34,973 bases of DNA, taken from NCBI GenBank assembly GCA_023140215.1, contig JAGLMC010000012.1:1-34973 (forward strand), read 5' to 3'. Of the stretch, positions 1 through 34,973 are shown piece after piece; the first letter of the stretch is position 1, and the number at the start of each line of letters is the position of its first letter. A model generated the notes under the pieces. It had not been told where the DNA came from. It saw nothing but the letters and a program-made list of their open reading frames with translations, and searched no databases. Source of the stretch: Alphaproteobacteria bacterium (GTDB taxonomy: Bacteria; Pseudomonadota; Alphaproteobacteria; Micavibrionales; Micavibrionaceae). The position numbers and the translations under genes are program-made.

Positions 1-998
1 GCAGCTTTACGAGACTTTAAATCACTTAAACAATCCAAAAGCTCAACAGCTCTTATTGGTGATGTCCCAACTTTAGTTACAACAATACTTCCTGCTATAT
101 TTGATAATGTGGCAGCTTCCACTAAATTTGCACCTGCGGCTAAACCGGCTGCGATTGTTGCTATAACCGTGTCACCTGCACCGGATACGTCAAAGACTTC
201 AATGTCTTCTGTTTGAAGATGTACGGAATTTTCCTTTTTTTGAATAATGCTCATTCCATCAGCCGAACGCGTTGCAATAACTGCCTCAATATCGCATTCA
301 TCAATTAGTATTTGTGCCGCTTTAATAACATCCTCATTACTTTCAACAGCCATACCTTTTGTTGCATCAGATAATTCTTTTTTGTTCGGCGTAACTGCCG
401 TTGCTCCGGCATAAATACTAAAATCCTGCCCTTTTGGATCGACAATCACAGATATATTAGCATTACGTGCCAATGTTATGAACTTAGCAATTATATCTTT
501 ACGCAATAATCCTTTACCGTAATCAGAGATAATAACAGCTTTAACATTTTTCATAAGAGCCTCGGCCTTTATCAACAATGCACTGGCCATATCATCTGAA
601 ATTGGCTGTTTCTTCTCATAATCTGTACGCAAAAGTTGCTGATGACCGGCTAAATAACGTGTTTTTACAATTGTAGGACGTGAAGGACAAGTCAACAAAC
701 CGCTTGTATCTATGCCAAGCGTTTTAGCTATTTTATGAATTAAAGCCCCATCTTCATCATCACCAATAACAGATAAAATAAAACCGCATGCTTCAAGACC
801 TACAAGATTCGCTAGCGCATTTCCTGCACCGCCCAGCATCATTTCCTCACGCTCAATAGAAAGTACAGGAACAGGACTTTCCGGTGAAATTCTATCAACA
901 CTGCCATAAACAAAACGATCCAGCATGATATCTCCAATTACTAAAACAGGACATTCTTTTATAGCTGTCACAACCCCTGTAAGTTCTTGATTTATCAC
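1..998 (-). CDS. hldE: HldE, heptose-7-phosphate kinase domain (partial, 3' end outside window)
   Basis: Bifunctional D-glycero-beta-D-manno-heptose-7-phosphate kinase / 1-phosphate adenylyltransferase, a cytoplasmic enzyme that makes ADP-heptose for LPS inner core. I translated the minus strand from position 998 and got 332 codons before the window edge. The PfkB/ribokinase fold is clear: VIGDIMLD near residue 20, GGAGNALANL near 56, DPKG near 188, and VSGAGDT at 271-277 with Asp276 as the expected catalytic base. The sequence aligns along its length with the kinase half of E. coli HldE as I remember it; the adenylyltransferase half would lie outside the window. The start is a GTG with AAGG ten bases upstream; an in-frame TAA lies further upstream and no ATG lies between, so GTG is the likely start. 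It is divergent from the BTLCP gene. Confidence 0.9.
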   Translation of the reverse strand, partial: MINQELTGVVTAIKECPVLVIGDIMLDRFVYGSVDRISPESPVPVLSIEREEMMLGGAGNALANLVGLEACGFILSVIGDDEDGALIHKIAKTLGIDTSGLLTCPSRPTIVKTRYLAGHQQLLRTDYEKKQPISDDMASALLIKAEALMKNVKAVIISDYGKGLLRKDIIAKFITLARNANISVIVDPKGQDFSIYAGATAVTPNKKELSDATKGMAVESNEDVIKAAQILIDECDIEAVIATRSADGMSIIQKKENSVHLQTEDIEVFDVSGAGDTVIATIAAGLAAGANLVEAATLSNIAGSIVVTKVGTSPIRAVELLDCLSDLKSRKA

Positions 999-1026
999 GA
1001 TATTATAACCTTGTTTATTTTATATG

Positions 1027-1067
1027 TAAAAGCAAGTGTAAAATTTTTCTTAAAAACCTTGCTTTTA
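1027..1067. promoter_or_regulatory. Inverted repeat in the hldE / BTLCP divergent spacer
   Basis: A perfect 10-base inverted repeat (taaaagcaag at 1027-1036, cttgctttta at 1058-1067) separated by 21 AT-rich bases. It lies about 30 bases upstream of the hldE GTG and would fall in its 5' leader if transcription starts further out. It could be an operator or a leader hairpin. The loop is long and no poly-T tract suits a terminator in the hldE direction. Function unknown. Confidence 0.35.
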
Positions 1068-1202
1068 TGCCTCTTTCTTAGGATTTCGTCAATCTTTGTA
1101 CTGTTTAATAGTAGTAGACAAAATATATAAAAAACTAGGAAAACAATAAACTGACACAAACTTTAGAAAATAAAAGCTTATCTGATATGGGGTAGAGTAA
1201 AT

Positions 1203-2150
1203 ATGTCAGAAATAAAAATATATAAGAAAAAGCGTAAGGGAATTTTAAATACATTAAAAACTTGCGTGTATCGAAATCGTCTTGGTGAATTATTAGTCAC
1301 TAAAGGATTGATCTCGACAAAAGAACTGCATCATGCACTCAAAGCGCAGAAAGAAACATGTCAGCCTCTTGGACAGATTTTTCTAAAACACAGCGTGATT
1401 TCAAAAAAACAATTAATTTTTATACTAAGTAGACAACTATTACTTCGTTGCATGATTGCGTTAACCTTTTTTATCTCTGCATCTCATACAAAAGTACATG
1501 CTGATATTATTGATGTACCGGCACGTCTTACAATCTCAGCACCGAATATGACACAGCACTTTACAAAAGTCTCTGCATATCCAAATCTGTTTGGTTCATA
1601 TGAGAAGCGTTCCAGAAACTTAAAGCCTTTTACTAAATGGACAAGCATGTTCCATAGATTTGATATCGAGCTTAAAAATGGAAAAAGTAATCAGTTAATA
1701 CGTAATTGGCAAAATAATTTATTATTATTCAAAGACCTTAATCTGAAAAATATGGCTAATCAGGTCAATAATCTTATTAATCAGGAACAATATATTTTAG
1801 ATAATAGAAATTGGGGTAAAAGCGATTATTGGGCTACACCAGTTGAATTTTTGGAACATGGTGGCGATTGTGAAGATTTTGCCATTGCCAAATATACAGC
1901 CTTACGTGCCCTTGGTGTTCCTGAAGAACGCCTTCGTGTTGCTATTGTTCATGATAATGTCAAAAATATCCCACATGCCGTGTTAGTAGTTTATACGGAA
2001 AGTGGCCCTTATATTCTTGATAACCAGATTAAAACACTGATTAACGCAAGTGTAGGCGTACGTTATCGCCCAATCTTTTCAATCAACCGTACAGCTTGGT
2101 GGCTACATACAGCTTCAAGCGAAAATACGATTATTGCTTCTGCACAGTAA
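1203..2150 (+). CDS. Membrane-associated BTLCP (transglutaminase-like) cysteine peptidase with N-terminal MshEN-like domain
   Basis: A 315-residue protein in three parts. Residues 26-49 and 55-78 are two 24-residue motifs of the MshEN / GspE N-terminal type: each has LG at positions 2-3, I at 12 (or its L/I neighbour), L at 17, L at 21 and Q at 24. Residues 79-100 are hydrophobic and end in KVHA, so they may be a short membrane anchor or an internal signal peptide. The rest is a BTLCP domain (bacterial transglutaminase-like cysteine peptidase, the LapG family) with probable triad Cys223 (GGDCEDF), His258 (PHAV) and Asp273 (ILDNQ). MshEN domains are known c-di-GMP receptors, and LapG is a periplasmic adhesin protease controlled by c-di-GMP through LapD. 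Direct c-di-GMP control of this protease is inference. The ATG at 1203 follows a GGGG-containing stretch; an alternative at Met84 has no visible ribosome binding site. No LapA-like or LapD-like gene is in the window. Confidence 0.8.
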   Translation: MSEIKIYKKKRKGILNTLKTCVYRNRLGELLVTKGLISTKELHHALKAQKETCQPLGQIFLKHSVISKKQLIFILSRQLLLRCMIALTFFISASHTKVHADIIDVPARLTISAPNMTQHFTKVSAYPNLFGSYEKRSRNLKPFTKWTSMFHRFDIELKNGKSNQLIRNWQNNLLLFKDLNLKNMANQVNNLINQEQYILDNRNWGKSDYWATPVEFLEHGGDCEDFAIAKYTALRALGVPEERLRVAIVHDNVKNIPHAVLVVYTESGPYILDNQIKTLINASVGVRYRPIFSINRTAWWLHTASSENTIIASAQ

Positions 2151-2217
2151 TATAAATCCTCAAACACCGGACATGCTTCGGGCTTACGCCCACCGTGCAG
2201 TCACACGGTACAATTTT
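2151..2217. repeat. Dispersed two-hairpin repeat, copy 1
   Basis: A 67-base element starting immediately after the BTLCP stop codon. It matches 19059-19125 at 56 of 67 positions without gaps, and all 11 differences are transitions. It contains GGGC-ttac-GCCC (2180-2191) followed by ACCGTG-cagtca-CACGGT (2192-2209), both able to form perfect short hairpins. It is non-coding and sits between convergent genes. It resembles REP-like palindromic elements in design, but I do not recognise a named family. Confidence 0.75.
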
Positions 2218-2242
2218 AAATAAGAATTTTCTTATTTAAAAT
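2213..2242. terminator. AT-rich perfect palindrome, probable bidirectional terminator
   Basis: attttaaataagaa at 2213-2226 and its exact reverse complement at 2229-2242 leave a two-base centre, giving a 30-base palindrome. It overlaps the end of repeat copy 1 and lies between the stop codons of the convergent BTLCP gene (2150) and pyk (2255), where a shared terminator is expected. The stem is almost all A:T, so it would be weak as a classical GC-rich terminator; a cruciform or protein site is the alternative. Confidence 0.5.
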
Positions 2243-2254
2243 CACAATATCACT

Positions 2255-3688
2255 CTAATCCACCGTTGCGATACGCAGCGTATTTGTGCTGCCGGTTTCA
2301 CCGAAGGGCACTCCAGCAGTCATAACAAAGGTTTGTCCAGACTCAGCAATTTTATGTTCAAGCGCAATTTTAGCCGCACTACGCGCCGGCCCTGTAAAAT
2401 CCCCTACATTTTCTGTAACATGCACAGCATGAACCCCGTAAGAAATACTGAGACTCCTCGCTACAGATATATTTGGAGTTAAACATAAAATTGGTACGTT
2501 TGGACGCTGTCGTGCCATACGCATAGCAGTTGAACCAGACATTGTATATGTCACAATGAACGATGCGCCTATATCCTGAGATACATAATAGGCTGCTGTA
2601 GTAATCGCATCGGATGGATCAAAAGCAGCCTCAGGACGAACATTATCCATCATTTGCTCATATATATCATCCTCTTCTGTCCTACGGCAAATTCTATCCA
2701 TTATAGTTACGGCCTTAATAGGATAATCTCCTATAGCTGTTTCTGCTGAAAGCATTATACCATCTGCTCCATCATAAACGGCTGTAGCCACATCAGAAGC
2801 TTCCGCTCGCGTTGGTCTGGAATTTTCTATCATAGACTCCAACATCTGAGTAGCCACAATCACCGGCTTTCCATTCTCGCGTACTTTACGAATAACATTC
2901 TTTTGTACCGCCGGAACATGCTCAGGTGGAATCTCAACGCCTAGATCACCTCGTGCAATCATAATTCCATCAGCTTGCTCTATGATTTCATCAAGCTGCT
3001 GTAGCGCAGATGGTTTTTCCAGTTTAACCATCAAGGATGCTCTTCCATTAATGAGTTTCTTAGCTTCTTTTACATCATCGGCTGTCTGGACAAAGCTTTG
3101 AGCAATCCAGTCTACTCCCATTTCAAGAGCAGCGTTTAAATCTACGCGATCTTTATTACTTAGCGCAGGAATAGGAATAATAACTTCAGGAACATTCAGA
3201 CCTTTACGATTAGATAATTTTTTCCCAGCTCTTATTTCTACCTCTACAAAGTCTTTTCCCTTTAGTATTACACGTGCCCGTACATTACCGTCATCAAGGA
3301 ATAACAAGCTATCTTTCTCTAAAATATCAATAATTTCAGGATGCGGTAAGTTTACCCGCTGTTCATTGCCTAGCGCAGTGTCAAGATCAAAACGAAAACT
3401 CTGCCCTTCGGTTAAAAGAATCTCACCTGCTTCAAATTCTCCAATTCTTAATTTAGGCCCCTGTAAGTCAGCCATAATACCTATCGGACGGCCGGTCTTC
3501 TTTTCAAGGCTACGAATCTTATCAAAGGCAGCCTTATGATATTCATGTGTCCCATGTGAAAAGTTCAGACGAAAAATATCAACTCCTGCTTCAAAAAGCG
3601 CAGAAATTGTTTTCTTATCCTGCGATGCCGGACCTAGAGTAGCTATAATCTTTGTACGGCGAGACCAGTGTATCTGCTGAACTGACAT
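2255..3688 (-). CDS. pyk: Pyruvate kinase
   Basis: Converts phosphoenolpyruvate and ADP to pyruvate and ATP, the last step of glycolysis; cytoplasmic. The 477-residue product is of normal length for the family. It opens with RRTKIIATLGPAS, then has FRLNFSHG and MADLQGPKLRIG in the N-terminal beta-barrel region, and the substrate and metal site segment MVKLEKPSALQQLDEI followed by DGIMIARGDLGVEIP and ATQMLESMI. The C-terminal regulatory-type domain is intact. The open frame could extend 21 residues further upstream, but the ATG at 3688 has AAGGA eleven bases before it and starts the conserved sequence, so I use it. It is monocistronic as far as can be seen, and convergent with the BTLCP gene. 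Confidence 0.96.
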   Translation of the reverse strand: MSVQQIHWSRRTKIIATLGPASQDKKTISALFEAGVDIFRLNFSHGTHEYHKAAFDKIRSLEKKTGRPIGIMADLQGPKLRIGEFEAGEILLTEGQSFRFDLDTALGNEQRVNLPHPEIIDILEKDSLLFLDDGNVRARVILKGKDFVEVEIRAGKKLSNRKGLNVPEVIIPIPALSNKDRVDLNAALEMGVDWIAQSFVQTADDVKEAKKLINGRASLMVKLEKPSALQQLDEIIEQADGIMIARGDLGVEIPPEHVPAVQKNVIRKVRENGKPVIVATQMLESMIENSRPTRAEASDVATAVYDGADGIMLSAETAIGDYPIKAVTIMDRICRRTEEDDIYEQMMDNVRPEAAFDPSDAITTAAYYVSQDIGASFIVTYTMSGSTAMRMARQRPNVPILCLTPNISVARSLSISYGVHAVHVTENVGDFTGPARSAAKIALEHKIAESGQTFVMTAGVPFGETGSTNTLRIATVD

Positions 3689-3802
3689 ATAAATTAATAT
3701 CCTTATGGAGAAAAAAGAGCCATCTAAACCATAGAAATATAAAGCGCTCAAAACAAGCTTTTGATTTTTATATACTTAGAAAAAATTATAAAATTTCATA
3801 AA

Positions 3803-3831
3803 TTGATTGCTATCGCTATTTACTGTAGAAT
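3803..3831 (+). promoter_or_regulatory. Candidate sigma-70-type promoter for the 97-residue exported protein
   Basis: TTGATT (3803-3808) and TAGAAT (3826-3831) are separated by 17 bases, close to the consensus -35 and -10 hexamers, and end about 41 bases before the ATG at 3873. In DNA this AT-rich, chance matches are common. Confidence 0.4.
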
Positions 3832-3872
3832 CAATAAAGTACTTAACTTAAGTTGACACAGGCTTAAAAGTC

Positions 3873-4166
3873 ATGAAAATATCTATTTTATTCTTTCTGA
3901 GCATATTTTTTGTTCTTTCATATAATACAATGGCAAATGCTGAAAATACAGTTGTTCAATGTGGTATACCATCTGAAAGTCACGTTGAGACTGATCCCGG
4001 ATTTCAATACTGTAATATCTTTGATCGTCAATTTACTTACCGTAAAAATAGAATTGCGCTAATGGATCAATTAAAAATACGGCAAACACAGTTCATTGAG
4101 CCAGCTTTAAGCGCACGCAATCAGTATAAAAAAGACTTAGATGCACTGCATGACAGCATTAATTAA
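3873..4166 (+). CDS. Small exported protein of unknown function
   Basis: A 97-residue protein that I do not recognise. Residues 1-23 form a clear Sec signal peptide (KIS, a hydrophobic core, then a cleavage site after MANA). The mature part is about 74 residues, hydrophilic, with two cysteines (Cys30 and Cys47) that could form a disulfide in the periplasm, and a helical, charged C-terminal half. A plausible promoter lies 41 bases upstream. The stop codon overlaps the last codons of the convergent EamA gene by four bases in an ATTAATTAATTAATT tract, so both genes end on each other. No function can be assigned; the signal peptide and promoter are the main evidence that it is a gene. Confidence 0.65.
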   Translation: MKISILFFLSIFFVLSYNTMANAENTVVQCGIPSESHVETDPGFQYCNIFDRQFTYRKNRIALMDQLKIRQTQFIEPALSARNQYKKDLDALHDSIN

Positions 4167-4609
4167 TTAATTGAAGTGTTCATTTGTCCATAAATAAGAA
4201 TAAAAGAGCCAAACATAACAAGCCCTCCACCAACTAATATTGACCAATCAAAATGGCGTACGCCAAAAAATAGGAATAAAAATAAAATTGTAAAAAGAGG
4301 ATATGAAATTTCTGCAAAAGCAGCATAACTAGCTGAAATATTCTTTATTGCATACATCGTTAAAAGCCATCCGATTGATGGAACCAAAACAGCAATCAAA
4401 GCCACAATCAATAAATATTTGTCTTCCATGAAAGATAATGAAATTGGTTCATGCTTGAACTTTGAAAGTCCCAAAGCAATAAAAACACTCGCTACGCCTC
4501 CAAGAAATATATACGTCGCAACATTAACCGACTCTAATAATTTTTGAGTAAAGGCAAAACACAGGCCATAACAAACGGCAGCTATAATGGGAAATGACGC
4601 ATAAAGCAT
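4163..4609 (-). CDS. Half-size EamA/DMT-family membrane transporter
   Basis: A 148-residue inner-membrane protein with four to five hydrophobic segments (about 3-20, 31-48, 66-86, 93-113 and 120-140). The overall pattern, including NISASYAAFAEISYPLFT followed by a hydrophobic helix and a short tail, is that of a single EamA repeat, as in the half-size members of the drug/metabolite transporter superfamily, which work as dimers. The substrate cannot be told. AAGGG sits six bases before the ATG. It lies 34 bases downstream of the coiled-coil gene on the same strand, so read-through from that gene (and perhaps rne) is likely. Confidence 0.75.
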   Translation of the reverse strand: MLYASFPIIAAVCYGLCFAFTQKLLESVNVATYIFLGGVASVFIALGLSKFKHEPISLSFMEDKYLLIVALIAVLVPSIGWLLTMYAIKNISASYAAFAEISYPLFTILFLFLFFGVRHFDWSILVGGGLVMFGSFILIYGQMNTSIN

Positions 4610-4643
4610 TGATAGCCCTTATTCTATATTATAATTATTTTCA

Positions 4644-6320
4644 TTATTGTGAAATATGATTCTCCAGAATACGAATGCGCTCTTCATATCGCAAACGCTG
4701 AGAATCCAATTTATCCTGAACTGACAAAAGCTTATTTTCCAAATCAGCCAAATGAGCAAGTTGTTTTTCATTTGTTACTTGCGGATCAAACAACATAGCT
4801 TCAAGATCTTCTTTTTCAACCGAACTTTGAGCCCTTTCGCGCTGAAGCTGCTGTCCGAGTCGTTTAATTTGGCGCTCTGCCTCATTATATTTCATAGTTG
4901 CACGTTCAAGATTCCAATTATCAGAAGAAATTGACAAACGTTCTTCCTCCGATTCACTTAATACAGATTTAAGTTCACTATTAAGCTCTGTATTTTCTTT
5001 TTTTAACTTATAAACCATGCTTTCAAGTTGAGAGATTTTCTTAACAAGCTCAGGATCAGGACGTGATTTAAAAGCCATGTTATCATTGGCCGACTCAACG
5101 CTACCTAAATTAGTAAAATCATATGACTTTTTCTTTTTGATCTTTGCCTTTGGGAATTTAGAAATAGAAACAGAATCCAAAACCGGTTTAATTTCTTGAA
5201 CAAGTGGAATAACTTCTTGTATTTTTGAAACAATTACCTCAGATGAAATATTCTGATTTTCTAATTGTGATGAAGATATAAAAGGAGGCAATAAAGTTTT
5301 TGTTATTTTAACATTATTTTCCGTTACAAACTTTTTCTCTATCATAGGCTCTTTTTTCGTCACAGACTCCTTATATAAATTTGACGGAATTTCCAGTTTA
5401 TCTATTAAATTTTTCTTAGGCTGCTCTTGTAAATTTAATCGTAAATCATCTTCAAGAGCAACAATGTCAGGATTTTCCTTTATTTTTTTAGATAAAACTT
5501 CACTCATTCTTTCATGAGGCTTATCCACTAACGGGCTTGCTACTTGTGTTGAATTATCAATTAATAAAGTTATAGGAGCTTTTTCATCAATTATTTTACC
5601 ACCGATTTTCCTAACTTCCTTTACAGGAATCAACTGCACTACAGGCTGTCGATCTTCAGGAATTATTTCAATAACAGCATTACTACGCTCATTTTGTTCA
5701 AATGCGATTGATTCATTCATAACCGCACCATTAAATGACTCTTCATTCATTGAGGCATGTATAGGCTCATTTTGAGTTGCTACAGCAGAAAGAGGCTGAA
5801 TAACACCTCCAGCCATACAACGTTCAAATATTGCAGAAGCACTGGAAAAACCTGTCATATAAAATCTAAAATTATTTACATCAATACTTAAATCAAGAAC
5901 CGCAGAATCCCGCATAATCTGATAAAAATCTTTTTGTTCCTGTAAATCTATAACAAGCTTATTTTCTTGAGATGCAATAACTGAAAATGTCTTATTTACT
6001 TTCCCCGGCACTGAAAGAGATACATTATAGGTTTTGCCATTTTCAAAAGCCTTTTGACGAAAATCAATACTTAAAGCTTTTACCCATCTGTGAGAACCTT
6101 CTAACTGTATAACAAAACCATTATTAAATTCATTTTGTATAGAACAATTTTGAACATTGGCAGTTGCAACTTGCATTGGCTTTGCTGTAACTGTCCATGC
6201 TTTTGCAGGATAAAAATAAAGATCCGGTGTTTTAGCAATTACCATTTGTGAAAATGCAAAAATCCCAGCAACCCCAAGCCCCAAAGTCAATAAAACAGCC
6301 TTATAATTTTGCCATGCCAT
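4644..6320 (-). CDS. Envelope coiled-coil protein, function unknown
   Basis: A 558-residue protein that I do not recognise. It has an N-terminal hydrophobic segment (about 8-29) ending VIAK, which may be a signal peptide or anchor. A compact domain follows at about 31-170, bounded by Cys59 and Cys168, which could pair. A long low-complexity linker rich in Glu, Lys, Ile and Pro runs from about 171 to 415. The C-terminal region, about 425-558, is a strong predicted coiled coil with regular Leu/Ile heptads (QLESMVYKLKKENTEL and onward). Such architecture suits a periplasmic scaffold or a tethered structural protein. It is 103 bases downstream of rne on the same strand and 34 bases upstream of the EamA gene. 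I see no clear terminator between rne and this gene. Confidence 0.75.
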   Translation of the reverse strand: MAWQNYKAVLLTLGLGVAGIFAFSQMVIAKTPDLYFYPAKAWTVTAKPMQVATANVQNCSIQNEFNNGFVIQLEGSHRWVKALSIDFRQKAFENGKTYNVSLSVPGKVNKTFSVIASQENKLVIDLQEQKDFYQIMRDSAVLDLSIDVNNFRFYMTGFSSASAIFERCMAGGVIQPLSAVATQNEPIHASMNEESFNGAVMNESIAFEQNERSNAVIEIIPEDRQPVVQLIPVKEVRKIGGKIIDEKAPITLLIDNSTQVASPLVDKPHERMSEVLSKKIKENPDIVALEDDLRLNLQEQPKKNLIDKLEIPSNLYKESVTKKEPMIEKKFVTENNVKITKTLLPPFISSSQLENQNISSEVIVSKIQEVIPLVQEIKPVLDSVSISKFPKAKIKKKKSYDFTNLGSVESANDNMAFKSRPDPELVKKISQLESMVYKLKKENTELNSELKSVLSESEEERLSISSDNWNLERATMKYNEAERQIKRLGQQLQRERAQSSVEKEDLEAMLFDPQVTNEKQLAHLADLENKLLSVQDKLDSQRLRYEERIRILENHISQ

Positions 6321-6423
6321 TATAATTATCCCAATTATTAAAAATAAAATACGTGCTTGCGCTCACACTAGCACCTGATCCCAGAGCATACAATAATTTT
6401 TAAGGAAACCAAAAACTAAACAC

Positions 6424-8877
6424 TTAATCTGTTAATTTATTCCACCATCCACGTTTCTTTTCTTTTGGCGGTTCGTTAACAATTTCATGCTGACTGGCTG
6501 ATGAAGGCGCATCATCATTTGATATTTTTGAAGCTTTCTTTTTTACAGTCTTTTTTATAGGAGTTTTTACTACAGATTTTTCCTGTGAGGTTTTAACTTG
6601 CTCTTTTTTATTTTCAATAATGTTAGAGTTATCAGCATCTTTAGTTTTAGCTGGCTTACCCTCACGTTTCTTTGAATTATCCTCAAGGTTTTTAATCGGT
6701 TCTTTTTTGCTTTTTTTAGTCTCACTATCCGCTTTTTGCTCAGAAACATTTGTTGTTGAATTAGTTTGCTCTATTTCATCATGGCTAGTCCGGCGGCGAC
6801 CACCACGACGTCCACGACGACGAGGTCGACGTTGAACTTGTTCTTTATTTTCTTGATCTTTAGGTGTTTTATCACTGTCTTTATTTGTAGATTTAGCAGC
6901 TTTATTAGATGGTTTAGATACTTCAATACGGAAGCCATCACCTCCAACGCTATCATCTGCTCGAATAAGTACAGTTAAGTTATAACGTGATTCCAAATCA
7001 GTAAGATTTTTACGTTTGCTGTTTAAAATATACTGAGCAACATCATTAGATACATGAATAATTAATTGAGCTGCGCGACCTTTAATACCCTCTTCTTCAA
7101 TACCTCGCAAAACAATAATTGCCGTTGCATCAGATGTACGTACCCGACCAGTTCCATTACAATGTTTACAGACTTCAGATTGAGATTCTGCCAAACTTGG
7201 ATTTAAACGCTGTCTTGAAAGTTCCATTAAACCAAATGATGAGATACGTCCCATTTGAATACGCGCACGATCACCGGATAAAGCATCACGCATTTTACGT
7301 TCTACTTTTGCATTATTTCTACGATTTTCCATATCAATAAAATCAATTACAATTAATCCCCCCAGATCACGTAACCGCAGTTGACGAGCAACTTCTGTAG
7401 CTGTTTCCAGATTAGTTTTTAAAGCCGTTTCCTCAATATGACGCTCTTTTGTAGCTTTACCGGAATTCACATCAATAGATACAAGAGCTTCAGTTGGATT
7501 AATTACCAAGTAACCGCCGGATGGTAATGTCACTTGTGTTTCGGATATTTCTGCAATTTGCCCTTCAACTTTATAACGTTCAAATAAAGGAATGTTTTCT
7601 TGTTCATGTTTGTATTCTTTAATCTTCTTTACATGTGAAGGAATCATCATTTTCATGAAGTCTTTGGCAATTTTATAACCATTTGCACCAGAGACATGAA
7701 TGTCCTCAATATCACGTGCGTAAAGATCCCGTACAGCACGTTTAATTAAATTAGCCTCTTCATATACAAGAGAAGGAGCAGAAGATTGTAAGGTTAATTC
7801 CCGAATATTATCCCATAATCGCATTAAGTAATCGAGATCACGCTTAATTTCAGCTTTTGTTCTTGTTACACCTGCTGTACGCAAGATTACTGACATTCCC
7901 TTTGGTATTTCCAATTTCTTCATTAGATCTCGCATACGTGCACGATCTTTGTAATTTGCAATTTTTCTGCTAACACCACCGGCTCTAGGACTGTTGGGCA
8001 TGAGAACACAATAACGCCCCGGCAATGATAAATAAGAACCAACAGCCGCACCTTTATTTCCCCGTTCCTCTTTAGAAACTTGAATTAGCATAATCTGACC
8101 GCGCTTGATAACTTCCTGAATTTTATATTTACGGCGCAAGTTTGAGCGAAAACGTTGCTCGGCACTTTGTTCACTTTTACTATATCTTTCTGCATTATTA
8201 CTTCGTGCAGAACGTTCACGATCATTACGGTTACGAGAACTATAATTGCTACTACTACGGCTGCGTCCATCTTTGTTGTAGCGATTATTAGATTTATCGT
8301 TTTTTCTCTCTTTATTACCGTCTATATCTTCCTCTAAATTCGTAATAATATTACCATTAATATCATCATCTTCTTGTGTATCGTCTATAAGATTATCTAC
8401 AGAAGCTACTGAGTTTTCATTTGTTTTTTGTGTAGAATTAAGCTCGGTATTAATTTCAGAAGTAGAAGAATTTTCACCTCCAAGCTCATCAATAATATCA
8501 TTATGATCTTCTACATTATTTTCCGTATTTTCCGTTACAGTATTTTCTTCAGAATCCTCAATCTCTTCCTTTGCTTCTGCTTCTGCCAAAAGAGCATCTT
8601 GCTCTGCCATAAGAGCTTCACGATCAGAAATCGGGATACGGAAATAATCAGGATGAATTTCAGAAAATGGCAAGAATCCGTGTCTGTTACCACCAAAATT
8701 TACAAAAGCCGCCTGTAGAGACGGTTCAACTCGCGTTACTTTTGCTAAAAATATACTGCCTTTTAACGGCTTTCTAGAACAGTTTTCATATTCATACTCT
8801 TCCAGTCTATTATCATCTACAATTGCAACCCGCGTTTCTTCGTCATGGGTTGCATCAATAAGCATCCTTTTTGTCAT
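6424..8877 (-). CDS. rne: Ribonuclease E (Rne/Rng family)
   Basis: Endoribonuclease that starts mRNA decay and processes rRNA; scaffold of the degradosome, cytoplasmic. The N-terminal MTKRMLIDATHDEETRVA is the family opening. The S1 domain (about 30-270) is split by a roughly 150-residue insertion that runs from acidic (Glu/Asp/Asn) to Arg/Ser/Asn-rich, as in other alphaproteobacterial RNase E. The catalytic acids are visible as Asp469 (ALVSIDVNSG) and Asp512 (GLIVIDFID), and the zinc-link as Cys570 and Cys573 (CKHCNGTG). The C-terminal tail from about residue 675 is disordered, with an Arg/Gly patch (RRPRRRGRRGGRRR) and Lys-rich stretches, the usual RNA- or partner-binding region. The frame opens at 8901, but GGAG sits six bases before the ATG at 8877. 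The total of 817 residues is within the family range. Confidence 0.95.
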   Translation of the reverse strand: MTKRMLIDATHDEETRVAIVDDNRLEEYEYENCSRKPLKGSIFLAKVTRVEPSLQAAFVNFGGNRHGFLPFSEIHPDYFRIPISDREALMAEQDALLAEAEAKEEIEDSEENTVTENTENNVEDHNDIIDELGGENSSTSEINTELNSTQKTNENSVASVDNLIDDTQEDDDINGNIITNLEEDIDGNKERKNDKSNNRYNKDGRSRSSSNYSSRNRNDRERSARSNNAERYSKSEQSAEQRFRSNLRRKYKIQEVIKRGQIMLIQVSKEERGNKGAAVGSYLSLPGRYCVLMPNSPRAGGVSRKIANYKDRARMRDLMKKLEIPKGMSVILRTAGVTRTKAEIKRDLDYLMRLWDNIRELTLQSSAPSLVYEEANLIKRAVRDLYARDIEDIHVSGANGYKIAKDFMKMMIPSHVKKIKEYKHEQENIPLFERYKVEGQIAEISETQVTLPSGGYLVINPTEALVSIDVNSGKATKERHIEETALKTNLETATEVARQLRLRDLGGLIVIDFIDMENRRNNAKVERKMRDALSGDRARIQMGRISSFGLMELSRQRLNPSLAESQSEVCKHCNGTGRVRTSDATAIIVLRGIEEEGIKGRAAQLIIHVSNDVAQYILNSKRKNLTDLESRYNLTVLIRADDSVGGDGFRIEVSKPSNKAAKSTNKDSDKTPKDQENKEQVQRRPRRRGRRGGRRRTSHDEIEQTNSTTNVSEQKADSETKKSKKEPIKNLEDNSKKREGKPAKTKDADNSNIIENKKEQVKTSQEKSVVKTPIKKTVKKKASKISNDDAPSSASQHEIVNEPPKEKKRGWWNKLTD

Positions 8878-8890
8878 TTTAATCTCCATT

Positions 8891-8945
8891 GCACGCCGCA
8901 AGCCTGCTTTTCCTTTAAATAAGAGAAAGCGGCGCGAAAACGCGC
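8891..8945 (-). promoter_or_regulatory. rne leader with two mutually exclusive hairpins
   Basis: Read on the minus strand, GCGCG-tttt-CGCGC (8945 to 8932) makes a compact 5-bp hairpin. The downstream arm CGCGCCGC (8936-8929) can instead pair over eight positions, one of them G-U, with GCGGCGTG (8899-8892), which ends just upstream of the GGAG ribosome binding site. The two pairings share bases 8932-8936 and exclude each other. These are the only GC-rich stretches in an otherwise AT-rich spacer. E. coli rne is known to be autoregulated through 5' leader hairpins; a parallel role here is inference. Confidence 0.4.
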
Positions 8946-9243
8946 GTACTTGTTAAACCAAATTTTTGCTATTGCAGTTCGCGAAACCTGAATAAATCGA
9001 ATAAAGCGCTAAAACCGCAAAAGTAAATACCTAATTTTGCACTCTACACCTCATTTATAAAATGCTCAATGATAAAGTGTTGTTAATTCAAAAACATCTT
9101 AATTATCTCACGTGATTAACTATTAAATTAATCAATTTATCTACATTATTTGAATGTGAAAAAATATATTGTCTCTTTACATTTTGTTTATTGATTATGA
9201 TATATTAACAACGTTTGATATTCACATATGAAAGTATCCGCGC
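8946..9243. other. Divergent intergenic spacer between rne and the amidase gene
   Basis: The gap between the rne start (8877) and the amidase start (9244) is 366 bases. Apart from the GC-rich rne leader it is AT-rich and must hold promoters for both directions. I see TTTACA followed about 19 bases later by TATATT (around 9177-9207) as a poor promoter candidate for the amidase. A near-consensus DnaA box (TTATCTACA, 9137-9145, one mismatch) is probably chance. No ORF or RNA gene is evident. Confidence 0.5.
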
Positions 9244-10473
9244 TTGTTTAATATACGACTACTAGTATTTACATATCTTATCCTGTTAACACAGCTTGTT
9301 TTTATGGGACAAGCTCTGGCTCTTAACGTCAATGATATTCGATTTGGTGTTCATTCTGATAAAGCAAGATTAGTGTTGGATTTAAGTAAAGTTGTAAAAT
9401 TTCGCGTTTTTGTACTTTCTGATCCATATCGGTTAGTACTTGATTTACCAAGCTTTCAATGGAATGCCGGAGCTATTAGCAGACCGGCAGGTACGAATAT
9501 TACGGCTGTAAGACATGGAAATCTTCAACCAGGAATTTCTCGCATTGTTTTTGATTTAAACTCTCCAATTTTTATTAGCTCGGTTTTTACACTTTCAAAA
9601 CAGATAGGAAAGCCTAATCGTCTTGTTATTGATTATACCAAAATATCAACTTCTCATTTCAAACAAGTACAACAAAAAACTTACGGAACGTTAAATGAAA
9701 ATAATTTATCAAAACAACATTCACAAGCAGCTTATGCCGTACCACAGCCAATAACTCCAACAACCAAAATGAAAGAAAAGCCTCTAATTGTTATTGATCC
9801 GGGTCATGGGGGTATTGATCCCGGCGCAATCGGCATTAATAAAATTCTTGAAAAAGATGTTGTGCTTGCACTTGGAAAAGAGCTTAAAAAACAATTAAAA
9901 GCAACCGGCCAATATCGTGTGCGCCTAACTCGAAATACTGATAGATTTATTAAATTACGCAACCGCGTTAAGTTTGCTCGAGATCTTAATGCAGATTTAT
10001 TTATTTCATTACATGCAGATTCTATAAGGAAAAAAAATGTGCGTGGAGCTTCTTTTTATACATTATCTGAAAAAGCTTCAGATAAACAAACTGCAAGACT
10101 TGCTGCCAATGAGAATAAATCAGATATTATTGCAGGTGTGGATTTAAGTATGGAAGATAAAGAAGTTGCCAGCATATTAGTTGACCTAACAATGCGAGAT
10201 ACAACAAATCAAGCTAAGTTTTGTGCCAATAAGCTACTTAATAGTTTTATAAGTAAAAATGTACACATACTCGATAATGCTCACCGCCATGCAGGTTTTG
10301 CTGTATTAAAAGCACCGGATATTCCTTCGGTTTTAGTTGAAGCTGGTTTTATGTCGAATAGAAAAGAAGCAAAAATGCTTAATACCTCGTCCTATCATAA
10401 AAAAATATCTTCCGCGCTTGTTAAAGGAATTAATGAATATTTTGCACAAATACGCAAAAATCAACGCATATGA
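9244..10473 (+). CDS. amiC: N-acetylmuramoyl-L-alanine amidase with AMIN domain (AmiC-like)
   Basis: Periplasmic zinc amidase that cuts the bond between N-acetylmuramic acid and L-alanine, splitting septal peptidoglycan during cell separation. The product is 409 residues. A signal peptide covers 1-26 (cleavage after ALA). An AMIN domain spans about 28-131, opening with RFGVHSDKARLVLDLSK and closing with GKPNRLVIDY; AMIN domains target amidases to septal peptidoglycan. A linker follows to about 178. The Amidase_3 domain has the expected zinc ligands His188 (DPGHGG), Glu203 (LEKD) and His257 (SLHAD), and catalytic Glu366 (VEAGFMSN). The start is a TTG with GAAAG nine bases upstream; an in-frame TGA at 9229 excludes anything further out. 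An out-of-frame ATG at 9228 opens a seven-codon frame (MKVSALV) overlapping this start. Divergent from rne. Confidence 0.93.
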   Translation: MFNIRLLVFTYLILLTQLVFMGQALALNVNDIRFGVHSDKARLVLDLSKVVKFRVFVLSDPYRLVLDLPSFQWNAGAISRPAGTNITAVRHGNLQPGISRIVFDLNSPIFISSVFTLSKQIGKPNRLVIDYTKISTSHFKQVQQKTYGTLNENNLSKQHSQAAYAVPQPITPTTKMKEKPLIVIDPGHGGIDPGAIGINKILEKDVVLALGKELKKQLKATGQYRVRLTRNTDRFIKLRNRVKFARDLNADLFISLHADSIRKKNVRGASFYTLSEKASDKQTARLAANENKSDIIAGVDLSMEDKEVASILVDLTMRDTTNQAKFCANKLLNSFISKNVHILDNAHRHAGFAVLKAPDIPSVLVEAGFMSNRKEAKMLNTSSYHKKISSALVKGINEYFAQIRKNQRI

Positions 10474-10621
10474 TTTTCTATAATGATAAAAAAATAAAAA
10501 AGACTTGAAAAACAGTGTGCAATAGCTTTTCACTTGTGTATAAAGATTACTATAAATAGGTTTCACTCCGTTTGAAATGATTTAGTTTTTATTAAACAAA
10601 TATAATGAATGAGGATATAAC

Positions 10622-10807
10622 ATGAAAAAGTTTGCTGCTATACTTTGCATCGCAGGATCTACTCTTGCCCTTGCTGCTTGTGAAACAGGAACAACATACG
10701 ATTCTAGTGCTAGTTTTGCTACTGATCGTACAGCCGGTGAAATTGACGCTGCTCCTTCTCCTGTTGTTCAAACAGAGCGTGTGTTTAAGGCCGCGCAAAC
10801 CAAGTAG
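10622..10807 (+). CDS. Small lipoprotein, function unknown
   Basis: A 61-residue protein with a type II signal peptide: MKKF, a hydrophobic stretch, and the lipobox LAAC with Cys20 as the lipidated residue. The mature part is about 42 residues, polar, without recognisable domain, of the entericidin-size class of small lipoproteins, but I cannot assign it to a family. Evidence that it is expressed: GAGGA seven bases before the ATG, and a strong rho-independent terminator 20 bases after the stop. It lies 148 bases after the amidase gene on the same strand, probably as its own transcript. A second frame through the same DNA is also open but lacks such signals. Confidence 0.8.
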   Translation: MKKFAAILCIAGSTLALAACETGTTYDSSASFATDRTAGEIDAAPSPVVQTERVFKAAQTK

Positions 10808-10827
10808 CTTTTATAATATAGTGATTT

Positions 10828-10860
10828 AAAAGGCTGCCTTTTTTAGTGCAGCCTTTTTTT
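10828..10860 (+). terminator. Rho-independent terminator after the small lipoprotein gene
   Basis: aaaaggctgc (10828-10837) pairs perfectly over 10 bp with gcagcctttt (10848-10857), with a ten-base loop, and the T run continues to 10860. The paired A run also gives a U tract on the opposite strand, so it may also stop transcription of the convergent L,D-transpeptidase operon that ends at 10892. Confidence 0.9.
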
Positions 10861-10891
10861 ATAAGTTAAATTCTGATACTTATAATTTCAT

Positions 10892-11947
10892 CTATTGATT
10901 AAGCGTACTGTATGGGTTTTTCTTTTTGTAAATATCTTTTATTTTTATTTCACCGTTATCTGTTTGTTCTAAAGATACTCGCAATTTTTTAAAATCCGGA
11001 TCTTTTTCTTCTAAAAATTCTTGTTCTTCTTCATGATTATATGGACGGCGTGCAATTTCTATAGGATATCCACGACGTTGCTTAACAGCCATACGTACTG
11101 CTGCCCATCGTATACGGTCTTTATTACTACCGGCTATCTTTATGATACGCGCCATATCGTCATCATTTAGCTTTGGAGCACGTACAACGCCAAATTCTTC
11201 CATTTCAATGGTTTGCTCAATATTTGGATGGGCTTCAATATAAAGTTTATTTTTTATCCATCCAACTTTAATAGCTTGATTAACAACAGTTACTTTCATT
11301 CCTACAGGCACAGCAGAAAATAGCTTAATAATATCTTCAGGATACATACGGATACAACCGCTACTAACACGTCGACCAATACCAAAAGGACGATTTGTTC
11401 CATGAATGGCATATTGTGGCCATTCTAAATATAAAGCATGTGTTCCAAGAGGATTATCCGAGCCGGGAAGGTAAAAAGCTTTAAGCTCAGAATCTTCTTT
11501 TAACATGCGCGTAGTTGGACGCCATATCGGTTTTTCTTTTTTCCGTGCTATTTTTGTTGTTCCAGTTGGCGTTTCAAGTCCTTCACGACCTATACCAAGA
11601 GGAAAAGTCGCTGGTGCTTCATCTTTATTTACAAAAGCGTAAAGTCGCATTTCAGGTAAGTTAATTACAATACCTTCGTGTGGTGCTTCCGGCAATAAAT
11701 GTCGAGTTGGTAAAATCAGTTTTGTGCCCTTGCCGGGAATCCATGGATCAATATTTGGATTAGCAGCACGCATCTCAACAAAACCTAAATTATAATCCCG
11801 TGCCAGATGTATAAATGTATCTTCAAATACTGCTTTATATTCAATTTCATCTCCTACATATGATTTATCATAAGCAGCGTGAGCGCCATTATTCAAATTA
11901 CAGGAAAAAAAAGCAATTCCTATAAAAAATGGGAGAATAAAGTTCAT
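10892..11947 (-). CDS. L,D-transpeptidase (YkuD / ErfK-YbiS family) with LysM-like domain
   Basis: Periplasmic peptidoglycan enzyme that forms 3-3 cross-links or attaches proteins to the wall, using a catalytic cysteine. The product has 351 residues: a signal peptide to about residue 24 (AHA), a LysM-like segment at about 28-81 (DTFIHLARDYNLG and NPNIDPWIPGKGTKLILP), then the YkuD domain from about 91. The catalytic motif is present: His182 in HGTN and Cys198 in SSGCIRMYPEDI. The C-terminal tail (about 235-351) is charged and of unknown role. The ATG lies three bases after the purF stop on the same strand, so the gene is almost certainly translated from the cvpA-purF transcript, an unusual partner for purine synthesis. 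Confidence 0.9.
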   Translation of the reverse strand: MNFILPFFIGIAFFSCNLNNGAHAAYDKSYVGDEIEYKAVFEDTFIHLARDYNLGFVEMRAANPNIDPWIPGKGTKLILPTRHLLPEAPHEGIVINLPEMRLYAFVNKDEAPATFPLGIGREGLETPTGTTKIARKKEKPIWRPTTRMLKEDSELKAFYLPGSDNPLGTHALYLEWPQYAIHGTNRPFGIGRRVSSGCIRMYPEDIIKLFSAVPVGMKVTVVNQAIKVGWIKNKLYIEAHPNIEQTIEMEEFGVVRAPKLNDDDMARIIKIAGSNKDRIRWAAVRMAVKQRRGYPIEIARRPYNHEEEQEFLEEKDPDFKKLRVSLEQTDNGEIKIKDIYKKKNPYSTLNQ

Positions 11948-11950
11948 TAA

Positions 11951-13438
11951 TTATTCTTTACTTATTTGCTGGCGTTCATGCAAGTCTGTTACTTTCACGC
12001 CTGCGCAATTACTATTATAATCAACACATTCTACCGGATACTCTCCTGTAAAACACGCATCACAAAATTGTGGCACTTTGGCATTACGTTTTGCTTTACA
12101 TACTGCTTGATATAGTCCGTCATCAGAAATATAAGCTAGTGAATCCGCTTTTATATGCTCACAAATTTTCTCAACCGGCATTTTATGAGCAAGCAATTCA
12201 TCCATAGACGGTGTGTCAATACCGTAAAAACAGCTATGTGCCGTTGGTGGAGAAGAAATACGTAAATGAACTTCTTTTGCTCCGGCATCACGCATCATCT
12301 CTACAATTTTTCGTGAAGTTGTTCCACGTACAATAGAATCATCTACAAGTACAACTGACTTGCCCTCTATAAATTGTCGATTTGCATTATGCTTTAACTT
12401 CACACCAAGATGCCGAATCGTATCTGTTGGCTCAATAAACGTTCGGCCTATATAATGATTACGAATAATTCCAAGTTCAAATGGTATTCCGCTAGCCTGC
12501 GCATATCCAATAGCTGCCGGAACTCCACTGTCCGGTACCGGCACTACTAAATCAGCTCCATCTACCGGTGCTTCTTTTGCTAGCTCTTTTCCAATACGTT
12601 TGCGCGTTTCATAAACTGATCTTCCCTCCATAAAACTATCAGGACGAGCAAAATAAACATATTCAAAGATACAAAAACGAGATGGATTATCACCAAATGG
12701 AAAAAGTGATTTTACTCCACTATCATTGATAATAATCAATTCACCTGCTTTAATTTCCCGAACATAATCTGCACCTATAATATCGAGCGCACAACTTTCA
12801 GAAGCTAAAATATGTGCATCACCAAGCTTTCCAAGAACTAAAGGTCGTATGCCATAAGGATCACGTATTCCTATGATTTGATTTCCTGCACTGGCTACTA
12901 ATGAATAAGCTCCTTTAATTTGTTTTACAGCATCAATTAATCTGTCTATTACCGTTCTTTGTCGAGACATTGCTACTAAATGTACAATTACTTCTGTATC
13001 ACTTGTAGATTGAAAAATTGAACCACGCTTAACCAATACTTTACGTAATGTATGCGCGTTTGTTAAATTTCCATTGTGCGCTACTGTAAAACCACCAAAA
13101 TCCATATCGGCATAAAGAGGCTGTACGTTTCTAAGTGCCGGTTCACCACTTGTCGAATAACGATTATGCCCTATGGCAATTCGTCCTTTTAAACGTTCGA
13201 TAACATTTTTTGAACTAAATGTAGAATCAACTAATCCTAAAGATTTATGTGAGAAAAAATCTTTCCCCTCACATGTCACAATACCACAAGCTTCTTGCCC
13301 TCTGTGTTGAAGTGCATGTAAGCCTAAAGCCGCAAGTCTTGCAGCTTCATCATAACCAAATACTCCAAATACTCCACATTCTTCATGTAGCTTATCATCA
13401 TCAAAATTAGGAAATTTTATACTCATACTTTTATTCAT
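11951..13438 (-). CDS. purF: Amidophosphoribosyltransferase
   Basis: First committed step of purine synthesis: PRPP and glutamine to 5-phosphoribosylamine. The 495-residue protein has a short propeptide before Cys21 (EECGVFG), the N-terminal nucleophile of the glutaminase domain. The PRPP-binding motif is VVLVDDSIVRGTT at about 362-374. Cys256, Cys403, Cys459 and Cys462 sit where the B. subtilis-type enzyme binds a [4Fe-4S] cluster, so this is the iron-sulfur, propeptide-processed type. The ATG at 13438 overlaps the end of cvpA by eight bases; Met5 at 13426 is an alternative start. Order cvpA-purF is the classical arrangement. Confidence 0.96.
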   Translation of the reverse strand: MNKSMSIKFPNFDDDKLHEECGVFGVFGYDEAARLAALGLHALQHRGQEACGIVTCEGKDFFSHKSLGLVDSTFSSKNVIERLKGRIAIGHNRYSTSGEPALRNVQPLYADMDFGGFTVAHNGNLTNAHTLRKVLVKRGSIFQSTSDTEVIVHLVAMSRQRTVIDRLIDAVKQIKGAYSLVASAGNQIIGIRDPYGIRPLVLGKLGDAHILASESCALDIIGADYVREIKAGELIIINDSGVKSLFPFGDNPSRFCIFEYVYFARPDSFMEGRSVYETRKRIGKELAKEAPVDGADLVVPVPDSGVPAAIGYAQASGIPFELGIIRNHYIGRTFIEPTDTIRHLGVKLKHNANRQFIEGKSVVLVDDSIVRGTTSRKIVEMMRDAGAKEVHLRISSPPTAHSCFYGIDTPSMDELLAHKMPVEKICEHIKADSLAYISDDGLYQAVCKAKRNAKVPQFCDACFTGEYPVECVDYNSNCAGVKVTDLHERQQISKE

Positions 13439-14144
13439 TTAATTGTTGTATTTTTTCTTTAAAAAGATCATCCATTTCTTCTCTGAATTCATCACTGTAA
13501 CCGGTACTATCTTTTTTATACTTTTGTTCTTTTTCTTCTTCTTTGCGTAAAACATTGATATCTTGTAATTTTTTTCTTGCGCCTAGTGCCTCTTCAATTT
13601 TTTGTGTATCTGTATATAATTTTTCAACTGTTTTTGATGGTAAAAAAGTAGATAAAACTGAAGAACTCTTTTCTAAATAAATATGTGTTTTACTTCCTTC
13701 AAACCATGTTGTTTTTGCATCATCACTAACAAGTAAATATACAGGTAAATAAAGTACACCAAGTAAAACAACGCCACGAATAATGCCAAAAATCACACCA
13801 AAAGTACGATCAATAGCGCCAAGTCCCATATTTTGAACAGCTTCAGCCAAAATATGACTCAAAATAGATAAAATAATAATAACAACAATGAAAATTCCGC
13901 CATATGCCAGCGAATCTGCAACTAATGCATGTGGCAAGATACCAAAAAGAAGATCCGGATTAGTGCTTTCTTCTATACCTATCCATTCCTGTATATAAAT
14001 TGACAAATGAGCGCCACCTAAAGAAGCTGCTATCAATCCTCCTAAAATACCCATAATTGTTAAAACTTCACGAATAAATCCCCGTAAAAATGCGATAACA
14101 GCAGAAATCAGCAATACGGCAAGTACAACTATATCAACAATCAT
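13431..14144 (-). CDS. cvpA: CvpA family membrane protein
   Basis: A 237-residue inner-membrane protein of the CvpA (colicin V production) family. Four hydrophobic segments are visible (about 2-20, 25-45, 75-100 and 110-140). DIVVLAVLLISAVIAFLRGFIREVL at the start and the GAIDRTFGVIFGIIRGVV segment are typical of the family. The C-terminal 90 residues are charged and helical. CvpA is usually encoded just before purF, as here, with overlapping reading frames. Its biochemical role is not settled; it has been linked to envelope stress and colicin V secretion. Confidence 0.9.
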   Translation of the reverse strand: MIVDIVVLAVLLISAVIAFLRGFIREVLTIMGILGGLIAASLGGAHLSIYIQEWIGIEESTNPDLLFGILPHALVADSLAYGGIFIVVIIILSILSHILAEAVQNMGLGAIDRTFGVIFGIIRGVVLLGVLYLPVYLLVSDDAKTTWFEGSKTHIYLEKSSSVLSTFLPSKTVEKLYTDTQKIEEALGARKKLQDINVLRKEEEKEQKYKKDSTGYSDEFREEMDDLFKEKIQQLNE

Positions 14145-14262
14145 TATGGATCTCTAATTTATGGATCGAAGCATTGTTAATAGGCAATCAAGGTTAAGAA
14201 TGCAAGTATTGTGATAGTTTTAAGACTTTTAAATCAGGACAAAAACATAATCATAATACGTA

Positions 14263-14967
14263 TTAACGAACCAAAACCACATGATAAAAGATATGATGTC
14301 CATTATTATCAATCATACAGCCAGTTTGCGCTCCAATAAGACCAGTTGCATCACCGGCGGTCTCAATTTTATGACCATCTGTAAATGTTCCTACAAAAAA
14401 ATTATTCCAATCATCTACAGTACTTACAGTAATATCAGCCGCCGTTGTTGAAAGACCAAGATCTATATTAATGCGATCACATAAATTCTTAGAAACACGC
14501 GCAACCATTAATAAATCGCTTCCTGAAATAGCTGTATGATAGCCTACATCCTCAATACGGAAACTATTAATAAACGCCATGTTATTTCCTCCGGCGTTTA
14601 ATTCATCTGTTGCGAATGTGCGCCATTGCAAACCGGCACCGGCAGTTTTAAAAATATGGCAAGAATTATCGGCAGGACTAGATGTATTATTATATGTAGC
14701 AACTATAGAATTTTTAAAACTAATATCATTTTCAGAACAATTATTAATTATTTTTAGTCGATCAATTCCTTTTTCAAAACTAGATCCATATCGCATCAAC
14801 TGATTAGCTTTAATTCTAAGTTGTTCAACATCCCCGCTTTGATCAACTGAAGAACCTGATCTGGAAAGTAAAACGGTTAATGCGGAAAGCATAACAACGG
14901 CTACAAGAATAAACCACAACACATTACCGCGTTCTTTATATCGAATATATTCGTGTTTTTTATTCAT
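14263..14967 (-). CDS. Type IV prepilin-like secreted protein
   Basis: A 234-residue protein whose start looks like a prepilin: a charged leader ending in KERG (residue 14) followed by a hydrophobic helix (about 15-34, NVLWFILVAVVMLSALTVLL), then a soluble domain. The Gly before the helix is where a prepilin peptidase would cut, although the usual Glu at position +5 is not there. Four cysteines in the soluble part (NNCSEND, NSCHIF, NLCDRI and TGCMID) may form two disulfides. The C-terminal half has GxxTDGHKIETAGDATGLIG-like glycine-rich turns. No pilus assembly ATPase, platform or peptidase gene is nearby, so it may be a minor pilin or pseudopilin working with a distant locus. It lies between cvpA and the aminotransferase on the same strand. 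Confidence 0.6.
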   Translation of the reverse strand: MNKKHEYIRYKERGNVLWFILVAVVMLSALTVLLSRSGSSVDQSGDVEQLRIKANQLMRYGSSFEKGIDRLKIINNCSENDISFKNSIVATYNNTSSPADNSCHIFKTAGAGLQWRTFATDELNAGGNNMAFINSFRIEDVGYHTAISGSDLLMVARVSKNLCDRINIDLGLSTTAADITVSTVDDWNNFFVGTFTDGHKIETAGDATGLIGAQTGCMIDNNGHHIFYHVVLVR

Positions 14968-15091
14968 ATTTCAAAGTTTAAATTTGTTGTTTAAATTTTT
15001 TTATAACGCTACGACAGTAAAGATATCAGAAAAACAAACTCAAGGAAGCGTAAAATATATTTGAAAAATAAATTAAAACAGTAATGTAAGT

Positions 15092-16252
15092 TTAAACTTT
15101 GATTTTTTGCCATTTTATTAAACGATCGCATGCCTCATGCATATCACTTGCGTCACCGGCATAGGAAATGCGAATTGTACTATTTCCGCGCTTTGTATCA
15201 AAATCCATACCAGGTGTTATAGCTACTTTTGCTTCATCAAGCATTCTACGACAAAAATCCTCACTATTATTTGTTAAATTACTTATATCGACATATAAAT
15301 AAAATGCACCTTGTGCTGATGAAAAATCATCAAATCCGATTTCAGGAAGTCTCTTACGCAAAATATTTCTGTTTTCTTTATATTTTGCAACATATCCATC
15401 CAAAACATTTGTATGTTCAAATACTTCCATAGCTATAAATTGTGAGATTGTAGGAGGTGAAACAAATAAATTCTCAGCTAATTTTTTAATGCGTATAATC
15501 ATATCTTCAGGTAAAATTGCCCAGCCTAAACGCCATCCGGTAAGAGCAAAATATTTAGAAAATGTATTTAGAACAATCACGTTTTTTGAAAAAGGCAAAA
15601 CTGTTTGTGCTTTTTGTTCATATGTTATGCCGTGATATGCTTCATCTGAAATTAATCGCACGTCATTTGCATCACACCATTTACAAATGCCTTTAAGAGT
15701 TTCTTTATCAATCATTGCTCCTGTTGGATTTGACGGATTTGTAATAATAATACCATCAAATTTTTTTCCGGTTTTTTCCAATAAATCGGCTGTAGGCTGA
15801 TAATTGATCTCTTTTGTTGTTTCTATCTCAACAACATTAATATCTAATGCTTGTAGCATATTTTTATAAGCTGGGTATGTTGGCATTGTCAGTGCAACTG
15901 TATCACCTGCATCAAAGACACTTAATAAGCTCAAAATAAATCCGCTAGAAGAAGATGTTGTAACTACAATTTGATCCTCATGAACAATATGGTCATAATT
16001 TTCTTTATAATATTTAGCAATGCGTTTGCGTAAAGGCAATGTTCCAATGGCTGCCGTATATCCTTGAATAGGGTCTTGATCTATAAAGTCTTTTGCTTTT
16101 TGAAGTACTATTTGTGGCGCACCAAAACAAGGTTGTCCCGGCGCTAAAGTTATAATATCCTCACCCGCTGCACGGCGCTCTGCAACCTCACTTAAAATAG
16201 TAAGCGCACGAAAACTTTCAACATCTGATCTTTTTGATAATTTCAATACCAT
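15092..16252 (-). CDS. PLP-dependent class I/II aminotransferase
   Basis: Cytoplasmic fold-type I aminotransferase, 386 residues, close in length and pattern to the aspartate aminotransferase group. Visible motifs: LAPGQPCFGAP near the N terminus, NPSNPTGAMID with the substrate-carboxylate and PLP-contacting Asn, SDEAYHGI with the conserved Asp and Tyr, SKYFALTGWRLGW with Lys233 as the Schiff-base lysine, and an Arg near the C terminus (STIRISYAG) for the substrate alpha-carboxylate. The amino donor cannot be told from the sequence. The frame opens with a TTG at 16267, but GGAG sits nine bases before the ATG at 16252, which I take as the start. It is 59 bases downstream of the SET-like gene, so they may share a transcript. 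Confidence 0.92.
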   Translation of the reverse strand: MVLKLSKRSDVESFRALTILSEVAERRAAGEDIITLAPGQPCFGAPQIVLQKAKDFIDQDPIQGYTAAIGTLPLRKRIAKYYKENYDHIVHEDQIVVTTSSSSGFILSLLSVFDAGDTVALTMPTYPAYKNMLQALDINVVEIETTKEINYQPTADLLEKTGKKFDGIIITNPSNPTGAMIDKETLKGICKWCDANDVRLISDEAYHGITYEQKAQTVLPFSKNVIVLNTFSKYFALTGWRLGWAILPEDMIIRIKKLAENLFVSPPTISQFIAMEVFEHTNVLDGYVAKYKENRNILRKRLPEIGFDDFSSAQGAFYLYVDISNLTNNSEDFCRRMLDEAKVAITPGMDFDTKRGNSTIRISYAGDASDMHEACDRLIKWQKIKV

Positions 16253-16311
16253 AATACATAACTCCAATTAGGCTTCTAATTTCTAACACTACTTTACGAT
16301 TAATCGTTTAG

Positions 16312-17553
16312 CTATAACGTTTTTTTAACCTTAGAATATAGATCAATCTTCTTAAGTTGTAATGTAGCCAAATCAGATATACATCTTAAAATAGAAACTT
16401 CTCCTTTGGTTTTTATTAATTTATCCGTATAAGCTTTCAGATCATTATAATAATCTATATTTGCTTTTAACACTTTCTCTTCAGCCTCTTTAATCCATGC
16501 ATCTCGTATTTTTTTATCAAGCTTAACATTTTCATGCGTCAAATTAGCAAGCACTACATGTAAAACACGCCTAAGAGCCATAAAAGATCCTTCTTTCACA
16601 GGAATCATAAGATGTGAGATTGTTAAAAGATGTTTTTCTTTATCAATACGCATAGTTGGTAAATAACGATCCAAGTCTGATATTTGCTTTGTAAGTTTTT
16701 TCTTATTTATTGCTCCGGTTAAACTATTAACCTTAATAGTTCCTACATTCGGCACATCAAGTTCAATTGGAATCGATCGCACTACAGGAGCAAATTCATC
16801 AACAAAATCATAACGAATTAATGTATCAAATGAATCCATAATTCCATAAAAAGCATAACACTCCAGACTTCCTTTAATAGGCTGCGAACAAGCTACAGCC
16901 AGATCCCCCTTGCGCGTACCTTTTCCAATGTTAAAACCTGCTCCTGCCCAATGATGATTCATAAAATCAATAATAGGCATAATCAGAGATACGGATGATT
17001 CCCTAATATAATCTGAATAACCTAAATGTCTTGTACGTACAAAAGTATCAATCAAAAAACTTTCGAATTCTTCATCATTAAAAGTCTGTTTACTATCTTT
17101 TTGTTGTATATAATCTAGCCATTTGACAGCCTTATTGAAAAATGTTCTTCCCAATCTTAATTTTTTTATAAGCTCTGGATATGGCATAATGGACAGCAAA
17201 AGTGTTCCATTTTTTTGTTGTGTGATTTTATTGGTAGAATTATAAAGCCCAACCATACACTCAATAATTTTCTTTTGAAGAGAAGACATGGTGCTATACT
17301 CAGGAAAATCAACATCAAATAGATCATCTTTTACATGCAAAATATATTGATCTTCCGGAGAAAGAACTTCTCTTGAAAGACGAATAATCTCTTTTCCTCT
17401 TACCATTGGTTCTTTAGTTTCTATACTCAAATTACCTTCATGATTATGAATAACCAAATCAGAGTGAATGCCGCCACCCCCTTCAATTACGAGTCGTTCT
17501 AACTCAATCAATCTTTTTTCAATTTCTAAATTATCCGCTTTAATGATAGCCAT
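16312..17553 (-). CDS. SET-domain-like protein (possible protein lysine methyltransferase)
   Basis: A 413-residue soluble protein. I see scattered features of the SETD3 / Rubisco LSMT branch of SET proteins: GGGGIHSDLVIHNHEG and PMVRGKEIIRLSREVLSP in the first 65 residues fit the opening SET strand and the 'G..L..IP' step. DFMNHHWAGAGFNIG at 196-210 fits the asparagine-histidine motif of the cofactor pocket. ECYAFYGIMDSFDTLIRYDF at 231-250 fits the YG...N..LL..YGF block. The long alpha-helical C-terminal part (about 260-413) would be the substrate-binding lobe. The match is by eye and partial. No signal peptide. It is divergent from the pilin-like gene and precedes the aminotransferase. Target and function unknown. 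Confidence 0.5.
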   Translation of the reverse strand: MAIIKADNLEIEKRLIELERLVIEGGGGIHSDLVIHNHEGNLSIETKEPMVRGKEIIRLSREVLSPEDQYILHVKDDLFDVDFPEYSTMSSLQKKIIECMVGLYNSTNKITQQKNGTLLLSIMPYPELIKKLRLGRTFFNKAVKWLDYIQQKDSKQTFNDEEFESFLIDTFVRTRHLGYSDYIRESSVSLIMPIIDFMNHHWAGAGFNIGKGTRKGDLAVACSQPIKGSLECYAFYGIMDSFDTLIRYDFVDEFAPVVRSIPIELDVPNVGTIKVNSLTGAINKKKLTKQISDLDRYLPTMRIDKEKHLLTISHLMIPVKEGSFMALRRVLHVVLANLTHENVKLDKKIRDAWIKEAEEKVLKANIDYYNDLKAYTDKLIKTKGEVSILRCISDLATLQLKKIDLYSKVKKTL

Positions 17554-17614
17554 AATTTTCTTTACTTTCTTTTCTTGACGTGAAAATTGTATTATCTAAT
17601 CTATGAAGAGTTTA

Positions 17615-17630
17615 AGGATAGGTCAATCCT
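17615..17630 (+). promoter_or_regulatory. Hairpin over the ribosome binding site of the pilin-like gene
   Basis: AGGAT (17615-17619) and ATCCT (17626-17630) are complementary with a six-base loop that holds AGG (17620-17622), the likely Shine-Dalgarno core eight bases before the ATG. The hairpin abuts the start codon and could lower translation. The stem is only five base pairs, so it is a weak candidate. TTGACG at 17575-17580 may be the -35 element of this gene. Confidence 0.3.
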
Positions 17631-18119
17631 ATGAAAAAAAGTAAAAAAACACTTATTGCCGTATCAGCGCTTGCTCTAAGAGCTGCCGCGCCTACACCTG
17701 CATTTGCACAAATATTAATTAGTTGTGCTCAAGATTTAAGATTTGGAAATTTAGCGACTTGCGCAAAAGGAGCCCTTATTCTTACAGCAAATGGAGCTAC
17801 CAGTACCACAGGATGTGCTGTTATCTCAAAAACAGCACTTCCAGCTCAATGCACTATAAAAACCGGAGGCGTTCCACCAACTACTAACGTAAACGTCCAA
17901 TTCACAGCTGCTTTTATTAATATAAAAAATGGTGGAAAGAATGCTAAAGTTAGCAACTTTGAAATGATTCATACTGGAACAGCCGTAGCACAAACAAGTT
18001 TTACTTTCACACCTACAGAAGTTTCAAATACAGTTACAATTGATATCGGCGGTACTTTAAATTTTAACAATCAAACACTTGGAAGTTATACTGGAACGAT
18101 AAGTGTTACAGCAAATTAA
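17631..18119 (+). CDS. DUF4402-type pilin-like subunit
   Basis: A 162-residue exported protein with a signal peptide to about residue 26 (AFA) and an immunoglobulin-like beta domain. The start CAQDLRFGNLATCAKG and the end IGGTLNFNNQTLGSYTGTISVTAN fit the DUF4402 family, whose members are found beside PapD-like chaperones and usher-like proteins. It is therefore the likely structural subunit of a surface fibre, with the chaperone 29 bases downstream. Cysteines at the start (SCAQDL, TCAKG) and middle (TGCAV, QCTIK) can form disulfides. The signal peptide is odd in having an Arg inside the hydrophobic core (ALALRAAAP). Only one subunit gene is present; no tip adhesin is seen. Confidence 0.72.
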   Translation: MKKSKKTLIAVSALALRAAAPTPAFAQILISCAQDLRFGNLATCAKGALILTANGATSTTGCAVISKTALPAQCTIKTGGVPPTTNVNVQFTAAFINIKNGGKNAKVSNFEMIHTGTAVAQTSFTFTPTEVSNTVTIDIGGTLNFNNQTLGSYTGTISVTAN

Positions 18120-18148
18120 TAATAACAATGATGGAGATAACAAATACT

Positions 18149-18991
18149 ATGAATACTATTAAGCAACATCCCAAAAAAACTGTTCTATTCTTTTTATTTC
18201 TGAGCATTTTGTCATTTTGGCCAATAAATAGCCACGCAACATTTGTATCTCCTAAACGTGTTATGATCGAGGACGGTCAACGAGTTGCTGTTGTTATAAT
18301 TAATAATGGTAAAGACGAAACAATGGTCTATAGCTTTAGTTGGGAACAACGCATACAATCCCCAACAGGAGAAAGTCTTCTTCTAAAAGAAGGAGAAACA
18401 GCCCCAGGTTTTATGCCGGCAAGTCCTATACTACAATTTTCACCACGTCGTGTTGTTATAGGGCCAAAAAAATCACAAAAAGTGCGAATTCTTGTAAAAC
18501 GCCCCTCAAATTTACCAAAGGGTGAATATCACTCACATCTCCTAATAAAGCCCATTCCGCTTGTAGATAATAAAGTTGCTATGGAAGCTGGAGAAGGACT
18601 TAGCGGTATTATAAAAGTTAGAGCTAATCTATCTATTCCAGTTTTTATAAGACATGGAAAAACTACATTAGATATTAAACTTCAAGAAGCTTATTTGCAT
18701 AAGGTAAAAGGTAGAACTACAGTACATACGAATTATATAAACAACAGCACTCGCAGTGTTTATCTTAAACCTGAACTCCTTTGTTATATAGCAGGGGAAG
18801 AAGAGCCAATTAGAACAATTATACAAACAAGTAAAATCTATGTTGAGGCTAAATCTATAATCAGAAACACTATTGTTCCCAAAGAAGCTGATCTTAGCAA
18901 ATGCACTGCTTTTAAACTTGAGCTCTTTAGCCTTAATGATTTTGAATATAAAAACTCACCTTATATTAGTAGAGATATAATTTGGCGTTAA
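18149..18991 (+). CDS. PapD-like periplasmic pilus chaperone
   Basis: Periplasmic chaperone that caps pilin subunits by donor-strand complementation and hands them to the usher. About 280 residues with a signal peptide ending SHA. The N-terminal immunoglobulin domain (from VSPKRVMIEDGQRVAVVIIN to about 130) carries SPRRVVIGPKKSQKVRILVKRP, matching the G1 strand region of PapD-like proteins, and the second domain begins near SIPVFIRHGK. The open frame begins at ATG 18128, but GGAG at 18133-18136 lies before the ATG at 18149, which I prefer; the spacing of 12 is long, so the start is uncertain. It lies 29 bases after the pilin-like gene and ends 38 bases before a strong terminator. Confidence 0.82.
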   Translation: MNTIKQHPKKTVLFFLFLSILSFWPINSHATFVSPKRVMIEDGQRVAVVIINNGKDETMVYSFSWEQRIQSPTGESLLLKEGETAPGFMPASPILQFSPRRVVIGPKKSQKVRILVKRPSNLPKGEYHSHLLIKPIPLVDNKVAMEAGEGLSGIIKVRANLSIPVFIRHGKTTLDIKLQEAYLHKVKGRTTVHTNYINNSTRSVYLKPELLCYIAGEEEPIRTIIQTSKIYVEAKSIIRNTIVPKEADLSKCTAFKLELFSLNDFEYKNSPYISRDIIWR

Positions 18992-19029
18992 CTACTTCAT
19001 AAAATTAAAAAAATAACTCCATAAAGTAA

Positions 19030-19055
19030 AACAGCTCTTTTAAAGGGCTGTTTTT
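19030..19055 (+). terminator. Rho-independent terminator after the chaperone gene
   Basis: aacagctcttt (19030-19040) pairs with aaagggctgtt (19042-19052), with one G-U pair and the innermost pairs opened to make a loop, and T residues continue to 19055. It separates the pilin-chaperone transcript from the usher gene, which therefore needs its own promoter in the next 200 bases. Confidence 0.88.
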
Positions 19056-19058
19056 ACA

Positions 19059-19125
19059 TATAAACCTTCAAACGCCGGACATGCTTCAAGCTTATACCCG
19101 CCGTACAGTCGCACGATACAATTTT
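19059..19125. repeat. Dispersed two-hairpin repeat, copy 2
   Basis: A 67-base element aligning without gaps to 2151-2217 at 56 positions, with 11 transitions and no transversions. Both hairpins of copy 1 are damaged here (AAGC-ttat-ACCC; GCCGTA-cagtcg-CACGAT). It starts four bases after the chaperone terminator. Taking the pairing base from whichever copy keeps it gives CGGGC-ttac-GCCCG and CCGTGC-agtc-GCACGG, so both copies look like decayed versions of a more structured ancestor. Confidence 0.75.
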
Positions 19126-19158
19126 GAATAGAATCTATGTACATACGCCATAAAAGCC

Positions 19159-19167
19159 TGTGGATAA
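19159..19167 (-). other. Perfect DnaA-box match upstream of the usher gene
   Basis: TGTGGATAA on the plus strand is the exact complement of the consensus DnaA box TTATCCACA. It lies about 95 bases before the usher ATG in AT-rich DNA. I see a single box only; about 0.3 such matches are expected by chance in a window this size, so it may mean nothing. A role of DnaA in regulating the usher would be speculation. Confidence 0.2.
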
Positions 19168-19260
19168 AATGTTTATAATTATTGCAATTTTATAGAGTGC
19201 AACTAAAGCGTGCTATGATTCTAATGGGCTATTCTACTATTAATTTCTCTGCTCGGTTTC

Positions 19261-22200
19261 ATGGGCAAATTTCATTGTTGGTATGTAAGTGGGCGCACGA
19301 TGTGCGCTGTGGTTGCGTTTGCGCTTCTCACAGTCGTATGCTTTGTTAGCCCCACTTTAGCTACTGAAGTAACGGATCAGGTAGCGCAAAGAGCCGCCAT
19401 TAACAATGGCCAGCTTAACTCGGTAGCTAATGTTGCCGATGCTGTTGGTTTGAGTGTGATGTCGGAAGAGAATTCTTTTGCTTCGGCCATTGCTACTGCG
19501 ATGGGCGATATTTCTGTTTCTTCCGGTATATATAACGAATCAAGCTCTGAAGAAACCTACGATCTTATACTTAGCGTAACGCGAAAAGCACGTGTACTTT
19601 CTCAAGCTATTATTGGAATTGAAAAAGATTTTGTCTATTACGTGCCACTGCGCGAACTTGCTCGAATTCTAAAATTTCCTACAAATGCAAATCTATCAAC
19701 TCAAAGCGCTAATGGTTATTTCTTTAATGAAGTAAACACTTATAGCATAGATCTAAAAAATAAAACCTATAGCTTAAAAGACACAACATTTCCACTTCCT
19801 GAAAATAGCTTTTTAATAAAAGATCTAGGACAAAATCTTGGTGATATTTACGTCACTGTAGAACTTATCAATAAAATTTGGAATCTGGATCTAAATCTCA
19901 ATTTTTCAGAGCAAAGTATCCAAATTAAAACAAAGCGCAGACTTCCTTTTGAGTTAGAGCTTGAACGACAAAAAAATCAGAAAAATCTCGATAAACGTAA
20001 AGACAAAGAAGATACGAACAAACTCGAATATATCACAAATGGTTATAAATTGTTTGGGGCACAAAACTTCTCAATCATGGATGATCTGTCATGGAGCAAT
20101 GAAAATAACGAAATAATAAATAATCTTACAATAAGCGGTATTGGTGACGCGCTTGGAGCTAGTGCAGATTACACAATTAAGACAATCCAGAGCAAAAATA
20201 ACTCCTTTAATGTCGATGACATTCGTCTGCGTTTGACACGTCGTGATTTTGGAACAGATAAATTATTACCGTTTGGCCTCAGACTAGCGCAAGTAGGTGA
20301 TATTTCTGTTTCTCCTTCTCCATTAATAGGTCAAATCATGTCCGGTCGTGGCATGTTTATATCTTCAAAGGGTAGCGTTAACAAACAATCATTTGATGAA
20401 ATCGTAATTGAAGGAACAGCACAGCCCGGTTGGGAGGTCGAGCTTTATCTCAATAGACATCTTATAGATTTTGGATTTGTAAATAAACTGGGCGAATATC
20501 GTTTTGAAAATGTCCCCCTTAATTATGGCGGGAATAAAATCAAAATTATTCTATATGGCCCGCAAGGACAAATTGAGGAGCGTCACGAAGATTATCGGGT
20601 AAAGGGTAATATGTTACGCCCCGGAGAAACAAATTTTGAAGCCGGTATCCTTGATTTTAAAAAACGTTTTATTGAAATTAATGATGATCCCAATAGCAAA
20701 AAAGGTATAGCAAAATATCTCCGGATTAATCGCGGGATTAACAGTTGGGCTACCGGCTATGCTACGGCAACACAATCTCCATCAAAAGAAAACGATACTA
20801 AATATCTATCACTGGGAGCTAGCTTTAACGCATTAGGTGGAGCTGGACAAATTGAAGCCTATAAGCAAATTGATGGCGGCACAGCTCTTGATGCCAAATT
20901 TGCCCGTAAATTTGCCGGTATTCGTACTAATGCCAGCATGTCCTTTTATAATGACTTTGAAAGTAAAGAAGCAAATTTTGGTAACAATAAAAAAACATTT
21001 ACAGGAAAATTTAGAGCATTACGTCATTTCATATTGCCCTTTGCTCAAGGAAGTCTTGATTTTAACGCACAACATACAAAATATGAAAATAATAAAAACA
21101 CTACTATAATTAAAAGCCGTCAAAGCCTTTCAAGAAAAAAACTAAACGCAACAAATACGGTAAATACAACTTTTACTAATAATAAGCGCAAAAGCTCAAC
21201 AGGTCAGTTTAGCTTGAGTGCTCCTTTTTCTGATAATTGGAATTTAAGATCATCTTTGTTTTATGACATTTATCCAAAGAGCGCACTTGATTCTACGCGC
21301 ATAAGACTTGGTTACACTGATAATGATAAATTCACATCAAACCTAACATTCAAACAAGGTATTGAAGACAAAGACAAAACCGCAATCACAGCAGCAGCGT
21401 CTTATGACTTTGGTACATTCTTTGGAGGCGTTGATGTTAATTGGTCAAAGAATGATGGTTATGATCTGTTATTACGTGCAAATACAAATTTTGGTTCCAA
21501 TGAAGAAAAAGGATCATATAAATTTACCAGTTCGCCAGACAGTCAAAAAAGCAGCATTGATGCTCAAATATATAATGATATTAATAATGACGGCGAATAT
21601 AGCGAAATTGATGAACCTATAGAAGGTGGCCGAATCCTCATTAACGGTTCTCGCAAGTCAGATCCATCAAATGCAAATGGCTATATCAATATATCAAATG
21701 TCGGTATTCAAGGACTGGCTATTATTACCTTTGATCAGAATAGCTCTCCAAATCCATTTTTGGCATCTGTAAAAGACGGTTATAAGACAGTTTTACGCGC
21801 AGGAACAAAACCTTTCATTAACATGCCTCTGATTATGACAGGCAGCATTGACGGCACAATTCGTTTTGCTGATGGACGTTCTGTGCCGGGCATGATTATC
21901 CAACTGGTTGATAAACACGGCCAGCTTGTCGCAGAAAGTCCAACACTTTCTGACGGTTTTTATTCATTCGAATTTGTGAAGCCTGGACGATATATCGTTC
22001 AAGTCCATGCCTCACACAGAGTTTTCGTCCCACCCCGTACCGTTACGGTGGCTTCCGATGATCTATTTGCTTATGGCGTAGATCTCCAAATTTTGGAACA
22101 GGCTAAGGAAGCGCCGGTCACTAACAATGAAGGAGATGGTAGAGTAGCCCATACTTACCTGCCTTCAGTGACCGGTGGGATGAAAAAGCCTGTTTCAATG

Positions 22201-22554
22201 CCTTCTAGCGACGGGGTCCAAGCCGTTGTTAGAGCCGTTCGGATCGGGGAGCATCCACACAAGGTTCGCCTTGTGTTGGATCTCTCCGAGCCGGCGCGCT
22301 ATCAAATTTTAAAAGAGCAAGACGGATATATAATCACGATCGAACTCCCTGATGTTGGCTTTGAAGCTACTCATAATTGGTTGCCAAATAAGCACAGCAT
22401 CTTCTCTAACTGTGAAATCAATACACTTGCCGGTGGCGGAACTCAGTTACGCCTCACAGGTAAGGATAAAATAGACGTTTTTTACAATGCTTTATTGCCA
22501 TCTGAAAATGGTAAGCCTGACCGTCTATATATCGATTTCATACGGGTTAAATAA
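19261..22554 (+). CDS. Usher-like outer-membrane protein with C-terminal AMIN domain
   Basis: A 1097-residue protein, probably the secretion pore for the DUF4402 fibre. Order of parts: a signal peptide to about residue 35; a small alanine-rich segment; a copper-amine-oxidase-N-like domain at about 115-235 (YYVPLRELARIL, then DIYVTVELI); a long stretch of alternating polar/hydrophobic beta strands (about 265-765) of an outer-membrane barrel, with a possible plug region near EIVIEGTAQPGWEVELYLN at about 382-400; an SdrD-like segment at about 768-840 (NDINNDGEYSEIDEP, a likely calcium-binding loop); a carboxypeptidase-regulatory-like domain at about 860-930; and an AMIN domain from about 987 to the end (RIGEHPHKVRLVLDLSE at 994-1010, closing GKPDRLYIDF). 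The classical FimD N-terminal domain is not recognised. The start may instead be the ATG at residue 14. The ends of the gene are clearly richer in G+C than its middle. Confidence 0.68.
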   Translation: MGKFHCWYVSGRTMCAVVAFALLTVVCFVSPTLATEVTDQVAQRAAINNGQLNSVANVADAVGLSVMSEENSFASAIATAMGDISVSSGIYNESSSEETYDLILSVTRKARVLSQAIIGIEKDFVYYVPLRELARILKFPTNANLSTQSANGYFFNEVNTYSIDLKNKTYSLKDTTFPLPENSFLIKDLGQNLGDIYVTVELINKIWNLDLNLNFSEQSIQIKTKRRLPFELELERQKNQKNLDKRKDKEDTNKLEYITNGYKLFGAQNFSIMDDLSWSNENNEIINNLTISGIGDALGASADYTIKTIQSKNNSFNVDDIRLRLTRRDFGTDKLLPFGLRLAQVGDISVSPSPLIGQIMSGRGMFISSKGSVNKQSFDEIVIEGTAQPGWEVELYLNRHLIDFGFVNKLGEYRFENVPLNYGGNKIKIILYGPQGQIEERHEDYRVKGNMLRPGETNFEAGILDFKKRFIEINDDPNSKKGIAKYLRINRGINSWATGYATATQSPSKENDTKYLSLGASFNALGGAGQIEAYKQIDGGTALDAKFARKFAGIRTNASMSFYNDFESKEANFGNNKKTFTGKFRALRHFILPFAQGSLDFNAQHTKYENNKNTTIIKSRQSLSRKKLNATNTVNTTFTNNKRKSSTGQFSLSAPFSDNWNLRSSLFYDIYPKSALDSTRIRLGYTDNDKFTSNLTFKQGIEDKDKTAITAAASYDFGTFFGGVDVNWSKNDGYDLLLRANTNFGSNEEKGSYKFTSSPDSQKSSIDAQIYNDINNDGEYSEIDEPIEGGRILINGSRKSDPSNANGYINISNVGIQGLAIITFDQNSSPNPFLASVKDGYKTVLRAGTKPFINMPLIMTGSIDGTIRFADGRSVPGMIIQLVDKHGQLVAESPTLSDGFYSFEFVKPGRYIVQVHASHRVFVPPRTVTVASDDLFAYGVDLQILEQAKEAPVTNNEGDGRVAHTYLPSVTGGMKKPVSMPSSDGVQAVVRAVRIGEHPHKVRLVLDLSEPARYQILKEQDGYIITIELPDVGFEATHNWLPNKHSIFSNCEINTLAGGGTQLRLTGKDKIDVFYNALLPSENGKPDRLYIDFIRVK

Positions 22555-22776
22555 ATCTTTTCCCGTTATAACACTCTTCAAGTCTGAAAGTCTGAAAACA
22601 GCCATTTCCTTAGTTAGTTTCATTTTGAAATATAAAAAAACTAAAAAAGTAACTGTTGCCAATAATATCTATCCCCATAGATTCATGCCTATTCGACGAC
22701 CCATTATTGACGCATTACGCCAATCGCCCATACGCTTAGGGTAGATTTTTTATCAATTCACTTTAGGTGTTCGCCA

Positions 22777-23658
22777 TTGTTAACTCAGTTTTGGAATAAT
22801 AGAAAGAAATTTCCGATATTTTTTTTACTTGGATCACTTGCAATAGCTCTTAGTGGTTGCAGTGGTTGGACATGGCCGGAATGGGCTACATTGGATAATG
22901 ATCCCTTTACTTTTATTAGTGAAGAAAAAAAATCATCTACACCACCACCTCCAATTGTTATCCCTGAAAATTCACCAGATCAAAATATAGAGCAACTAAA
23001 TTTAATGCCTACCAGTACTATGGGATTAAATCTTGATACTTATTTCGCTCAGGATATAAAAGATTCTGAAACTCGTATGCAACGCATGGAAAATGCTCTT
23101 ATAGCAATACATAAAGATCTTCAAAATATAAGCCTTGAGATCAAACAACCATATACAGCCATACATGAACCACAGCAAATCACATCACCGGTTAACTATC
23201 CTGTATCACAAACTATAACTAATGCATCAGATCTTATACCAGAGCTTCCAATTCAAAATTATGCGGCAAAATCCATCGGTCACAATGTTAACCCTGGAGC
23301 GCAAACAACAGATCAATTCTCTAATAATAATCATGTTTTTGCCACAGGTATTAGAGTTGGTGAACATAGCGACAAAATACGTATAGTGTTTGATATAAGC
23401 AAAAAAATAAATTTTTCTGTTGATCTGGATAATAATGAAAATCTATTAATTATTGAACTTTCTGATGCTAAATGGAAAGCACCAAATCATGCACGTTTTC
23501 CCAAAATGCCACTCCTTGAATCGTATAAAATTACTCAAACAGGAAATAATTCTATGGCTGTGATTCAACTTAAAAAAGAATCAAGAATTTTAAAACAACA
23601 ACAAATTCCAGCACTCTCCGGCTCAGGAAAACGAATTTATATTGATCTACAAAAATAG
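22777..23658 (+). CDS. AMIN-domain lipoprotein of the fibre locus
   Basis: A 293-residue probable lipoprotein. The lipobox is LSGC with Cys28 after a hydrophobic stretch (about 12-26). A proline-rich linker follows (PPPPIVIPENSP), then a short helical, possibly coiled-coil segment (about 86-120), a polar linker, and a C-terminal AMIN domain at about 187-293 that starts with RVGEHSDKIRIVFDISK and ends with GKRIYIDLQK. This is the same domain as at the C terminus of the usher-like protein and the N terminus of the amidase. The start is a TTG with TAGG nine bases upstream; no in-frame ATG or GTG fits the signal peptide. It lies 222 bases after the usher gene on the same strand. A link between usher and cell wall is inference. 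Confidence 0.78.
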   Translation: MLTQFWNNRKKFPIFFLLGSLAIALSGCSGWTWPEWATLDNDPFTFISEEKKSSTPPPPIVIPENSPDQNIEQLNLMPTSTMGLNLDTYFAQDIKDSETRMQRMENALIAIHKDLQNISLEIKQPYTAIHEPQQITSPVNYPVSQTITNASDLIPELPIQNYAAKSIGHNVNPGAQTTDQFSNNNHVFATGIRVGEHSDKIRIVFDISKKINFSVDLDNNENLLIIELSDAKWKAPNHARFPKMPLLESYKITQTGNNSMAVIQLKKESRILKQQQIPALSGSGKRIYIDLQK

Positions 23659-24115
23659 ATATTATATTGATTGCACTTTCCTCAGATTATGAAAAAATCA
23701 ATGCTGCAATTTTTAGATAAAATTAAAAACTATAAAATTTATTAATACCAAAAATGTAATGCTTTCTATCAATAAACAAACTCAAATTACATATAATTTA
23801 TTTAAAACATACAATTTATAAAAAACCATACTTATCAACAAAAATAGAAAAAATTAATCAGTATTTATTAAGATAAAAAAATCATACATAACTTCATTTT
23901 AAAACTTTAATTATAGTGCATCGCACCAATATAAATAATAGCTATTAACCTCGCAATTAATTACTGACAGCAGGTTATAGCTTGTTTAACGATGTAAATA
24001 AACTATGTCTTTTTAAGTATTCTATATGAAATAAAATCATAGTATTTATGCAGAATTTATTATATTGTCGCTACACTTTAATAGTGATTAATTATAAAAT
24101 TTCACATTTAAGTAA
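23659..24115. other. Long AT-rich spacer before the NAD-GDH gene
   Basis: About 457 bases of very AT-rich DNA without a credible ORF. An inverted repeat ATTGCA...TGCAAT followed by TTTT (around 23675-23717) is too loose to call a terminator. Several TAAAAT and TATAAA-like stretches near 24060-24105 could be -10 elements of the GDH promoter but no matching -35 stands out. I see no repeat, RNA gene or mobile-element remnant here. Confidence 0.5.
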
Positions 24116-27100
24116 ATGCAATTTTATATAAACAAAGATAGTGATGTACCAATGTCTAAAGATCTAGTTTCCAAATCTATAAAAGCTCTTCCTGCAAAAG
24201 CGTCAGCTACAGGGAAAATGCTGCTTAAATTGCTTAAAGAAAATATTTCACATGAAGATATAAAACACTTTGATTCAGATTTATTTACAAAAATGAGCAA
24301 TTCACATTGGAATCTTTCTAAAAGAAAAGAGCCAGGACAATCAGATCTACATATTTATCGTCACATAACAACCAATCAAAAATTTAGAAAAACAATTATT
24401 GATATTATTAGTGATGATATGGCATTTCTTGTTGATTCTATCGTTGCTGAAATTAATAGAAATAATTTACTAATTGATTTTATTATTCATCCAATTTTAT
24501 ATACAAAATATGATTCTGCTGGAAATTTATTAAACCTCTCCCAAAAGCCTAAAGATGGCTATATAGGACAATCACATGTTCATATTCATATTGCAGAAAT
24601 TATTTCCAATAAAAGATTAATTGAACTTGAGAAAGGTCTTTATACAGCTATAAATGATGTCTTTTTTGCCAACCGTGATTGGAAAGCAATGCTTGAAAGA
24701 TTGAAAGAAACTAAAAAAGAACTCGCTGTTGCAAATATCAAAGAAAATAAAAAAGAATCAAACAAGTACTGTGACTTTCTTAATTATCTGTATAAAAGTA
24801 ATTTCACTTTGCTTGGTTATAGAGAATATAAATTTTCTGAAGATAAAAATGGAGTTAATAGTAAAATAGTAAAAGGTAAAAGCTTAGGACTTTTACATGA
24901 CGAAATTTTGCCTGCCTACATAAGTGAAGATTCGGAAGGTCTTCCAAGAAATCTTCAAAAACTGCGTCATAATTTACCTCCGGTTTCTGTTTCAAAAACA
25001 AATAGACTCTCCACAGTACACAGAAGCGTTCCAATGGATGCAATCGCTATAAAAACTTATGACTCTAAGGGTAAAGTTATAGGAGAAAGGCTTTTTCTTG
25101 GATTGTTTACTTCTGTTACATATTCTCGAAGCGTGCGTGATGTTCCTTTATTGCGTGAAAAAATCGAAGAAATTATTGAACTCTCCGGATTTCTTAAGCA
25201 TTCGCATGATCGTAGAGAAATTCGCCATATACTTGAAAAATATCCTCGTGACGAGCTTTTTCAAATATCAAATCAGGAACTTTATAAGATTTGCATAGAT
25301 ATTTTACGTCTGCAAGAACGCCAGAGAATAGCAATTTTTATTCGAAAAGATCCATTTAAACGATACATTTCATGTCTGGTTTATATTCCACGAGATCGTT
25401 TTAAAACAAGTCTTAGAAAACGTATAGGTAAAATTCTTGAAAAAGAATTAACTGGAACTCTTTCAAATTTTTATACAAGTCTTGATGATACTCTTTTTGC
25501 CCGAGTTATGTTTATGATCAATGTCAGTCAAAAAACACCACCAAAATTTGATCCGGAAAAAATTCAAACTATAATTCAAAAAGCTGGCCAAACCTGGCAA
25601 GAACGTCTTGAAGAAGCCCTTTCAAAAACACTCGAAGATGAGCAAGAAATTAAAAATATTACTCTTAAATATGGTGAAGCATTTCCTATTGAATATACAT
25701 CTTATTATCAGGCTATAGATTCCATATTCGATATTAAAAAACTTGAAGCTGCCCTTACAAATCAACAATTAGAAGTAAATCTGTATCAAACAAATGCTCT
25801 TGAAAAACATCAATTCCAATTTAAAGTTTATAATCCGGGAAGCCCTATTAACCTTTCAGATGTAATCCCCATACTTGATGATATGGGACTACGTGCAATA
25901 TCAGAACTTCCTTTCAAAATTACACCTGCAAATGAAGAAACTCCAATTTGGATTCATGACTTTTTACTTGAAACATCCGAAATAAATAAACCTGTTGTTA
26001 TTAATAAAATAAAAAACAAATTTGAAACCTCTTTTACCAAAATTTGGTATAAGAAAATAGACAGTGACGCTCTTAATGCTCTTGTTCTTAGCGCGGCTAT
26101 GGACTGGGATGAGACAATTATTTTACGAAGCTATGTCCGTTATCTTAAACAAATTAATTATCCTTTTGGACGTTTATTTATTGAAAAAACACTTATACAA
26201 TATCCTGAAATAACACGATTAATCATAGATTATTTCAAGGCACTGCATGATCCTTTATGTGTTTCAGAATCAGAAAAGAATGCTGTAAAATATATTTCTG
26301 CTATAGAAGAAAAGATGAAGTCTGTTATATCTCTAGATCAAGATAGAATTTTACACAGTATTCTTAATCTGGTTCAATCAACTCTTCGTACAAATTATTT
26401 TCTACGTGATGAAAACGGAGAAAGAAAACCATGTTTTGCTATCAAGCTGGATAGTAAAAATATATACGATTTACCTGCGCCAAAACCATTTTGTGAAACT
26501 TTTGTTTATTCACGACGTGTAGAAGCCATTCATTTACGCGGTGATAAAATTGCTCGTGGTGGTTTACGTTGGTCAGATAGACATGAAGATTACAGAACAG
26601 AAATTCTTGGACTAATGAAAGCACAAATGGTCAAAAATGCTGTAATTATACCGACTGGTTCAAAAGGTGGTTTCGTTGTAAAAACATCAATTAATGAAAA
26701 AGATAAGTACATTGAAGAAGGTATAGAGTGTTATAAAATATTCCTTCGTGGCATACTTGATATTACTGATAATCGTAAGGGTAATAAAATTATTCCACCA
26801 AAAAATGTTGTTCGACGTGATGGAAACGATCCATATCTTGTTGTTGCTGCTGATAAAGGAACGGCTGTTTTTTCTGATATAGCCAATAACTTGTCACAAG
26901 AATATGATTTTTGGCTAGATGATGCTTTTGCCTCTGGAGGTTCTGCCGGTTATGATCACAAAGAGATGGGTATTACAGCGCGCGGAGCATGGGAATCAGT
27001 TAAACTTCATTTCCGTCAACTCAATCATAATATACAAGAACAAGATTTTGATGTCGTTGGTATCGGAGATATGAGTGGAGATGTTTTTGGTAACGGACTT

Positions 27101-28951
27101 GTCTTATCAAAACATATAAAAATGATTGGTGCGTTTAATCATTTACACATTTTCTGTGATCCTGATCCTGATCCTAAATCCAGCTTTAAAGAACGAAAAA
27201 AGCTTTTTGATAATGTACAAGGATGGGATCATTATGATACCAAAAAATTATCTAAGGGGGGTCGTATATTTTCACGCAGCGATAAGGTGTTAACACTTAC
27301 TCCTGAAATTCGTAAACGCTTTGATATTAATAAATCAAAAATATCTCCATTAGAATTAATTAATGCCCTGTTAAAAGCACGCACAGATCTTTTGTGGTTC
27401 GGTGGAATTGGAACTTACGTTAAATCTTCAAATGAAACAGATGCAGATGTAGGAGATAAAGCTAATGACAGTCTACGCATTAACGCTACCCAGTTACGCG
27501 CAAAAGTTATTGGTGAGGGCGCAAATTTAGGCGTAACTCAACTTGGCCGTATTGAGTTTTCTAAAAAAGGTGGAATGATAAATACTGACTTCCTTGATAA
27601 CTCTGGCGGTGTTGATTCTTCAGATCATGAAGTAAATATTAAAATTATGTTTACAGACATTATGAGCCAAAAAACACATAATATAAATATTGATGAACGA
27701 AACAAGTTACTTAAATCTATGACAGAAGAAGTTATAGAACACGTTTTAAATAATAATTATCAGCAAGCACAAGCCATAAGTATGGCAGAAATGCATTCAT
27801 ATAAGAATATAAAATTACAATCAGAACTTATTCAAGATCTTGAACGTAATTACGGTCTTGATCGTGCTGTTGAATATCTCCCTGATCAGGAAACAATTGA
27901 ACGAAGACTCGCTAAAGGTAAAGGACTTACACGTCCGGAACTGTGTGTGCTTTTATCTTATGCAAAAATTACATTCACAAAAAATCTCATGAAAAGTAAT
28001 ATTCCAGATAATCCTGATATAAAAATTTGGCTTACTAATTACTTCCCCAAACCATTACAGAAAAAATATAATACAGAAATCATGCGCCATCGACTTGCTC
28101 GTGAAATTATATCTACTACCATAGCAAATTCACTCATAAATCGCATGGGGCCAACATTTATAAAATCAACCATAGATAAAACCGGAGCAAGCTGCGCAAA
28201 AATCACACAGGCATATATCATAGTACGTGAAATATTTGATTTACCTCAGCTATGCGCTTCAATTGAAGCTATGGATAATAAAGTCCATGCAAAAATACAG
28301 CTCAAAGCAATAAATGAAATTACCAAACTTTTTGAATACGCTATTCATTGGTTCTTAACCCTTCCAGAGAGTAATCTTAACATTAAGCGCAATATTCAAG
28401 ATTATGCTCAAAACGTAAAAGAATTACGTGAAAATATAAATAATCTCCTTACAGACAGCTTGAAATTAACAACCTCACAACGCACCCAAACCGGTGAACA
28501 TGATGGATTACCAAAACAACTTGCGCATCAAATTGCTATTCTTCCAGCTTTATCATCTGCTTGTGATATTATACATATTAGCCTTAAAAAGAAAATGGCT
28601 TTACAAGATACGGCACGTACTTATTTTGCTCTTGGTGAATATTTCAACTTTGATTGGCTTCGTCAACAAACAAACTTTTTAAGCTCGGAAAATGATTGGT
28701 ATAACAAAGCTACAGAAGGGCTTATAGACCAACTTTATAATTGTCAGGCTAACCTTACAGCTTGTATTTTAAAAGATACTAATGCGCATAATGGTAACAA
28801 TAAGGATACACTAATGAAGTGGGTTGAAAAAAATAAACAGCAAGTACAACAACTCAAATCCTTTTTCAAAGATATAAAACGTAATGATAATATTGATCTT
28901 CCAATTCTTGTAATTGCAGAACAACGATTACGAAATCTTTATTCCAGATAG
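24116..28951 (+). CDS. gdhB: NAD-specific glutamate dehydrogenase, large (about 180 kDa) type
   Basis: Oxidative deamination of L-glutamate to 2-oxoglutarate and ammonia with NAD+, linking amino-acid catabolism to the TCA cycle; cytoplasmic, usually a large oligomer. The 1611-residue length matches the L-GDH180 family. N-terminal ACT-like regulatory segments precede the catalytic part. From about residue 795 the family blocks are seen: EAIHLRGDKIARGGLRWSDR, LMKAQMVKNAVIIPTGSKGGFV (positions about 835-855, with the catalytic lysine region), DGNDPYLVVAADKGTA, DDAFASGGSAGYDHK, GIGDMSGDVFGNG, and LRAKVIGEGANLGVTQLGR. The start may be ATG 24116 or ATG 24152; neither has a strong ribosome binding site. 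A monocistronic gene by position, convergent with the Sel1-repeat gene 30 bases away. Confidence 0.95.
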   Translation: MQFYINKDSDVPMSKDLVSKSIKALPAKASATGKMLLKLLKENISHEDIKHFDSDLFTKMSNSHWNLSKRKEPGQSDLHIYRHITTNQKFRKTIIDIISDDMAFLVDSIVAEINRNNLLIDFIIHPILYTKYDSAGNLLNLSQKPKDGYIGQSHVHIHIAEIISNKRLIELEKGLYTAINDVFFANRDWKAMLERLKETKKELAVANIKENKKESNKYCDFLNYLYKSNFTLLGYREYKFSEDKNGVNSKIVKGKSLGLLHDEILPAYISEDSEGLPRNLQKLRHNLPPVSVSKTNRLSTVHRSVPMDAIAIKTYDSKGKVIGERLFLGLFTSVTYSRSVRDVPLLREKIEEIIELSGFLKHSHDRREIRHILEKYPRDELFQISNQELYKICIDILRLQERQRIAIFIRKDPFKRYISCLVYIPRDRFKTSLRKRIGKILEKELTGTLSNFYTSLDDTLFARVMFMINVSQKTPPKFDPEKIQTIIQKAGQTWQERLEEALSKTLEDEQEIKNITLKYGEAFPIEYTSYYQAIDSIFDIKKLEAALTNQQLEVNLYQTNALEKHQFQFKVYNPGSPINLSDVIPILDDMGLRAISELPFKITPANEETPIWIHDFLLETSEINKPVVINKIKNKFETSFTKIWYKKIDSDALNALVLSAAMDWDETIILRSYVRYLKQINYPFGRLFIEKTLIQYPEITRLIIDYFKALHDPLCVSESEKNAVKYISAIEEKMKSVISLDQDRILHSILNLVQSTLRTNYFLRDENGERKPCFAIKLDSKNIYDLPAPKPFCETFVYSRRVEAIHLRGDKIARGGLRWSDRHEDYRTEILGLMKAQMVKNAVIIPTGSKGGFVVKTSINEKDKYIEEGIECYKIFLRGILDITDNRKGNKIIPPKNVVRRDGNDPYLVVAADKGTAVFSDIANNLSQEYDFWLDDAFASGGSAGYDHKEMGITARGAWESVKLHFRQLNHNIQEQDFDVVGIGDMSGDVFGNGLVLSKHIKMIGAFNHLHIFCDPDPDPKSSFKERKKLFDNVQGWDHYDTKKLSKGGRIFSRSDKVLTLTPEIRKRFDINKSKISPLELINALLKARTDLLWFGGIGTYVKSSNETDADVGDKANDSLRINATQLRAKVIGEGANLGVTQLGRIEFSKKGGMINTDFLDNSGGVDSSDHEVNIKIMFTDIMSQKTHNINIDERNKLLKSMTEEVIEHVLNNNYQQAQAISMAEMHSYKNIKLQSELIQDLERNYGLDRAVEYLPDQETIERRLAKGKGLTRPELCVLLSYAKITFTKNLMKSNIPDNPDIKIWLTNYFPKPLQKKYNTEIMRHRLAREIISTTIANSLINRMGPTFIKSTIDKTGASCAKITQAYIIVREIFDLPQLCASIEAMDNKVHAKIQLKAINEITKLFEYAIHWFLTLPESNLNIKRNIQDYAQNVKELRENINNLLTDSLKLTTSQRTQTGEHDGLPKQLAHQIAILPALSSACDIIHISLKKKMALQDTARTYFALGEYFNFDWLRQQTNFLSSENDWYNKATEGLIDQLYNCQANLTACILKDTNAHNGNNKDTLMKWVEKNKQQVQQLKSFFKDIKRNDNIDLPILVIAEQRLRNLYSR

Positions 28952-28981
28952 AACCTTCTAAACAAAAGACATAAAGCACCT

Positions 28982-31498
28982 TTACTTAAATTTTTGTAGT
29001 CGTTCTTTAGCTTTTTGACTACCGGAAGCACTTGCTTTTTTTAACCAATAAATACTTTTATCTTTGGATTCTTCAACCATATATCCTGAAATATATAAAT
29101 TAGCTAATTCTATCATGGACGGTATATGACCATTTTCCGCACTTTTATTAAGCCAATATATTGCTTTACTACTATCTTCCCTAGTCTTTGCTTTGTTAAA
29201 ATAAAAATTTGTTAACCAGCTAATAGCAGTACTATTTTTATTATCCGCAAATTTTTCTATAACTGATATTGCATGATTTCGTTTATCCGGCTTTTCTGCA
29301 AGAGATGAATTTAATATAGCAAATGCTATTCTCATTTTATCTTCATCTGTTTCTGCTTTTTTTCCAGCCAATATAGTAAACCACTTTTCCGCATTATTAA
29401 CATCTTGCGGCGCTCCATTTTTTCCTTCCATGTAAGAATCTGCAACTTTTAGTATTTCACCCGGCATACAAGGATATGATTCTACAGCTTTTGTGAACCA
29501 TTTTTTTGCTTTTTGCTCGTTTTTCTCTTGTATCCATCCATCAGATGAATAACCACCAGCTAGTCTAAGCATAGCTTCAACAACGTTACGTTTTCCGGCG
29601 ATCTCCAGAATATGTATAGCTTCATTTTCTTTGTGTTGCTGTATTTTAATTTCTGCAATATCCATATAAGCAGAAACTTTTCCATTTTTAGCGGCTTTAA
29701 ATAAATGCTCCTCAGCTTTACTGAACTCTCCTTGTCTCATAAAAAACTTCCCAAGTTTATTATGAGCGCCCGGATGCCCCATTTGAGCTGCTATATTTAA
29801 TAATTCTTGTCCACGTTTAATATCTTTTTTGACAAGCTCTCCTTCTATATAGAGATTCCCAAGAAATGCATGACCATTATATTTATTATTTTCTTTTTTA
29901 TCCGTCTCAATAGTTTTATTAAACCAATAATTAGAAAGTTTATTATTTCCTGTTTTTTGATAATAAACACCAAGTAAAATCATTGCTTCTGGAATTTGCT
30001 TTATAGCAATTAATCTCTCTAATGAAGCTTTCAATTCTCCACTATCATCATATGGATAAACTAAAAGTTTGTCATAGGCCGCTTTTAGGAAAGGTTCTTC
30101 ACTATAATAATTAATTTGATCTGCCCAAAATTCTATTTTTTTATCGTCATATTCCTTACCGATACTACATTCATAAGCTTGTTTCATAGCTTTCATAGCT
30201 GCTTTTTTACCATTACTGGCAGCAAGTCTATAATAGCGTAAAGCTTTAGTGGGGGCGCGGTCTGTACCAATACCGTAACGATATGCATCTCCAAGCTTAA
30301 CCAGAGCTTCTCCACTTCCTTTAAGAGATGCTCTTTGATATAAAGAAAAAAGTTTTTCGGGAGGTACATTATCATCTTGCTCATATAATTCAGCAAGCTC
30401 CATTAGTGTATATGACTCAACATTTGGATGTTCTGACGCTTTTTCAAGCCAATACAATCTTTTATTTTTATCAGCTTTTATACCCTCCCATCCTTCATAA
30501 ATTCTTGATAAAAGAACTGCTGCTGCTTTATTATTACGAAGAGAAGATTTCTCCAGCCATTTTATAGCCTTCCCCATTTCATCTTTCTTACCGCTAAAGG
30601 AATGATATTCACCTAAAAGAAACATTGCTCTTTGTGAGCCAAGATCTGCAGCCTCAGTCCAGAGTTGAACAACCCGCTTTTTATCGTTTTCCTTGGCAAT
30701 TCCTTGTATTATAAAATTAGCCAAATAAAGCTTTGCTGTAATATCATCAAGTAATGCAACCTTCTCAAACCATTTTACGCTATAATATTTCGCATTAGGA
30801 ACATTATTCAATTGATTATACATAATGCCCATTATAGTTAAAGCTGAACACTTACCTTGAGCGATATAGTTTAATGCTACATTTTGAGCATTAATAATCA
30901 TGATTTCAATTTCCTTATCACTTACAGGTAATTTTTTTTCATGATAAAGATAAGAAAGCTTTAACATTGCCGATAGTTCTCCAGCAATAATAGCTTTTTT
31001 GTAATGTTCAGCGGCTTTTATATATTCACCTTCTTCAGTTAATAATACGCCATAAATTTTATGCGCTTTTATTTCTCCTGACTTAATAAGACTATCAAGC
31101 AATTCTTTACCCTTACTAATATCTTGAGGGATACCCTTTCCCTTAATTAGCATTTCAGCCTTTGTAAGAAGTGCTTTATTTATTTGATATGCTTTCTTAT
31201 TAACCAGATAATTAATAATATTTAAAACACGCGGATAATTTGGATTTATATTAACGCTGCCATTATAATAAAGCTCTAATAATTCTATGAGCTTTTCAGT
31301 AGACAAATTCATCTGTGCTATCGTTTTCCCACTCCAATTATAAGGATCAACGCTAAGTCTTTCATCCTTAATACAACGTGATGCATAATCAATATCAGGT
31401 GGTAAAATACCAAGATCATAAGCGCGAGCTTTACTAACAGCAAAAAAGCTACTCAATAAAATTATAAAGACAAAAAATGATCTAAAATATTTATGCAT
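28982..31498 (-). CDS. Large Sel1-repeat exported protein of the acetylation operon (AlgK-like role possible)
   Basis: An 838-residue protein with a signal peptide to about residue 26 (ARA|YD). The rest is about 20 Sel1-like alpha-helical repeats of roughly 36 residues (for example TKALRYYRLAASNGKKAAMK, and the C-terminal KAIYWLNKSAENGHIPSMIEL). Sel1/TPR arrays act as protein scaffolds; AlgK of the Pseudomonas alginate system is a Sel1-like outer-membrane lipoprotein that holds the secretion complex together. This protein is nearly twice that size and has no lipobox, so it is at most a functional parallel. It starts two bases after the algF stop, so it is surely co-translated with the acetylation genes. 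Confidence 0.82.
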   Translation of the reverse strand: MHKYFRSFFVFIILLSSFFAVSKARAYDLGILPPDIDYASRCIKDERLSVDPYNWSGKTIAQMNLSTEKLIELLELYYNGSVNINPNYPRVLNIINYLVNKKAYQINKALLTKAEMLIKGKGIPQDISKGKELLDSLIKSGEIKAHKIYGVLLTEEGEYIKAAEHYKKAIIAGELSAMLKLSYLYHEKKLPVSDKEIEIMIINAQNVALNYIAQGKCSALTIMGIMYNQLNNVPNAKYYSVKWFEKVALLDDITAKLYLANFIIQGIAKENDKKRVVQLWTEAADLGSQRAMFLLGEYHSFSGKKDEMGKAIKWLEKSSLRNNKAAAVLLSRIYEGWEGIKADKNKRLYWLEKASEHPNVESYTLMELAELYEQDDNVPPEKLFSLYQRASLKGSGEALVKLGDAYRYGIGTDRAPTKALRYYRLAASNGKKAAMKAMKQAYECSIGKEYDDKKIEFWADQINYYSEEPFLKAAYDKLLVYPYDDSGELKASLERLIAIKQIPEAMILLGVYYQKTGNNKLSNYWFNKTIETDKKENNKYNGHAFLGNLYIEGELVKKDIKRGQELLNIAAQMGHPGAHNKLGKFFMRQGEFSKAEEHLFKAAKNGKVSAYMDIAEIKIQQHKENEAIHILEIAGKRNVVEAMLRLAGGYSSDGWIQEKNEQKAKKWFTKAVESYPCMPGEILKVADSYMEGKNGAPQDVNNAEKWFTILAGKKAETDEDKMRIAFAILNSSLAEKPDKRNHAISVIEKFADNKNSTAISWLTNFYFNKAKTREDSSKAIYWLNKSAENGHIPSMIELANLYISGYMVEESKDKSIYWLKKASASGSQKAKERLQKFK

Positions 31499-31500
31499 TT

Positions 31501-32130
31501 TTATTTCTTAATTTTATTTTCAACAACAAATATCTGATAGGCATCTTTTTTTCCAATAAGAAAAATACTTGTTCCTATTTGTCTTTTTAATGAAATGTCT
31601 TTTAATGTTTTAATTTCTTCACTGGAAGATTTTACAATCAAATCAAAATCAACAGCATTTATTTCACGGGAAATAGATGTGTTAGTAGCAATATTTTCAA
31701 ATATTGTTGCTTTATAACTTGGAGCAAATAAAGAAGCAGAATTTAAATCTGATAAATTATAAAAATACAAAACAGCCTTTGAGGGATTTTCAATTAATGC
31801 GTCATCCATAAGATGAACTTTATTATTTATTAAAATCGCAATTGTATAATATTTACCAGCTTTAATATCTAGTTCTTCTGAATGATCTGCATAATTCAGA
31901 TTTCTTTGTCCTTGTTTAATAATAACAAAATCAGATACAGGAATTTCTTTAATACCGTTTAAAACTACACCATCAAGCTTAACTATAAGATCAGGATCAT
32001 CAGTAATATTAACAATACGCACAAAAGCAGAATCAGCAGGGGGCACCGGTGCATATAACGCTTCTTCACCTGCAATAGCTAAAGGCGAAATAAAAAGAAA
32101 TATGGCTAATATACTCCATAAATTTTTCAT
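31501..32130 (-). CDS. algF: AlgF-like alginate O-acetylation protein
   Basis: A 209-residue periplasmic protein with a signal peptide to about residue 20 (AIA|GE). The opening of the mature part, ALYAPVPPADSAFVRIVN, closely matches that of Pseudomonas AlgF (ALYGP..P.GSAFVRV.N), as do the FYNLSD and EINAVDF segments further on. AlgF is needed to transfer acetyl groups onto the polymer in the periplasm, as part of the AlgIJFX acetylation machinery. AAGGA lies ten bases before the ATG. Six bases separate it from algX and two from the Sel1-repeat gene, so all are in one operon. Confidence 0.88.
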   Translation of the reverse strand: MKNLWSILAIFLFISPLAIAGEEALYAPVPPADSAFVRIVNITDDPDLIVKLDGVVLNGIKEIPVSDFVIIKQGQRNLNYADHSEELDIKAGKYYTIAILINNKVHLMDDALIENPSKAVLYFYNLSDLNSASLFAPSYKATIFENIATNTSISREINAVDFDLIVKSSSEEIKTLKDISLKRQIGTSIFLIGKKDAYQIFVVENKIKK

Positions 32131-32136
32131 GTTTTA

Positions 32137-33495
32137 TTATTCCTTTTTTGTTTTTTTACAAAGCCGAACATTCAACCCTGTTTTATACTTGTTAGTATCT
32201 TTTATTGTAATGCTTGAAATATTACTGGTTATTTTATCAGAGAGTTCTATAAAATAATGTCCCTTATTATTATATCTATCTGATCGGTCAATAGGAAACC
32301 ATTCACCATCTTGATCATCATATTCCATTTCAAGTGTAAAAGTTTTAAACCCTAAATTATCTGCAAAAATATGTAAATAATAATCTGTGCCATGAATTTT
32401 TTGTTCTTCAAGATTATTAAGAAGGACATATGGCTTATTATCTATAATTTCAATATTGTTTTGAGCTAAAGTTTGACTATCACTACAAACACCCTCAACA
32501 GCTGGAATAACTTGTCTGAATAAATATTCCACTCCTTTATTGTAATTATAAACAGTCTGTGTTTCCCATATTATAATCGGTGGCGGATTCTCATGAAAAT
32601 ATGGAGATGAGAGATAAGAAATTATGGCGGTAAACATTCCACCACCGACAATAGAAAAATTGGAAATGCTAAGTTTTGAAAATTTCTCAAGATAATAAGC
32701 AAAATTAAATACGTTATGTGAGCTAAAACTTGTTCCTACTAATGCCACAGGCGTTATTTCTTTTACAGAACCAAAAAGTGCATCAGATGTTTTCTCAAAT
32801 ATTTGTGTTGCTTTATATGTATCATAAATTTCTGCCTCAATTTTATTCTTACAAAGTCTTCGTAGCTCTTCGGTAATTGTTCCATCACGTGATATTTGTG
32901 TTTTTAATTTTAAAACAGTATTTACTTTTGTTAGTGAACTGTAATCAGGATAGTCTAAAAGAAGAGAAGTAATAGCACGTGCGGTTACTTTTGCACCTTT
33001 AGGTTTCCAATGAATATCTCTTTTAAAATTATATAAATATGGATCATTCTTTTTAAATACATTAGTAGAAGAATAAAGATCACTAGTTTTAATTCCTACA
33101 GATCTTAAACTTTTTACAAAATCAACATAAGATGAAGAAGCAATATCAATATTATAATTTTCTTGCCATGGATCATCATAATTAATCATTTTACCGGCCA
33201 TAAGCGCTCTAGACAATAAAGGCACAATAAAAAAAGAAATATTTTTTTCAGCTAAAACTTCATTTAAACGCTTAAAATAAGAAAGGCTCTCTGGGGAAAG
33301 AGAAAAATCCATCTTTAAGTCATTTTCCCTAAAAAACCAGCCATCATAACCTTGAGTCAAAGGCTCTATAGAGCGTTTTTGTTCATTATAAAGATCAGGA
33401 CATTCATAAAGAACCTTTTCATTAGCTATAGACTTACTGCCTGTAAACAAAGTTACAAACATTAAAATAATTAAAAATTTAAAAAATACTTTCAT
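32137..33495 (-). CDS. algX: AlgX-like periplasmic polysaccharide O-acetyltransferase
   Basis: SGNH-like acetyltransferase that puts acetyl groups onto the exopolysaccharide in the periplasm. The 452-residue product has a signal peptide (cleavage after SIA), the segment GYDGWFFREN found in AlgX/AlgJ proteins, and catalytic candidates Asp160 and His162 (KRDIHWKPKGA) and Ser256 (LVGTSFS). The C-terminal 110 residues (YYLHIFADNLGF to LNVRLCKK) look like the beta-sandwich carbohydrate-binding module that distinguishes AlgX from AlgJ. The frame begins at a TTG (33528), but the ATG at 33495 directly opens the signal peptide and is preferred; its ribosome binding site is weak. It lies between algI and algF. 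Confidence 0.85.
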   Translation of the reverse strand: MKVFFKFLIILMFVTLFTGSKSIANEKVLYECPDLYNEQKRSIEPLTQGYDGWFFRENDLKMDFSLSPESLSYFKRLNEVLAEKNISFFIVPLLSRALMAGKMINYDDPWQENYNIDIASSSYVDFVKSLRSVGIKTSDLYSSTNVFKKNDPYLYNFKRDIHWKPKGAKVTARAITSLLLDYPDYSSLTKVNTVLKLKTQISRDGTITEELRRLCKNKIEAEIYDTYKATQIFEKTSDALFGSVKEITPVALVGTSFSSHNVFNFAYYLEKFSKLSISNFSIVGGGMFTAIISYLSSPYFHENPPPIIIWETQTVYNYNKGVEYLFRQVIPAVEGVCSDSQTLAQNNIEIIDNKPYVLLNNLEEQKIHGTDYYLHIFADNLGFKTFTLEMEYDDQDGEWFPIDRSDRYNNKGHYFIELSDKITSNISSITIKDTNKYKTGLNVRLCKKTKKE

Positions 33496-33585
33496 CACAA
33501 AAACTTGTCTTAATACCTTTAAAAACAAAGAGGCTACTATCAGTAAAAACGTTAAATGTCAAACTATTATCCATAATCTCAAGCT

Positions 33586-34973
33586 CTAAAATTGAAAATA
33601 TAAAAATGGTGAAAATGATTGTGCAATTAGTTTACACAAACCCAATGTAAATAAAATTGCTATTATCACTTGCCTTGAAACAGGTAAATAATAAGCCCAT
33701 GAACAATGATCTGTGTTTGGTTCTTTTCTCATAATAAAAGGAACAGTGAAAATAATAATATATGCAGCTATAAGAGTAAAAATCTGAAGGTTTGTAATAG
33801 ACCATGCTATATCACTAGATAAAGAAAATCCATTTTGTCCAATCATTCCGGCATACATTCCAAAAGCAGAAGAAATATTTATAGCTCTAAACAAAACCCA
33901 TCCAATCAAAACAAATATAAAGGTTAAAGGTAAAGCTACAAATGCCGGATAAGGCGTTTTCTTTTTTGCACCCAATCCGCGTTCGATAGCCATAATACTG
34001 CCGTGCCATGCTCCCCATAAAACAAACGTCCAGTTTGCTCCATGCCACAATCCACCTAAAACCATAGTAATAATAAGGTTAATATAAGTACGAAGTTTTC
34101 CCTTACGATTTCCACCCAAAGGAATATACAGATAATCCCGCAACCACGTAGAAAGGCTAATATGCCAACGTTGCCAAAACTCTGTTATAGATTTACTTAT
34201 ATATGGTTGATTGAAATTCTCGATAAAACGAAAACCCATCATCAACCCTAATCCAATTGCCATATCACTATAACCGGAAAAATCAAAATAAAGCTGCGCG
34301 GTATATGCTAAAACACCAATCCATGAATCTGCAAAACTTGGATCACTTTGTGCAAAAGCTGCATCTGCTAAAGGCGCAAGCGTATCCGCTATAAATATCT
34401 TTTTACAAAACCCCATAGAAAAACGAATAGCGCCTTCATTAAATTTGGCAAGACTATGTGTACGTTCTCTGAATTGATCTGCAACATCTTTATAACGCAA
34501 AACAGGCCCTGCAATTAACTGAGGAAACAGGGATATAAATGCTGCAAAATCTACAAAATTATCAGCGGGTCGCGCATCACGACGATAAACATCAATTAAA
34601 TAACTAATAGATTGAAAAATATAAAAAGAAATCCCTATTGGAAGAATTACATTCCATACCGTTACCGGAGAATTTCCAGCAGATTCTAAAAGTGTATTTA
34701 ATGAATCCACACCAAAATTAAAATATTTAAAATATCCTAAAATTAATAAATTTCCTACAACGCCAATCGTAAGCATTTTTTTACAGCTTTCATCATGACG
34801 TATAATAGATGTAGATATAAAATGGTTAAATAATGTGACAAATGCAAATAAAGCCATAAAATCTACACGCCACCAGCCATAAAAAATATAGCTGGCTATA
34901 AGAATAACATGAGAATGAAAACGCTTTGGGACAAGATAATAAATACCGAGAAACAATGGTAAAAAGACCATGA
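33586..34973 (-). CDS. algI: AlgI, membrane-bound O-acyltransferase (N terminus probably cut by window end)
   Basis: MBOAT-family inner-membrane protein that passes acetyl groups across the membrane for exopolysaccharide O-acetylation. About 461 residues are inside the window with some ten hydrophobic segments. Long blocks match Pseudomonas AlgI as I know it: DFAAFISLFPQLIAGPVLRY, LYFDFSGYSDMAIGLGLMM, and RWHISLSTWLRDYLYIPLGG. The MBOAT histidines are His270 (RWHIS) and His310 (LGGLWHGANW), the second being the catalytic one. The first visible Met (34971) falls inside the family's opening FLP.FLG.YYL block, so about nine residues are probably missing and the true start lies beyond the window. 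First of the visible operon algI-algX-algF-Sel1; polymer synthesis genes, if present, must be outside. Confidence 0.92.
   Translation of the reverse strand, partial: MVFLPLFLGIYYLVPKRFHSHVILIASYIFYGWWRVDFMALFAFVTLFNHFISTSIIRHDESCKKMLTIGVVGNLLILGYFKYFNFGVDSLNTLLESAGNSPVTVWNVILPIGISFYIFQSISYLIDVYRRDARPADNFVDFAAFISLFPQLIAGPVLRYKDVADQFRERTHSLAKFNEGAIRFSMGFCKKIFIADTLAPLADAAFAQSDPSFADSWIGVLAYTAQLYFDFSGYSDMAIGLGLMMGFRFIENFNQPYISKSITEFWQRWHISLSTWLRDYLYIPLGGNRKGKLRTYINLIITMVLGGLWHGANWTFVLWGAWHGSIMAIERGLGAKKKTPYPAFVALPLTFIFVLIGWVLFRAINISSAFGMYAGMIGQNGFSLSSDIAWSITNLQIFTLIAAYIIIFTVPFIMRKEPNTDHCSWAYYLPVSRQVIIAILFTLGLCKLIAQSFSPFLYFQF

Follow-up and report, generated by a model that had tools for sequence, protein, structure and literature searches.

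The open reading frame at positions 1203-2150 of the forward strand encodes, from an ATG start, a 315-residue protein (P0001) in which the N-subdomain of an MshEN domain (residues 26-78) is fused in frame to a BTLCP/Peptidase_C93 protease. We tentatively lean towards a reading in which the gene encodes a precursor form of a LapG-type cysteine protease of the periplasm, and in which MshEN, a c-di-GMP receptor domain, would form the cytoplasmic n-region of its signal peptide, with the ligand gating release of the enzyme. The architecture is conserved in the order of the host bacterium and carries the signature of a cleavage site; c-di-GMP binding, cleavage and gating are the properties that such a sequence would predict. 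The presence of the frame was confirmed in the window, by which we mean the whole stretch of 34,973 nucleotides that was analysed, and a search of the host genome (1.71 Mb in 116 contigs) returned this locus as the sole match to P0001 at E≤0.001. The parts of the gene are the following.

1203..2150, + strand: whole gene, precursor composed of MshEN, signal/export segment and BTLCP protease, 315 aa
1278..1436, + strand: MshEN N-subdomain, residues 26-78, predicted c-di-GMP-binding motif pair (NF053729; structure match 5htl_B)
1278..1349, + strand: MshEN motif I, residues 26-49 (RLG...Q), strict consensus satisfied
1365..1436, + strand: MshEN motif II, residues 55-78, satisfying the relaxed consensus but not the strict one, with P55 instead of Arg and S64 instead of Gly
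1446..1484, + strand: basic R82 and uncharged hydrophobic run 83-94, predicted signal h-region (conservation; helix 68-94 of the model enters the run)
1494..1502, + strand: signal-peptidase-I-type site V98-H99-A100, predicted cut after A100 (column conservation, 53 rows)
1680..2132, + strand: LapG-like BTLCP/Peptidase_C93 domain, residues 160-310 (NF045674, PF06035, LapG 4fgq_B)
1866..1874, + strand: D222-C223-E224, catalytic Cys with acidic neighbours (all 53 rows have D222 and C223, at least 90% have E224)
1974..1976, + strand: catalytic His258, invariant in 53 rows
2019..2021, + strand: catalytic Asp273, invariant in 53 rows

The C-terminal half of the protein was identified as a BTLCP domain, in agreement with the first-pass annotation of this DNA. 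Peptidase_C93 (PF06035) matched residues 184-281 with 73.9 bits against a gathering cut-off of 27, and the proposed Cys223/His258/Asp273 triad was complete and invariant in an alignment of 53 rows. This alignment (A1) was composed of P0001, 51 sequences from other genomes of the order and one from Alphaproteobacteria bacterium isolate OFTM95 (L031), with the interrupted genes of genomes G001 and G057 excluded; 51 of its rows are fused to MshEN. The LapG equivalog model NF045674 covered residues 160-310 with 105.1 bits, below its cut-off of 320. A LapG-type fold had also been proposed for this half and was recovered by both structure searches, which used an AF2 model of P0001 built on the 53-row alignment (mean pLDDT 89.0, pTM 0.68). 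Foldseek matched LapG 4fgo with an E-value of 4.6e-11, and VIA-align matched LapG 4fgq_B with a Z-score of 17.2 (rmsd 3.3, 155 residues aligned). Sequence searches against PDB chains identified LapG 4fgo (E 9.8e-24) for the protease and MshE 5htl_A (E 4e-7) for the N-terminal region. The acidic residues D222 and E224 beside the catalytic cysteine presumably correspond to the Ca2+-site residues of LapG.

The N-terminal region was assigned to MshEN on the basis of the NF053729 model for the MshE-related c-di-GMP motif (53 positions), which covered residues 26-78 over its full length with 54.7 bits (cut-off 38, E 6.2e-15) and matched 51 of the 53 alignment rows at E≤1. The earlier identification of this domain was therefore borne out by NF053729 but not by the Pfam MshEN model PF05157, which gave no match on P0001 at E≤1 and was absent among the best 25 of the 32 Pfam families listed for the 53 rows. 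The Pfam model is longer, at 90 positions, and P0001 has only the 53-residue N-subdomain; the same model gives 49.8 bits for the T2SSE ATPase encoded in the host genome. Two tandem 24-residue motifs, previously placed at residues 26-49 and 55-78, were confirmed with a 5-residue spacer. According to the main text of PMC5013675, the isolated MshEN N-subdomain of Vibrio cholerae MshE binds c-di-GMP with a KD of 0.35 µM, so that this subdomain is sufficient in VcMshE.

In order to evaluate the ligand-contact residues, 12 positions were taken from the description of VcMshE in the main text of PMC5013675 and column entropies were calculated over the 51 fused rows. The mean entropy was 0.57 bits at the ligand-contact columns, 1.60 bits at ten core columns and 2.61 bits at the remaining MshEN positions. 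Residues G28, L42, G57 and Q78 were each present in all 51 rows, position 26 was always basic (R in 39, K in 12) and Q49 was found in 43. In P0001 the ligand-contact set R, L, G, L, L, Q is complete in motif I, and motif II keeps L56, G57, L71, L75 and Q78 with P55 in place of Arg; the consensus Arg at position 55 is mostly lost among the fused rows, 24 of which have proline. The serine noted earlier at residue 64, a usual glycine position of motif II, is indeed present and lies in a variable column whose commonest residues over 53 rows include G (18), N (10), K (8), A (6) and S (2). The strict consensus was satisfied by motif I in 14 of the 51 rows, including P0001, and by motif II in none. 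Under the relaxed consensus, 31 rows qualify with motif I, 15 with motif II and 10, among them P0001, with both. Half of the putative c-di-GMP site is canonical, and half is altered.

The degenerate second motif and the silence of PF05157 would also be expected if the MshEN domain no longer bound c-di-GMP and the folded n-region instead slowed or steered export or docked to another membrane complex. Non-binding domains of this type have precedents, as GSPII/MshEN domains without binding are documented in the relevant passages of PMC12002112 and XpsE is described likewise in the main text of PMC5013675. However, the invariance of the contacts Q78, G28 and G57 and the frequent retention of Q49, amid non-binding and non-core positions that vary, make such a loss of binding improbable in our judgement.

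The model of P0001 is consistent with the assignment of the N-terminal domain. Blocks spanning residues 31-80 had pLDDT values of 94-97, and Foldseek matched the region to MshE with bound c-di-GMP (5htl_B) with an rmsd of 0.7 Å over 54 columns, 42% identity, a probability of 1.00 and an E-value of 0.15. VIA-align gave a Z-score of 9.5 for 5htl_B (rmsd 1.9, 59 residues aligned), which lies below the cautionary value of about 13 for helical bundles. Because such a score carries little weight on its own when the fold is a helical bundle, we base the identity of the MshEN domain on the sequence match.

Between the two domains, the sequence of P0001 satisfies the signal-peptidase-I pattern with R82, the uncharged run 83-94 and V98-H99-A100. 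A100 is present in 53 of 53 rows and is the sole invariant column within residues 79-128; the next two columns in conservation are R82, with R in 46 rows, K in 6 and A in 1, and position 98, with A in 45, S in 4, V in 3 and T in 1. A basic residue followed by an uncharged run and an A/S/V/T-x-A site is a pattern typical of a cleavable signal peptide. The uncharged run after MshEN measures 10-21 residues across the 51 fused rows, with 12 in P0001 and at least 16 in most, and its length alone could also permit a membrane anchor in many rows. As an alternative, the first-pass annotation had suggested that residues 84-100 act as a cleaved signal peptide. That part of the suggestion agrees with the observed pattern, but it does not displace the MshEN domain; the two readings combine, a seemingly genuine signal peptide being preceded by a genuine MshEN domain. 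A translation start at Met84 was considered and rejected, as methionine occupies this column in only 5 of the 53 rows and the upstream MshEN domain is conserved, which supports a translated N-terminus. The mature form is most likely the cut, periplasmic protease.

The membrane-tethered, one-component Lap protease that had been put forward originally is accordingly not favoured. In an uncleaved single-pass protein of this kind, the cytoplasmic MshEN domain would bind c-di-GMP and exert control, by way of the membrane helix, over a protease tethered in the periplasm. In the model, the MshEN bundle and the hydrophobic run do share one continuous helix (residues 68-94), the uncharged runs of most fused rows are long enough, and a membrane-anchored BTLCP protein, DvhG, is reported in the passages of PMC13090378 that describe it. 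We nevertheless find this arrangement clearly unlikely given the fully conserved A-x-A-type site and the short run in P0001 itself. Moreover, pLDDT falls to 61-74 in the blocks covering residues 91-120, which leaves no rigid path into the protease, and apart from residues 97-99 no three consecutive residues have a pLDDT below 50.

To examine the conservation of the fusion, P0001 was used to query an order sample of 58 genomes composed of the host genome and relatives up to the same order. Matches were found in 55 genomes and the intact MshEN-protease fusion in 50, so that the same fusion does occur in related genomes, and its recurrence across the sampled order places it beyond chance. The gene was frameshifted in G001 and split across contig ends in G057 (L067, L068), and a protease without MshEN was found in G032 and G041, the latter genome being 73% complete. 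No such protein was found in G015, G016, G027 (98% complete) and G039; the sole P0001 match in G015 was an MshEN domain in another frame of 599 residues. Neither MshEN nor the protease is therefore indispensable. In-frame stops between the two halves, which would have made them two separate genes, were considered and rejected, as the recomputed frames span from upstream of MshEN to the end of the protease without internal stops. A true break is found in G001, a genome of the same genus, where the frame changes at eight consecutive A that lie between motifs I and II (L091 6898-7900), reflecting either a sequencing or assembly error or slippage.

The same fusion was not identified outside the order among the matches listed for two broader samples. 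At E≤1e-6, P0001 matched 108 of 385 genomes sampled from the class. Four of these belong to the family of the window, and in the others no listed match begins before query residue 77. At E≤1e-10 it matched 129 of 398 genomes sampled from the phylum, where the listed matches besides the window's own begin at residue 105 or beyond. Further named relatives (L032-L045, from this order or another) showed no MshEN by eye and mostly had signal-type or lipoprotein-type N-termini.

The surroundings of the gene were also inspected. A divergent hldE gene lies upstream in 45 of 58 loci and pyk lies downstream in 16 of 58, counts that come from short flanks and include a few non-orthologous loci. Elsewhere in the window, positions 17631-22554 encode, one after another, a DUF4402 protein, a product weakly resembling PapD and a protein of 1097 residues, perhaps a surface cluster of the chaperone-usher type. 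At positions 28982-34971, a repeat-type protein of 838 residues (AlgK/MotX-like, below cut-off) lies near AlgF-like and DltB-like genes, and these genes are perhaps an alginate-acetylation-type cluster.

Two genomes of the order, G051 and G057, from two genera of one family, encode stand-alone MshEN proteins with a hydrophobic tail and no exported domain. These proteins measure 101 residues (L085 5771-6076) and 112 residues (L086 2379-2717), and that of G051 is without A-x-A. Together with the invariance of A100 and the unfused proteases of G032 and G041, they favour a serious rival to gating, namely that signal peptidase I always parts the two halves. The protease would then be independent, and the remnant of about 100 residues, comprising MshEN and the signal segment, would serve as a membrane c-di-GMP effector or a targeting device. 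Against this, joint synthesis seems to matter, as 50 of 58 genomes retain the fusion, and short stand-alone MshEN frames occur in only 2 of the 58; we regard such constitutive cleavage as somewhat unlikely.

Other proteins carrying MshEN in front of an export segment were sought with NF053729, which matched 93 of 289 genomes in a class-wide search, 67 over cut-off. Ten shorter open frames were examined, a set that does not include the short ones of G250, G123, G159, G264 and G114, and in three of the ten MshEN directly precedes an export-type segment. In the first (L125 791-1516) the segment is followed by a FecR-like domain (Pfam E 0.026; retention_LapA 34.6 bits against 50). The second (L127 1016-1822) has an A-V-A site and the third (L134 1208-2290) a tandem MshEN and an Ala-rich signal-type site, each followed by a domain without family assignment. 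Of the other seven, inspected by eye, some look ATPase-type or ParA/kinase-like, and the rest either lack an export segment or are truncated where the stretch ends. In G250, a frame of 359 residues contains MshEN at three places.

A plasmid search with the N-terminal region of P0001 returned four records, comprising two annotated ATPases, one glycosyltransferase and one protein from Acaryochloris. The latter, WP_235111671.1 of plasmid pMB01 (L135 2468-3403), is annotated as an M23 family metallopeptidase and has relatives with 70% identity on two A. marina plasmids. It resembles P0001 in its succession of MshEN (66.5 bits), a basic gap of 4 residues, a hydrophobic run and an exported-type peptidase, here Peptidase_M23, but differs in peptidase family and phylum and in having no clear A-x-A after the run. 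The gap between the final Gln of MshEN and the hydrophobic run is 2-4 residues in P0001, P0002 and the proteins of L125, L127 and L085, and 5, as read by eye, in that of L134. Since unrelated exported domains share this layout, the module may be a general one. It is possible, though doubtful, that second-messenger-gated signal peptides are a recurrent class in which c-di-GMP decides whether periplasmic enzymes (BTLCP, M23 in Acaryochloris and others) are translocated or cut free.

The genomes of the order were also analyzed for components of c-di-GMP signaling and of a Lap system. GGDEF was found in all 58 genomes, and the host genome has six GGDEF and four EAL places. NF053729 was found in 56 of 58, usually in one open frame of about 600-880 residues in addition to this fusion; the larger frame of the host genome is the T2SSE ATPase. 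The LapD receptor domain LapD_MoxY_N was found in none of the 58 order genomes, whereas a positive control on 200 phylum genomes detected it in 58 (57 over cut-off), the 11 in the same class scoring weakly. As a LapD substitute, a GGDEF-EAL protein of 710 residues in the host genome was considered and set aside; it shows two hydrophobic segments by eye, and Pfam gave EAL and GGDEF only. In G037 and G049 (2 of 58 loci) the fusion has a GGDEF gene as its tail-to-tail neighbour, an adjacency that is no more than suggestive.

The host genome encodes two type I HlyD adaptors over cut-off. It also has a type I secretion cluster at L120 4318-12920, in which HlyD was assigned from its family match and the outer-membrane and ABC components were recognized by eye; after the cluster, the other strand encodes a cNMP_binding-EAL protein. 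Partial retention_LapA matches were found in 41 of the 58 order genomes, none over cut-off, and the Caulobacter vibrioides control matches as well. We inspected 11 large retention_LapA-like proteins of about 730-2,230 residues, one of them cut by a contig end; the protein of the host genome is truncated at 239 residues (L098 3-719). These large proteins with partial LapA-retention similarity (L098 3-719, L099-L109) are possible surface adhesins. Two retention_LapA-like proteins were scanned with Pfam and both have FecR, and a HlyD-like gene was recognized by eye nearby in L105, L108 and L109. A search for a LapA-like di-Ala substrate site revealed no AA[GDNT] site common to the 11 large candidates, and the retention_LapA-like proteins are candidate substrates of the protease only.

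On the basis of these features, gating may be envisaged in four steps. The MshEN domain would fold in the cytoplasm and, judging from its conserved ligand-contact residues, bind c-di-GMP. Its last helix, which bears the contact Q78, is predicted to enter the export helix with only LLLR between, and through this continuity the ligand state could affect how the precursor is inserted, translocated or processed by signal peptidase I at A100. When c-di-GMP is low, the protease would be cut free into the periplasm and trim an envelope or adhesin substrate, and when it is high, the precursor would be retained at the inner membrane. This direction is a guess by analogy; it would match the LapD-LapG logic, in which high c-di-GMP keeps LapG at the inner membrane, with LapD dispensed with. 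Control of export or maturation is the most economical reason for a c-di-GMP site placed right before a signal peptide.

The gating model is supported by retention of the fusion in the order, the conserved contact columns, A100, the continuous helix and the structural matches to 5htl and LapG. The ubiquity of GGDEF without LapD_MoxY_N, the GGDEF neighbours, the recurrent layout and ligand binding by the VcMshE N-subdomain also support it. It is weakened by the degenerate motif II, the silent PF05157, the long uncharged runs and the order genomes without MshEN or without the protein, as well as by the lack of a common AA[GDNT] site in the candidates and by GGDEF adjacency at just two loci.

Comparison with known systems places P0001 near, but apart from, LapG/LapD of Pseudomonas. 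The protease fold and triad are alike, c-di-GMP is the expected signal and type I HlyD adaptors are present in the host genome. However, the LapD receptor acts in trans, whereas MshEN is carried in cis on the precursor, and the order differs in the absence of LapD_MoxY_N matches and P0001 in its low score on the LapG equivalog. The nearest experimental precedents, within the passages describing them, are HvyA and DvhG, an alphaproteobacterial BTLCP with a signal sequence and a membrane-anchored BTLCP, respectively. HvyA of Caulobacter (PMC4241560) is likewise periplasmic but has a classical N-terminal Sec signal and PleC-dependent, G1-restricted transcription, with no MshEN in its description there. 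DvhG of Desulfovibrio vulgaris (PMC13090378) acts in a c-di-GMP circuit, but its receptor is the separate HD-GYP/dCache protein DvhD.

MshE and other MshEN proteins (PMC5013675) share with P0001 the 53-residue, two-motif domain with its ligand-contact residues, in line with the 5htl structure match. The MshEN partners named in the main text of that paper are ATPase, glycosyltransferase, REC, HD-GYP, CheA, CheX, cyclase and Ser/Thr kinase, with no exported peptidase. Among the matches listed in the literature searched, which covered the main text of PMC5013675, we found no description of an MshEN-BTLCP fusion, and the passages searched contained no precedent for ligand control of signal-peptidase cleavage.

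The known c-di-GMP control of periplasmic BTLCP proteolysis, in LapD-LapG and DvhD-DvhG, uses a separate transmembrane receptor, whereas here the receptor domain is on the precursor itself. If the ligand gates export or maturation, this would be a new control point for the second messenger, and c-di-GMP may then decide the release of a protein-cutting enzyme from its precursor.
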